Positions 1 to 49,957 of a stretch of DNA of 49,957 nucleotides are shown here, in pieces. The position numbers were made by a program, and so were the translations under genes. This DNA comes from Microcaldota archaeon. GTDB lineage: Archaea; Micrarchaeota; Micrarchaeia; Micrarchaeales; Micrarchaeaceae. The notes below the pieces were generated by a model. That model made no database searches, had not been told where the DNA came from, and saw only the letters and a program-made list of their open reading frames with translations. The stretch covers positions 1 to 49,957 of the forward strand of contig JAGWHO010000008.1 in the NCBI GenBank assembly GCA_028866715.1, given 5' to 3'. Within the stretch, counting starts at the first letter, position 1; each line of letters begins with the position of its first letter.

Positions 1-438
1 AACTGCACCGAACCCTTTTTTGGATATAAACTACATGTGGGTGTTGATGCGACGACAGACAACCCGCTTGCATTCTTTATCCGGCCTGCAAACAAACACG
101 ACAAGAAAATGTTTGGTACTGTCTTTTCACACATCAAAGAGAACTTTCGATTGAGGTCGAAATCAAAATATCTCGCGGACTCAGCACTCGATTCCTCTGA
201 CGTACGAATGGAATTGCGATACGATGACGTAATTCCTTTAGTTGCAACAAACGGTAGGGGCCACAGGCCATCTGAAATACCGAACGACCCAGAATACGCA
301 AATCGTTGGTCCGTAGAACGATTTTTCTCTCGACTGAAAGAGGTATTCGGTCTTTCAAAGAACAGGTTTGTCGGAATGAAGAAAGTTATGATGCATGTTT
401 ATTCGTGCATAATTGCGTATTTGATTGCCTATCTCTAA
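1..438 (+). CDS. DDE transposase, C-terminal part (cut by window edge)
   Basis: The frame is open from base 1, so the N-terminus lies outside the window. The first visible Met codon is at 37, but reading from base 1 gives a continuous 145-residue tail. It looks like an IS4/IS5-type DDE transposase: a GYKLHVGVDA strand with the segment that normally precedes the second Asp, LADSALDS (probable second catalytic Asp), and RWSVERFFSRLKE, which carries the catalytic Glu of the family signature. The C-terminus is hydrophobic and ends in a normal TAA. I cannot tell whether the whole element is intact, and I see no clear terminal inverted repeat between 439 and 573. It is the only insertion-sequence protein in the window. 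Confidence 0.75.
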   Translation, partial: NCTEPFFGYKLHVGVDATTDNPLAFFIRPANKHDKKMFGTVFSHIKENFRLRSKSKYLADSALDSSDVRMELRYDDVIPLVATNGRGHRPSEIPNDPEYANRWSVERFFSRLKEVFGLSKNRFVGMKKVMMHVYSCIIAYLIAYL

Positions 439-573
439 GGCAAATGTGGGGTTGAAATGATTAGAAAACTGTCTTCGGCGATAAAAATGTAAATGTCAAG
501 TCCCTAGTCGTCAAAGAAAGGAAACCAATAAAAAGAGTGCTAGTTAATAGCTATTGGCGACACGGTGTAAGGG
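439..573. other. intergenic region between transposase and smc
   Basis: This 135-base stretch holds no convincing ORF. It contains AT-rich tracts near 522-551 that could hold the smc promoter. The right end of the insertion sequence should lie here, but I could not pick out a terminal repeat without the left end, which is outside the window. Confidence 0.4.
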
Positions 574-3500
574 ATGCTTTACCTAGACAGCTTGATAATG
601 CACAATTTCAAGTCTTTCAAGCACGCAAACCTTAGGTTCGACAAGGGATTCAACTGCATTGTCGGCCCAAACGGGTCCGGCAAGTCGAATATCTGCGACG
701 CGCTTCTTTTTGTCCTTGGCGAAAGCTCTCTCAGGCGCATGAGAGTAACAGCCTCGCAGCAGCTCATAAACAATGCGGCGAAGCCCAAGAAAGAGGATGG
801 CACCAAGAGGGCTTACGTGAAGCTCACGCTCTCGGGCAAGGAGCCGATAGAGCTGATGAGGGTCATAAAGTCGAACAACAAGATAGGGTACAGGCTCAAC
901 GGCAAGCGGGCGAGCAGGCAGGACCTCCTAGAGGTGCTCAAGGCAAACAAGAGCGAGATAAGCGAGATCAACACCGTCACTCAGGGGGAGATAAACACGC
1001 TCCTGGGCCTCAATGCACGAGAGAGAAGGGAACTCATAGACGTAGCTGCCGGAATCAAGGAGTTCAACGACAAGAAGGCATCCGCACTGAAGGAGCTCGA
1101 GAAAGTCGAGACGAAGATAAACGAAGCAGACATAATGCTGAACGAGCGCGTAGGCTTCATGAGGGAACTGGAGAAGGAGAAGAAGGACGCAGAGAAATAT
1201 ATCGAGCTCACAAATTCGATAAAGAACATAACGTACACGGTCCTCAAGGAGCGAGAGATAAGCCTGTCCTCGGAATACGAGAAGGTAATCGCAACGATAA
1301 AATCCAAGGAGGCCACAAAGACCGAGGCGGAAAACAACGTCAGGTCGCTTGATGCGCAGGTGGAGGCGCTTTCGAAGGAACGCGAAAAGATATCGAAGGC
1401 CCTGAACGAAAGGTCAATGGAGGTAAGCTCCACCAACAAAATCCTCGAGGAGCTCAACAAGAACATAGCGGTCAAGGAGGCCAACCTGAATTCCACCAAG
1501 GAGAAGGTCCGCGAACTGGAGAACAACATCGCAGTCATGGAAAGCGAGAAATCAAGGCTTCAATCCGAGATAAAGGCCAACGGCGACGCGATCGGCGCGC
1601 TGAAGACCGAGCTCGAGCAGAAGATAAAGGCGCTTGGCTCGAAAGAGGATATCGTATCGTCTGATGAGAACGTGATGCTAGGGAAGTTCAGCGCTAACCA
1701 GGCGAGGATCGATGAACTGGAACAGGAGCTATCGTATGTGTCAAACTCTATGCTGCAGACATCTTTCGAGATCGAGAACCTTAACAAGGCGAAAGCGGAT
1801 GCAAACAATGCGATTACGAAGCACTCGCAAGAAATAAGCTCAAAAGAAGCTGATAATTCGGCAAGCGATGCGAAGCTCAAGGATGTCTTGAAGAAAATAG
1901 AATCTGAAAAGAAGTCGCTCAACACGGCGCTTGCAGAGGCAGATCAGCACAAGAAGAGGATAGACGCTGTTTACGCAGACAGCGTCAACATAAGGGAACA
2001 GATGGCCATGTCAGGCTCAGGCCCAGACAAGAGCGGAGACGTTCTGAAGAAAGGCATGCAAGACGGCTTCTTTGGCCGTGCATACGAGTTATGCTCATAC
2101 GACGACAAGTACAGCACAGCAGTCAGCGCCGCAGCGGCCAACAGGATGAACTACTTTGTCGTAGATTCGGCAGAGACTGCAAGCGCTGCAATAAAAATCC
2201 TAAAGTCGAAGAGCCTTGGAAGGGCATCGTTCATACCGCTAAAGGACATCAGCGTGAGGGACGATGTCGCGCAGGGGCTTGTCCCGCTTATAAAATTCAT
2301 AAAGTTTGAAAAGAGATACGAGAAGGCATTCTCGTATATTTTCTCCAACACCTATCTTGTGGACAGCATAGAGGCTGCAAAGAAGCAGGGCTTCGGCAGG
2401 CACAGGTTCGTGACGCTTGAGGGCGAACTCGTCGAACAGTCCGGCGTCATAACAGGGGGAACGCTCAAGGCATTCCAGCCAATGCATGTATTGGAATCGA
2501 AGTTCAAGAAGCTAGAGGATGAGAGGAAGGCGCTGCTCTCCCTCATAGACGAATCAAATGCAGATATCGACAAGGCAAGAAGGTCAATCGCAGCCCTCCA
2601 GGCAGAGGAATCTGCCATAGGGACAGCGTTGAAGTACAGCGCAGAGGCCGTAGAGTCCTCGAAGAAGGAAGTCTCAGAGATAAAGAAGAGCATATCATCA
2701 TACGAGCTCAAGGCCGGCGTATTGGAGAAGCAGATAAGCGAGCTCAAGTCAAAGGAGAAAGAGCTCTCTAAGTCCGTAAGCGCGATAAAGGCCGAGAACG
2801 AGAAAATCTCATCCAACGCCAGCTCCGGAGAGCAGGGCCAGAAGCGCAAGGCAAACAAGGAGGAGATAGCAAAGATAAAGGCGCTCAGGGACGAGGCAGA
2901 GCAGCTCAAGATAAAGATTGCAACGATGTCTAAGGAGCACGAGCTCCAGCAGAAGCGCGTATCCGAGATAGAAGCGCAGATAAAGCAGGAATCGGCAAAG
3001 TCCAAGGCCCTCAAGAAGGACATATCCATTCTCGACAACGAGGTGATAGAGGAGGGCAAGAAGCGCACAGAGATGCGTGAGAAGATAAGCAGCCACGATG
3101 CAAAGTCGGCCGCTATCTACAAGCAGCTCCAAGAGCTAGAGGCGAAGATGTCTGATGTGGCAATGGAGAAGGGCAAGATCTCCAGCGGCCAGGACAGGCT
3201 GAACCGCGATCTCATCGAATTAGAATCGAGCAAGGCGCAGCTCAATACGAGGCTCGGAGACATAAAGGCGGAGCTTCTCTCGTACACCAGCTCCACCCTG
3301 ATAAATGGCAAGAGGTTGGAGGAGCTGGAGAGGGAGCTCACGATAGCAAAGCACGATGCAGAGCAGCTTGGCGCAGTCAACATGAAAGCACCAGAGATAT
3401 ACGAGCTCAAGAAGAAGGACGTTGACTCCGCGCAGCAGAAGCTGGCTACGCTCGAGCACGAGAAGGATTCAGTCCTATCAATGATAACAGAGATAGAGTC

Positions 3501-3987
3501 CAAGAAGCTCAGCATATTCAACGAGACGCTCAAGAGCGTGGACGAGAACTTCAAGAAGTTATACAGCTACATCTTCGACGGTTCGGCATACCTGCACCTA
3601 GACAATCCGCAGGAGCCGTTCAATTCAGGGCTCACGATAAAGATAACATCGGCAAAGAACAAGGACAGGGCGTCGGAACTCCTGTCAGGAGGCGAGAAAT
3701 CTCTGCTTATGCTCATACTGATATTCGCGATACAGACGAGGAACCCGATGTCGTTCTACATCTTCGACGAGATCGACACATCGTTAGATAAGGAGAACGC
3801 CAAGAAGCTCTCCAATCTGCTAAAGGAGCTGAGCTCAAGGTCGCAGATCGTGGTAGTCAGCCACAACGACTCGCTCATATCCTCGGCAGGCACGGCCATC
3901 GGGGTCGCGCACAGGGAAGGGGAATCCCAGGTCGTTGGCGTCCAGCTCACAGCTAAGGAGAGCGTTCCGACACTTCAGCAGAAGTAG
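574..3987 (+). CDS. smc: chromosome segregation protein SMC
   Basis: This encodes a 1137-residue SMC ATPase, which dimerises and organises chromosomal DNA. Walker A is GPNGSGKS at residues 31-38. Two long Lys/Glu-rich coiled coils flank a hinge at roughly residues 480-600, where Gly-rich segments such as DGFFGRAYEL occur. The ABC signature LLSGGEKSL lies near residue 1035, and Walker B (FYIFDEID) near 1060 is followed by the D-loop and the SHND switch His. Length and domain order are normal for prokaryotic SMC. In many archaea scpA follows smc. Here the next gene is a signal peptidase 8 bases away, so the kleisin genes must be elsewhere or absent. The ATG at 574 gives the canonical N-terminus MLYLDSLIMHNFKSF. 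Confidence 0.97.
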   Translation: MLYLDSLIMHNFKSFKHANLRFDKGFNCIVGPNGSGKSNICDALLFVLGESSLRRMRVTASQQLINNAAKPKKEDGTKRAYVKLTLSGKEPIELMRVIKSNNKIGYRLNGKRASRQDLLEVLKANKSEISEINTVTQGEINTLLGLNARERRELIDVAAGIKEFNDKKASALKELEKVETKINEADIMLNERVGFMRELEKEKKDAEKYIELTNSIKNITYTVLKEREISLSSEYEKVIATIKSKEATKTEAENNVRSLDAQVEALSKEREKISKALNERSMEVSSTNKILEELNKNIAVKEANLNSTKEKVRELENNIAVMESEKSRLQSEIKANGDAIGALKTELEQKIKALGSKEDIVSSDENVMLGKFSANQARIDELEQELSYVSNSMLQTSFEIENLNKAKADANNAITKHSQEISSKEADNSASDAKLKDVLKKIESEKKSLNTALAEADQHKKRIDAVYADSVNIREQMAMSGSGPDKSGDVLKKGMQDGFFGRAYELCSYDDKYSTAVSAAAANRMNYFVVDSAETASAAIKILKSKSLGRASFIPLKDISVRDDVAQGLVPLIKFIKFEKRYEKAFSYIFSNTYLVDSIEAAKKQGFGRHRFVTLEGELVEQSGVITGGTLKAFQPMHVLESKFKKLEDERKALLSLIDESNADIDKARRSIAALQAEESAIGTALKYSAEAVESSKKEVSEIKKSISSYELKAGVLEKQISELKSKEKELSKSVSAIKAENEKISSNASSGEQGQKRKANKEEIAKIKALRDEAEQLKIKIATMSKEHELQQKRVSEIEAQIKQESAKSKALKKDISILDNEVIEEGKKRTEMREKISSHDAKSAAIYKQLQELEAKMSDVAMEKGKISSGQDRLNRDLIELESSKAQLNTRLGDIKAELLSYTSSTLINGKRLEELERELTIAKHDAEQLGAVNMKAPEIYELKKKDVDSAQQKLATLEHEKDSVLSMITEIESKKLSIFNETLKSVDENFKKLYSYIFDGSAYLHLDNPQEPFNSGLTIKITSAKNKDRASELLSGGEKSLLMLILIFAIQTRNPMSFYIFDEIDTSLDKENAKKLSNLLKELSSRSQIVVVSHNDSLISSAGTAIGVAHREGESQVVGVQLTAKESVPTLQQK

Positions 3988-3995
3988 GTGCTTAA

Positions 3996-5006
3996 TTGGC
4001 TAAGAGGACAAGGTCAAGAAACAAGACTGGCAGCCGCAGCAAGATAAAGACATGGCCGCTTTACATCGTGCTGGCGCTAGTGTTCGTGCTTTATTTCCTA
4101 TACCAGGGAGTTCCGGGCCTGTCTGGCATATTGGGCATATCGCTATTTGCGGTCATAATACTCATAATTGGCCTTGAATTTGCCGTCGGGGTAAAGGAAG
4201 AAGGCACGAAGAAAAACCTGATAGAGATAGCCATAGCAGTCGTCATAGTTGTAGCACTCTGGTTCTCGTTGCAGGCAGCGTTGAAGACGAGCACGCCGTT
4301 GGACGTTGTCCCGAGCTGCAGCATGCTGCCGTCTCTTCAGAGGGGCGACCTTGTGGTATTGCAGGGAGTCAACAGCGTCACGCAGCTTCATGCGCCAGTA
4401 ATCAACGTGACTTCATCGACATACAACGCCATGATCCGCAACATAGGCTCTGAAGAACTGTCGTGCGTTGCGTATTCGCAATCAAACGGCCAGCTGTTGA
4501 TATCGCCTAACGGGTACATGCTTCCGGGTTACACGGTAGGACTGTACAAGTCAAGCTACACAGGCGGTTATATAGTCCAGCAGCAGCCGGGAAGCCTCAT
4601 CCAGTACCAATGCGGCGTAGAGACGGTGAAGTTCAGCAACGGCACTGCAGGGAAAGAGGCAGCGCTCACGTCCCTGACCATAGCAAACACCACAATAGCC
4701 GGCGATAAGAACAATACGGTCGTCGTGTACAAGACAGTGCCGAACGACCTCTTCTACCAGATAGGCGACGCATACATCGTCCATAGGATATACGCGATAA
4801 TAAACGCAAGCGGCAGCCACTACGCGCTTACAAAAGGGGACAACAACCCTGGCTTGGACCTGCAGTACTCTAATTACCCGGCATCGCTTGCTGACATCCA
4901 GGGCAAGGTCGTTGCAAGCATACCATATCTGGGATACCTCAAGCTCATTCTCAGCGGCAGCTTCAGCGAGCCTTCGCAATGTTCCGGCACGCTCCAGAGC
5001 GGCTGA
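3996..5006 (+). CDS. signal peptidase I, archaeal S26B type, with a long insert
   Basis: This 336-residue membrane protease should cleave signal peptides outside the membrane. The N-terminus is basic, followed by about three hydrophobic segments (residues ~14-90). The catalytic box PSCSMLPSLQRGDLVV places the nucleophile at about Ser109. The second catalytic box (GDAYIVHRI) has His at about 263, and TKGDNNPGLD supplies the acidic residue. The Ser-Lys dyad of bacteria is replaced by the Ser/His/Asp set of S26B enzymes. About 150 residues separate Ser and His, far more than in usual S26B enzymes, so an extra domain sits between them. The start is TTG at 3996, with AGGTG five bases upstream. It follows smc by 8 bases. 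Confidence 0.85.
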   Translation: MAKRTRSRNKTGSRSKIKTWPLYIVLALVFVLYFLYQGVPGLSGILGISLFAVIILIIGLEFAVGVKEEGTKKNLIEIAIAVVIVVALWFSLQAALKTSTPLDVVPSCSMLPSLQRGDLVVLQGVNSVTQLHAPVINVTSSTYNAMIRNIGSEELSCVAYSQSNGQLLISPNGYMLPGYTVGLYKSSYTGGYIVQQQPGSLIQYQCGVETVKFSNGTAGKEAALTSLTIANTTIAGDKNNTVVVYKTVPNDLFYQIGDAYIVHRIYAIINASGSHYALTKGDNNPGLDLQYSNYPASLADIQGKVVASIPYLGYLKLILSGSFSEPSQCSGTLQSG

Positions 5007-5013
5007 ACATAAG

Positions 5014-5022
5014 GCTTTATAA
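5014..5022 (+). promoter_or_regulatory. TATA box for aspS
   Basis: The sequence CTTTATAAT lies about 53 bases before the aspS ATG. A GGTG ribosome-binding site is at 5062-5065. Together they suggest a short-leader transcript starting near 5045. Confidence 0.45.
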
Positions 5023-5070
5023 TCGCTAAGTCCATATCAGATACTGACTATAATCTCAGTTGGTGCGCTA

Positions 5071-6342
5071 ATGCCAGAAGTTGAAGTTCGCGGTTTCGTT
5101 GAAGAGATCCGCGATTTAGGAGGCCTCAAGTTCGTGCAGGTCCTTACTGGTGGCGGCCACAAGCAGATAACGATAAACAAGAACTCGATAGACCCGAAGA
5201 TGCTCAAGGATTTCGACAGCTTAACAAGGCAGTCGTGCATAAGGGTAATTGGCGAGGAGAAGCCGATGCCAAAGGGCAACGGCACCGAAGTCATACCAAA
5301 GTCGCTTGAGGTATTCACAATAGCGGCAACCCCCCTTCCTCTGGAACCTACGGGAAAAACCCCTGCAGACCCGGATACGAGATTCAGGTGGAGGTTCCTT
5401 GACCTTAGGGACGAGAAGAAGCACCTGATATTCAGGGTTGCCACCGATTTCGAGAAGATGACAAGAGATTATTTTGCAAAGCAGGACATGATTGAGATAC
5501 ACACGCCTAAGCTGCTTGGAGCGGCATCGGAAGGAGGCGCAGAGGTCTTCTCATTGCCGTACTTCGGCAGAGAGGCATATCTCGCCCAATCTCCTCAATT
5601 CTACAAGCAGATGGCCATATGCTCAGGCATGGAAAAGGTATTCGAGATAGCGCCTGTATTCAGGGCGGATCCATCGTTCACGTACAGGCACGTTACCGAG
5701 TTCATATCGCTTGACGTCGAGCTCGGATACATAAAATCGTACAAGGATGTCATGAAGTTTGAGGAGAAGTGGCTCAGGTACGTGATTGCAAAGCTCGAGA
5801 AGAAATGGGGCAATGAGGTAAAGCAGAAGCTCGGCGTGGGCATAGAGGTGCCAAAGACGCCGTTCCCAAAGATAAAGATAACACAAGCGTATGACATAAT
5901 AGAGCAGGCAGGTCTTCCGGTCGAACGTGGCGGGGACCTTAGCTCGGACGGCGAGAAAGAGATAGGCAAGTACGCAAAGGAGAAGCTCAACAGCGATTTC
6001 GTGTTCATAACGGATTATCCGTCAACCGTACGGCCATTTTACCACATGAGGCCTGAGAGGAACCAGAAGACAACCTACAGCTACGACCTGCTCTACAAGG
6101 GCCTCGAGATAACGACCGGGGCGCAGAGGGAGCACAGGCACGACAAGCTCAAGGCGCAGGCGGTAGAGAAAGGTCTCCAGATACACAACCTTGAGTTCTA
6201 TCTTGATTTCTTCAAGTACGGAGCGCCTCCGCATGGGGGCTTCGGATTCGGCGCAGCACGTATAATCATGCTGCTTTTGGGTCAGAAGAACGTGAAAGAG
6301 GTATCGTTCGTGCCAAGGGACCCCAAGACTCTGTTCCCCTAA
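5071..6342 (+). CDS. aspS: aspartyl-tRNA synthetase, archaeal class IIb
   Basis: This charges tRNA-Asp (possibly also tRNA-Asn; discrimination cannot be read here). It is 423 residues, normal for the archaeal type without the bacterial GAD insert. Residues 1-100 form the OB-fold anticodon domain. Motif 1 follows FRWRFLDLRD. Motif 2 (FRADPSFTYRHVTEF) starts near residue 197, and the C-terminus has the typical FVPRDP. Motif 3 near residue 389 reads GGFGFGAARIIM. The residue before the invariant Arg is Ala, where archaeal AspRS usually has Glu and bacterial AspRS has Asp. The ATG at 5071 has a good GGTG site. The gene stands alone between the signal peptidase and the ribosomal genes. Confidence 0.93.
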   Translation: MPEVEVRGFVEEIRDLGGLKFVQVLTGGGHKQITINKNSIDPKMLKDFDSLTRQSCIRVIGEEKPMPKGNGTEVIPKSLEVFTIAATPLPLEPTGKTPADPDTRFRWRFLDLRDEKKHLIFRVATDFEKMTRDYFAKQDMIEIHTPKLLGAASEGGAEVFSLPYFGREAYLAQSPQFYKQMAICSGMEKVFEIAPVFRADPSFTYRHVTEFISLDVELGYIKSYKDVMKFEEKWLRYVIAKLEKKWGNEVKQKLGVGIEVPKTPFPKIKITQAYDIIEQAGLPVERGGDLSSDGEKEIGKYAKEKLNSDFVFITDYPSTVRPFYHMRPERNQKTTYSYDLLYKGLEITTGAQREHRHDKLKAQAVEKGLQIHNLEFYLDFFKYGAPPHGGFGFGAARIIMLLLGQKNVKEVSFVPRDPKTLFP

Positions 6343-6370
6343 TAGCCCGCTGCCGGCAGAAAGATAAAAG

Positions 6371-6380
6371 CTATATATAC
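6371..6380 (+). promoter_or_regulatory. TATA box for the L30e-S12-S7-EF-2 operon
   Basis: CTATATATAC lies 70-79 bases upstream of the L30e ATG, in the gap after aspS. It is the only strong TATA sequence before the four-gene translation operon, so it is the probable operon promoter, with a leader of roughly 45 bases. Confidence 0.5.
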
Positions 6381-6449
6381 TTTTCCCTGCCAATATTATC
6401 ATCGGTAAGTCTTCCTTTTTACGGTCGTCTTATCAGCAAGTGAAATTCA

Positions 6450-6752
6450 ATGGCAGACTTGGCAAACGACATACGTTTAGCTGTGGACAGCGGCGAGGTA
6501 GCCGTCGGCCTCAACAAGGCGCTTGACTCTGTCAAGGACCACACCTCAAAGACGCTGGTAATAGCCTCGACCAACAAGAAGGAAACGCTTGAAGACGTGA
6601 ACCACGTAGCTAAGATAGCGAACGTCCGTGTTCTGAAATTCAACGGGACATCGATGGACCTAGGAGCCGTATGCGGGAAGCCGTTCTCAGTCTCAGTGCT
6701 CTCGATACTAAAGCCAGGTAACTCTAACATACTAAAAGAAAATTACGAATGA
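6450..6752 (+). CDS. rpl30e: ribosomal protein L30e
   Basis: This is a 100-residue L7Ae/L30e-family large-subunit protein. The family pattern is clear: an N-terminal helix (LANDIRLAVDSGEVAVGLNKAL), then VIASTNKKETLEDVNHVAKIA, then a conserved NGTSMDLGAVCGKPF segment. Length matches archaeal L30e. In many archaea the order is rpoH-rpoB-rpoA'-rpoA''-rpl30e-nusA-rps12-rps7-EF. Here the polymerase genes and nusA are missing around it and S12 follows after 7 bases. Confidence 0.92.
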   Translation: MADLANDIRLAVDSGEVAVGLNKALDSVKDHTSKTLVIASTNKKETLEDVNHVAKIANVRVLKFNGTSMDLGAVCGKPFSVSVLSILKPGNSNILKENYE

Positions 6753-6759
6753 TGATAAT

Positions 6760-7188
6760 ATGCCAAACGGAGAATTCGCAGCAAGAAAGCTTGTACGACA
6801 GAGAAAGCATCAGCGCCTTCTGAAAAAGACATACAAGAGAAAGCTGTTCAAGCTCAAGGACAAGTACGACCCGATGGGCACTGTTCCAAGGGCAAAGGCT
6901 CTAGTTTTGCAGAAGATAGCGGTAGGGCAGAAGCAACCGCACTCAGGCCAGATAAAGGGCGTCAAGGTCCAACTCATAAAGAACGGCGCGGTTGTGGGCG
7001 CATTCACGCCCCATGACGGCGCAATCGGATTCATTGACGAGCACGACGAGGTCACCATAGAGGGAATGGGAGGTTCCCAGAGAGGCCAGATGGGATGCAT
7101 CCCAGGCTGGAAGTACAAGGTCATAGAGGTCAATGGAGTAAACCTCGACATGGTAAGAACGGGCAGAAAGGAGAAGCCTAAGAGATGA
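6760..7188 (+). CDS. rps12: ribosomal protein S12 (uS12)
   Basis: This 142-residue decoding-centre protein of the small subunit has the archaeal/eukaryotic S12 pattern: a basic N-terminus, MGTVPRAKALVLQKIAVGQKQPHSGQIKGVKVQL with the conserved QP/S region, then DGAIGFIDEHDEVTIEGMGG and a basic tail. It lies 7 bases after L30e and 6 bases before S7, in one operon. A GATGAT sequence ahead of the ATG may serve as ribosome-binding site. Confidence 0.96.
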   Translation: MPNGEFAARKLVRQRKHQRLLKKTYKRKLFKLKDKYDPMGTVPRAKALVLQKIAVGQKQPHSGQIKGVKVQLIKNGAVVGAFTPHDGAIGFIDEHDEVTIEGMGGSQRGQMGCIPGWKYKVIEVNGVNLDMVRTGRKEKPKR

Positions 7189-7194
7189 TGATTT

Positions 7195-7923
7195 ATGGCA
7201 GAAGAGCAGGCTAACGTTGTTGTTCAAGATGCATCAAAAGCAGACACGTCAGCGGCTGCAAAAGCTCCTAGGAAGAGAGCTGCTGCCAAGCCCTCTGCAA
7301 TGTCAGAGACAAAGATTGGCGAAGGCATCAAGCTATTCGGCAAGTATGATTACAATGTAGAAGTGGCCGATATCAGCCTGAGGAACTACATAAACCTCAG
7401 GCCTATGGTTTACCCTGCTTCTTACAGAAGGACAAGCCAGAAACCGTACTCAAAGGCGGAGCTCAACATTGTAGAGAGATTGGCAAACGCCATGATGAGG
7501 GGAGGCACAGGAGGCAAGATAGGGGGCCACGTCATAAGAACAAAGGGAAGGCTTCAGGGCAAGAAGCTCAAGGTCGTCCAGATCATAGAACAGGCGTTTG
7601 ACAAGATAGCGCAGCAGACCGGAAAGAATCCGCTTCAGGTTTACATAAGGGCCCTTGAGAACAGCGCTCCTATCGAGGACACCACAAGAGTCGTATATGG
7701 AGGAATATCCTCTAACGTCGCTGTGGACATCAGCGCGTCTAGAAGGCTCGACACGGCGCTCAGGAACATAGCGATGGCGGCGGTAATAAGCGCATTCGGC
7801 ACCAAGAGGAACCTTTCAGACGCTCTTGCGACAGAGATAACGATGGCGGCTAACCTCGATGTCAACTCTTACGCTGTCAAGCGCAAGAACGAGATAGAGC
7901 GCATGGCAAGAAGCGCAAAGTAA
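7195..7923 (+). CDS. rps7: ribosomal protein S7 (uS7) with Ala/Lys-rich N-terminal extension
   Basis: This 242-residue protein nucleates assembly of the small-subunit head. The conserved core begins near residue 38 (KLFGKYDYNVEVADISLRNY) and includes RLANAMMRGGTGGKIGGHVI, PLQVYIRALENSAPIEDT and the C-terminal SYAVKRKNEIERMARSAK. The first ~35 residues (AEEQANVVVQDASKADTSAA and on) are low-complexity Ala/Lys/Ser, longer than usual. The gene ends 12 bases before EF-2. Confidence 0.96.
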   Translation: MAEEQANVVVQDASKADTSAAAKAPRKRAAAKPSAMSETKIGEGIKLFGKYDYNVEVADISLRNYINLRPMVYPASYRRTSQKPYSKAELNIVERLANAMMRGGTGGKIGGHVIRTKGRLQGKKLKVVQIIEQAFDKIAQQTGKNPLQVYIRALENSAPIEDTTRVVYGGISSNVAVDISASRRLDTALRNIAMAAVISAFGTKRNLSDALATEITMAANLDVNSYAVKRKNEIERMARSAK

Positions 7924-7935
7924 TAGCTGGTTTGT

Positions 7936-10134
7936 ATGGTAAGGAAGGAGTACGTAGTAGAGGAAATCACAAAGCTTATGAGCAATGTCGACCTTATCAG
8001 GAACATCGCTATCATAGCGCACGTCCACCACGGAAAGACTACTCTTACAGACTCACTTCTGGTAAAGGCTGGAATAATATCTAAGTCTGTTTCCGGAGAC
8101 GTTCTCTACACCAACTACGAGGCGATAGAAAAAGACAGGAGAATGACGATTAAGTCGGCTAACATATCCTTGGGCTTCGAGTACAAGGAAAAGGATTATA
8201 TCATCAACCTCATTGACACGCCTGGCCACGTAGACTTCGGAGGCCACGTCACGAGATCGATGAGGGCTGTTGACGGAGTGGTCCTCGTGGTTGACCCTGT
8301 AGAAGGAATCATGCCGCAGACCGAGACAGTACTCAGGCAGGCTCTAAAGGAAAAGGCAAAACCTATCCTTTTCGTGAACAAGGTAGACAGGCTTCTTTCT
8401 GAATTGAGATTAACGCCGGAACAGACGTTCGAGCGTCTCCAGAATCTTATAGCGGACATCAACACGCTCATAGAGAACTTCGCGCCGGAGGAGTTTGCCG
8501 ACAAGTGGAAGCTCAGCGTAGAGAACGGGAGCGTATCATTTGGATCAGCTTACGACAGATGGGCAGTATCAAGATACATCATGGAGAAGAACAAGGTCAA
8601 CTTCAAGCATGTGTTCGAGTTCAGCGCACAAGGTGAAGAGGGCCTCAAGAAACTGCAGGAGATGGCCCCTATCGAGGACGTCATACTTGCACAGGTAATA
8701 GACCATCTGCCGTCGCCAAAGATTGCACAGGCTTACAGAATTCCTCAGATATGGCACGGCGATCTCAACTCAGAGGAGGCAAAGTGGATGCTTAGCACAG
8801 ATGCATCGGCAAAGACGATCATGGTTGTGTTCAACATAATCTACGACCCGCATAGCGGAGAGGTAGCAATCGCAAGGGTATTCTCAGGCGCAGCAAGAAA
8901 GGGAATTGACATTAATGTATCGGGAAGGACGACAGTCCAGAAGCTCCAGCAGGTCGGAGTATACATGGCGCAGGACAGGATACTCGTAGACAACATACCT
9001 GCAGGAAACATAGCAGCGCTGGTTGGATTAAAAGACGTATCAATCGGAGACACGCTAAGCGAGATTCCGGTAGAGCCGTTCGAGAGCATAACGCACTACT
9101 CGAAGCCTGTAGTGACAAAGGCCATAGAGGCAAAGGACTCAAGAGATACAACAAAGCTTATCGAAGCTCTCAGAGTCCTCACAAAGCAGGACCCAACGAT
9201 AAAGGTGGAGATCAACCAAGAGACAGGAGAGCACCTCGTAAGCGGAATGGGGGAGCTCCATCTAGAGACAATAGAGACAAAGCTAAAGGACGATTACAAG
9301 GTACCAATAACAACAAGCGAGCCGATAGTGGTTTACCACGAGACGCTCGCTGCGTCAGCAGGGCCCATAGAAGGAAAATCGCCAAACAAGCACTCCAAGT
9401 TCTGGATAACGGTATCTCCGTTGCCGGAGACGGTGCAGAAGGCCTTAGACGAAGAGAAGATAAGGGAAGGAACGCCGAAGGGCCAGGTTGCAATAGAGGC
9501 AATGATAGAGGCAGGTCTTGACAGACCTACAGCAAAGGGTGTAGTCCAGGTAGTAAACGGCAACATGCTTGTAGACGTTACAAAAGGGGTCCAGTACCTC
9601 AACGAGGTCATGGAGCTGCTGGTAGACGGATTCACTGAGGCAGTAAGGGACGGACCGCTCGCAAGAGAGAAGGTAGCAGGCATGATGGTCAGCATCAACG
9701 ATGCTACAATACACGAGGACCCTGTGCACAGGGGACCAGCGCAGATAATCCCGGCGATGCGAAGAGGCATATACGCCGCTATGCTCACGGCAGGAGTAAC
9801 GCTCATGGAGCCAAAGCAGCTCTTTACAATAAACATACCTCAGGAGTACATGTCAAACGTCATAAACCTTTTGCAGGGCAAGAGAGGACAAGTGCTCAAC
9901 ATAGCGCAGGACCGTGAACAGATATCGATCAACGCAAAGGTGCCGGTCTCAGAAGTCATAAAGGGCTTCTCCAACGAATTGAGAAGCATGACTCAGGGAA
10001 GGGCAATCTGGTACTACGAGTTCGCAGGTTATGAGAAACTGCCTACGGAACTGCAGAACAAGATCGTAAAGGAGATAAGGACAAGGAAGGGCCAGAAGCC
10101 AGAACCTCCGACAGCGATGGAGTTCATGGACTAA
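7936..10134 (+). CDS. fusA: translation elongation factor EF-2
   Basis: This 732-residue GTPase drives ribosomal translocation. Visible motifs are G1 AHVHHGKT (residues 28-35), switch II DTPGHVDFGGH, G4 NKVD, the domain II-V pattern, and EDPVHRGPAQIIPAMRR with the His at about 598 that archaea and eukaryotes modify to diphthamide. G1 is odd: the invariant Asp of AHVDHGKT is His31 (codon CAC instead of GAC). The rest of the protein is well conserved, so the gene looks functional. Its last 11 bases overlap the stop of the convergent vapC-like gene. Fourth gene of the L30e operon. Confidence 0.97.
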   Translation: MVRKEYVVEEITKLMSNVDLIRNIAIIAHVHHGKTTLTDSLLVKAGIISKSVSGDVLYTNYEAIEKDRRMTIKSANISLGFEYKEKDYIINLIDTPGHVDFGGHVTRSMRAVDGVVLVVDPVEGIMPQTETVLRQALKEKAKPILFVNKVDRLLSELRLTPEQTFERLQNLIADINTLIENFAPEEFADKWKLSVENGSVSFGSAYDRWAVSRYIMEKNKVNFKHVFEFSAQGEEGLKKLQEMAPIEDVILAQVIDHLPSPKIAQAYRIPQIWHGDLNSEEAKWMLSTDASAKTIMVVFNIIYDPHSGEVAIARVFSGAARKGIDINVSGRTTVQKLQQVGVYMAQDRILVDNIPAGNIAALVGLKDVSIGDTLSEIPVEPFESITHYSKPVVTKAIEAKDSRDTTKLIEALRVLTKQDPTIKVEINQETGEHLVSGMGELHLETIETKLKDDYKVPITTSEPIVVYHETLAASAGPIEGKSPNKHSKFWITVSPLPETVQKALDEEKIREGTPKGQVAIEAMIEAGLDRPTAKGVVQVVNGNMLVDVTKGVQYLNEVMELLVDGFTEAVRDGPLAREKVAGMMVSINDATIHEDPVHRGPAQIIPAMRRGIYAAMLTAGVTLMEPKQLFTINIPQEYMSNVINLLQGKRGQVLNIAQDREQISINAKVPVSEVIKGFSNELRSMTQGRAIWYYEFAGYEKLPTELQNKIVKEIRTRKGQKPEPPTAMEFMD

Positions 10135-10570
10135 TCTCATCAATAAAGTCCTGAATAGCCATCGATTTGTAATTCTTTACCTTTATCTTATATTTGTCCT
10201 CAATAAACTTCTTATTTTCAAGAATCTTTGTGTCTTCTGTGACCAATGTCTCGTTCATCGCTACGGCTGTAGCAACTATGATGCAATCCACGTAATCGTT
10301 AAGCCTCTTAAGCAGGTCGTTTGCAATCCTTGTCACCTCTGGTGCATAGAATGGCAAAACCTTAAATGATGAAATTATTGCGTCTACTGCTTCCGTGACA
10401 TGCTTCGGATCTATCCCTAATTTCGCTGCCTTTGCCTGCAGCTCAAACAAAGAAAGCTCGCTGACTGTCGCATTGAGCTTGTACAGGTGCTCTTCCGGCA
10501 TTCCAGCAATCATATCACTCTCTACGGCTATCCTGGCGAACGGCAGAATGTACGTTGTATCTAGTATCAG
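10124..10570 (-). CDS. vapC: VapC-like PIN-domain toxin, probable CTG start
   Basis: PIN ribonucleases cleave tRNA or rRNA when not bound by their antitoxin. The acidic PIN residues are all present: Asp in LILDTTYILPF at the N-terminus, Glu in SELSLFEL, Asp in DYVDCIIVATA and Asp in LVTEDTKIL. The first ATG in frame (10513) would delete the first strand and the first catalytic Asp, so it cannot be the true start. Upstream there is no ATG, GTG or TTG before a stop. The best start is CTG at 10570-10568, which overlaps the antitoxin stop as CTGA and gives the usual MILDTTYI-like N-terminus (148 residues). The 3' end overlaps the EF-2 stop by 11 bases. A decayed start is the alternative. Confidence 0.75.
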   Translation of the reverse strand: MILDTTYILPFARIAVESDMIAGMPEEHLYKLNATVSELSLFELQAKAAKLGIDPKHVTEAVDAIISSFKVLPFYAPEVTRIANDLLKRLNDYVDCIIVATAVAMNETLVTEDTKILENKKFIEDKYKIKVKNYKSMAIQDFIDEISP

Positions 10571-10806
10571 GACATCGCCGCTTTAGATAACTCTGACCTG
10601 AAGCCCTCAAACTCCTTGTTTGTCACCTTCGCGAGCTTCTTCGCATGCAAAAGCCTTGTCAGGTTCGCCCTGTTCATGAGCGCCTTCCTAAGAATGTCAT
10701 TCATTACCCTCGAGATGGCCTTGCCTGTCTTATATTCATTTAGGCTCTCCTTTACCAGCGCCTCGTAGACATCCTTGTCAAGAAGCACTGTGGTTCTCCT
10801 CTCCAT
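10567..10806 (-). CDS. vapB: VapB-like ribbon-helix-helix antitoxin
   Basis: This 79-residue protein should bind and silence the PIN toxin and repress the operon. The N-terminal half is a ribbon-helix-helix DNA-binding fold: strand RTTVLLDKDVYEAL, helix, then KAISRVMNDILRKAL. The C-terminal half (NLTRLLHAKKLAKVTNKEFE) is the likely toxin-binding tail. It lies directly upstream of the toxin, with overlapping stop/start bases. A 9-base inverted repeat lies just ahead of the ATG and overlaps the promoter, fitting autoregulation. Confidence 0.8.
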   Translation of the reverse strand: MERRTTVLLDKDVYEALVKESLNEYKTGKAISRVMNDILRKALMNRANLTRLLHAKKLAKVTNKEFEGFRSELSKAAMS

Positions 10807-10816
10807 AACATCAACA

Positions 10817-10840
10817 ATATGTTTATATGCTTAAACATAT
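10817..10840. promoter_or_regulatory. inverted-repeat operator and TATA region of the vapBC pair
   Basis: ATATGTTTA (10817-10825) and TAAACATAT (10832-10840) form a perfect 9-base inverted repeat with a 6-base spacer. It begins 10 bases upstream of the vapB ATG and overlaps an AT-rich TATA-like stretch on the minus strand near 10838-10847. The size and position suit dimer-of-dimers binding by a ribbon-helix-helix antitoxin. Confidence 0.6.
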
Positions 10841-10858
10841 AAATACCTTCCTGGCCAC

Positions 10859-12244
10859 CTAATCAGTCTCGCTTTCTTCCAGCTCTACACTCTCTACGTT
10901 CTCCTTCTTTTGCTCCTGTCTTCCTGCATCATAGTCAACCTTATTCTGCGGAAGATTCCTCTTGTAATCCTCTATGATCCTGCTGTACTGCCTGGAGTGC
11001 ATGTTGTCGAACAATCTATAGCACAGAGTGCCCAAGAGCACCTCAGTGACAATGAGCGTTATAAGCTCGAAGCCCTTGACCCTCTCGAGAAGGCTTGTCT
11101 CGACGCGCTGCAGGTCTCCGTCCCTGTAAACAGGGAAGATGAAGAGGGCCGGGGCTCCGGTGTCCCCCACAAGCGCAAACCTGTTCGTCGGGTTAGGCGA
11201 TTGGCCTATTATCTCGTTGAGAAGGTTCTCCCTGCTGTCTATAAGCAGCTTGCCGTTGATCATGTTCGCTATCAGTACCGCGTTGTATTTGATGCCTGTA
11301 TGCTGCATCGTTATGGTAGGCCTTACTATAATTCCATTCTCTTTCAGCCTGTGGTATGTGTACTGCGAGGTGCCCCTGTCAAGGCCGTGCCTCTTGTCTA
11401 TGTCCGTGAAGTCCATATTGGCATCAGCGTTCATCTCCCTAAGCACGGCGTACTCCCTGCCTGTTATCTGCCCCTGCTGTATGCGGGGCGTCTCTTTCGA
11501 TCGCTTCCATACGCTTTCCTTTAGCAATTCGTAGAACTCCCCCCGCAATGGCACGAAGCAGTAGGTAGCGAAGAACGGCGATATGGTCCATTCCATGTCG
11601 TATTCCGCTATGGTCTTGTCCAGCAGGAACCTGTAGAACAATCCGGATGCGTTCTCGCCGCTCCTGCCCACGAAGTGCAGTATCATGTCGTATCTTCCGC
11701 TCGTAAGAAGGACAAGCTGGACATTGCGCATTTTCGCGAACGCCTCTTTGAGCCTCGCAACGTCGGGCCTCTTGCCCACAAACTTGACAAGGGCAAGATA
11801 CTCGAGATAACCCAGTTTCACCAGATTCGGCTCGATTATGTACCTTATCCCATATCTTTCTTCCAGCTGCCCTATCCTGTAGTGCGTCGAATTGGGCTTC
11901 AATCCAGCAAGCCCTCCTATAAACGCAAGGCTTGCCCTCGAGTTCATGCTCAGTGCAGTCAGTATCTTCTTGTCTGTCTCGCTGAGCCTCTCAGGGCCGG
12001 CAGCCTGAACAGGCCTCTCGGCAGCAGCGCCGTATTGGGCGCCCTTCCTTATGAATGTGCCGTCGTCTGTAATCCTGCCAAGGTACTCCGCAATGCTCCT
12101 TACTTTCTTTCTATTCTTGTCCCATGCAGTTGTCCTCCTATAGACGTAGTAATGGCCGTTCAGCCTGCTTATTGAGATATTCGAGCCGAGCTCTCGTCTA
12201 ATGCTCTCGAGAGCCTTGGTCACTGCCTCAGGGATCTTCTTCAT
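10859..12244 (-). CDS. double winged-helix (Lrp/AsnC-like) regulator with transposase-like N-domain
   Basis: This is a 461-residue probable DNA-binding regulator. Residues ~20-70 (NGHYYVYRRTTAWDKNRKKV, then YLGRI and a DG turn) resemble the N-terminal module of IS1634-type transposases and some archaeal regulators. A first Lrp-type helix-turn-helix follows (LSETDKKILTALSMNSRAS, near residues 82-140), then an alpha/beta sensor-like domain. A second HTH (QITGREYAVLREMNADANMD onward, near residue 255) is followed by another sensor-like domain. The C-terminal 50 residues are charged and probably disordered. It reads away from the AT-rich region that holds its palindromic operator. The ligand is unknown. 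Confidence 0.7.
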   Translation of the reverse strand: MKKIPEAVTKALESIRRELGSNISISRLNGHYYVYRRTTAWDKNRKKVRSIAEYLGRITDDGTFIRKGAQYGAAAERPVQAAGPERLSETDKKILTALSMNSRASLAFIGGLAGLKPNSTHYRIGQLEERYGIRYIIEPNLVKLGYLEYLALVKFVGKRPDVARLKEAFAKMRNVQLVLLTSGRYDMILHFVGRSGENASGLFYRFLLDKTIAEYDMEWTISPFFATYCFVPLRGEFYELLKESVWKRSKETPRIQQGQITGREYAVLREMNADANMDFTDIDKRHGLDRGTSQYTYHRLKENGIIVRPTITMQHTGIKYNAVLIANMINGKLLIDSRENLLNEIIGQSPNPTNRFALVGDTGAPALFIFPVYRDGDLQRVETSLLERVKGFELITLIVTEVLLGTLCYRLFDNMHSRQYSRIIEDYKRNLPQNKVDYDAGRQEQKKENVESVELEESETD

Positions 12245-12263
12245 ATTAGTATTTTATACTAAT
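12245..12263. promoter_or_regulatory. palindrome next to the regulator start codon
   Basis: ATTAGTAT-TTT-ATACTAAT is a perfect 8-base inverted repeat immediately upstream of the regulator's ATG at 12244. Its half-site recurs at 12299. The position suggests an autoregulatory operator. Confidence 0.55.
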
Positions 12264-12298
12264 TGAAATATAAATATATTACTATAAAATAGGATTAC

Positions 12299-12318
12299 AT
12301 ACTAATATATATTAGAAT
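12299..12318. promoter_or_regulatory. second palindrome of the regulator region
   Basis: ATACTAAT-ATAT-ATTAGAAT repeats the half-sites of the 12245-12263 palindrome in the opposite order, with one mismatch. Inside it CTAATATATATTAG is a perfect 14-base palindrome. It lies between the regulator and the divergent gene pair at 12498, so it could control either direction. Confidence 0.5.
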
Positions 12319-12385
12319 AAAAACAAGAATAATCGTTGAAATCTCGTATCCATACTCAAATATGCGCCTCAGAAGCGAGGTCACT

Positions 12386-12396
12386 CATATATATGC
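12386..12396 (+). promoter_or_regulatory. possible TATA box for the tandem paralogue pair
   Basis: CATATATATGC lies about 105 bases upstream of the likely ATG at 12498. The long distance leaves room for a leader, or for an N-terminally longer protein starting near 12396. Confidence 0.25.
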
Positions 12397-12497
12397 GGTA
12401 TGTCGTAATAGATATCACAGGCAAGGGGGAAGAAGCTCATACTTTTCATGTTCCTTCCCCTTTTCCCCCACCCACCTTTATGATTAACCGTGATGAG

Positions 12498-13013
12498 ATG
12501 GAGAATACTACAAAGAAACCAGTTCATATCGTAGATAAAATACAGACGCAGCTTAGGGAGGACGGCTATCAAAATACCATAAAAGTATCTGATGCACTGT
12601 ACCGTATCGGCTATGACTCAGTACCTTCGATGATGGATAAGGTCGCTGAAGGAGGGACTATTGAGGAGCAGATAGGCAAATACCTCAAGGCACAAAAGCT
12701 TTCTGCAGCCGATTCCGATGATGACTTCTTATCTATAAAAAGCCTTAACGGGGAGCTGCCTAAAAATCTACCATTACAACTTACGATCCCGATAACTTTT
12801 ACTCTATCCTCTGTAACGCTTAGGGCACCAAAGGACAGTCACTATAAAATAGTGATAGATGCAAGTAAAGGTACCGTTTCTAGAGTTGCTGAGTGGGAGT
12901 TGGAAGGTAAAAAGATATGTGAGTATCTTGTCGGTAAAGACAAAAATGGTGACTTCAATGGCGAATGTGAAGAAAGCCCATTCTTCGTAAAGCTGAGAAA
13001 AGGAACGGCTTAA
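12498..13013 (+). CDS. unknown protein, first of a tandem paralogous pair
   Basis: The likely product has 171 residues (MENTTKKPVHIVDKIQTQLR...), although the frame is open from 12336 and ATG codons at 12393 and 12480 are possible. The part before 12498 is Pro/Phe-rich and unlike coding sequence, so I chose 12498, where GTGATGAG precedes. I do not recognise the family. The N-terminal half is helical and charged. The C-terminal half has beta-type strands (LPLQLTIPITFTL, YKIVIDASKGTVSRV). The next gene has the same plan and is probably a duplicate. Base composition is clearly richer in A and T than the neighbours, which hints at transfer. Confidence 0.6.
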   Translation: MENTTKKPVHIVDKIQTQLREDGYQNTIKVSDALYRIGYDSVPSMMDKVAEGGTIEEQIGKYLKAQKLSAADSDDDFLSIKSLNGELPKNLPLQLTIPITFTLSSVTLRAPKDSHYKIVIDASKGTVSRVAEWELEGKKICEYLVGKDKNGDFNGECEESPFFVKLRKGTA

Positions 13014-13050
13014 GGCAACTGAAGTAAATTGCGATAAATGGTTGAATATC

Positions 13051-13539
13051 ATGGTACAAGCACAAAAGAACATAGATAATCATGTGAAAGCAGAGATGCG
13101 TCTATCAGAGCTGCTTAAGCAACTTGATGCTGATAACGTCCCATATACCATAGATGCGAAATTTTATTTAGATCATGAAAAAATAGAGGAAGAGGTAATT
13201 AACGGACTAAGTGCCTCAGGATTTAAGGCAGACACGTCAAACGGCTCGATAGTAAAAGGCTTCCTTTTCGAAATAACTCCTACAACCAAAGATACTGTAC
13301 TTAGTTCACTAAGACTCACAGTACCGATTGACATATACGCAGATCAAATCTACCTAAAATTAGAGAATGAGAAGCCTGTAGAGATATTAGTTAATAGAAC
13401 GAACGGCACTCTAGACCTAATCTCTCTAGATATCGTACAAAAGTCGGTTAATGGCCAGTTATCGGAACGTTTAAGCTATCTTCAGAATGCTGTAAAAAAG
13501 GCAAATTTGCTGAGAAGAGAAGGCATGGTTACAGAATAA
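13051..13539 (+). CDS. unknown protein, second of a tandem paralogous pair
   Basis: The product has 162 residues (MVQAQKNIDNHVKAEMR...). It follows the first paralogue by 37 bases. The shared pattern is an N-terminal helical part, a TI-x(n)-IEEEV helix, then an Ile/Leu-rich strand pair: LSSLRLTVPIDIY here against LPLQLTIPITFTL, and PVEILVNRTNGTLDLI against YKIVIDASKGTVSRV. No signal peptide, metal site or catalytic motif is visible. The pair could be an accessory or mobile-element cargo. I give no function. The in-frame TTG at 13042 is a less likely start. Confidence 0.65.
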   Translation: MVQAQKNIDNHVKAEMRLSELLKQLDADNVPYTIDAKFYLDHEKIEEEVINGLSASGFKADTSNGSIVKGFLFEITPTTKDTVLSSLRLTVPIDIYADQIYLKLENEKPVEILVNRTNGTLDLISLDIVQKSVNGQLSERLSYLQNAVKKANLLRREGMVTE

Positions 13540-13824
13540 GTAAATAAAGTGATCCAATGAACCCCTACCACAACGATGCGACAAAGCAGCACAGTGACGG
13601 AGAGCTTCTTTGAATATTTTGAGGCAATCTCATGATTGTAACTACAGTTCTAAATCTAACGGCGCTTGGCGTATCCATAAGGAAAACATACGACGCATTG
13701 CTTAGAAAAAGCGATTAAAAGCCACTAATCCAAAAGGTTTAAATAAGCTAATAACCAATACTTTCTTTGAAGGTATTCTTTCTTCTAAAGTAATACTGAA
13801 TGAGGGAAACCGACGGTGTTATAC
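13540..13824 (+). other. intergenic region with two very short overlapping ORFs and the L7Ae promoter
   Basis: Two tiny frames occur: 13576-13635 (19 residues, MRQSSTVTESFFEYFEAIS) and 13632-13718 (28 residues, starting MIVTTVLNLTALGVSIRKTY). The second ATG overlaps the first TGA as ATGA. I cannot tell peptides from remnants. GGTTTAAATAAG near 13736-13747 is a TATA-like box for the L7Ae operon. Confidence 0.35.
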
Positions 13825-14313
13825 ATGGCAAAATCTTACGTAAAGTTCGAGGTATCTAACGATATCGTCGCAAAGACATACGAGGCTTTGCAGCAGGCAA
13901 GGCAGAATGGTACCATAAGAAAGGGTGCGAACGAGGTAACGAAGAGCGTAGAGCGCGGTCTAGCCTCTTTCGTTGTTATCGCAGGTGACGTTGACCCTGA
14001 AGAGGTCGTTGTCCATATCCCGAGCCTTTGCGAGCAGAAGAAGATAACATACTCATATGTGCCGAGCAAGCAGGAGCTTGGCAAGTCCATAGGCATGAAT
14101 GTGCCGTGCACTGCAATCGCGGTCGAGAACCCGGGCAGCGCTGCAAACGCGATAAAGGACATAGTGTCAAAGGTAACGGGACTTGCGCCAAAGCCAGCTC
14201 AGGCACCATCTCCAGAAAAGGCTGCAGAGCAGCCGAAGAAGGAGGCAAAGCCCAAGGCAGAGAAGAAGGCGGCCCCTAAGAAGGAGGCAGCGCCTGAAAA
14301 GGCAGCAGAATAA
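13825..14313 (+). CDS. rpl7ae: ribosomal protein L7Ae with Lys/Ala/Pro-rich tail
   Basis: L7Ae binds kink-turns in rRNA, and in archaea also in box C/D and H/ACA RNPs and RNase P. The core (residues 1-122) carries the family signature KGANEVTKSVERGLASFVVI, then AGDVDPEEVVVHIP and YSYVPSKQELGKSIGM. The last ~40 residues are a low-complexity Lys/Ala/Pro/Glu tail, absent from typical archaeal L7Ae. The ATG at 13825 with GGTG six bases upstream is preferred over the GTG at 13816. S28e and L24e follow. Confidence 0.95.
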   Translation: MAKSYVKFEVSNDIVAKTYEALQQARQNGTIRKGANEVTKSVERGLASFVVIAGDVDPEEVVVHIPSLCEQKKITYSYVPSKQELGKSIGMNVPCTAIAVENPGSAANAIKDIVSKVTGLAPKPAQAPSPEKAAEQPKKEAKPKAEKKAAPKKEAAPEKAAE

Positions 14314-14326
14314 TTAGATGATAAGG

Positions 14327-14626
14327 ATGGCAGACCAACCACAGCAACCACAACAGGCCGCACCGCAGGCACCGAAGCCAGCGCAGCAACAGCAGGCAGC
14401 AGCAGGCAAGCCTATGTTCCCGGGTTTTGCAGCAGAGGTTGTTGAGGTGAACCAGGTCGCCAAGACAGGCATATCGGGAGAGATTTACTCCGTGTCGTGC
14501 AGAATCCTCGAAGGAAACGACCGCGGAAGAATCATAAGAAGGAACGTGCTCGGCCCAATAAAGGTCGGCGATGTGGTACGTCTTCCTGACACAAGCAGGG
14601 AGGCGCGCGAGATCCGCGTGAAGTAA
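14327..14626 (+). CDS. rps28e: ribosomal protein S28e with Gln/Pro/Ala-rich N-terminal extension
   Basis: This is a 99-residue small-subunit protein. The S28e core starts near residue 36 (AAEVVEVNQVAKTGISGEIY) and includes CRILEGNDRGRIIRRNVLGPIKVGD and the diagnostic C-terminal SREAREIRVK. The first ~33 residues are Gln/Pro/Ala repeats (MADQPQQPQQAAPQAPKPAQ), unusual for this family, which is normally about 70 residues long. The start at 14327 is more natural than the ATG at 14318. The stop is 10 bases before L24e. Confidence 0.92.
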   Translation: MADQPQQPQQAAPQAPKPAQQQQAAAGKPMFPGFAAEVVEVNQVAKTGISGEIYSVSCRILEGNDRGRIIRRNVLGPIKVGDVVRLPDTSREAREIRVK

Positions 14627-14636
14627 GGTAATTCAC

Positions 14637-14810
14637 ATGAAGTGCACTCATTGCTCAAAGGAAATACCAAAGGGCACAGGTACCATGTATGTCTACAAGA
14701 TAGGCAACATCAGCTACTTCTGCTCCAACAGGTGCTACAAGAACGAGATAATCCTTCACAGAAAGCTCAATCCTAAGGAAATCCGCGGCAAGAAGGTCGC
14801 AGCAAAGTAA
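14637..14810 (+). CDS. rpl24e: ribosomal protein L24e
   Basis: This is a 57-residue zinc-ribbon large-subunit protein. It begins MKCTHCSKEIPKGTGTMYVY and contains CSNRCYKNEI. The four Cys (CxxC ... CxxxC) bind zinc. The C-terminus is basic (RKLNPKEIRGKKVAAK). The order L7Ae-S28e-L24e is a classical archaeal one. The infB or ndk gene that often follows is missing. This gene is short and easily overlooked. Confidence 0.93.
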   Translation: MKCTHCSKEIPKGTGTMYVYKIGNISYFCSNRCYKNEIILHRKLNPKEIRGKKVAAK

Positions 14811-14892
14811 TATCTTACTGCTTAATTCAGCAAGCGTTTTATACTTTAAAGGCTTAATATAGCGTTAGCAAGACGGCGGCATACAGTAAGAT

Positions 14893-14922
14893 TTATATAT
14901 TATATGGAATTATATATTATAT
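14893..14922 (+). promoter_or_regulatory. tandem AT-rich direct repeat before the antitoxin gene
   Basis: TTATATATTATAT occurs at 14893-14905 and again at 14910-14922, a 17-base period, ending 8 bases before the antitoxin ATG. The first copy sits where a TATA box would be. The pair could be a promoter with an overlapping repressor site. Confidence 0.45.
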
Positions 14923-14930
14923 AGACTTAT

Positions 14931-15194
14931 ATGAATACTCAGCAACTCATACACTACCCAAGGCTCGATACTGTAATGATGGTCGAGAAGGCCATAAAGG
15001 ACGCAAAGGAATACCCGTCAAAAAGACAGCTCTGGCTGTCGCTCAAGAAAAAGGTAATGTATCAGACATTTAATGTCATAATTGCATATCTAGAAGAATC
15101 CGGCAAGATAGTACAGAAGGACGGGAAGATAATCTGGATATGGGATCCGGACCTGGTCAAGCGATACATGGGTAGCGGCTTGGTGCTGAAATAA
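14931..15194 (+). CDS. winged-helix antitoxin-like protein of a RelE-type pair
   Basis: This 87-residue protein (MNTQQLIHYPRLDTVMMVEK...) matches my memory of a small archaeal winged-helix family that precedes RelE-type toxin genes, with the conserved YPRLDTV start, the QLWLSLKKKVMYQTFNVII helix pair and KIIWIWDPDLV wing. Its TAA (15192-15194) overlaps the toxin reading frame. The tandem AT-rich repeats ahead of it fit autorepression. Family assignment rests on pattern memory, not on a search. Confidence 0.65.
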   Translation: MNTQQLIHYPRLDTVMMVEKAIKDAKEYPSKRQLWLSLKKKVMYQTFNVIIAYLEESGKIVQKDGKIIWIWDPDLVKRYMGSGLVLK

Positions 15195-15523
15195 CAAGCC
15201 ACAGAATAGTAAGCGTAGTCTTTGCAGACGAGAAGCTGCAAAGGGCATATCTTGAAGTTAAGGACGTTAATCCTAATCTATACAAGGCCCTTGACAGGGC
15301 GACTGATAATATAAAGGCAGATCCAAGATGCGGAATTGCCATATCAAAGCGCTTGATACCCAAGATTTACATACAGAAATACGGCATAAACAATTTGTGG
15401 AAATACGACCTACCTAACGGATGGAGGCTTGTCTACTCTTTGAAAGGCAATGAAGTTGAGATCATAGCGATACTGTTGGAGTGGTTCTCACACAAAGGGT
15501 ATGAAAGGCGTTTCAAGTACTAA
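15191..15523 (+). CDS. relE: RelE/ParE-like toxin with no canonical start codon
   Basis: The frame encodes a RelE-like mRNA interferase: VFADEKLQRAYLEVKDVNPN, then IPKIYIQKYGINNLWKYDLP, GWRLVYSLKGNEVEIIAILL and a C-terminal EWFSHKGYERRFKY. The fold pattern and basic C-terminus are typical. The frame opens after a TAG at 15173 and has no ATG, GTG or TTG before the conserved start of the protein; the conserved body contains no Met codon. Candidates are ATA at 15191, which overlaps the antitoxin stop as ATAA, or ATA at 15206. The 3' end overlaps the convergent gene by 4 bases. It may be weakly translated on purpose, or be dead. Confidence 0.65.
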   Translation: MTSHRIVSVVFADEKLQRAYLEVKDVNPNLYKALDRATDNIKADPRCGIAISKRLIPKIYIQKYGINNLWKYDLPNGWRLVYSLKGNEVEIIAILLEWFSHKGYERRFKY

Positions 15524-15891
15524 TCAAGACACTTTATGCTCTCTACTTTTTCAAAACGCTCAGCGATAGCGCCGTCTTCGTCATACACGTAGACGGTCAT
15601 CTTTATGTCGTAATCGCCGGCAAAGTTGTTCGGCGTAGTGTAGAGCTTTATCGGCTTCTCTCTGCTCTTGCCAGGCATTATTATTCCAACTTTGGCTCTT
15701 CCTTTGCCAAGTTCTTTGTCAGGTGCTAGTGAGAGAGGGCTCTTCACAGATATGTCGCACTCGCACCAATATGCCTTCTCCGCATTAGAATTAGCGAACG
15801 CGAGCTTCATAACTGCGTCAGTGCGCTTGAATGCCTTAAGCTGGTTGGGCTCGAATGCTGCTGATATGCTTAGTACCGGCATGAATACCAT
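15520..15891 (-). CDS. unknown 123-residue protein, beta-rich
   Basis: The start at 15891 gives MVFMPVLSISAAFEPNQLKA. The frame runs upstream to 16239, but that part lies over the divergent regulator and reads as non-coding. The product has alternating strands (AVMKLAFANSNAEKAYWCEC, then DISVKSPLSLAPDK, KVGIIMPGKSREKPIKLYT and DYDIKMTVYVYDEDGAI), a pattern like the CARDB/Ig-type domains of archaeal cytosolic or secreted proteins. No signal peptide. A TATA box on the minus strand at 15911-15918 lies about 24 bases before the start, as for a leaderless message. Function unknown. Confidence 0.6.
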   Translation of the reverse strand: MVFMPVLSISAAFEPNQLKAFKRTDAVMKLAFANSNAEKAYWCECDISVKSPLSLAPDKELGKGRAKVGIIMPGKSREKPIKLYTTPNNFAGDYDIKMTVYVYDEDGAIAERFEKVESIKCLD

Positions 15892-15910
15892 ACCGAATGA
15901 GATGACAAGG

Positions 15911-15918
15911 TATTTATA
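15911..15918 (-). promoter_or_regulatory. TATA box for the 15891 gene (minus strand)
   Basis: The minus strand reads TATAAATA here, about 24 bases before the ATG at 15891. This is the spacing of a leaderless archaeal promoter. Confidence 0.5.
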
Positions 15919-15928
15919 GCTTGGATTT

Positions 15929-15936
15929 AATTTATA
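15929..15936 (+). promoter_or_regulatory. TATA box for the 15961 regulator
   Basis: AATTTATA precedes the ATG at 15961 by about 28 bases. Together with the minus-strand box at 15911-15918 it forms a back-to-back promoter region. Confidence 0.5.
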
Positions 15937-15960
15937 CTTCAATTGACGGTAGTGCTTATA

Positions 15961-16419
15961 ATGGAGATAAACGAATCGAAGCTCATAGAGAACGAGCTCA
16001 CCCTCAGGAACCTTCGCATAACGAGCGAGGTGACGGAGACGCGAAGGTCGATAATAAGATGGCTTGCCCTCTCGTTCGGCGTGATAAGCCCGGGAGAGAC
16101 AAGGCTCACCGCGGTTTCCGTTCTCGATGCGGTCCTTTATTTCCAGTTCAATGAGAAGAGAGACCCGACAGTTGAAGAGATAATGGAGTACATAGGCAAG
16201 AACTGGGGTCCTGTTAATGAGAAAACCCTCAGATACCACTTACTGCAGCTCAAGAAGACAGGGATAGTCGACAACTCCAAGGGCCAGTATTACCTGACGA
16301 GGCCTGAGATAGGAGACAAGTACGACCCAGAGCTCTGGATCAGCAACTATCTGGACTCGCAGGTAAGGCCGATAAAGGAGAAGGCCCTCACTGCGATGCG
16401 CGAGCTGAAGACAAGGTAA
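15961..16419 (+). CDS. winged-helix DNA-binding protein
   Basis: This 152-residue protein begins MEINESKLIENELTLRNLRI. Its C-terminal half has a winged helix: PTVEEIMEYIGKNWGPVNEK, then TLRYHLLQLKKTGIVDNSKG and a wing strand QYYLTRPEIGD. It is probably a transcription regulator. The ATG at 15961 is chosen over the TTG at 15943 because the TATA box spacing fits. The surface-protein gene follows after 4 bases, so both are likely co-transcribed, and the regulator may control surface-protein expression (inference). Confidence 0.7.
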   Translation: MEINESKLIENELTLRNLRITSEVTETRRSIIRWLALSFGVISPGETRLTAVSVLDAVLYFQFNEKRDPTVEEIMEYIGKNWGPVNEKTLRYHLLQLKKTGIVDNSKGQYYLTRPEIGDKYDPELWISNYLDSQVRPIKEKALTAMRELKTR

Positions 16420-16423
16420 TACA

Positions 16424-18130
16424 ATGGCAATGAAGAACAAGAATGTCCTAATATACGGTATAATAGCTGTGGTTGTGGCTGCGATAGCCGCGTTTGCTGC
16501 CGTGTCTTTGATCTCAACGAACGTGAGCGTAAAGCTCATGCTGTACGCGACAAACTACACTGCCGTATACCCGTACCAGACCTCTTACTTCTACATGGTG
16601 GTGAACAACACCGGTTCAACCCAGGTCAACAACCTGCCTGTCGACTTCTACCTCAACGGCACCGACATAAAGCACTATGCCGTGACGATACCTGCGCACA
16701 ACCACATAGTCCTTGGCGCGAACTACACGTACTTCGTCAATGGAACGTATCCGTTCCAGGCCATAGTCGATTCAGGAAGAACATTCAACATAGCGAACAG
16801 GTCTCCAACGCAGCAGTCCGTGACAATAAAGGTGCTGAAGACCCAGACGCCAAACGTTTACACGTCGATACCGAACACGAACATAACGAACACGCAGAGC
16901 TTCACGTTCTCTTCGTCAGGGACGCTCTCTACGGCAGTCATAGCCGACAAGTACAACATCAGCGCCATCAACGACATGTTCTACCCAACTGCAATGATAC
17001 CAAAGGCATTCGAGAATCTCTATGCCTATATATCACTGACCAATGGGGCATATGCAAGATACGCAAATAACACTGCCGCATACACTGCATGGATGCAGGG
17101 GACGACCAATCCATCTCTCGTTAATTACATCTTCTCGAGCTTCCACCTTCCGCAGAACACCATAAGCGCCAACGGCACCAAGATATATCTAACAAAGGTC
17201 AACAACCAGACAAGCATATGTACGTTCTACCAGAAGGGCTGGACGAAGATAATATCGTATTACAACAACAGCATGCAGGGCACATGCGCGTCTGTCTCTG
17301 CAAGCTCATACGCGCCGATAGAGAGCAACGTTCTCGTAGCAGCGCTGAAGTCCAACGCGACGCTCACGCACTACCAATCAGGCTTCGTATACACAAACTC
17401 TCCTGTGATAGGCTCTTCTGTAAGCCTCACCACAGGCCCGAACGCCTCGATAGGGGCAACGAACATATTCCAGAACGGCTACGGGTTCTTCGTCAGCCTC
17501 GTAAGATCGGTAAGCCCGCCGGAAAACGTGTTGAACTCGACAGGAACGTGCCTCGGCCTCATAGCTGATGAGAACAGGACGCACATATGCTCGACATACA
17601 TCTCGCCAAGGACAGGCCCTCTACCGACTAACTATTCACTTGTCAACACTACGATGCACACAGGAAACTACATGTTCGACCTCTACTCTTTGGTGAACAT
17701 GAGCAACCTGTTCTCAGCGCACTACAACGGCGCATCGCTGCTTGAGGCGCTCAATGTAAGCGGCGCGACGCAGAAGTGGTCTACAGGCTTCTCAAACCAG
17801 TGCGCATTCGGCAACGCATCGATTGGATGCTCGGTCGGCAACTTCAACTACACGAACAACATGGCAAACGTGACCCTGACGAACAACTACAATTCAACAC
17901 TCAAGATAAACAACGCAGCCTGCTACATGCCGGGAGAGCAGCACAACGTGACCGTGGGCCAGACTGTAATTGCAGGAGGGAAGTCTACGTTCTCGATGCT
18001 GTGCTATAACATACCGGTGCCTGTGGCGAGCGCGCAGTCTTCGTACACGTTCTCGCTCAACTACACGATAAACGGCAAGGCCCAGATAACTTACGGGAGC
18101 ATGAACATAACGAACTTCGGGCTCAGCTAA
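16424..18130 (+). CDS. large membrane-anchored surface protein
   Basis: This 568-residue protein has a short basic N-terminus, one hydrophobic segment at residues ~8-30 (YGIIAVVVAAIAAFAAVSLI), then a long Asn/Thr/Ser/Tyr-rich outside region with many N-x-S/T sequons. The layout fits a type II anchored, N-glycosylated archaeal cell-surface protein. Several Cys near the C-terminal half (residues ~265-290, 375-390 and 455-530) may form disulphides. I see no enzymatic motif and no known fold. It is co-transcribed with the winged-helix gene and its last 4 bases overlap the stop of the convergent gene. Confidence 0.65.
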   Translation: MAMKNKNVLIYGIIAVVVAAIAAFAAVSLISTNVSVKLMLYATNYTAVYPYQTSYFYMVVNNTGSTQVNNLPVDFYLNGTDIKHYAVTIPAHNHIVLGANYTYFVNGTYPFQAIVDSGRTFNIANRSPTQQSVTIKVLKTQTPNVYTSIPNTNITNTQSFTFSSSGTLSTAVIADKYNISAINDMFYPTAMIPKAFENLYAYISLTNGAYARYANNTAAYTAWMQGTTNPSLVNYIFSSFHLPQNTISANGTKIYLTKVNNQTSICTFYQKGWTKIISYYNNSMQGTCASVSASSYAPIESNVLVAALKSNATLTHYQSGFVYTNSPVIGSSVSLTTGPNASIGATNIFQNGYGFFVSLVRSVSPPENVLNSTGTCLGLIADENRTHICSTYISPRTGPLPTNYSLVNTTMHTGNYMFDLYSLVNMSNLFSAHYNGASLLEALNVSGATQKWSTGFSNQCAFGNASIGCSVGNFNYTNNMANVTLTNNYNSTLKINNAACYMPGEQHNVTVGQTVIAGGKSTFSMLCYNIPVPVASAQSSYTFSLNYTINGKAQITYGSMNITNFGLS

Positions 18131-18390
18131 AGGTTCAGGAAGTCTTTGGCGCCCAGGCCTTCAGGGAAGGCCCTGCCGTTCTGGGCCTCCACCGGCAGCC
18201 CTGTATCGTTGGCTACCCTTTCGAGCTCGCTCATGTCTATAAGCCTGTCGCAGAACAGCTCGACGAATTTGTCCCTGCCTGCATCCACCCTTTTTATCTT
18301 GAATGTCATCTGCTGGAACATGCCTGTCCTCTTTACCCTGATGATGACGGAGCCGTCTCTTATTATGGCCATAACCTTGTCGCTAAGCAT
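18127..18390 (-). CDS. small unknown protein (87 residues)
   Basis: The start at 18390 gives MLSDKVMAIIRDGSVIIRVK. The upstream extension to 18504 runs under the nuoH start and is unlikely. It has strands (VMAIIRDGSVIIRVKR, QMTFKIKRVDAG) followed by helices (KFVELFCDRLIDMSELERVA) and an acidic, Gly-rich end. I do not recognise the family. Its stop overlaps the surface-protein stop by 4 bases (CTAA). Confidence 0.55.
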   Translation of the reverse strand: MLSDKVMAIIRDGSVIIRVKRTGMFQQMTFKIKRVDAGRDKFVELFCDRLIDMSELERVANDTGLPVEAQNGRAFPEGLGAKDFLNL

Positions 18391-18418
18391 ATTACCGTGA
18401 AACGCTTGGAAAGATAAG

Positions 18419-18428
18419 AATATAAAAG
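18419..18428 (+). promoter_or_regulatory. TATA box for the nuoHIJKLMN operon
   Basis: AATATAAAAG lies about 30 bases before the nuoH ATG at 18454. The spacing fits a leaderless operon transcript. Confidence 0.55.
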
Positions 18429-18453
18429 TGAAGTTGCATCTATTCATGATTGG

Positions 18454-19497
18454 ATGGACATTGGCTCGCCAGCGATAGCCGCTTACTTCTCTTACGTGTA
18501 TCATCTCATCTCAAGCACTGTGCAGTCCGACCTTATGGCAGGGATAATCTCCCTTGTCGTGGCGTTCGTCGTATTTCTCATAATACTCTCTGTCATGTTC
18601 TCCATATTCTCGTACATATTCGGCTGGATAGAGAGGAAGATGATTGCAAGGGCGCATTCGAGGCACGGCCCAACATATGTGGGCAAGTACGGGTTTCTGC
18701 AGAATCTTGCGGACGTGCTCAAGCTGATATCCAAGGAGCACATAGTACCGCACAATGCCGATACGCCGCTATTCCAGACGATACTGCCGCTGATAGTCGC
18801 GGTGTTCATGACGCTGCTGGTCTTCATACCTTTCACCGGCTCGTTTGTCGGGATAAACACGGATCTCGGCCTGCTTGCCGTGTTCATAGCCCTGTCGTTC
18901 ACTCCGTTGCTGTTGTTTCTTGCGGGGTGGACCAGCGGTAACAAGTTCGGGTCCATAAGCGCCCAGAGGTCTGTCGTGATACTCATAAGCTACGAGATCC
19001 CCCTGATACTGGTTGTTGCAGCAATCGCGATGATGGCAGGAAGCTTCAGCCTCACCTCGATAGTCAATGCCCAGCAGTCAGGCTGGTACGGGCTTCTGAT
19101 GCCCATAGGGCTGGTTGTGTTCTTCATAGTGCTGCTTGCGGAGCTGGAAAGGCCGCCATTCGACCTTCGAGAGGCAGACAACGAGCTTATAGCGGGTTGG
19201 CTTACCGATGTCAGCGCGCCGTATTACGGGCTGTCGCTGCTTCTTGACTACACCAGGGTGTTCGTTGGCACATTGCTCATATCGGTGCTCTTCCTTGGCG
19301 GATGGCTCGGCCCCGCAATAATACCCCAATTCGCATGGCTCATGATAAAGGTCGTCATACTCTCGCTGCTGATAATAGTGATAAGGGCAACGTTCGTCAG
19401 GATGAGGATAGACAGGGTGTTAAGGACAGGATGGCTCTATCTCACGCCGTTGGCGGTAGTTAACTTATTAATTACGTTCTTACTATTCATAAAGTAG
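18454..19497 (+). CDS. nuoH: complex I subunit NuoH
   Basis: This 347-residue membrane subunit lines the quinone site of Nuo-type complex I. The family signatures are present: a GPTYVGKYGFLQNLADVLKL loop and the acidic ELERPPFDLREADNELIAGW loop. About eight hydrophobic helices are visible. It is the first gene of a seven-gene operon with the order H-I-J-K-L-M-N. Subunits A, B, C and D, which precede H in many genomes, are not upstream: the neighbour is a surface protein. Confidence 0.96.
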   Translation: MDIGSPAIAAYFSYVYHLISSTVQSDLMAGIISLVVAFVVFLIILSVMFSIFSYIFGWIERKMIARAHSRHGPTYVGKYGFLQNLADVLKLISKEHIVPHNADTPLFQTILPLIVAVFMTLLVFIPFTGSFVGINTDLGLLAVFIALSFTPLLLFLAGWTSGNKFGSISAQRSVVILISYEIPLILVVAAIAMMAGSFSLTSIVNAQQSGWYGLLMPIGLVVFFIVLLAELERPPFDLREADNELIAGWLTDVSAPYYGLSLLLDYTRVFVGTLLISVLFLGGWLGPAIIPQFAWLMIKVVILSLLIIVIRATFVRMRIDRVLRTGWLYLTPLAVVNLLITFLLFIK

Positions 19498-19504
19498 TGG
19501 TTGG

Positions 19505-19876
19505 ATGGCAGCGAATCCCGTGACTCCTGTAGTGAAGGTTGCGAAGGAGCTTTTCAAGAAGCCATTTACTACGGAATTCCCAGAACAGCGAGAAGAGATA
19601 GTCGACAATTACAGGGGCATACACAAGCTCGACATGAAGACGTGCATAAGCTGCTCCGCATGCGCGAGAATCTGCCCAAATGACACGATCACGATGGTAG
19701 ACACGGAGACGGACAAGGGCACCAAGATAATGCCGGAGATAAACCTCGAGAGATGCCTCTTCTGCGCCCTCTGCGAGGAGGTCTGTCCCACAGACTGCCT
19801 TATACTTACAAAGGACTACGACTTCGAGAGATACGACAGACGCGAATTCATCAAAAGGCCAGAAGAGCTGGACTGA
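19505..19876 (+). CDS. nuoI: complex I iron-sulphur subunit NuoI
   Basis: This is a 123-residue ferredoxin-like subunit that passes electrons toward the quinone site. It has two 4Fe-4S motifs: Cys 47, 50, 53, 57 (CISCSACARICP) and 84, 87, 90, 94 (CLFCALCEEVCP). It lies 7 bases after nuoH. It is shorter than bacterial NuoI, similar to archaeal forms. Confidence 0.95.
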   Translation: MAANPVTPVVKVAKELFKKPFTTEFPEQREEIVDNYRGIHKLDMKTCISCSACARICPNDTITMVDTETDKGTKIMPEINLERCLFCALCEEVCPTDCLILTKDYDFERYDRREFIKRPEELD

Positions 19877-19888
19877 CGCTGTGATCAG

Positions 19889-20365
19889 ATGGTTTATGCC
19901 CCGATATTTTTCGCACTTGCGGCAATAGAGATCATACTGATAGCGCTCATATTCGTCTTCAAAGATGTGCTGCACTCTGTCCTCGCGCTCTCGATGGCGT
20001 TCTTCTTCAACTCGGTCCTGTTCCTGGCATTAGGCCAGCCGCTTCTTGCGCTCATACAGCTCTTCATAATGGTTGGCGGCGTGTCAACCTACGTATTCGT
20101 GGGTGTCGCGTCGATCAGCTTCTCGAATTTCAGGCACACGAGGTTCGCGGCGCTCGCCGGGCTCTCGGTTGCAGCTTTTCTCATATTGTCGTACAAGATG
20201 CTGAGCGTGCAGCTCCCGGAGGCGCAGGCCAACGTGTTCGCAATCAATTCCATTGGCCCTGCAATATCCTCCAACGTGGCGCTGTTCTACGTCATACTGT
20301 TCATGGTGTTCAGCGTTAGCCTCGGGTCAATACTGCTCTTGAAGCGCATAGGTGTGAAGAGATGA
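19889..20365 (+). CDS. nuoJ: complex I subunit NuoJ
   Basis: This 158-residue hydrophobic protein has about five membrane segments. The conserved GGVSTYVFVGVASI stretch (third helix) and an early VFKDVLHSVLALSMAFFFNS region match NuoJ. It follows nuoI by 12 bases and overlaps nuoK by 4 bases (ATGA). Confidence 0.9.
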   Translation: MVYAPIFFALAAIEIILIALIFVFKDVLHSVLALSMAFFFNSVLFLALGQPLLALIQLFIMVGGVSTYVFVGVASISFSNFRHTRFAALAGLSVAAFLILSYKMLSVQLPEAQANVFAINSIGPAISSNVALFYVILFMVFSVSLGSILLLKRIGVKR

Positions 20366-20658
20366 TACTAGAATTCATATTGCTCGGTTTCGCGATGTTC
20401 GCCATAGGCATAAGCGGCATAGCGGCTAGCAGGCACTTCGTGATAATGATGCTTTCCGTAGAGGTGGCGCTGATAGCTGCCACGCTGGTGGGCACCGCGT
20501 TCTTCTACTACGTCTCAAGCGTCAACATATTGATATTCCTTCTTGCTGTATGGTCTGTCGCGAGCGTGGAGGTGCTCTCGCTTGTGGTGTTCTACAGGTA
20601 TCTCGCGAAGAACGAGGTAAGCATGGACGTGACAAAGCTCTCGAAACTAAGGGATTGA
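20362..20658 (+). CDS. nuoK: complex I subunit NuoK
   Basis: This 98-residue subunit has three membrane helices. Conserved acidic residues sit in the second helix (MLSVEVALIA) and in the third (VASVEVLSLVVFYRY). The ATG overlaps the nuoJ stop. Length is normal. Confidence 0.92.
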   Translation: MILEFILLGFAMFAIGISGIAASRHFVIMMLSVEVALIAATLVGTAFFYYVSSVNILIFLLAVWSVASVEVLSLVVFYRYLAKNEVSMDVTKLSKLRD

Positions 20659-22416
20659 ATGGTTCTGCCTATATTTACTGTCGTGCTGCCGCTCGTCGTG
20701 GCCGCATTTCTCTCGCTTATAGTGAAGGGCAAGCCGGCAAGATACATAGCGCTGGCAGGGTCGCTTGTGTCGTTGGGCATGGTTGCTCTACTGCTAAGCA
20801 TAACATCAAACGCGCCTATAAGCTGGTTCAGTCTCCCTGGGTTGAGCGTGATGCTTACGGCATCGACACAGCCCATCAACCTGCTGCTCCTGCAGCTGAT
20901 TGCGGCAATTACCCCGCTGATATTCATATACTCGATAGGATTCATGGACGTGCCGAGCGAGCAGGGCAGATACTACTTCGAGATATGCCTGTTTGCCGCT
21001 GCGATGATGCTGTTCGCCATTGCAGGGGATTTCATAACCATGCTTATCGGCTGGGAGCTGCTTGGCGTGACCAGCTACCTCTTGATAGGCTTCTGGTACA
21101 AGAAGGAGAGGCCGCCACTCGCAGCGCGAAAGGCCATAACTACGATAATCATAGGCGATGTGCTCATGCTGATGGCTGCGCTTCTGCTATGGAACTCATA
21201 CGGTACGTTCAGCTTCGCGTCTATAATATCACAAGGGGCGGCCCCGCTGCTTCCTATGGCAATGGTGCTCGTGGCGCTCGCGGCATTCACCAAATCCGCC
21301 CAATTCCCGTTCCACGAATGGCTGCCTGATGCGATGGAGGGGCCGACTCCAGTGTCCGCGTTCCTGCATTCGTCTACGATGGTAAAGGCCGGCATCTTCC
21401 TCATCATGGTGCTTCTCCCGCTCTTCATTGCGGCTAATATGCTGCCCATGCTCCTGATCATAGGAGTAATAACGGCGCTTATCGGAGTCACGAACGCGCT
21501 GGCAGAGAATCACATAAAGCGCGTTCTCGCGTACTCTACAATAGAGGACCTTGGCCTTATGACCGTAGCGCTTGGGTTAGGCTCGCTGCCTGCCGCGCTG
21601 ACGCTGTTCGTGGTCCAGACGTTCTACAAGGCTCTGCTCTTCATGAGCGCCGGCTCGATAATGAGGGCGAATAACAACGAGGAGTCCATAACGAATCTGT
21701 TTGTCCCGTCTACCAGCAAGGCGCTGATAATAGCAACGATCATAGGGGTGCTCTCGCTTGCGGGCATATTCCCCCTTAGCGGGTTCTTCGGCAAAGCGGG
21801 AATAGAATCGGCATCGAACAGCATCATCGTATATGCGATTCTGTCGGTGATCGGATTTGCGAGCAGCATATACATCTTCAGATGGTTCTTGATACCGTTG
21901 CGAAAGCAGGCGCAGAAGAGGGGCGTGCTTGCCAACTTCAGGACGTTGCCAAAGCCAATGCTTGCGGCAACTTACATAACCGCTGCACTGGTCGTCTATG
22001 CGTCACTGCTCTATCTTGGGGTTTTACCGTGGCTGTCCCTTACCCCGGCCCCGATACCAATAGCGGCAGCAGCCGCAGAGACCACCATAACGCTGATCGG
22101 GCTGTCTGTGGCATATGTAGCCTACATGAGGCTCAGGCTCAAGAAGATGTCTGAGGCGCACAGGGCCGCATATCTCGCGCTTTACAACAATCTTGCGGTC
22201 AACGCGGCATACTCGCTCATCGCGAGGCTGTTCAACGCGATAGCCTGGGTCGTGGAAGGCATAGACAGGAACATCTACAGGGCTTTTAGGACCGGAGCCA
22301 TAAGCCCTATCTTGTTCGCAAGGCTCCTTAGAAGGATGGAGGACGGCCAGGCAAACGCTTACGTCGCAGCCTTCATACTTGGTACGCTTCTGCTGCTGAT
22401 AATTCTCGTGGTGTGA
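20659..22416 (+). CDS. nuoL: complex I antiporter-like subunit NuoL
   Basis: This 585-residue proton-pumping subunit has the conserved HEWLPDAMEGPTPVSAFLHS segment followed by STMVKAGIFL, with the key Lys. The C-terminal part (about 150 residues) contains the long lateral helix and a final membrane helix. It starts directly after the nuoK stop and is the largest gene of the operon. Slightly shorter than E. coli NuoL. Confidence 0.95.
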   Translation: MVLPIFTVVLPLVVAAFLSLIVKGKPARYIALAGSLVSLGMVALLLSITSNAPISWFSLPGLSVMLTASTQPINLLLLQLIAAITPLIFIYSIGFMDVPSEQGRYYFEICLFAAAMMLFAIAGDFITMLIGWELLGVTSYLLIGFWYKKERPPLAARKAITTIIIGDVLMLMAALLLWNSYGTFSFASIISQGAAPLLPMAMVLVALAAFTKSAQFPFHEWLPDAMEGPTPVSAFLHSSTMVKAGIFLIMVLLPLFIAANMLPMLLIIGVITALIGVTNALAENHIKRVLAYSTIEDLGLMTVALGLGSLPAALTLFVVQTFYKALLFMSAGSIMRANNNEESITNLFVPSTSKALIIATIIGVLSLAGIFPLSGFFGKAGIESASNSIIVYAILSVIGFASSIYIFRWFLIPLRKQAQKRGVLANFRTLPKPMLAATYITAALVVYASLLYLGVLPWLSLTPAPIPIAAAAAETTITLIGLSVAYVAYMRLRLKKMSEAHRAAYLALYNNLAVNAAYSLIARLFNAIAWVVEGIDRNIYRAFRTGAISPILFARLLRRMEDGQANAYVAAFILGTLLLLIILVV

Positions 22417-22417
22417 T

Positions 22418-23830
22418 ATGTTCCCTATAATTAGCGCGATGCTGGTCATTCCCATAGTGGGATTTGTGCTGATAGCGCTGCTCAAGGAGCGAATGAGCAA
22501 AGGCATAGCGGTCGCGTCCACCGCCATAGTATTCGCGCTCACGCTCGGCCTTCTCATATACTCGATAACAACAGGCAATGCAAACCTTTCCGAGTCGTAC
22601 AGCTATATAAGCTCTTTCGGCATAGGGCTCAGCTTCAGGCTCGGCATAATCCCGCTTATACTGCTCTTTATGTCGTCTATCGTGCTTCTCGCGACCGCGC
22701 TGTCGGGCAACCACGAGAACAGCAGGCCGAGGGCAGCAAACATGCTCATAATGCTCTTCCAGATCGCGAGCATAGGGCTGTTCACGTCGGCAAACTTCTT
22801 CATGTTCTTCATATTCTGGGACATCGGCGTCATAGCAATGTTCTTCATGATAAACGTGCTCGGCTCCGCGAACCGCAGGCAGGCGTCCATAAAGTTCCTG
22901 ATATACGAGCTGCTTGCGAGCGCGCTTCTGCTCCTTGCAATACTCATGATATACTTCTATACGCCTGTGCATTCATTTGACATAGCCTACATCACGAGCA
23001 ACATAGCAATGATACCGGCTAACGTGCAGGGCGCAATATTCGCGCTGCTGTTCATTGCATTTATGATAAACATGCCGTTATTCCCGCTGCACCACTGGCT
23101 TCCCGACGCGCATACCGAGGCATCGACGCAAGGCTCGATGCTGCTTTCAGGCATACTCACCAAGTACGGCGGATTCGGCATGATCCTTCTGTTCGGCATG
23201 ATGCCCGTGTCTCACTCCTGGGCCAGCTACATAGCCTTGCTTGCCGCATTCTCGACTTTCTATGCCGTGTTCCTGCTGATGAGGCAGACTGACGTGAAAA
23301 GGATCATAGCATACTCGACGATAGTGGAGATGGGCATAGTCATGTTCGGGATAACAGCGCTGAACAGCCTCGGCACCTACGGCGCCGTTTACGCAATGCT
23401 GTCCCATGGCCTGGTCGTGGCGCTCATGTTCCTTGCAGTCGGCTCGCTCAAGCACCTGTTCGGAGAACGCGACATAAACATACTGCGAGGAACAGTCCTG
23501 AACGCCAAGGCCACCACGTACACGTTCCTGATCGGGACGCTTGCGATGGTGGGGTTCCCGCTCTCCGCGGGTTTCATAGCAGACATACTCATATTCCTCG
23601 GAACCTTGCAATCGTTCGGGCTCCTCGGCCTGATACCGTTAGGCGCATTGATACTGCTCGGTTCATACATGTATTTCGTGATAAACAGATCGATGCTTGC
23701 GACAAGGGAGCATTCCAGGAACGTGGATTACATAGGCATGCAGCAGCGCATAGGCTATGCGTTCCTGATGTTCTTCATATTCCTGTTCGGCGTGCTTCCG
23801 TTCCTGCTGCTGAATCTTGTCAAATTGTGA
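22418..23830 (+). CDS. nuoM: complex I antiporter-like subunit NuoM
   Basis: This is a 470-residue proton-pumping subunit. The conserved PLHHWLPDAHTEASTQGSML and following SGILTKYGGFGMI loop, and the RIIAYSTIVEMGIVMFG stretch, match NuoM. It begins 1 base after the nuoL stop. Confidence 0.95.
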   Translation: MFPIISAMLVIPIVGFVLIALLKERMSKGIAVASTAIVFALTLGLLIYSITTGNANLSESYSYISSFGIGLSFRLGIIPLILLFMSSIVLLATALSGNHENSRPRAANMLIMLFQIASIGLFTSANFFMFFIFWDIGVIAMFFMINVLGSANRRQASIKFLIYELLASALLLLAILMIYFYTPVHSFDIAYITSNIAMIPANVQGAIFALLFIAFMINMPLFPLHHWLPDAHTEASTQGSMLLSGILTKYGGFGMILLFGMMPVSHSWASYIALLAAFSTFYAVFLLMRQTDVKRIIAYSTIVEMGIVMFGITALNSLGTYGAVYAMLSHGLVVALMFLAVGSLKHLFGERDINILRGTVLNAKATTYTFLIGTLAMVGFPLSAGFIADILIFLGTLQSFGLLGLIPLGALILLGSYMYFVINRSMLATREHSRNVDYIGMQQRIGYAFLMFFIFLFGVLPFLLLNLVKL

Positions 23831-23834
23831 TAAA

Positions 23835-25241
23835 ATGGGCTTCATATTCACCAATGTCATGTCGTCTTACGGGCTTCTTGCCGCCGTTCTGCTGCTTGTC
23901 GCCGCCACGGTGTGCTCGCAGCTCATAAGGTCAAAGCGCGCAGCTCTCTTCACCAGCATGTTCATGCTTGCCGCAGCGGCGGCTTTCTCCGCGCACCTCA
24001 TACTTGTCAGTGTCTCGCTAAGCGTAATCAGCATAATATCGATCAACATGTTCTCCATGCTGTTCGTGCTGCTCTTTGCCGTGGCGATGATGCTGGTAAA
24101 CGTCCTGTCGTACAGGCATTCCCGAGACTACACGTCGTTCGCCATGCTGGCAAGCTTCTCTTTCGCAGGCATCTTCATAGTCGCGACTGCGGCATCGCTC
24201 ATATCCATTTTCATAGGCCTTGAGATAATGGCAATAACTACAGCGTTCATGATACTCTCTGATGGCAAGCACGGGATAGAGTCTGCCACGAAGTTCTTCA
24301 TACTTAGCTCGGTCTCGATAGCGATATTTGCATTCGCATTGGCGCTCATACTCCCGTACAGCGGGCAGCTCCAGCTGTCAGCGCTTTCCGCATCTGCGAT
24401 AACAGGAAACTATCTCATAGTATTGGCGATAGTGCTCTTCGCAGCGGCTCTTGCATTCGAGGCTGCGCTGTTCCCGTTCAACCTCTGGACTCCAGACGTA
24501 TACGAAGGCGCTCCTGGCAACATAACCGCATTGCTTGCCGGGGTGAACAAGAAGGTCGCGTTCGTAGCGCTGATAGAGATATTCATGGTGGTGCTGCTCG
24601 CGTATAAATCAGTGTTCTCGCTGCTGTTCCTTGTGCTCGCGATAGTCACCATGTTCTACGGCAACATAGTTGCCATAGTCCAGAAGAGCGTTAAGCGAAT
24701 GTTTGCTTATTCATCGATATCGCAGGCAGGCTACATAGTCATAGGGCTTGCCGCCGCATCCGCATTCGGAATAGAGGCCAGCATATTCCAGATGGTCGCT
24801 CACGCATTCATGATAATAGGCGCGTTTGCCCTGATCCTCTGGCTCGAATCCAGGAACATAAGAAGCATAGACGATTATGCCGGCCTGAACAGCAGGAACA
24901 GGTTTGCCGCGCTCTCGCTGTCTGTTCTCATGCTGTCCATGGCAGGCATACCCCCGCTTATCGGCTTTGACGGCAAGTTCCTGCTATTCTCGAGCGCTCT
25001 CAGCGCCAACATGCTGGCGCTTGCTGTTCTTGGAATAATAAACAGCTTCATCTCGATCTACTATTACGCGCGCGTGATAAACGCCATGTACACTAGCAAG
25101 GAGCATCCAAGGCTTATGACAGACAGGCACGTTGCAGCCGTAGTGATCGCATGCCTGGTTGTCGTGGTTGCGCTTGGCATATACCCGCAGCCGCTGATAA
25201 CGCTCGCAACGCAGGCCAGCGCTGCAATATTGGTGCTCTAG
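23835..25241 (+). CDS. nuoN: complex I antiporter-like subunit NuoN
   Basis: This is a 468-residue proton-pumping subunit. FPFNLWTPDVYEGAPGNITA and the Lys-bearing GVNKKVAFVAL match NuoN. The in-frame ATG at 23835 is chosen; the TTG-type start further upstream overlaps nuoM. It ends with TAG, which overlaps the minus-strand TAG of the phosphoribosyltransferase as CTAG. Last gene of the Nuo operon. Confidence 0.94.
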   Translation: MGFIFTNVMSSYGLLAAVLLLVAATVCSQLIRSKRAALFTSMFMLAAAAAFSAHLILVSVSLSVISIISINMFSMLFVLLFAVAMMLVNVLSYRHSRDYTSFAMLASFSFAGIFIVATAASLISIFIGLEIMAITTAFMILSDGKHGIESATKFFILSSVSIAIFAFALALILPYSGQLQLSALSASAITGNYLIVLAIVLFAAALAFEAALFPFNLWTPDVYEGAPGNITALLAGVNKKVAFVALIEIFMVVLLAYKSVFSLLFLVLAIVTMFYGNIVAIVQKSVKRMFAYSSISQAGYIVIGLAAASAFGIEASIFQMVAHAFMIIGAFALILWLESRNIRSIDDYAGLNSRNRFAALSLSVLMLSMAGIPPLIGFDGKFLLFSSALSANMLALAVLGIINSFISIYYYARVINAMYTSKEHPRLMTDRHVAAVVIACLVVVVALGIYPQPLITLATQASAAILVL

Positions 25242-25861
25242 CCCTTCTGCCTGCGGTCCATCTCATCGAATACCATGTCGGTGGGTATCGGAGGAAGTAT
25301 GCCGTAGCTCTTCTGGAACTCCTCGTCTATATCATCCTTTTTCTTCCCAGAGTCTAGCAGCTTCTTCACCAGGTTTATCTCATCTTCCCAGTAATTCCAC
25401 GGATAAGCCATCCAGGCCCACTCTTCAGCCGCATAAGCGTAATAGTCAGGCTCGTACTTTGCCGTCTGCTTTATGTACTGAAGCGCAGCAGTCCTCACCT
25501 CTTTGGGGTTGAAGTTCTCCTGTACGTACTTCTTTGCTGCAACGAAGCTATCTCCAGTATCACATATGTCGTCCACTATCAAAACGTTCTTCCCTGACAG
25601 GTCCAGCTTGTATCCGTACTTCACCTCGGCTACTTTGTCCTGCTCCGCAGTCTCGAACCAGTGCTCTACCTTTATCGAGATAACGTCGCGTATGCCCAAC
25701 ATGTCCGCCACAAGCCTCGTGGGCGCAAGCCCGCCCCTTGCCAAGGCTATAGCGACATCCACCTTGTAACCTGACCACTTTATCTCGTCAGATACCTCTT
25801 GCGACCATCTGTTCGCGTCACCCCACGTAACCAGCTTTACCGGTATACTCACATCTGCCAT
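25238..25861 (-). CDS. purine-type phosphoribosyltransferase
   Basis: This 207-residue enzyme transfers a purine base to PRPP. The PRPP loop VLIVDDICDTGDS lies at residues 93-105. The flexible loop and the DVAIALARGGLAPTRL start fit the archaeal hypoxanthine/xanthine salvage family. The ATG at 25861 is used; GTG at 25879 and ATG at 25876 are possible because they overlap the stop of the preceding gene. The C-terminal 70 residues (Trp-rich WAWMAYPWNYWEDEI) are typical of this archaeal form. It follows geranylgeranyl reductase, probably in one operon. Base specificity cannot be read from the sequence. Confidence 0.8.
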   Translation of the reverse strand: MADVSIPVKLVTWGDANRWSQEVSDEIKWSGYKVDVAIALARGGLAPTRLVADMLGIRDVISIKVEHWFETAEQDKVAEVKYGYKLDLSGKNVLIVDDICDTGDSFVAAKKYVQENFNPKEVRTAALQYIKQTAKYEPDYYAYAAEEWAWMAYPWNYWEDEINLVKKLLDSGKKKDDIDEEFQKSYGILPPIPTDMVFDEMDRRQKG

Positions 25862-25875
25862 GATATCACCAAACA

Positions 25876-27000
25876 TCACTCCGTTAATCCTCTCAGGAAA
25901 AATCTTTTTATCATTAGGCTCGGCCTGTCCATGTCGCCGTACTTGCTGAAGAATCCTTCTGCCCCAAGCAGCTTCGACGCCCTGAAGAACGTCTCAAGGC
26001 TCTTTCCGCTGAACGTTGAGTAATAACTGTGCAGCACGCTGTGCATCTTCAGGTCCATGGTGTAGCGCTTCCTCCACTCTTTCTCATAGGCCTCAAGGCT
26101 TGCGCCGCTCTTCACGTTCTTTTCTATAACGTTCGCAAGCGTCTTTGCGCACAGAGCGCCGAATATTATTCCACCTCCTGTAGTCGCCTTGACCTGGCCA
26201 GCTGCATCTCCGACAAGAGCCACGTTGCCCTTGACCGTCCTTGCCCTTGCCGAGAGCGGTATTATGCTTGCAAAGCCGTTAGCCTGCCTTGCGCCGCCTA
26301 TTATGCCGTCTACCATGCCGCTTGCCATGAACTTCTTGAATGCAACTGTGCTGGTTATCTTTGCCCTGCTGCTTATTCCTATCCCGAGCTCTATCCTATC
26401 GTCTGTATAAGGGCAGCTCCATCCGAAGAACCTGTACGCTATCTTGTTGGAAAAATAAAGGCCTACCATGTGCCTGTCTTCTATGTTTGCGCTGTCGTAC
26501 TCTGCCTTGTAGGTGAGTATGTGCTCCTTCGCGCTCGGGAAGCCGAACACGCTCGCAACCGTGGATACTGCCCCGTCGGCGCCAACTAATATGTTGTCCT
26601 TGTCTGCAGCCATCTCTAGCAGCCTGTCCCTGTCCATCCTCTTGCCGAGCACTACCTTTGCTCCGGCGCTTTCCGCGTCTGACTTGCACAGGTCCGCGAG
26701 AATTGCCCTATCGACCACATATGCCTTCGTGTCCTTGGACTTTATCCTGAGCGATTCCTTTCCAGCCCAGAGCACGGCGCCGTTGAGCGTGTTTACCAAT
26801 CCTTTCCTGTACGGTATGCCTGATCTCTCAAGCCCTGCCACCGAGAAGATGCCTGAGGCCTTTCCCGCTCCTTCAGATACATTCCTCTTCGAGTCGTAGA
26901 CCGTGACCTCTATGCCTCTTAAGGCCAGATCCTTCGCTAGCGTAAGCCCTATTACGCCTGCCCCTATAATGCTGACACTCCTTCCCACAGGAATCCCCAC
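25876..27000 (-). CDS. geranylgeranyl reductase family FAD protein
   Basis: This 374-residue flavoprotein belongs to the family that saturates the isoprenoid chains of archaeal ether lipids. The FAD-binding GAGVIG motif is at residues 13-18. VGDAAGQVKATTGGGI is the diagnostic second FAD motif. The conserved YxFxWxxP-type segment is partly seen as YRFFGWSCP. Other FAD enzymes of this superfamily are possible, so the exact substrate is an inference. The promoter faces the TBP gene; the stop overlaps the phosphoribosyltransferase start. Confidence 0.85.
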   Translation of the reverse strand: MGIPVGRSVSIIGAGVIGLTLAKDLALRGIEVTVYDSKRNVSEGAGKASGIFSVAGLERSGIPYRKGLVNTLNGAVLWAGKESLRIKSKDTKAYVVDRAILADLCKSDAESAGAKVVLGKRMDRDRLLEMAADKDNILVGADGAVSTVASVFGFPSAKEHILTYKAEYDSANIEDRHMVGLYFSNKIAYRFFGWSCPYTDDRIELGIGISSRAKITSTVAFKKFMASGMVDGIIGGARQANGFASIIPLSARARTVKGNVALVGDAAGQVKATTGGGIIFGALCAKTLANVIEKNVKSGASLEAYEKEWRKRYTMDLKMHSVLHSYYSTFSGKSLETFFRASKLLGAEGFFSKYGDMDRPSLMIKRFFLRGLTE

Positions 27001-27017
27001 TGAAGCTTAATCAGCAG

Positions 27018-27042
27018 TATATAAACCTTTCTGTTATAAATA
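27018..27042. promoter_or_regulatory. back-to-back promoter region of GGR and the TBP-like gene
   Basis: The minus strand has GGTTTATATAC at about 27017-27027, which is about 22 bases before the reductase ATG. The plus strand has TTATAAATA at 27034-27042, about 28 bases before the GTG at 27066. Both spacings suit leaderless messages. Confidence 0.5.
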
Positions 27043-27065
27043 ATATTGTAAAGGTGTTCAAACGA

Positions 27066-27424
27066 GTGCAAAAAATGCAGGCAACGCCCCTGCAAAGCAG
27101 GTAAAGCGCATATCCGCTCCGCCTGTCAAGATACAGAACATAGTTGTAAGTGCCGACCTGCACGCAGTGATAGACCTTTATGCCCTCTCGAAGGAGGTGA
27201 AGGCCGTAGACTACGAGCCCGAGCAGTTCCCTGGTGCGATATTCAGGGTCGCAGAGCCTAAGGCCGTAATCATACTTTTCAAGAACGGCAAGATGATATG
27301 CACCGGCACGAGCACAGAGGCAAACATAAAGCGCGTCCTTGAATACGCGTCAAAGGTCATCTCGAAGTACGTGATATCGCTCAACCCCCCAGAGACTAAG
27401 AAGGCTGGAGAGAAGAAAAGCTAA
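27066..27424 (+). CDS. tbp: half-length TATA-binding protein (single TBP repeat), start in a shifted frame
   Basis: The encoded domain is one TBP repeat of about 90 residues: IQNIVVSADLHAVIDLYALS, then DYEPEQFPGAIFRVAEPKAV and LFKNGKMICTGTSTEANIKR. It resembles the C-terminal repeat of archaeal TBP, and both Phe residues that kink DNA are present (QFPG and LFKNG). Normal TBP has two such repeats. Here the stop follows directly after a Lys-rich tail. The in-frame GTG at 27167 is inside the domain, and no earlier start exists in this frame. A GTG at 27066 has the right TATA distance and AAGGTG upstream, but is one frame off. A one-base slip at AAAAAA (27070-27075) would join it to the TBP frame, giving about 119 residues. 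Confidence 0.7.
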
Positions 27425-27433
27425 TTGATAATT

Positions 27434-27844
27434 ATGGCTATAAAAACTACTACAGCCCCTTTCATCCTTGCGCTTATAGGCGGAATCATAATACTGCTCT
27501 ACGCCCTTCTTCTTATAATTGAGGCGGCGGTGCTTTCCACACTGGTTGGCGGACCGATTCCCGGAGCTACTGGCGCATCGGGTGCGGCACAGTCCTCACT
27601 TGCTTCTTTGGCAGGCACCGTATCCACCCAGGGCTATACCATGGGCGCCATAGGTGCAGTGTCTGGAATAGTTGTGATTATCTCAGCAATATTACTAAGA
27701 AAAGGCGGCAAGAAGAGAGTAATGACAATGTCCGCACTTGCCATAGCCTTTAGCATAATAAGCTACTTTGGCGGCGCAGGACTGTTCGTTGGCCTCATTC
27801 TTGGTGTTGTCGGGGGCATACTGGGCCTGCTTTACAAAGGTTGA
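27434..27844 (+). CDS. small membrane protein (136 residues)
   Basis: The ATG at 27434 gives MAIKTTTAPFILALIGGIII; the TTG at 27425 is an alternative. Four hydrophobic segments are evident, with Gly-rich helices (IGAVSGIVVIISAILL, GLFVGLILGVVGGILG) and an outside-type Gly/Ala/Ser loop. It has the look of a small DUF4064-like or related archaeal membrane protein, but I do not recognise the family. It begins 9 bases after the TBP-like stop, so they may be co-transcribed. Confidence 0.6.
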   Translation: MAIKTTTAPFILALIGGIIILLYALLLIIEAAVLSTLVGGPIPGATGASGAAQSSLASLAGTVSTQGYTMGAIGAVSGIVVIISAILLRKGGKKRVMTMSALAIAFSIISYFGGAGLFVGLILGVVGGILGLLYKG

Positions 27845-27870
27845 ATCAGCTATCTATCTAAACCAACTGA

Positions 27871-29007
27871 TTATTTCAACTTAGCTACCTGCCTCAACTC
27901 CTTGTCAAATCCTTTGAAGAACTTGTCCCACGAGTAGTTGGTCTCAACTCTCTTTCTGCCGAGCTTGCCCATGCTTTCTGCTATCTTCGGGTGCTCTGCA
28001 AGGTAGATCATCTTCTGCGCCATCTCCTCTGCATTATTGACAAGGTAGCCTGTCCTGTTGTTGAGGATTGTTTCGGCAGGCCCCCCCTCCTTTACCGCTA
28101 TGACCGGCTTTTTGCTCGCCATAGATTCCAGAGGCACGAGGCCGTAGTCCTCGTTCATCGGCGGGTATAATGATGCCGTGCACCTTGAGTAGAGCTTCCT
28201 AAGCACGGCGTCGCTCGGGCTGAGCACGAACTCCACATCCTTAACGATTTTAGCCAGCTCTACCATGTCCTGGTAATAATCATAATAAAATTTGTCCTTT
28301 GATACAGGCCCGACAAGCAATAACCTGTAGCCCTTGATCCTTTTCTTGAAGATGTTGAAGGCCTTTATCGCCATGTCCTGACGCTTGTTCGGCGAGATCC
28401 TCGATACGTATATGAAATACTTTCCATCGCCGTTGTCCCTATAGTTTTCGTAATCGATGCCCCCGTTCAGCACCTTGGCGTTGTTTATGCCGTAATACCT
28501 CTTGATGCGGCTGTTGGTATTGTTGCTGTTCGCCACTATGCGCTCTATCTTTTTTACGACCTGCCGGTCTATCCCTTTCACGAACTTGGCGCCCATTATG
28601 TAAACCGGCCTTTGGTGCGGCTTCCTGAGCGAGAGCCTGTATTCGTAAAGGTCATAGATGTCCCTCAAGGGGGTATGGCAGTACCACAATACCCGCTCGT
28701 TCTTGTTCCTTATCCAATGACTTGGCGCCATGTGCGCGTTTATAACATCGTAATCGTCTTTTAGCTTGAGATTGTAGAACGAAAGGCCGTAATTGAGGCC
28801 CTGCGCCACCCTACCGTATGGAAGCAGCTTGGTGGCCGTAGTCTTCCCGACCAGCTCGACATCCAAGTCCTTGAACTCGCTGAACGTCCTGTTCTTGTCG
28901 TACTCTACCGTGTAAATCTTTGCGTCGTAGCGCTGCGCTATCTTCAAGAGGACGCGCTCCGCCCCTCCCTTCAATGTGAGGTTGGTCTGGGCCATTACGA
29001 GCTTCAA
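27871..29007 (-). CDS. glycosyltransferase family 4
   Basis: This 378-residue enzyme has the GT-B fold of family 4. The C-terminal donor-binding part shows FIYVSRISPNKRQDMAIKAF, LLVGPVSKD and the acidic motif EDYGLVPLE near residues 284-292, followed by KPVIAVKEGGPAETI. The N-terminal half has the LKGGAERVL acceptor loop. It probably adds a sugar to a glycan or glycolipid on the cytosolic face of the membrane; substrate unknown. It is divergent from SRP54 and could serve surface glycoprotein synthesis (inference). Confidence 0.85.
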   Translation of the reverse strand: MKLVMAQTNLTLKGGAERVLLKIAQRYDAKIYTVEYDKNRTFSEFKDLDVELVGKTTATKLLPYGRVAQGLNYGLSFYNLKLKDDYDVINAHMAPSHWIRNKNERVLWYCHTPLRDIYDLYEYRLSLRKPHQRPVYIMGAKFVKGIDRQVVKKIERIVANSNNTNSRIKRYYGINNAKVLNGGIDYENYRDNGDGKYFIYVSRISPNKRQDMAIKAFNIFKKRIKGYRLLLVGPVSKDKFYYDYYQDMVELAKIVKDVEFVLSPSDAVLRKLYSRCTASLYPPMNEDYGLVPLESMASKKPVIAVKEGGPAETILNNRTGYLVNNAEEMAQKMIYLAEHPKIAESMGKLGRKRVETNYSWDKFFKGFDKELRQVAKLK

Positions 29008-29077
29008 ATACGCACCGGTTATATAAGGCAGGATAGGTATTAAAAGCCGAATTTACAGAATATTATTACTGGTTTTG

Positions 29078-30373
29078 ATGGATCTTGGAGAGGGTCTGCG
29101 TCAGGCAATCGCGAAGCTCACCCATGCAACGATTATAGACGCAAAGACCATAAAGGAGTTCACTAAAGCTCTGCAGAAGACTCTGCTCAGCGCAGACGTA
29201 GAGGTAAAGCTTGTCCTGGAATTCACGAAGAGCATAGAGGGCCAGGCGCTGAAGAGCAAGCCTCCGGCAGGAGTGACTCCCAAAGACTACATAACAAATC
29301 TAGTTTACGACGAACTTGTAAAGCTGATAGGCCCTTCATACGAGCCCAAGCTCAAGAGGCAGAGAATACTGCTCATGGGGCTCTACGGTTCCGGGAAGAC
29401 GACCAGCGCCGCAAAGCTTGCCAAGTTCTACAGCGACAGGGGATTGAGCACAGCGCTGATATGCTGCGACGTATCGCGACCAGCGGCATACATGCAGCTC
29501 GAGACTCTCGCAAAGCAGGCTAATGTCCCGTTCTTCGGCATAGAAAATGAGAAGAGCGCGGCAAGGATAGTGAAGAAAGGTCTCGAAAAGTTCAAGGACA
29601 AGCAGGTAGTCATATGCGACACTAGCGGCAGAAGCGGCCTGGACCAGCAGCTCATCGATGAGCTGAAAGACGTATCAAGGGAATTCGGCCCAGACGAGAA
29701 CATACTTGTCATGAGCGCGGACATAGGCCAGGTCGTGGGAAGGCAGGCAACGGAATTCGACAGGGCTGTGAAGCTCTCAGGAATCATAGTAACAAAGATG
29801 GACGGATCTGGCAAGGGCGGAGGCGCGCTCAGTGCGGCAAACGCTGCAAAGGTGCCGGTCATGTTCATCGGAATTGGAGAGAAGCTCGCGAACATCGAGC
29901 CGTTCAACTCCGAGAAGTTCATAGGCGGCCTTCTTGGCATACCAGATCTAGGATCCCTGATAGAGAGGGTGCAAGAGGCAGTGAAAGAGGCGAACATCAA
30001 TCCAGAAGAGGCGATGTCGGAGGAACTCACATTCGATACATTTTACAGCCAGCTCAAGGCAATGGGCAAGATGGGCTCATTGAAGAGCGTGTTCGGCATG
30101 ATTGGCGCGGCAGACGTCCCGAAAGAGGTCCTGGAACAGGGGGAAGACAAGCTCAAGAGATACAAGGTGATAATCTCGTCGATGACGAAAGAAGAGAGGC
30201 AGACCGGGAAGCTGCTGCACAACCCTGACAGGATCAAGAGGATAGCCAACGGCAGCGGAACGACGGAGAGGGATGTCCATGCCATGATCTCGGAGTTCAA
30301 CAAGATGAAGAAGACGTTCGACGCATTGAAAAATGACAGGAACTTCAAGAAGAAGTTCATGAATTTCAAGTAA
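29078..30373 (+). CDS. srp54: signal recognition particle protein SRP54
   Basis: This 431-residue GTPase binds signal sequences and the SRP RNA. The N domain opens the protein (MDLGEGLRQAIAKL). G1 is GLYGSGKTTSAAK near residue 101, G3 is CDTSGRSG, and G4 is TKMDGSGKGG. The Met-rich M domain (residues ~315-431: LKAMGKMGSLKSVFGMIGAA, RIKRIANGSGTTERDV) ends the protein. ATG at 29078 is used; a TTG one codon earlier is possible. A minus-strand mini gene lies just downstream. Confidence 0.96.
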   Translation: MDLGEGLRQAIAKLTHATIIDAKTIKEFTKALQKTLLSADVEVKLVLEFTKSIEGQALKSKPPAGVTPKDYITNLVYDELVKLIGPSYEPKLKRQRILLMGLYGSGKTTSAAKLAKFYSDRGLSTALICCDVSRPAAYMQLETLAKQANVPFFGIENEKSAARIVKKGLEKFKDKQVVICDTSGRSGLDQQLIDELKDVSREFGPDENILVMSADIGQVVGRQATEFDRAVKLSGIIVTKMDGSGKGGGALSAANAAKVPVMFIGIGEKLANIEPFNSEKFIGGLLGIPDLGSLIERVQEAVKEANINPEEAMSEELTFDTFYSQLKAMGKMGSLKSVFGMIGAADVPKEVLEQGEDKLKRYKVIISSMTKEERQTGKLLHNPDRIKRIANGSGTTERDVHAMISEFNKMKKTFDALKNDRNFKKKFMNFK

Positions 30374-30383
30374 GTAATAATCG

Positions 30384-30436
30384 ATTAAAGAAAAAAGAAA
30401 AAGAGAAAAAGAAAAAAGATAAAGCGTTTTCACGCC
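30384..30436 (-). terminator. T-rich trailer of the minus-strand basic peptide gene
   Basis: On the minus strand this stretch is a series of T runs broken by C (complement of AAAGAAAAAAG and similar). T-rich tracts are the usual archaeal terminator signal. It also lies in the trailer of srp54, where it would be A-rich RNA. Confidence 0.4.
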
Positions 30437-30526
30437 TTATCTCTTGCGCTTCTTAGAAGACTTCTTTGCCTTTCTCTTCGTGCTGCGCTTCTTTCCCTTT
30501 GACTTTGTTCTCTTTTTCATAGCCAT
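30437..30526 (-). CDS. 29-residue basic peptide
   Basis: The peptide is MAMKKRTKSKGKKRSTKRKA followed by KKSSKKRKR, with more than half Lys/Arg. It has no hydrophobic core. A downstream T-rich tract and an AT-rich TATA-like stretch upstream (near 30570-30590) support a real gene, and it is convergent to srp54. It may bind RNA or DNA, like a ribosomal or histone-tail-like peptide, but no known archaeal family is recognised. A second ATG (30520) would shorten it by two residues. Proof of expression is lacking. Confidence 0.5.
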   Translation of the reverse strand: MAMKKRTKSKGKKRSTKRKAKKSSKKRKR

Positions 30527-30655
30527 TTTTATTCACTATTTGCTTTTTAGCGATTGGAACTCACTGCAAAAGTATTTAATGGTATTTAATTTTGCGCATT
30601 GCACACAATTATTATCTTTGCATGAAAGAATGTATTTGAAAGCGCAAATGGTAGC

Positions 30656-31768
30656 ATGTCCGATAAGAAGGGAGTACTCGAGGAAAAGCTGCAAGAGCTC
30701 AAGGACGAGTACAAGAACACGAAATACAACAAAGCGACTAACATCCATCTCGGGATACTGCGAAGAAAGATAGCGGAGACGAAGAAGGAGATAATAGAGG
30801 CAAGCAAAAGGAGGAAAGGCGAGGGGTTCTTCATCAAGAAGATGGGAGATGCGACTGTCGCGCTTGTCGGCTTCCCCAGCGCAGGCAAATCGTCGCTCAT
30901 AAACAAGATAGCCCGCACCAAATCAAAAACGGCGCAATACGCATTCACCACAACAAGCATAATCCCTGGCACTATGCTGTACAAGGACACGCACATACAG
31001 GTCTTCGACATGCCTGGTTTGATTGAAGGCGCGCACATAGGCGCCGGCGGCGGGAAGACAATAATCGCTGCGATGAAGGTCGCAGACTTGATAGTTTTTG
31101 TCATCGACGTGAACCAGGCGCACCAGCTCGATACCCTCATGGAAGAGCTAAAGGCCCTTAACATACGAATAAACAAGCAGAGGCCAAAGCTCTCGATCGC
31201 AGAAACGGATTCCAACACCAGCATAATCATAGAGGTCAACAAGTCCGGTATGCCTGATAGCGACATAATACTCATACTCAGGGAACTGGGCATACACAAC
31301 GCAAAGGTCAGGATACGAGAGAAAGTCGATGTTGACGAGCTGATAGCCCTTGTCGCAGAGAAGATATACTACATGAAGGCGATAGTCGCGCTGAACAAGA
31401 TAGACACCAACAAAAACCACCAGAAGATCGCGGACGAGATATCCGCAAAATATGGCAGCATCAAAGTGGTTCAAATAAGCGCCACAGAGGGCATTAACAT
31501 CGAAAAGCTCAAGGAAGAGATATACAAGGCGTTGGACATAATCACGATTTATCTGAAACCGAGGATGGGCGATGAGAGGCTCATGCCGATGGTACTCGAA
31601 AGCGGTTCCAACGTGGGCGATGCGGCAAAGATCTTCCATACCGAGATAGTCGATGAATTGCAGTGTGCATACGTGAGCGGTCCGAGCATAAAGTTCGGCA
31701 AACAGAGGGTCGGGGCTGCGCATGTGCTCAAGGACGGCGACGTAGTAACATTTATTAAGAACAAGTGA
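30656..31768 (+). CDS. DRG-type GTPase (Obg superfamily) with TGS domain
   Basis: This 370-residue GTPase belongs to the DRG/Rbg family, which acts with ribosomes. Helical N-terminus (KLQELKDEYKNTKYNKATNI) is DRG-like. P-loop GFPSAGKSS is at residues 72-80, G3 is DMPGLIEGA, and G4 is NKID. The C-terminal TGS domain (residues ~295-370) includes DAAKIFHTEI and FGKQRVGAAHVLKDGDVVTF. The ATG at 30656 gives a normal start. Start of a likely operon with the next two genes. Confidence 0.93.
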   Translation: MSDKKGVLEEKLQELKDEYKNTKYNKATNIHLGILRRKIAETKKEIIEASKRRKGEGFFIKKMGDATVALVGFPSAGKSSLINKIARTKSKTAQYAFTTTSIIPGTMLYKDTHIQVFDMPGLIEGAHIGAGGGKTIIAAMKVADLIVFVIDVNQAHQLDTLMEELKALNIRINKQRPKLSIAETDSNTSIIIEVNKSGMPDSDIILILRELGIHNAKVRIREKVDVDELIALVAEKIYYMKAIVALNKIDTNKNHQKIADEISAKYGSIKVVQISATEGINIEKLKEEIYKALDIITIYLKPRMGDERLMPMVLESGSNVGDAAKIFHTEIVDELQCAYVSGPSIKFGKQRVGAAHVLKDGDVVTFIKNK

Positions 31769-31789
31769 CGCTATACTACCGGCGATATA

Positions 31790-32239
31790 ATGGGGATAAA
31801 GTACTGGGAATTCGAGGATGCCCCCCTCAAGGAGAAGCTGAAGAACGTCAACGTGCGCGACATAGCGAAGATATTCTTCGACAACGAGACAGAGGCATAC
31901 AGGTTCGCCTCGCTGCTTCACGCAGTCAAGAAGAACAAGCAGCTCAGGCTCAAGCAGGTGCCAGACCACATACCAATAGCAACAGCCAAGAGGTATCTCG
32001 ATTACGCGGTGCAGGTAGGCCTTCTGAAACATGAGGATAACGCCTACATGCTCACCGACAGGTTCTCAAAGCCGTTCAAGAACATAACCGTTTATATAAA
32101 AGAGTGGATGGACAGCCCAAATGAAGAGGATCTCGCAATAGAGTTCGCCACAGCGAGAAAGGGGAGGCAGGGCAAGCGAGGAGGGAAAACTCCTGCTGCC
32201 AAAGCGCCCGAGCCGCAAGGCATCTCGCCAGCCCAGTAA
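31790..32239 (+). CDS. winged-helix-like protein (149 residues)
   Basis: The product has a helical central domain: DIAKIFFDNETEAYRFASLL, HIPIATAKRYLDYAVQVGLL and a wing strand (NAYMLTDRFSKPF). The Lys/Gly/Ala-rich C-terminal ~35 residues look disordered. I read it as a small winged-helix protein, probably DNA- or RNA-binding. It follows the DRG gene by 21 bases, so it may be co-transcribed. Function unknown. Confidence 0.6.
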   Translation: MGIKYWEFEDAPLKEKLKNVNVRDIAKIFFDNETEAYRFASLLHAVKKNKQLRLKQVPDHIPIATAKRYLDYAVQVGLLKHEDNAYMLTDRFSKPFKNITVYIKEWMDSPNEEDLAIEFATARKGRQGKRGGKTPAAKAPEPQGISPAQ

Positions 32240-32248
32240 ATGGTATCT

Positions 32249-32665
32249 ATGCTGATAAGAAGAGCAAAGGCGTCTGATTTCAAGGAGCTTTACTCGCTTG
32301 GCAAGAAGTTCCCGGAGCTCACAGTCTCTGAAAAGGCATTCATGACAAAGGAGGAGTTCATGGCTGCCATAAAGAACAAGAACGGCATCTTTCTGGTTGT
32401 GGAGGATAAGGGAAGGATTGCGGGCTTCTCATATGCAGCGATAGAGGGGAAGACATACGCATCGATGGTATACAACCTGGTGACTCCTGCATATAGAGGC
32501 TTGGGCATCGGCAGGAAGCTGGTAAGGGAGAGGGAGAGATGGCTCAGGAAGAAGGGCATAAGGACGGCATACCTGCTAGGCACCAATAGAAACATAATCA
32601 GCATGATGAGGCATATGGGCTACAAGGAGGGCAAGAAGCTGGTCTGGATGGAGAAACCACTCTGA
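32249..32665 (+). CDS. GNAT acetyltransferase
   Basis: This 138-residue GNAT enzyme has the acetyl-CoA loop RGLGIGRKLV and the terminal NIISMMRHMGYKEGKKL segment. The N-terminus MLIRRAKASDFKELYSL is standard; the ATG at 32240 is an alternative start. Substrate cannot be read; protein N-terminal or small-molecule acetylation is possible. It follows the winged-helix gene after about 9 bases. Confidence 0.8.
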   Translation: MLIRRAKASDFKELYSLGKKFPELTVSEKAFMTKEEFMAAIKNKNGIFLVVEDKGRIAGFSYAAIEGKTYASMVYNLVTPAYRGLGIGRKLVRERERWLRKKGIRTAYLLGTNRNIISMMRHMGYKEGKKLVWMEKPL

Positions 32666-32714
32666 ACTGCAAACATTTTAATATCCTGCATATACCAATT
32701 ATATCAGTGATTCC

Positions 32715-32855
32715 ATGGTAGAAGCGTATTGCGTTAAGTGCAAGGAGAAGAGAGATATGAAGGACCCGAAGAAGGTCACAATGAAGAACGGCAAGAATGC
32801 CACACAGGGCATCTGCCCGGTATGCGGCACAAAGATGTTCAAGATAGGGGGTTAA
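32715..32855 (+). CDS. DUF5679-type zinc ribbon (46 residues)
   Basis: The product is MVEAYCVKCKEKRDMKDPKK followed by VTMKNGKNATQGICPVCGTK and MFKIGG. Two CxxC pairs (CVKC and CPVC) form a zinc ribbon. The pattern matches a small conserved family seen in archaea and bacteria. Its role is unknown. It is too short for a normal gene-finder cut-off. It lies 49 bases after the GNAT gene. Confidence 0.8.
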   Translation: MVEAYCVKCKEKRDMKDPKKVTMKNGKNATQGICPVCGTKMFKIGG

Positions 32856-32997
32856 TGCCTCCTTCTTGCTCTGCCGGCTTCTCCTCCTCTCGTTCTCTCT
32901 TCTGGACTCTTCCGATGATGAGAACATTTTTCTGTACCATGATGATGGACTATACCGCTGAGGATATTTGCGGTAGCTAGGGCTAAATGGTGTAAGT

Positions 32998-33852
32998 ATG
33001 ATTTACGTATTTGGATCCAACCATTTGGACGGAGCTGAAATCCCCGAAATAAAAGCAGCTTTTAAGAACTTAGGCGGAGGCTTGCATCTAGGGATAGAAC
33101 TGACTTCTGATGCTGATACCAATGAGGTTCTCGCGAGAATCCGCAATGCAGATGATAAAGAACTGCGCAGAATCATAAGAAAGCATTATGCCGGACCGCC
33201 AAGCAACGCATACTTCAACCTCCTCAAACTCCTATCAAAGGATAAAGGCACAGTAAGCGAAATATTCACAATCGAGAAGCAGATAAGCTCTAGAGGAGAC
33301 AAACGTCTGTCGCATCTTAGTACTGAAGCCGGGCAGGCATGGGATCAATTTGAAACAGAGATGAGAGCAAAGGGCAAGAAAGACCCCGATAAGCTGTTGA
33401 GATTCTACCACCAGCTCATGAAGAAGACATTTGATCAGTGCCTTTACAGAGAAAAGGCCATGGTCAAGCGCATAGACGCGCACCTCAAGGCAAATCCTAA
33501 GTGCAACTTATTTATCTACTGTGGCTACTATCACCAGCCGTATATAACCGCCCATCTCCGCAGAGTAAGGCGGCGGTTCACAACCCGGCCATTTATAGCT
33601 GCAAAGCACGTAGAAGACTATGTCATCGCAGTCCGAAAGCTCGCCAATAAGTATTACTCTAAGATGACAGATGTCGAGAAGCTTGAATTAGGCCAAGGAC
33701 TTCTATTGGACTTGCTATATTTTTATCTGAAGGAGAGGAGCATACAGACGGATTACAAAATCGTAAAGCAGGCTATGAAAGGCGTAAGCACACTCGAGCA
33801 GTTCGGCACGGCAGTACAGAATTTCGGCACGTTAGCAAAGAAGCTGGCATAA
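32998..33852 (+). CDS. TraB/ChaN-like unknown protein (284 residues)
   Basis: The pattern recalls the TraB/TIKI and EreA/ChaN superfamily: a short N-terminal strand FGSNHLDG with His9, a second strand with LHLGIEL (Glu34), and a C-terminal REKAMVKRIDAHL followed by CGYYHQPYI. In that superfamily the His and Glu residues sit in the active site. The match is by pattern only. Codon use is AT-richer than in the flanking genes, like the methyltransferase after it, so both may be acquired. No signal peptide or membrane segment. Confidence 0.4.
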   Translation: MIYVFGSNHLDGAEIPEIKAAFKNLGGGLHLGIELTSDADTNEVLARIRNADDKELRRIIRKHYAGPPSNAYFNLLKLLSKDKGTVSEIFTIEKQISSRGDKRLSHLSTEAGQAWDQFETEMRAKGKKDPDKLLRFYHQLMKKTFDQCLYREKAMVKRIDAHLKANPKCNLFIYCGYYHQPYITAHLRRVRRRFTTRPFIAAKHVEDYVIAVRKLANKYYSKMTDVEKLELGQGLLLDLLYFYLKERSIQTDYKIVKQAMKGVSTLEQFGTAVQNFGTLAKKLA

Positions 33853-33890
33853 GAGGCAAACGCACGCGAAACAGCTTAACTCTCAGATCT

Positions 33891-34667
33891 TCAAGCGTTT
33901 CCTACTGCTTTCCTTTGTTTTTGTGCAACCACGACCATGGACAAGCTGTTTGCTTTGCTAAATCGCTTGCCCCAACCCCCATAAGCTCTCAGGATCCTAA
34001 ATCCGTTTCTTTTTAACAGGGAGTCAATCTCCCTAAGGGAATATACCTTCATATCCCAACTGCTTCTGATTACCTGCGGCCTATCAAATTTTTTCTGTAT
34101 CCAAGTCTCTTGTGTTACCTTAAGTATGTCCCGCCTTTTGTCCAGGTAATTTCGATTAAATCTGACTATGGTGTTATTTTGGTTCCTCACCGCCGCGTCG
34201 ATAAACTTGTATCGAAGAGCCCATTTTGTATAGTCGGAATTGAATATGTCAAAAATGTATATCCCATTATCCTTTAAGTTACTGCTGATATTCTTCAGTG
34301 CGACTTCAAATTGATTTTTGTTAAGGTGTCCTATTGCGTTAAACACCGTAAGAGCCGCATCGAACCTGCCAAGTCTAACGTGCATGACATTTCCATGCTT
34401 GAACCTTATGCTAGTTTTTTGCCCCCTAGCTTTGGCTTTCGCGATTTTAAGCATGGGCCGGCTCAGATCGCTGGCCGTCACATTATAAAATTTTGATAAG
34501 TACAAGACCTGCGCTCCTGTCCCGCATGTAAAATCCACTACGCTTTTGACCTTATGCCTCTTCAATACAGAGTTTATGAACAGATTGGACTTTGCGTAAA
34601 ACCAATCCGCATTCAATTCGAGAACATCATAATATTCTGCCATACTCTCATAATAATATTGCTTCAT
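33891..34667 (-). CDS. class I SAM-dependent methyltransferase
   Basis: This 258-residue enzyme has motif I VVDFTCGTGAQ near residues 43-53, the acidic residue of the next strand in TASDLSRPML, and GRFDAALTVFNAIGHL for the post-II/III region. It starts MKQYYYESMAEYYDVLELNA, typical of small-molecule methyltransferases. The C-terminal half carries beta strands (IVRFNRNYLDKRRDILKVTQ) seen in YcgJ-like enzymes. Substrate unknown. AT-richer than average, as its neighbour. Confidence 0.8.
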   Translation of the reverse strand: MKQYYYESMAEYYDVLELNADWFYAKSNLFINSVLKRHKVKSVVDFTCGTGAQVLYLSKFYNVTASDLSRPMLKIAKAKARGQKTSIRFKHGNVMHVRLGRFDAALTVFNAIGHLNKNQFEVALKNISSNLKDNGIYIFDIFNSDYTKWALRYKFIDAAVRNQNNTIVRFNRNYLDKRRDILKVTQETWIQKKFDRPQVIRSSWDMKVYSLREIDSLLKRNGFRILRAYGGWGKRFSKANSLSMVVVAQKQRKAVGNA

Positions 34668-34686
34668 CTTGCCACCATAATATAAA

Positions 34687-34773
34687 CGGGCCCGACGGGA
34701 TTTGAACCCGCGACCTTCAGATTTCTTCCTTTGTTAGAAGTCTGCCGCTCTATCCAAGCTGAGCTACGGGCCC
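34687..34773 (-). tRNA. tRNA-Arg(TCT) with a 12-base anticodon-loop intron
   Basis: On the minus strand a full cloverleaf is seen: acceptor GGGCCCG with CGGGCCC, D arm GCTC/GAGC, anticodon loop CTTCTAA, and a GCGGG-TTCAAAT-CCCGT T arm. Discriminator is G. The anticodon is TCT and A20 is present, as expected for Arg. Between the loop and the 3' anticodon stem an extra 12 bases (about 34724-34735) must be removed, at the usual 37/38 site. Pair 27-43 is a mismatch (G/A). CCA is not encoded. Its 5' end abuts the tatD stop. Confidence 0.9.
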
Positions 34774-35571
34774 TTACATTCGCATGAAGCTTGACTTTGC
34801 CTTTATGTTGAAAAATCTTTTTGTATTGGCTGTCAGCGCTTCAGCAGCTTTCTCAAAGCTTATACCTTTAGCTTCTGCGACTATCCTTATAGCACTTTCC
34901 GTGTCTTTAGGCGTCGAACCTGCTGCCGGGGCGTCGCTCTCAGCCATTATGTTGTCCAGAGCCATCTCCTTTGCCGCCCTGAAGCGCTTTGAGGAGAGCA
35001 ATGGCGGTATCGATATCATATAACCGAGCTTCTCTGCCTTCTTTGCCTGTTCGACGCTGCCCTCGAAGAAGTGCAGATGCACCCTCTCCATCTCCTTCTC
35101 TAAGAGCATCTCGAAGACCTGGTCCATCGCATCCCTTGAATGTATGCATACAGGCAAATCCAGGCTGAGAGCAAGGTCGAGCATCTTGCCGAAAACAGTC
35201 CTTTGCAGCGCAACCATCTTGAAATCATCTGTCTTCTTGAAATCGAGCCCTATCTCGCCTATCGCAACGATCTTGTTGGCGTTGCTCTTTATCATGCCGA
35301 TGTTGAAATCTACCTCTTCTTCGCTTGCTGACATGGCTGTCTCGGGGTCAATCCCCATGGCTGCGAATACGTGCCTGTTGTCCGCAAGGTCTAGGGCGCG
35401 CATGTTGGATTTCGTGCCTATGCCGTTCGTTACCATTGTATGGACGCCGTACCTCACCGCGGCATGTATCACTGCAGGGTCGTCAATCAGATCGAGATGG
35501 CAGTGCGCGTCCGCCATCTCCGTGACCATTATGTCTACAGGTTTCTCCTTCTGCAGTTCCTTAACCTTCAT
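34774..35571 (-). CDS. tatD: TatD-family metal-dependent DNase
   Basis: This 265-residue TIM-barrel hydrolase has the metal ligands DAHCHLD (His23 and His25), IGEIGLDF (Glu), CIHSRDAMDQ (His) and AESDAPA (Asp). The family removes nucleotides from DNA 3' ends, in repair or turnover. The stop codon is directly next to the tRNA-Arg, so the two are likely co-transcribed and separated by tRNA 5' processing. Internal ATGs near residues 15 and 19 are alternative starts. Confidence 0.88.
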   Translation of the reverse strand: MKVKELQKEKPVDIMVTEMADAHCHLDLIDDPAVIHAAVRYGVHTMVTNGIGTKSNMRALDLADNRHVFAAMGIDPETAMSASEEEVDFNIGMIKSNANKIVAIGEIGLDFKKTDDFKMVALQRTVFGKMLDLALSLDLPVCIHSRDAMDQVFEMLLEKEMERVHLHFFEGSVEQAKKAEKLGYMISIPPLLSSKRFRAAKEMALDNIMAESDAPAAGSTPKDTESAIRIVAEAKGISFEKAAEALTANTKRFFNIKAKSSFMRM

Positions 35572-35615
35572 GCAAGCACAGAGCCAACGAAAGGGCTAAA
35601 TAAGTAAGAACATGA

Positions 35616-35626
35616 AGATATAAATA
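35616..35626 (+). promoter_or_regulatory. TATA box for the DUF929 gene cluster
   Basis: GATATAAATAG precedes the ATG at 35641 by about 20 bases. This is somewhat short, and the transcript would be nearly leaderless. Confidence 0.4.
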
Positions 35627-35640
35627 GAATAGATGGTCGA

Positions 35641-36660
35641 ATGGCAGCGAGAAACAGAGGCAGCGCATCAGCGACGATAAAGACGCTGCAAAAGAGGAAC
35701 AGGCAGCTCAAGTACGTGTCTGTAGGGCTTGCGATCGCAGTTGTACTGATCGGGATATACTCGCAGACATCCAGCATAAACGTTGCGATAAACGGCCAGC
35801 CGTTCGGTCAGAGGCTCACAGGGATAAACAACCCTTTAACGCCCCAGCAGCTCAGCGTAATAAACAATGCGTCTGACGCAAACTTCGAAACTGCAGGCAT
35901 GATGTTGCTCAACGGATCGCTTCCCGGCGAGTTCTCCTCCGGCAACACATCCTATGGCGTAATACAGGTCGTGCCGACGAATCAGATAGCCGCGTTTACA
36001 GCAAACGGCAAGCCAAGCGTCATATACATAGGCGCAATCTCATGCGTATACTGCGGAGAGAGCAGGTGGGCGATGTCCCTCGCGCTATCAAGATTCGGCT
36101 CTTTCAATAGCCTTTACACCGGTTACAGCTCGCTCGGCGACGGCGATGTCCCGTCCCTATACTGGAAGCAGAACAACATAACCAACGCAACCGTCACGTA
36201 CGGCAGCTCGTTCAGCAGCAGGTACATAAACTTCATAGCGGCTGAATATGACTCCCCTATAACCGCAGGGTTCCAGCTCCCCAACCTGGCAGATCCGCTC
36301 CAATACTACATCCAGAATGCACCAAACGCAACATACTCATCAGCACTCATGTACATGGACAGGACAGGCCTTTTCTCAGGCACGCCATTCACACTCTGGG
36401 GTAGAGTGGCTGACAGAGGCGCAGTATCCTCAGTATTCGGTCCTACGTCAAAGGCAGCAACCAACACGCCTGGAATAACCTTCATGACGCAGGCGCAGAT
36501 ACTCGACCAGCTCAAGAGCTTCAACACGACGCTTGCATTGCAGGAGTATGCAGGCGCGGATGTCTATGCCGCGCAGGTATGCCCTTCGATAAACAACGCT
36601 GCTCCGATATGCAGCCTGCCTGCGATAAAGAGCCTTGAGGCTAACATGGGGCTGGCATAA
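35641..36660 (+). CDS. DUF929 thioredoxin-like membrane-anchored protein
   Basis: This 339-residue protein has a basic N-terminus, one membrane helix (VSVGLAIAVVLIGIYSQTS, residues ~26-44) and an outside domain. The DUF929 signature is GKPSVIYIGAISCVYCGESR followed by WAMSLAL; the CxxC pair is Cys135 and Cys138. The family looks like a thioredoxin fold for disulphide chemistry outside the membrane. The C-terminal part has a second Cys pair (CPSINNAAPIC). It is first of a cluster of four genes ending with secY. Confidence 0.8.
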   Translation: MAARNRGSASATIKTLQKRNRQLKYVSVGLAIAVVLIGIYSQTSSINVAINGQPFGQRLTGINNPLTPQQLSVINNASDANFETAGMMLLNGSLPGEFSSGNTSYGVIQVVPTNQIAAFTANGKPSVIYIGAISCVYCGESRWAMSLALSRFGSFNSLYTGYSSLGDGDVPSLYWKQNNITNATVTYGSSFSSRYINFIAAEYDSPITAGFQLPNLADPLQYYIQNAPNATYSSALMYMDRTGLFSGTPFTLWGRVADRGAVSSVFGPTSKAATNTPGITFMTQAQILDQLKSFNTTLALQEYAGADVYAAQVCPSINNAAPICSLPAIKSLEANMGLA

Positions 36661-37137
36661 TTGAATCTTGACACTCTGAAGAAGATATACGGTCCGGAGT
36701 TCCTTGTACTGAATATAGCGTTTGCGGCAATGTACTACCTTTTGCTCACTGGATTGCTATCAATACAGCAGCAGGGCGTTCCGTTCACGTCCGTGCCTCT
36801 CATACTGATATACGCGCTTTCCATATCATCTTCAGTGCCCCTCACGATAGCGGTATACTCCATAAGCAACACGAGAAGGAACAATGCAAAGCTGTCTGCC
36901 AGCGTCTCTAGCATTGTGACGACAGTCGGCGGCGGGCTTGTCGCAGGGTGCGGCTGCCAGGCTGCGCTTCTTACAGGTATTGTAGCGCTCTTCACCACAA
37001 CAGGCGGTGCATTAAGCGTGAGCACCGTCGCAGCAGAGAACGCGCCAGCACTGTTCGCAGTGCTTATAGTAATAAACATCTTTGTAGCTGCATATTATCT
37101 GAACAAACTGTCCAAGCCGATGTGCAGGATGAGGTAG
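36661..37137 (+). CDS. four-helix membrane protein, probable partner of the DUF929 protein
   Basis: This 158-residue protein starts with TTG directly after the DUF929 stop. Four hydrophobic segments are visible, with GGGLVAGCGCQAALLTGIVA in the third, and C-terminal KPMCRMR. The CGC motif and the gene contact to a CxxC protein suggest a redox partner that passes electrons across the membrane, similar in idea to DsbD/VKOR (inference). I do not recognise a family. Confidence 0.6.
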   Translation: MNLDTLKKIYGPEFLVLNIAFAAMYYLLLTGLLSIQQQGVPFTSVPLILIYALSISSSVPLTIAVYSISNTRRNNAKLSASVSSIVTTVGGGLVAGCGCQAALLTGIVALFTTTGGALSVSTVAAENAPALFAVLIVINIFVAAYYLNKLSKPMCRMR

Positions 37138-38172
37138 ATGCTGATGCAGCGCAAGGTTGTCGCAAAGAAAGCCCTAAAGAAAAAGAGATCCGTGCGGAAG
37201 ATGCCTCGGAAACCTGCGGTTCCAAGCACTGCCGTGACAGGGTATGAAGACGCGCTTCTCAAAGGCGTGATTGGCAGTCACTCAAAACATGCGGTGAACG
37301 CTCTCGCGCTTGAATTCTCGAGCATGCTCTCTTCGCTCACGCCAAGCATGCGCGAGATGCAGCACAAGCACGGGTTCCGCATAGGGCGCATGCTCTACCA
37401 GTTGTATGAGCAGAACAGGAAGTACATATGGTACGAGGAGAGCATATCTGATCTTGTGTCATTCCTGGAAGCTGCCGGGCTGGGGAAGGTCGCATACAAC
37501 GTGTTTCCAGATACTGTATCGATAAGGCTCTACAACAGGAATGCGCCTCGTCTCGGCATAGCTATTCATGAGTTCGAGGCAGGTCTAATATCAGGATTCG
37601 TGAGCACAGGCAGGCACCAGCTCACAGAGATACATGAGGCAAGATGCAGCCGCGGCGGCTACGAGCAGTGCGAATTCACACGATCGCCAAAACAGAGCAA
37701 TGAAGATGCATCGGAGGAGTACGCCATATCGAGATTGATAGATAATGCCGTAATGGCGCTCAAGGACGGCAAACACGATGATCAGATACCTCTGGAATAC
37801 TACATGCTGGCGTCATCTACGCTCTTCAGGAACGAGTACATGCATGCGCTCAGGAACATAGCCTCGTACATAGGCAACGAGTTCGCCACTGCAATGCGCC
37901 TGACAGCCAACAGGAACTCGCTTGAGGGGGCAGAACGCCTCACAAAGCTATTAAACCTTGGCTCACTAACGATTAACAGCCTGAAGCCTCTTAGCATTGA
38001 GCTGGAGTTCGAGGGCCTGTCATCTAGAAGGGAGCACGTCGAGCTATCGCTTGCGTTCCTTGACGGGCTGCTCAGCCGCCTGCTCAAAGGCAAGTCGAAT
38101 ATAGAGAGCATAGGCGCAAGAAGCTCAGGCGGTTACAGAGTAAGGCTTATAGAGAAAAAGCAAGTGCGATAG
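37138..38172 (+). CDS. V4R-domain protein
   Basis: The 344-residue protein has a basic N-terminus (KKALKKKRSVRKMPRKPAVP) and a V4R-type sensor domain: HGFRIGRMLYQLYE, then AIHEFEAGLISGFVSTGRHQ and ARCSRGGYEQCEF with the paired Cys. The C-terminal half is helical (residues 200-340). V4R domains bind small ligands in regulators and in protein-lipid trafficking. It begins directly after the previous stop and ends directly before secY, so all four genes form one transcript. Confidence 0.7.
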   Translation: MLMQRKVVAKKALKKKRSVRKMPRKPAVPSTAVTGYEDALLKGVIGSHSKHAVNALALEFSSMLSSLTPSMREMQHKHGFRIGRMLYQLYEQNRKYIWYEESISDLVSFLEAAGLGKVAYNVFPDTVSIRLYNRNAPRLGIAIHEFEAGLISGFVSTGRHQLTEIHEARCSRGGYEQCEFTRSPKQSNEDASEEYAISRLIDNAVMALKDGKHDDQIPLEYYMLASSTLFRNEYMHALRNIASYIGNEFATAMRLTANRNSLEGAERLTKLLNLGSLTINSLKPLSIELEFEGLSSRREHVELSLAFLDGLLSRLLKGKSNIESIGARSSGGYRVRLIEKKQVR

Positions 38173-39642
38173 ATGGCATTAGAATTCCTGGACAAAGTGG
38201 CGCGAATTATACCTTCGATAAAAGGCCCAGGCACGCCTCTGTCGCTCAGGGAGAAGATGCTCTGGACAGGACTTGTGCTTGGGGTGTACTTCCTGCTTTA
38301 CAACACCTATGCCATAGGCGTGAACCAGCAGGCGATAAGCCAGCCGTTCCTGCAGCTCATCAGCATAATATTTGCAGCCAAGATCGGAAGCCTCATAACA
38401 GTTGGAATAGGGCCGATAGTGCTGTCAAGCATAATCCTGCAGCTCATATCGGGTTCAGGCCTTCTGAACATTGACATGAACGACCCTGCGCAGAAGGCAA
38501 GGTTCCAGACGCTGCAGAAAATATCGGCCATAGGCCTTGCGGTAGTTGAATCGCTCATATTCGTAATGACCGGCTATGTCCCGATAACAGGGCCGTCCGT
38601 CCTCGGAATAGTGGTCCTGCAGATGGCAGTCGGAGCGCTCATGATAATATACCTTGACGAAGTGATGACGAAATGGGGCATAACCTCTGGAATAAACATG
38701 TTCATAGCTTCGGGGGTATCCTACGCGATAGTCGCAGGAACGTTCAGGATACTGCTTCCTGAAGCTGCAACCGCGATAACTACCGGAGGGTCTGCCGCCC
38801 TATCAAGCGCGATACTCGCATTTGGTCCGCTGTTCTTCGCGATAATCGTATTCCTTGTCAGCATCTACGTCTATCAGATGAAGGTCGAATTGCCGCTCGC
38901 GTTCGAGCAGTTCAGAGGCATAGGCGGCCGTCTTCCCATACCGTTCCTTTACGTGAGCGTTCTGCCGGTCATACTCGCCTCGTCGTTGGAGCTGAGCCTT
39001 ACGGTATGGTTCAGGTTCTTTGCAGGCGTTCAGGGCACGTTCGCGAACCTAGCGAAGTTCATCGCGTTTTACCAGCCGCAGGCAGTCCAGGGCGGAGGCT
39101 CGACCCTGACGCTTCAGGGCGGGATTGTCTATCTCATATCTCCCAACTTCCCGCTCCCGTACTCCGCGGCTTACGGCGGTGTCGGAGACTACGGAACGTA
39201 TTTCACGTATCTCATATCCCACACAAGCAATCTTTACCTGCCGTGGGGAGGCCTTGTGCTTGTCCCTGAATTCGTGCATGTCATACTCTACACTGCGGTG
39301 CTGGTTGTGCTGTGCGTCGTGTTCGGCAAGTTCTGGGTCGAGCTGACAGGCCAGAGCCCGAAGAAGCTTGCAGAGCAGCTTGGGGGCCAGGGCTGGCAGA
39401 TACCGGGCTTCAGAAGAGACCCCAGGATAGTCGAAAGCGTGCTCAACAAGTACATTCCAACGCTTACCGTACTGGGAAGTATATTCGTAGGCCTGCTTGC
39501 AGCATTGGCAACGCTCACAGGCGCGGTAGGCTCAGGAATGGGAATACTTCTTACCGTAGGAATAATCTACATGCTGTATCAGCAGCTTGAGCAGGAGCGC
39601 CTATTCGAGACGTATCCTGTGCTCGGCAAGATCGCCAAGTAG
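38173..39642 (+). CDS. secY: protein translocase SecY
   Basis: This is a 489-residue SecY, the channel of the Sec translocon. About ten membrane helices are visible. The archaeal pattern is present: a plug-containing first outside loop, IGPIVLSSIILQLISGSG, the FEQFRGIGGRLPIPFLYVSV region, and a C-terminal loop with NKYIPTLTVLGSIFVGL. In many archaea it lies in the spc ribosomal operon. Here it follows a V4R protein. Its stop is 53 bases from the convergent eL41 gene. Confidence 0.95.
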   Translation: MALEFLDKVARIIPSIKGPGTPLSLREKMLWTGLVLGVYFLLYNTYAIGVNQQAISQPFLQLISIIFAAKIGSLITVGIGPIVLSSIILQLISGSGLLNIDMNDPAQKARFQTLQKISAIGLAVVESLIFVMTGYVPITGPSVLGIVVLQMAVGALMIIYLDEVMTKWGITSGINMFIASGVSYAIVAGTFRILLPEAATAITTGGSAALSSAILAFGPLFFAIIVFLVSIYVYQMKVELPLAFEQFRGIGGRLPIPFLYVSVLPVILASSLELSLTVWFRFFAGVQGTFANLAKFIAFYQPQAVQGGGSTLTLQGGIVYLISPNFPLPYSAAYGGVGDYGTYFTYLISHTSNLYLPWGGLVLVPEFVHVILYTAVLVVLCVVFGKFWVELTGQSPKKLAEQLGGQGWQIPGFRRDPRIVESVLNKYIPTLTVLGSIFVGLLAALATLTGAVGSGMGILLTVGIIYMLYQQLEQERLFETYPVLGKIAK

Positions 39643-39659
39643 CGCTAGCGCTAATTCTG

Positions 39660-39695
39660 TTTAAAACAAAAAGAAAAAGATAAAAGTAGGAAGAG
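39660..39695 (-). terminator. T-rich trailer of the eL41 gene
   Basis: On the minus strand this stretch reads as T runs (complement of AAAACAAAAAGAAAAAG). It follows the eL41 stop and may end that transcript. The layout is the same as for the basic peptide at 30437. Confidence 0.4.
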
Positions 39696-39770
39696 CTACA
39701 GCTCTCCTACTCTGCGCTTCTGCGCTCTCTTGAGGCGCTTGCGCCTCTTCTTCTTCCACTTCCAGCGCAT
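39696..39770 (-). CDS. rpl41e: ribosomal protein eL41
   Basis: The minus strand encodes MRWKWKKKRRKRLKRAQKRR then VGEL, 24 residues. It matches eL41, one of the smallest ribosomal proteins, with the MRxKWxKKRxRRLKR pattern. An in-frame TTG at 39809 would give a 37-residue product with a GSIPRKWKKKGR extension, so the start is not fixed. eL41 is often missed because of its size. It is convergent to secY. Confidence 0.75.
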   Translation of the reverse strand: MRWKWKKKRRKRLKRAQKRRVGEL

Positions 39771-39912
39771 GCGTCCCTTCTTCTTCCACTTTCTAGGAAT
39801 GCTTCCCAAACATAACACCTTGATTGCTGCAACTCGTCAGTTAAAGTTGCTACAAATACTTATTTAATCACATATAAATAAATAGCTGATGTAATTATCT
39901 CTGAGGGTTCTC

Positions 39913-40971
39913 ATGCACAGAGGCATTATCGTATACATAGTAATCATAATAATCATAGCCGCAGTGGCTTATTACGAGACCGGATTCAGGTCAGTGCTCA
40001 CCCAGAATACGAGCACAATCATACCGTCAAACAATCCCCATAGCACTACAACGACGATAACAGGATCAAAAAGCACGACAACCCTGATACCGTTCGTAAG
40101 CTCATGCTCCAACGTGACGCTCACGTCAAGGCTACTCAATGCAAGCACCAGCGTCCAGTGCCAGTGGGCAGGCGGCCTTCTGGGCGTATGGGTCGCTTCA
40201 GGCCCCAGCGCGTCAGAACACCTCACTGTCCTCGGAGCTGATGGCAAGCTCTATGTCAACCAGACCGCAAGCTACTGCCAGCCAACGTTCTTCCAGAACT
40301 TCACTGCGCCAAAGCAGAGATATCAGGTAACGCTCACCACAAGCGGCGACGTATCCTCAAGCTGCCTCTCGACATGGGCATACGGGATAATCAACACCAC
40401 GACAAACCCGCCGCAGAACAAGGTATACACCAACGTCTATAACGGGAACTTCTCAAGCGGGACATATGCAGGTTGGAACGCAACTGGCCCGGGCTTCGGT
40501 ACAGCGCCGTTCAACATAACATACGGCAATTCAAAGCAGTGTTATCTTGGCCAGCCGTGGTCTGGATATACAGGCAATTACTTCGCAACGACGTACAACT
40601 GCGGCCTGACGAACGCTGCAGGCAACATAACCTCGAGCCCATTCATAGTCAACGGGACAAAGCCGTTCCTGAACTTCAAGCTGATAAGCCCTGCTGACGC
40701 GAACATATACATAACAATTCTTTCTAACGGCAAGCGCGCTATAACCGCTTATTACAACACATACAACTACTCGGCAAGCACGAATCCTGCATCTACCTTC
40801 CAGAATGCGAGCATACCCTTAGCAACGCTCTCAGGAAAGCCTGTCCAGGTCAGGGTCGTCGCACAGGAATTGAAGAAGCAGACGTTCATAGCTGCAGGGG
40901 ATTTTGCGCTGTCGAACAAGCCGAAGCAGCAGCAGGGCATAATCACGAACCTGACGTTCAACCAGTCCTGA
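39913..40971 (+). CDS. secreted or membrane-anchored surface protein
   Basis: This 352-residue protein has a hydrophobic N-terminus (IIVYIVIIIIIAAVAYY), a Thr/Ser-rich stalk (STTTTITGSKSTTTLIPF) and an outside domain with many N-x-S/T sequons and about seven Cys. Two domain parts are likely: one around CSNVTLTSRLL to CLSTWAYGIINTT, another starting VYTNVYNGNFSSGTYAG, which resembles a carbohydrate-binding-like beta sandwich. No enzymatic motif. It is unlike the 568-residue protein at 16424 in sequence but similar in style. Confidence 0.65.
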   Translation: MHRGIIVYIVIIIIIAAVAYYETGFRSVLTQNTSTIIPSNNPHSTTTTITGSKSTTTLIPFVSSCSNVTLTSRLLNASTSVQCQWAGGLLGVWVASGPSASEHLTVLGADGKLYVNQTASYCQPTFFQNFTAPKQRYQVTLTTSGDVSSSCLSTWAYGIINTTTNPPQNKVYTNVYNGNFSSGTYAGWNATGPGFGTAPFNITYGNSKQCYLGQPWSGYTGNYFATTYNCGLTNAAGNITSSPFIVNGTKPFLNFKLISPADANIYITILSNGKRAITAYYNTYNYSASTNPASTFQNASIPLATLSGKPVQVRVVAQELKKQTFIAAGDFALSNKPKQQQGIITNLTFNQS

Positions 40972-40986
40972 TACGATCATGATGGC

Positions 40987-41556
40987 ATGATTCTTTCCAA
41001 TATACCCCTATCGCTCTGGCCATTCGTCGGTTTCATCGTCTCGTGGATCATACTTGCGATGGTCTTCAAGAGCAAAAGGACTGCAGAGCGCGCATCAGTG
41101 CGCCAGAACCTGCCAGGCAGGCTGCTCATGCTCGCGTCTTTCATAATCATATTCTTCGTTGCGCCGCTCTCGCCTGCGGGAATTATCCCGCAAGTACAGA
41201 ATCTTTACATCTATGCCGGGTTTGCGATAGAGGCAATGGGCCTTGCGTTCATGATATGGGCCAGGATAATCCTCGGCAGGAACTGGAGCATGGACGTGGT
41301 TTTCAAGAAGAACCATCAGCTCATAATGGCAGGCCCTTACAGGATAGTGAGGCATCCGATATACACAGGCGTGATTGCCCTGTTCCTTGGAGCTGCGATA
41401 TACTCAGGCATCTGGCTCAGCCTTGCAGCACCGATCCTATGCTTCTTAGGGCTGCTCTTCAAGTCAAGGAGCGAGGAGGAGCTGCTCTCCCATCATTTCA
41501 AAAATTATGCACAGTACAGAAAGAAAGTCAAGGCAATAATCCCATTTGTTTATTAG
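40987..41556 (+). CDS. isoprenylcysteine carboxyl methyltransferase-like membrane protein
   Basis: This 189-residue membrane protein has about five hydrophobic segments. The diagnostic end reads AGPYRIVRHPIYTGVIALFL and then EEELLSHHFKNYAQYRKKVK, matching the ICMT/PEMT-type methyltransferase signature RHPxYxG. In prokaryotes these enzymes methylate lipids or other membrane substrates with SAM; the real substrate is unknown. It follows the surface protein by 15 bases. Confidence 0.8.
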   Translation: MILSNIPLSLWPFVGFIVSWIILAMVFKSKRTAERASVRQNLPGRLLMLASFIIIFFVAPLSPAGIIPQVQNLYIYAGFAIEAMGLAFMIWARIILGRNWSMDVVFKKNHQLIMAGPYRIVRHPIYTGVIALFLGAAIYSGIWLSLAAPILCFLGLLFKSRSEEELLSHHFKNYAQYRKKVKAIIPFVY

Positions 41557-41588
41557 CCTTTGGTTTCCTATAACACATTGGTGGAAAC

Positions 41589-41876
41589 ATGATAGGCCTA
41601 GCAAAGCAAAAGGTTCCAAACGGGAAGCTCCTGATAGTGAAGCTCGAGCACGAGGACGGCAAGATAACGTGCGTAGAGCTGTTGGGCGACTTTTTCCTGT
41701 ACCCTGAAGAGACGGTTTACAAGATAGAGGGCGCGATAAAGGGCATGGACGTCAACACCAGCGAAACCGACATAATATCAAAGGTCAAGGCGATCGCAGA
41801 AGCTGAGAAGGCCACGATGCTGGGCATAACCCCAGAGGCGATAGCTCAGACAGTCAAGGCTGCGGTGAAGCAGTGA
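41589..41876 (+). CDS. lplB: lipoate-protein ligase, small subunit (accessory domain)
   Basis: This 95-residue protein matches the C-terminal domain of lipoate ligase, which in Thermoplasma is a separate protein needed for lipoate adenylation. Visible pattern: GLAKQKVPNGKLLIVKLEHE, then GDFFLYPEETVYKIEGAIKG. Its TGA overlaps the GTG of the next gene as GTGA, so the two are translationally coupled, consistent with a 1:1 complex. Confidence 0.8.
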   Translation: MIGLAKQKVPNGKLLIVKLEHEDGKITCVELLGDFFLYPEETVYKIEGAIKGMDVNTSETDIISKVKAIAEAEKATMLGITPEAIAQTVKAAVKQ

Positions 41877-42619
41877 ACTGGCGCGTTCTCGCACTTGAGG
41901 CGCATGACGCCTACTTCAACATGGCTGCCGACCAGGCGATAAGCGAGGCAGTCTCAGGCGACGATGCGCCTGCGACCATACGATTCTACACATGGAAGCC
42001 CAGCGCAGTCTCAATCGGCTGTTTCCAGTCGATGAAAGACGAGGTAAACATAGAGCGATGCCGGGAATTGGATGTGGACTGGGTGCGAAGGAGGACCGGC
42101 GGAGGCGCTGTATTCCATGACGCCAGCGGCGAGCTTACGTACAGCGTCATAGCAAAGGAGCACCATCTTCCTGCAGGGATACACGAGAGCTATCGGCACA
42201 TCTCGGCATGGATAATAGACGGCCTGAAGAGCGTCGGAATAGAAGCAACTTACGCGCCGATCAACGACATAGTAGTGCAGGGCAGGAAGATATCGGGCAA
42301 CGCCCAGACTAGAAGAGAAGGCATATTCCTCCAGCACGGCACAATCCTCTACGATCTGGATGTGATGAAGATGTTCTCTGTCCTGAAGGTCGACGCTGCA
42401 AAGATATCAGACAAGATGGTCAAGAGCGTCGAGGAGCGCGTGACAAAGGTCCTCAACCATGCGGACATAACTCAAGAAGAGCTGTATGACGCCATGCTCA
42501 AGAGCTTCACCGACGGGAAAGAGTACAGCATGGGCGCAATGTCAGAGAATGAGCTCACAAGAACCAAGGAGCTTGCCGAAACAGTCTACAAGACAGACGC
42601 ATGGAACTTCAGCAGATAG
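41873..42619 (+). CDS. lplA: lipoate-protein ligase, catalytic subunit
   Basis: This 248-residue enzyme attaches lipoate to E2/GcvH domains. Signature segments are YFNMAADQAISEAV, the RRTGGGAVFHD loop, and the catalytic KISGNAQTRREG with the Lys. GTG start at 41873, coupled to lplB. Its last 11 bases overlap the convergent lipA gene. The presence of both a ligase and lipoyl synthase implies lipoylated targets elsewhere in the genome. Confidence 0.9.
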   Translation: MNWRVLALEAHDAYFNMAADQAISEAVSGDDAPATIRFYTWKPSAVSIGCFQSMKDEVNIERCRELDVDWVRRRTGGGAVFHDASGELTYSVIAKEHHLPAGIHESYRHISAWIIDGLKSVGIEATYAPINDIVVQGRKISGNAQTRREGIFLQHGTILYDLDVMKMFSVLKVDAAKISDKMVKSVEERVTKVLNHADITQEELYDAMLKSFTDGKEYSMGAMSENELTRTKELAETVYKTDAWNFSR

Positions 42620-43484
42620 CTCTGTTCTTTACCATCGCGGCTACAAAGTGCTCTCCCGCTCTGTACGAGCTTCTGACAAATGGCCCGGACGCGACATACT
42701 TGAAGCCAAGCTCTAACGCGATTTTCCTGTAATGTTCGAACCTCTCAGGCGTTATGTACTCCTTCACGTCTACATGGTTGCCCTTCGGCTTCAGGTACTG
42801 GCCCAGCGCAAGGAAATCCACATCAGCGTCCTTAAGGTCTTTCATGGCCTGGATGATCTCGTTATCAGTCTCTCCTATCCCAAGCATCATGGCGGATTTC
42901 GTGTATCTTGTGCCGTCTATCCCCTTCACTCTTTTCAATACGCTGAGCGACTGCCTGTAATCCGCCCGTCTGTCCCTCACTGCAGCAGTGAGCCTCTCTA
43001 CCGTTTCTATGTTGTGCCCAACCACGTCAGGCTTTGCATCAACAAGGATCTTAAGGCACTCTGCATCGTCCCTGAAGTCAGGGATTAGCACCTCTACAAG
43101 CGTATCGGGATTGATTCTCTTTATCTCTGCAACGCAGTTCGCAAAATGCCCCGCGCCCTGATCCGGAAGATCGTCCCTGCACACCGATGTTATCACGATG
43201 TACGGAAGCTTCCACTCCATGACAACCTTTGCGAGCTTCTGAGGCTCCAACGGGTCTATGGCCGCGCCCCTTGCGCTCTTAGGGACCGCGCAGAACCTGC
43301 ACCCGCGGGTGCAGAGCTCCCCAAGGACCATGAACGTGGCAGTGCCGCCGCTCCAGCACTCTGTTATGTTCGGGCAGTTCGCCTCGACGCAGACGGTGTG
43401 CAGGCCAAGATCGCCTATCGTGCCCTTTATCTCGGCATACCTCTCTGTTGACACCGGCTTTATCGACAGCCATTCTGGTTTCAA
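42609..43484 (-). CDS. lipA: lipoyl synthase LipA
   Basis: This 291-residue radical-SAM enzyme adds sulphur to octanoyl groups. TTG at 43484 gives the family start MKPEWLSIKPV; the upstream open frame to 43694 runs inside the divergent gene and is not part of it. Auxiliary cluster Cys are 32, 37 and 43 (CVEANCPNITEC), and the radical-SAM cluster Cys are 58, 62 and 65 (CTRGCRFC). Both clusters are complete. The 3' end overlaps lplA tail-to-tail. Confidence 0.92.
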   Translation of the reverse strand: MKPEWLSIKPVSTERYAEIKGTIGDLGLHTVCVEANCPNITECWSGGTATFMVLGELCTRGCRFCAVPKSARGAAIDPLEPQKLAKVVMEWKLPYIVITSVCRDDLPDQGAGHFANCVAEIKRINPDTLVEVLIPDFRDDAECLKILVDAKPDVVGHNIETVERLTAAVRDRRADYRQSLSVLKRVKGIDGTRYTKSAMMLGIGETDNEIIQAMKDLKDADVDFLALGQYLKPKGNHVDVKEYITPERFEHYRKIALELGFKYVASGPFVRSSYRAGEHFVAAMVKNRAIC

Positions 43485-43510
43485 ACCACTACCCCAGAGA
43501 GTGGCACATC

Positions 43511-43525
43511 TAAATTTATTAAATC
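43511..43525. promoter_or_regulatory. shared AT-rich promoter between lipA and the DUF763 gene
   Basis: TAAATTTATTAAATC lies about 27 bases before the ATG at 43545 and about 34 bases before the lipA start at 43484 on the other strand. One AT-rich box may serve both directions. Confidence 0.4.
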
Positions 43526-43544
43526 TTACCCCTAAGATAGATCG

Positions 43545-44609
43545 ATGCAGAACCTTACACTTCTCCCTCTCCACGGCGGCAAGGCGCCAAGATGGCTCTT
43601 CCACAGAATGGTAAGGCTGAGCGGCCTGGTGTCCGAAGCGATAATCAACGAGTATGGCACCTCCGGCTTCATAGAGCGCCTGAGCGACCCTCAATGGTTC
43701 CAGGCGCTATCATGCGTTATAGGATACGACTGGCACAGCAGCGGCACAACAACCGTTACAGTAGGCGCGCTCAAGGAAGCGCTTAACGGCACTTCGGACA
43801 TCTACATTGCCGGAGGCAAGGGCAAGCAGGGCACTGCAACTCCCGAGCAGATAACAGAGGGCACGGACAGCATGTCTATACCTGATATGGCAGAGACATT
43901 CAAGGATCACAGCAGGCTTGCCGCAAAGATAGATTCTGCTCTGATTTACGACGACATCGGCATATACCACCACGCGTTCATCTTCTCAAAGGACAGGGAA
44001 TGGGCCGTTGTGCAGCAGGCGATGCACGCGAAACAGAGAATGGCGATAAGGTTCCAGATAAACGGCAATAGAGTAAACAGGAACGACATGACAAACGAGA
44101 CCAACAACGCAATAGATTCGGAATTCAGGGCAGAGACTATGGACCTCACGTTCGAGAAGAACAGGCAGGCAAAGGAAGCGAGCCTCGCCCTTGTAAATGA
44201 GGACATAAGCAAGATAGAGAGCGTATACAGGCTGCCTAGGCGCCATGATATAATTCCCGAAGACCTCTCGCCAAGGGCAATAAAGCTGCTCAAAGAGGCA
44301 AACGAGATGCAGCCTGAGAGCTACGAGAAGCTGATGAAGATGAAAGGGATGGGCAGGAAGACGCTGCGATCCATAGCAATAATGTCGTCGCTCCTCTACA
44401 ACAACGAGATCTACAAGCGCGACCCTATAATGTACTCGTACAATTTAGGTGGCAAGGACGGCATACCATACAGAATAAATACCAATGATTATGATAATGT
44501 TGTAAACGCGATGTCGGACATAGTCAAATCAATCAAACTGCAGCCAAAGGAGCAGGACAACATACTGAAATCGCTGAACAGGCAGGTGAGCCTGGCATAC
44601 TCAAGGTGA
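43545..44609 (+). CDS. DUF763 protein
   Basis: This 354-residue protein matches the DUF763 pattern: MQNLTLLPLHGGKAPRWLFH with RMVRLSG, then DPQWFQALSCVIGYDWHSSG, and KIDSALIYDDIGIYHHAFIF. The C-terminal part has a helix-hairpin-helix-like segment (SYEKLMKMKGMGRKTLRSIA), which suggests DNA or RNA binding. The family is common in archaea and hyperthermophiles but its function is not known to me. It is followed by cysS after 4 bases. Confidence 0.85.
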   Translation: MQNLTLLPLHGGKAPRWLFHRMVRLSGLVSEAIINEYGTSGFIERLSDPQWFQALSCVIGYDWHSSGTTTVTVGALKEALNGTSDIYIAGGKGKQGTATPEQITEGTDSMSIPDMAETFKDHSRLAAKIDSALIYDDIGIYHHAFIFSKDREWAVVQQAMHAKQRMAIRFQINGNRVNRNDMTNETNNAIDSEFRAETMDLTFEKNRQAKEASLALVNEDISKIESVYRLPRRHDIIPEDLSPRAIKLLKEANEMQPESYEKLMKMKGMGRKTLRSIAIMSSLLYNNEIYKRDPIMYSYNLGGKDGIPYRINTNDYDNVVNAMSDIVKSIKLQPKEQDNILKSLNRQVSLAYSR

Positions 44610-44613
44610 TTAA

Positions 44614-46044
44614 TTGACGCTGATGGTATACAACACCCTTTCAAGGCATAAGGAGGAATTCGTGCCCATGAACGGGAAAGCTGTCAATATGTTCGTCTGC
44701 GGCCAGACCGTCTACGACGACGCGCATCTGGGGCACGCGAAGGCGTACATAAGCTTCGACATAGTCGCGAGATGGCTCCGCTACTCAGGCTACAAGCTCA
44801 AGTACATACAGAACATAACTGACGTTGACGACAAGATAATAATCAGGGCCAAGGAGCGCGGCATAGATCCGTTTGAACTGGCGCGAGAGTACGAAAAGCG
44901 CTTCCTAGAGGACATGGAGGCTATAGGCGTAAAGGAAACCGTTTCTGAATACCCCAGATCGCACGACTTCATTGAAGCAATAACTGGCCAGATCCAGAAG
45001 CTCATAGACAACGGCGTCGCATACATGGTCGATGACGACATATACTTCAACGTAGACAAATTCCCGGATTATACAAAGCTGTCAGGCATGAAGATAGACG
45101 AGCTCGGAAAGCACAGGATAGAGCCGAAAGAGGGCAAGATCAACCAGTACGATTTTGCGCTGTGGAAGGCAGCAAAACAGGGCGAGCCGTCATGGAAGAT
45201 AACGCTTAAGGTAAACAAGAAGAAGGCTGAGCTCAACGGCAGGCCAGGCTGGCACATAGAGGACACTGCCATAACGCACGAGATATTCGGCCCGCAGTAC
45301 GACCTGCATGGAGGCGCAAGCGAACTCATATTCCCGCATCATACAAACGAGATAGCTCAATCGGAGGCAGCATACGGTAAGAAGCCGTTCGTAAAGTACT
45401 GGATGCACTGCGGCATCCTGAACATCAAGGGCGTAAAGATGAGCAAGAGCCTCAAGAACTTCGTGACGATAAGGGAGGTGCTCAAGGATTACGATGCAGA
45501 AGTTCTCAGGTATCTGTTTGCCTCGACTCACTACAGGAAAGAGGTCAATTACACTGAAGAGCTGATGGACACCGCGAGGAAGCAGCTCGGTTACATGTAC
45601 TCTGCCATGAGCCTGTTCTACAACATGCCCGAGAAGGCAGACAAGGCCGCAGATGCCGAGGTTGCAGAGATAGTTGAGAAGCTAAAGAAGGAATTCTCTG
45701 CGGCAATGGACGACGACATCAACACATCACTGGCGCTCTCGAGGCTCGTCATAGCCATAAACCAGCTAAGGCTGCTTGCAGATTCGAAGAAAAGCGTAAG
45801 CAAGCAGGTGAAGGACGAAGCCATAAAGGAGATACTGTCACTTGCAAATGTCCTAAACATACTCAGGAGCGATTCCTACAAAAGGAAGATACCGGAAGCA
45901 GCAACCTCTCTGATAAAGGAGCGCGAGCAGCTCAGAAAGAAGAAGAAGTTCCTTGAATCTGACGCGATCAGGGCGCGCCTAAAGGACGAGTTTAAGATAT
46001 CGATTGAGGATTCAGAGACAGGGACTCTCTGGTACTGGGATTAA
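44614..46044 (+). CDS. cysS: cysteinyl-tRNA synthetase
   Basis: This 476-residue class I synthetase has Cys29 (zinc and substrate ligand), the HLGH form of the HIGH motif at residues 38-41 and KMSKS near residue 275. The start is TTG at 44614 or ATG at 44623; the family often starts MxLxVYNTL, and the GGTGAT site is closer to TTG. A C-terminal helical domain (residues ~320-420) is normal. The stop overlaps the Nudix gene by 4 bases (TTAA). Confidence 0.95.
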   Translation: MTLMVYNTLSRHKEEFVPMNGKAVNMFVCGQTVYDDAHLGHAKAYISFDIVARWLRYSGYKLKYIQNITDVDDKIIIRAKERGIDPFELAREYEKRFLEDMEAIGVKETVSEYPRSHDFIEAITGQIQKLIDNGVAYMVDDDIYFNVDKFPDYTKLSGMKIDELGKHRIEPKEGKINQYDFALWKAAKQGEPSWKITLKVNKKKAELNGRPGWHIEDTAITHEIFGPQYDLHGGASELIFPHHTNEIAQSEAAYGKKPFVKYWMHCGILNIKGVKMSKSLKNFVTIREVLKDYDAEVLRYLFASTHYRKEVNYTEELMDTARKQLGYMYSAMSLFYNMPEKADKAADAEVAEIVEKLKKEFSAAMDDDINTSLALSRLVIAINQLRLLADSKKSVSKQVKDEAIKEILSLANVLNILRSDSYKRKIPEAATSLIKEREQLRKKKKFLESDAIRARLKDEFKISIEDSETGTLWYWD

Positions 46045-46454
46045 TCCGCGAGACTAAGCGCGATGCCTATGCTCTTCTCGAGCCCTGGGGTTGTGTCAAA
46101 GCCATTTATCTCGCTTGGGTCTACCCATCTGTAATCGGTATGTTCCCAATCAAGCTTGACCTCAAATCCCTTCCTAAGCTCGACCAGTACAGGACATACG
46201 TACCAGGTCTTTCCTATCTTATCGTCAACGATCTTGTATGGGTCGCCAACCACCAGCTTTGCAACATCGTCTTTGCTTGCGCTTATCTCCTCTCTTAGCT
46301 CTTCAAGCACCTTTTCCCTCACAGGCGCGAGCTCATCGATAAATCCGGTGATGCCGCTCCATTTGCCTGTATAATTCGCGACTCTGCTGCCTCGCTTCAA
46401 TAAAAGTATCTTCTTCTCCCACACTGCGACTATCCCAAGCACTGGTGCCGCCAT
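46041..46454 (-). CDS. Nudix hydrolase with a variant Nudix box
   Basis: The 137-residue protein has the Nudix fold: PVLGIVAVWEKKILLLKRGS, then the box GFIDELAPVREKVLEELREE followed by ISAS. Compared with the canonical GX5EX7REUXEEXGU, the first Glu is Ala and the Arg is Glu, while the other Glu residues of the metal site remain. It probably hydrolyses a nucleotide or related pyrophosphate. Substrate unknown. Confidence 0.8.
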   Translation of the reverse strand: MAAPVLGIVAVWEKKILLLKRGSRVANYTGKWSGITGFIDELAPVREKVLEELREEISASKDDVAKLVVGDPYKIVDDKIGKTWYVCPVLVELRKGFEVKLDWEHTDYRWVDPSEINGFDTTPGLEKSIGIALSLAD

Positions 46455-46563
46455 AGAAGTAGAATAATTTATCCGTCCATCAGGAAATTTCGGGAGCTTT
46501 TTATCGAAATCACCGGCAGCTTATATATCTCCTTCTCTGCTGCTGTCTCAGGCACAGGATTAC

Positions 46564-47079
46564 CTACTCATTGTTTTCCGGCATGTCTCCCTTCCTGTCA
46601 ATGAGCTTCTTTCCGAGCTCTGCCCTTGCGTCAAGCTGTGCCTTCATGTTTGCCATGTCTTCCGGCTTGAGCACCTTCTCGAGAATGTATTTCGAATAAT
46701 CTAGAGATATCTGCGATAAATCCATAAGTATCGCCTGCAGCTCTGCAGTCTGCAAGGTCAGGGACTTTGTAGGCTTCAGTATCTCGACGCCTGCAGGCGA
46801 GTACCTGAACGCTATGCCTATGAGCACAGACGGATGCTCCACAAGCACGTTGAGTATCGCGCTTGTGATGTAGATCCCATCTCTTTCTATCGGCTCCTCT
46901 ATCGAGCCGTGGCAGTAGACTACGCCCTTTTCCTTCAGGAGCCTTTGGTTCACCAGATCTACGAGAAGAGGCTGCAGCTCATCCTTGTTCTTGCTCTGCA
47001 TATCGAAGTATATCTTTGCCAGCACTCCGCCCTTCGCTATCTTCTCATCAGTCAGAATTTCAACGTCGTTCTTTGCCAT
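46564..47079 (-). CDS. conserved archaeal unknown protein (171 residues)
   Basis: The protein begins MAKNDVEILTDEKIAKGGVL and includes VVYCHGSIEEPIERDGIYIT, HPSVLIGIAFRYSPAGVEIL and a helical tail (KYILEKVLKPEDMANMKAQL). It reads like an archaea-wide conserved hypothetical. It has an alpha/beta part and a helical C-terminus. Its ATG follows the HisRS stop directly, so both are co-transcribed, which hints at a translation-related role (inference). Confidence 0.6.
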   Translation of the reverse strand: MAKNDVEILTDEKIAKGGVLAKIYFDMQSKNKDELQPLLVDLVNQRLLKEKGVVYCHGSIEEPIERDGIYITSAILNVLVEHPSVLIGIAFRYSPAGVEILKPTKSLTLQTAELQAILMDLSQISLDYSKYILEKVLKPEDMANMKAQLDARAELGKKLIDRKGDMPENNE

Positions 47080-48354
47080 TCAATTACCGTTTATTGTCTT
47101 TATTGCCTCTTCAATGCCCATGGACTGCTCATCGCCGCTGTCAAGGTTCCTTATCTTGACGTTATTGGCCTTCTCTTCCGCGTCCCCTATGATGAGCGCA
47201 TACCTGAATTTTAGCGAATTAGCGTATGCAAACTGGTGCGACAGGTTTCTTGTAGCGAGGTTTATCTCAGCGCCTATCCCGCTCGCCCTGAGCCTGTTTG
47301 CAACCTTGAGCGCGTAAGCGTAATTCGAGTCCTTCACAGTCGCAACGAACGCCTTCGCGTATGTGTGGTCAGGTGATTTCGAATAATCGAGCATGAAAAG
47401 CAGCTTGTCGATGCCGAATGATGTTCCCACAGCAGGCATCTGCTTGCCGCTGTAAAGCCCTATGAGCCTGTCGTATCTTCCACCGCCGCCTATGGAGCTG
47501 CCAACGTCCCTGTCTGCTGATTTGTACTCCCAGACCAATCCTGTGTAATAGTCGAGGCCTCGGACTACTGAGAAATTGACCGCAATCCTGGATTTCAGGC
47601 CGTATTGAGACACAAGCTCAAGCACTCCCCTAAGCTGAGCCGTCTTGCCATTGCTCCCGAGAAGCGCGTCAACATAATCTAGCTTCTCGTTGTTCGAGCC
47701 CTTCAGCGCTATGAACGACATTATCTGGTCAACTATCTCGTTGCTCAGCTTCAAAGCCCTGAGCATGTCAGCCACTTTATCCTCTCCTATCTTGTCAAGC
47801 TTGTCTATTATGCGCAAGATACTCGGCACGGTTTCAGCATTTACCCCGAACTTCTCTATAACAGCGTCGACCAACGCCCTGTCGTTGATATCGACGTAGT
47901 GATCTATCCCTACTGACTCAAGCGCAGTAGAGGCTGCGCCTATCACTTCAGCGTCAGTGAAAGGCGAGGTTCCTCCTACAATGTCGATATCGGCTTGCGT
48001 GAACTCCCAGTACCTAAGCCTCTGGGGCTCGTCTCTTCGCCATGCCTTGCCTATGTAATATCTCTTGAACGGCAACGGCAATTCCTGGTGCATGCCCATG
48101 TACCTTGCGAGCGATACCGTGTGGTCGTATCTCAGGCCGAGGTCCTGGTCCTTTATCTCGAATATTAGCTTCGCGTCTTCGCCGATGCTGTTCTTCGAGT
48201 TCAGCAGCTTCAGCGGCTCGAACGTCGGCGTGTCTATGCTAAGGAAGCCGAATCTCTGGAAAGAATCCTCTACCCTTTTCAGGAATTCGTTCCTGAAACG
48301 AGCCTCGTTCGGCATCAGGTCTCTTACCCCTCTTGGGAACGGTATGTCAGCCAT
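47080..48354 (-). CDS. hisS: histidyl-tRNA synthetase
   Basis: This is a 424-residue class II synthetase. Motif 2 is AWRRDEPQRLRYWEFTQADI, the His-binding loop is VVRGLDYYTGLVWEY, and motif 3 is SIGGGGRYDRLIGLY. The C-terminal anticodon domain starts near residue 330. Normal length. Transcribed with the downstream 171-residue gene. Confidence 0.95.
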   Translation of the reverse strand: MADIPFPRGVRDLMPNEARFRNEFLKRVEDSFQRFGFLSIDTPTFEPLKLLNSKNSIGEDAKLIFEIKDQDLGLRYDHTVSLARYMGMHQELPLPFKRYYIGKAWRRDEPQRLRYWEFTQADIDIVGGTSPFTDAEVIGAASTALESVGIDHYVDINDRALVDAVIEKFGVNAETVPSILRIIDKLDKIGEDKVADMLRALKLSNEIVDQIMSFIALKGSNNEKLDYVDALLGSNGKTAQLRGVLELVSQYGLKSRIAVNFSVVRGLDYYTGLVWEYKSADRDVGSSIGGGGRYDRLIGLYSGKQMPAVGTSFGIDKLLFMLDYSKSPDHTYAKAFVATVKDSNYAYALKVANRLRASGIGAEINLATRNLSHQFAYANSLKFRYALIIGDAEEKANNVKIRNLDSGDEQSMGIEEAIKTINGN

Positions 48355-48406
48355 ATGGCTCTACTCATTATCGGAAAACCTTTGTTCTGAAAACTTAATA
48401 ACGCTT

Positions 48407-49525
48407 CTATCCCCTGCCGCACCATGCGCCTATGACGCTCCCGTATACCCTTGCGCACCTTTCGAGGTTCTTGACAGGCACATACTCGTCAGGCTTGTGT
48501 ATTATCTCCTTTATGCCGGGGCCATAGACAAGGCAGTCTATACCAGCATATGCCTTGTACAGCTCTGCCTCAGTGTAGCCTGTCGCGCCCATGTACTCGC
48601 TTCCGGGAGCCGCATCCATCACCATCTTCGCTATCTGGGAGCTCTTTGGAAGCGCAAACGGCTCTCTGGCGTTTATCACCTCTACCTTCGCATCTAGGTC
48701 AAGCCTGCTTATAACGCCATTTATCTGCCTAAGCGCCGTTTTGGTGGTCTCGCCAGGGACTATCCTGCGGTCAAGGCCTATCCAGCACTGCTCGGCGACA
48801 ACGTTCACTGCAGTCCCCCCTGATATCCTGCCTACGTTGAAGGTTCCAGACCCGAGAAGCCTGTCTTTCTTTTCCTGCCTCTTCATCGTCTTCCTGAACT
48901 CGTTTATGAAATCAACAGCCTCGAGCACCGCGCTTCTTCCCAGCCATGGCTTTGAGCCGTGTGCGGATACGCCCCTGAAAGTTATCTTAGTGTTCGCTAT
49001 GCCCTTCTGCGCTATCTGCAGCTTCATGTCTGTAGGCTCCGAGATTATTCCGTACTTTACGCCTTTGAGAAGATTAGCCTTCCTCTTAAGCAGCCACAAA
49101 GAACCTCCAAATCCTACCTCCTCATCAGCGACAAACGCCAGCACGAGCCTCCTCCTCGGCTTTTTTAGGTCCACGCCTTTCAGCGCGGCAAGCGCAGAGG
49201 CAATGCCTCCCTTCATGTCGGATGCGCCTCTGCCGTAGACATCTCCGTTTTTTATCTCGCCGTAAGGATTGCGGCTCCATACAGAGACATCTCCAACAGG
49301 AACCGTATCCATGTGCCCGTTTAGCATAAGTCCCTGCCCCTTGCCTATGCTTGCGACAATGTCTGCCCTTCCCTTCTCGAATTCATAGACTGACGAATCG
49401 ATGCCAATATCGTCTAGATAGTCCTTGATGAAGCGCGCAACGCGAAGTTCTCCGTGCGCTGCGCTCTCCGACTTTATCCCCACAAGTTGCTTTGCAAGCT
49501 CTGCAACGCCGCCTCCCTTACCCAT
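48407..49525 (-). CDS. M20-family metallopeptidase/deacylase
   Basis: This 372-residue enzyme is of the ArgE/DapE/ACY1 type. Metal and catalytic residues are seen: NGHMDTVPVG (His, Asp), GASDMKGG (Asp), ADEEVGFGG (Glu pair), SEPTD (Glu/Asp) and a late His in KEIIHKPDEYVP. The dimerisation domain holds AHGSKPWLGRSA. It may hydrolyse an N-acyl amino acid or peptide; the substrate is not clear. It follows the GNAT gene after 4 bases. Confidence 0.85.
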   Translation of the reverse strand: MGKGGGVAELAKQLVGIKSESAAHGELRVARFIKDYLDDIGIDSSVYEFEKGRADIVASIGKGQGLMLNGHMDTVPVGDVSVWSRNPYGEIKNGDVYGRGASDMKGGIASALAALKGVDLKKPRRRLVLAFVADEEVGFGGSLWLLKRKANLLKGVKYGIISEPTDMKLQIAQKGIANTKITFRGVSAHGSKPWLGRSAVLEAVDFINEFRKTMKRQEKKDRLLGSGTFNVGRISGGTAVNVVAEQCWIGLDRRIVPGETTKTALRQINGVISRLDLDAKVEVINAREPFALPKSSQIAKMVMDAAPGSEYMGATGYTEAELYKAYAGIDCLVYGPGIKEIIHKPDEYVPVKNLERCARVYGSVIGAWCGRG

Positions 49526-49529
49526 TGTT

Positions 49530-49957
49530 TCAATCCTCCCTTAATAACCTGAGGTAATACCATCTCTTCGTGTACTTAGGGTCTTGGATGCCTGTGTTCT
49601 TAAAACCGAGCGTCTCATACAGGCTGACCATCCTGCTGTCTATGTCTGTCCTGCCGATCAATCCGTCATAACCTTTAGATTCGTAGAAAATCCTTCTCAT
49701 GCCGAGCATCTCAGTCGCGATGCCAATGTTCCTGTACTCTGGAAGTACGGCAAGCTCGTCGCCGTATGCGAGCTTCATAGAGCCCAGTCTCTTGCCAATG
49801 AAGGGGAACGCGTCAGCATCCAGCCTATAAGCAACGCTGAATCCTACAATTCCCTTCTCCGCAGCGCATACGAGCAGGTTCAAGTCCGGTCTCTTGAAAT
49901 AATCCATGAACTCGGACTCTACCTCCTTTTTCGCCCAGCTCTCGTTCCACGGCTTCT
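49530..49957 (-). CDS. GNAT acetyltransferase, 5' end outside the window
   Basis: The frame is open from the window edge (KPWNESWAKKEVESEF then MDYFKRPDLN). The first visible ATG at 49907 is probably internal. The GNAT pattern is DELAVLPEYRNIGIATEMLG and the terminal SLYETLGFKNTGI. It is co-transcribed with the M20 gene. Substrate unknown. Confidence 0.75.
   Translation of the reverse strand, partial: KPWNESWAKKEVESEFMDYFKRPDLNLLVCAAEKGIVGFSVAYRLDADAFPFIGKRLGSMKLAYGDELAVLPEYRNIGIATEMLGMRRIFYESKGYDGLIGRTDIDSRMVSLYETLGFKNTGIQDPKYTKRWYYLRLLRED

Follow-up and report, generated by a model that had tools for sequence, protein, structure and literature searches.

Probable acquisition of a pair of orphan paralogues beside an AsnC/Lrp-type regulator in a Micrarchaeaceae archaeon

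Two small adjacent genes, here called P1 and P2, lie between a regulator gene and the L7Ae operon of a Micrarchaeaceae archaeon, and they raise the question of what they are, how they came to be there and what controls them. A first-pass annotation of the DNA had taken them for tandem paralogues of an unrecognised family in an AT-rich stretch and had suggested that they could be an acquired two-component module. We followed up this suggestion in the whole stretch of 49,957 nucleotides, called the window below, and in the genomes of relatives. The features that we discuss are collected in Table 1.

Table 1. Positions of the features in and around the EF-2/L7Ae insert, in window coordinates
Feature	Position	Strand	Remarks
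PIN-domain (VapC-like) gene	10124..10513	-	PF01850, E 2e-10; the 3' ends of this gene and of EF-2 overlap
3.7-kb stretch between EF-2 and L7Ae	10135..13830		length and content vary across the archaeal family
Small gene upstream of the PIN gene	10567..10806	-	possible antitoxin, judged by its position alone; matches no family above cut-off
AsnC/Lrp-type regulator	10859..12244	-	N-terminal extension; second winged-helix match sub-threshold; divergent from P1-P2
Perfect palindrome ATTAGTAT-ttt-ATACTAAT	12245..12263		abuts the regulator start codon; candidate operator
Second palindrome copy, imperfect	12288..12306		2 mismatches; 43 bp from the first
TATA-like stretch	12387..12394	+	candidate P1-P2 promoter; read by eye
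Leader stem	12420..12466	+	GGCAAGGGGGAAG (12420-12432) pairs with CTTCCCCTTTTCC (12454-12466)
P1, orphan protein	12480..13013	+	177 aa from ATG 12480, 171 aa from ATG 12498
P2, orphan protein, weak paralogue of P1	13051..13539	+	162 aa

P1 and P2 are real genes. As the annotation had it, two open reading frames are present in tandem on the plus strand, 37 bp apart, and both carry a coding signal. Their codon log-likelihood exceeded that of shuffled sequences (z 5.3 for P1 and 4.6 for P2), and each frame outscored the other five frames on codon statistics, which were trained on 35 long open reading frames of the window that were picked mechanically and may include some spurious ones. The P1 frame has a further in-frame ATG at 12393, besides those at 12480 and 12498. 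The calculated pI is 5.8 for P1 (171-aa form) and 5.2 for P2. Because the highest 19-residue hydropathy is 1.07 in P1 and 0.75 in P2, no membrane segment is expected in either protein. Elsewhere in the window, an open frame at 15182-15523 gave a weak match to a ParE toxin (PF05016, E 0.006, below cut-off); its start codon is not clear, and no neighbouring antitoxin was identified.

We found that the two genes differ in third-position composition from their surroundings. GC3 is 0.395 in P1 and 0.337 in P2, whereas the 35 long reading frames of the window average 0.641 and do not fall below 0.485. In six regions of the same genome, 3/78 reading frames had a GC3 of 0.395 or less; two of these look spurious and one looks real. 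The PIN-domain gene, at 0.485, equals the lowest value of the 35 reference frames, and the regulator, at 0.682, has a native composition. The description of the stretch as AT-rich is thus correct for P1 and P2 but not for the regulator. The real-looking low-GC3 frame elsewhere in the genome has a value of 0.277 and lies on another contig (C3, L118:70-546), close to another copy of the regulator.

P1 and P2 resemble each other in sequence. BLASTP aligned them co-linearly across 115 aa at 22% identity (E 4e-4, from a single comparison and not a search). Their Smith-Waterman score is 70, where shuffled sequences average 31 (z 7.4); none of 2000 composition shuffles and none of 2000 local-block shuffles reached it. 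Of 516 further proteins, taken from the window and from relatives, none scored as high as 70 with P1 or P2 (best 62 and 59). That set leaves out loci that had been retrieved because they matched P1 or P2; with these kept in, 3/582 proteins score at least 70 for each. The segments that had first drawn attention follow one another in the same order and align: IEE (residues 55-57 of P1 and 45-47 of P2), LTIPI (95-99 of P1) with LTVPI (89-93 of P2), and GT (125-126 and 119-120). In this single pair the similarity goes past chance across most of the length, and the shuffles and the local proteins uphold the view of P1 and P2 as tandem paralogues. Their common descent, judged from one pair of sequences, is likely but not proven.

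Alternatively, P1 and P2 might be unrelated, and their likeness a matter of chance in two sequences that were chosen for looking alike. The identity is low, there is one pair, and the motifs are short. Secondary structures predicted for the two proteins differ, in models of which neither is usable (mean pLDDT 38.3 for P2 modelled alone and 35.4 for P1 with P2 as alignment). In addition, matches selected from 301 genomes reach an E value of 1e-5 in one small locus, and such values alone therefore do not prove descent. Against chance stand the shuffles of both kinds, the local proteins, and the fact that the co-linear alignment came from one comparison without a search. We consider a chance likeness unlikely.

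We found no family for either protein. Neither P1 nor P2 had a Pfam or NCBIfam match above cut-off, a convincing match in PHROGs, PADLOC or PDB sequences, or a relative in the viral contigs, species genomes or plasmids searched. A phage collection gave nothing for P1 and only two unannotated records for P2, at E 0.9. Among related genomes, P2 was found in 1/99, its own (E up to 0.001), and P1, in 60 genomes at E up to 1, matched its own genome and two others at 0.05 and 0.6. Across 301 genomes of the phylum, P1 matched its own genome and seven others at 0.01 to 0.09 (E up to 0.1), a profile of P1 and P2 its own and six others at 0.01 to 0.07, and P2 its own and ten others, the best of which (4e-4) lies inside what is, by its sequence, an adenylate-kinase gene. 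Scans of collections with a single protein need shared peptides, and distant relatives may therefore escape them. DNA remnants of the pair in the 301 genomes amounted to two short matches outside its own genome, of 37 bases (in the leader) and 25 bases. The pair turned up in no second genome searched, and neither sequence offered a hint of function. The claim of an unrecognised family is borne out by these searches, and the P1-P2 family is probably lineage-restricted, that is, orphan.

The weak matches were set aside. After reading six of the loci we treated the genome matches (E 4e-4 to 0.1, in seven, six and ten genomes) as chance: judged by their sequences, three fell in genes for an adenylate kinase, an isoleucyl-tRNA-synthetase-like protein and a helix-turn-helix-plus-CBS-like protein, two fell in unnamed reading frames, and one ran antisense to an RNA polymerase gene. 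The library matches of P2 (KCTD H1 domain, E 0.017; PHROG 4476, E 0.016; adenylate kinase, E 0.043) were rejected as well. P2 as an adenylate kinase would align only at residues 15-75 (genome match, in one genome among 301) or 11-78 (library match), and the P-loop is absent by eye.

We found that the pair lies in a variable spot. Besides P1 and P2, the stretch between EF-2 (named by reading its sequence) and L7Ae (PF01248) holds the PIN gene, the small gene upstream of it and the AsnC/Lrp-type regulator. L7Ae was found in 58/60 genomes of the family. Its surroundings were taken from 54 other genomes, and EF-2 lay within the stretch in 42 of them and not in 12. The gap between the two genes, estimated and tallied by hand, is about 81-211 bp in 28/42 relatives and 466-5341 bp in the remaining 14/42. 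None of the genes of the insert was found by tblastn (E 1e-5) in the stretches upstream of L7Ae in the 54 relatives, which reach 68 to 7305 bases, some being short or ended by contig ends. Nine proteins from eight of the larger gaps were compared to Pfam: six matched unrelated families above cut-off (AIR synthase, threonyl-tRNA editing, EamA, peptidase A4, ASCH and SSF), one matched below it and two had no match. Four gaps of 519-714 bp contained no clear gene.

These results support the suggestion that the pair was acquired: the third-position composition is unusual for the window, and the window has extra DNA between two genes that are close together in most of the relatives. We conclude that P1 and P2 are probably acquired orphan paralogues. 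Signs of a mobile element (integrase, terminal repeats, attachment site) were not found. No integrase match was present among the insert genes tested with Pfam and NCBIfam, and the edges of the insert (9900-10200 and 13500-13835) share no word of nine or more bases, direct or inverted.

A different origin is that P1 and P2 stem from an archaeal virus or another mobile element, of which they would be pieces or cargo (minor virion or host-takeover proteins, for example) left stranded in the variable spot. We regard this origin as somewhat unlikely. It would fit the AT-rich third positions, the lack of relatives and the variable spot, and the available parts of two surveys link orphan genes of archaea to integrative elements (PMC2718499, PMC4158269). 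Speaking against it are the edges without repeats and the viral and phage searches, in which the best PHROGs match was the one at E 0.016; such searches work best for close relatives, and the absence of a relative in viral contigs is weak evidence.

Another alternative is that P1 and P2 work as a defence pair, toxin-antitoxin-like or of another type, and that together with the VapC-like gene they make up a small defence island. The operon-like order of two genes, the variable spot and the PIN-domain neighbour speak for it. The PADLOC, Pfam and NCBIfam searches argue against it, and the toxin and antitoxin of one system are seldom paralogues of each other. We consider a defence pair quite improbable.

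The regulator belongs to a family that recurs through the lineage. It matches the AsnC-type helix-turn-helix domain PF13404 at 35.4 bits (cut-off 27) and falls short of the RAM domain PF01037 (17.4 bits, cut-off 25); its N-terminal extension has no Pfam match. The family is multi-copy, with a match in 52/60 genomes of the archaeal family, often several per genome, and with seven matches, part of them partial, in the genome of the window.

We confirmed that the regulator has palindromic sites, one exact and one with two mismatches. The pattern is expected to match 0.14 times across the whole window, and two sites were found in 0/100 shuffles. Only the second site is a test, because the pattern was derived from the first, and the local AT-richness lessens the surprise of finding the second somewhat.

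A small divergent neighbour, a RAM-like protein of about 100 aa, recurs beside the regulator. The one member tested matched PF01037 at E 7e-4, below cut-off. By a profile search of open reading frames, a RAM-like partner was present at 17/29 other regulator copies that were fetched (two of the loci are near-identical and one has 241 bases of flank), and none was detected at 12/29. Within the genome of the window, the copy at L118 has such a partner, and the copy in the window and two copies at L119 have none. P1 and P2 fill the regulator slot that is often, not always, held by a RAM-like protein. They do not appear to be its kin: a profile of the RAM-like family matched no reading frame of the window. 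Several regulator loci also have a protein of about 60 aa with a motif resembling 'RPVKMVKDG..W.I.YADE'.

We found that the divergent leaders of the regulator family tend to contain a G-rich stretch followed by a C-rich stretch with which it can pair, and that the sequences of both are specific to the locus. In the window, folding of the leader gave a z of -2.7, with 1/200 shuffles as good. We compared cognate and non-cognate helices by swapping arms between 56 non-redundant loci. The mean score was 24.14 for cognate helices and 21.53 for non-cognate ones, a difference reached in 0/20,000 permutations. Forty leader stretches were fetched, three of them too short, and copies with a truncated 5' end were omitted; of 66 leaders overall, 65 were scored singly and 64 were long enough for swapping, and removal of eight near-duplicates left 56, namely the window and 55 others from L042-L070, L118, L119 and L137-L176.

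The result did not depend on two odd loci. With L061, which by reading resembles a tRNA gene, and L157, which has a very long stem, left out, 0/5000 permutations were as good (54 loci), and the same was found when the window was left out too (53 loci, 0/5000). When the region was moved by 140 bases, the figure rose to 491/5000, and in six dinucleotide-shuffled sets it ranged from 41 to 666 of 1000. The swap test and these controls indicate that pairing is kept as the sequence varies between loci. The signal is spread thinly: 7/56 loci ranked first in their row and five in their column (about one expected), and the median rank was 14.5. The stem of the window ranked 11/56, which is unremarkable on its own. 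Scored singly, 23/65 leaders outscored every one of their 12 shuffles (about five expected), so many single loci are unconvincing alone.

Rfam matched no leader stem in the loci searched. In 20 loci, at E up to 1, it found only an rRNA in one flank and a sub-threshold microRNA match (L172:200-261, E 0.91), and on the leader stretch of the window it gave sub-threshold matches only. As to the tRNA-like look of L061, ARAGORN found no tRNA in 38 loci, but it also missed a tRNA that Rfam places in the window at 34687-34773 (minus strand), perhaps because of an intron. Very long stems were seen in L157 (335-456) and, similarly, in L161, both from one relative; they comprise 43 and 51 columns with mismatches. 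In L135, a locus of a relative of the same class, 37 bases are 86% identical to window positions 12445-12481, across the C-rich arm of the leader.

By eye, the 5' arms of the leaders look like ribosome-binding sites before ATG codons. We also considered a proline-rich leader peptide, which was not supported. At least four prolines in 20 residues could be read in 29/56 loci; shuffled sets gave 4.9 such loci on average and never more than 9. The excess showed no preference for frame, with 3.4 in frame against 3.5 and 4.0 in the other two (p 0.79; 25/27 strong-stem loci usable), and the C-richness of the leaders is a nucleotide-level property. The window itself has an eleven-codon reading frame (12448-12483, MFLPLFPHPPL) whose stop codon overlaps the ATG at 12480 as ATGA; translational coupling of this frame and P1 is possible.

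One reading of the leaders is that they contain a cis element of the regulator family that has gone unrecognised: a G-rich 5' arm like a ribosome-binding site pairs with a C-rich 3' arm, the pairing is kept while the sequence varies, and the cargo behind the element is exchangeable, P1 and P2 being cargo that was swapped in. We put this forward tentatively, at somewhat less than an even chance. If it is true, a regulatory cassette found throughout the lineage would have received P1 and P2 as a new orphan module.

Taken together, the explanation that we consider best is that P1 and P2 are an orphan pair from an old tandem duplication, cargo of the EF-2/L7Ae spot, controlled by the regulator and coding for accessory proteins that act jointly; we hold this explanation to be about equally likely to be right or wrong. 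The lineage-restricted pair would have been brought in, or kept, as cargo of the spot. P1 and P2 would most likely be co-transcribed from the divergent promoter of the regulator, with the stem in their leader. The position of the regulator suggests that it may control them through the palindromes, and the stem may mask the ribosome-binding site. Both genes probably encode small acidic proteins of the cytosol. These might be partners, perhaps in a heteromer, with an accessory role in stress, defence or the biology of a mobile element.

A literature search by title found nothing on the P1-P2 pair or on the leader element, which is weak evidence of absence. By itself, the pair would count as just another orphan module, housed where a small archaeal genome varies. 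The leader element is a by-product of the analysis and more interesting than the pair. Should the stem prove to be a control element, it would offer a handle on gene regulation in these archaea, for which, to our knowledge, genetic tools are scarce.

Leader stems that mask a ribosome-binding site are a known regulatory device. The leaders described here are like them in that a G-rich 5' arm near an ATG, which by eye resembles a ribosome-binding site, pairs with a C-rich 3' arm. They are unlike them in that the arms differ from locus to locus and that Rfam searches of 20 loci and of the window stretch gave no match. The regulator resembles AsnC/Lrp regulators with a divergent partner in its PF13404 match, the palindromes at its start and its divergent neighbour. 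It departs from them in its N-terminal extension and sub-threshold second winged-helix region, and in a slot that is held by orphans and not by a RAM-like protein.

Pairs of orphan genes are a known kind of content at variable spots in archaeal genomes, as far as the available parts of two surveys go (PMC4158269, PMC2718499). Unlike the orphan genes of integrative elements in those parts, P1 and P2 were seen without a gene of a mobile element. They are most like the 'dark matter' islands of archaea described there (PMC4158269, PMC2718499), in which small, narrowly spread genes lie between conserved genes; here, the adjoining gene is VapC-like. What sets P1 and P2 apart from the islands in these accounts is that they are paralogues in tandem and that they occupy the divergent slot of a regulator found across the lineage.
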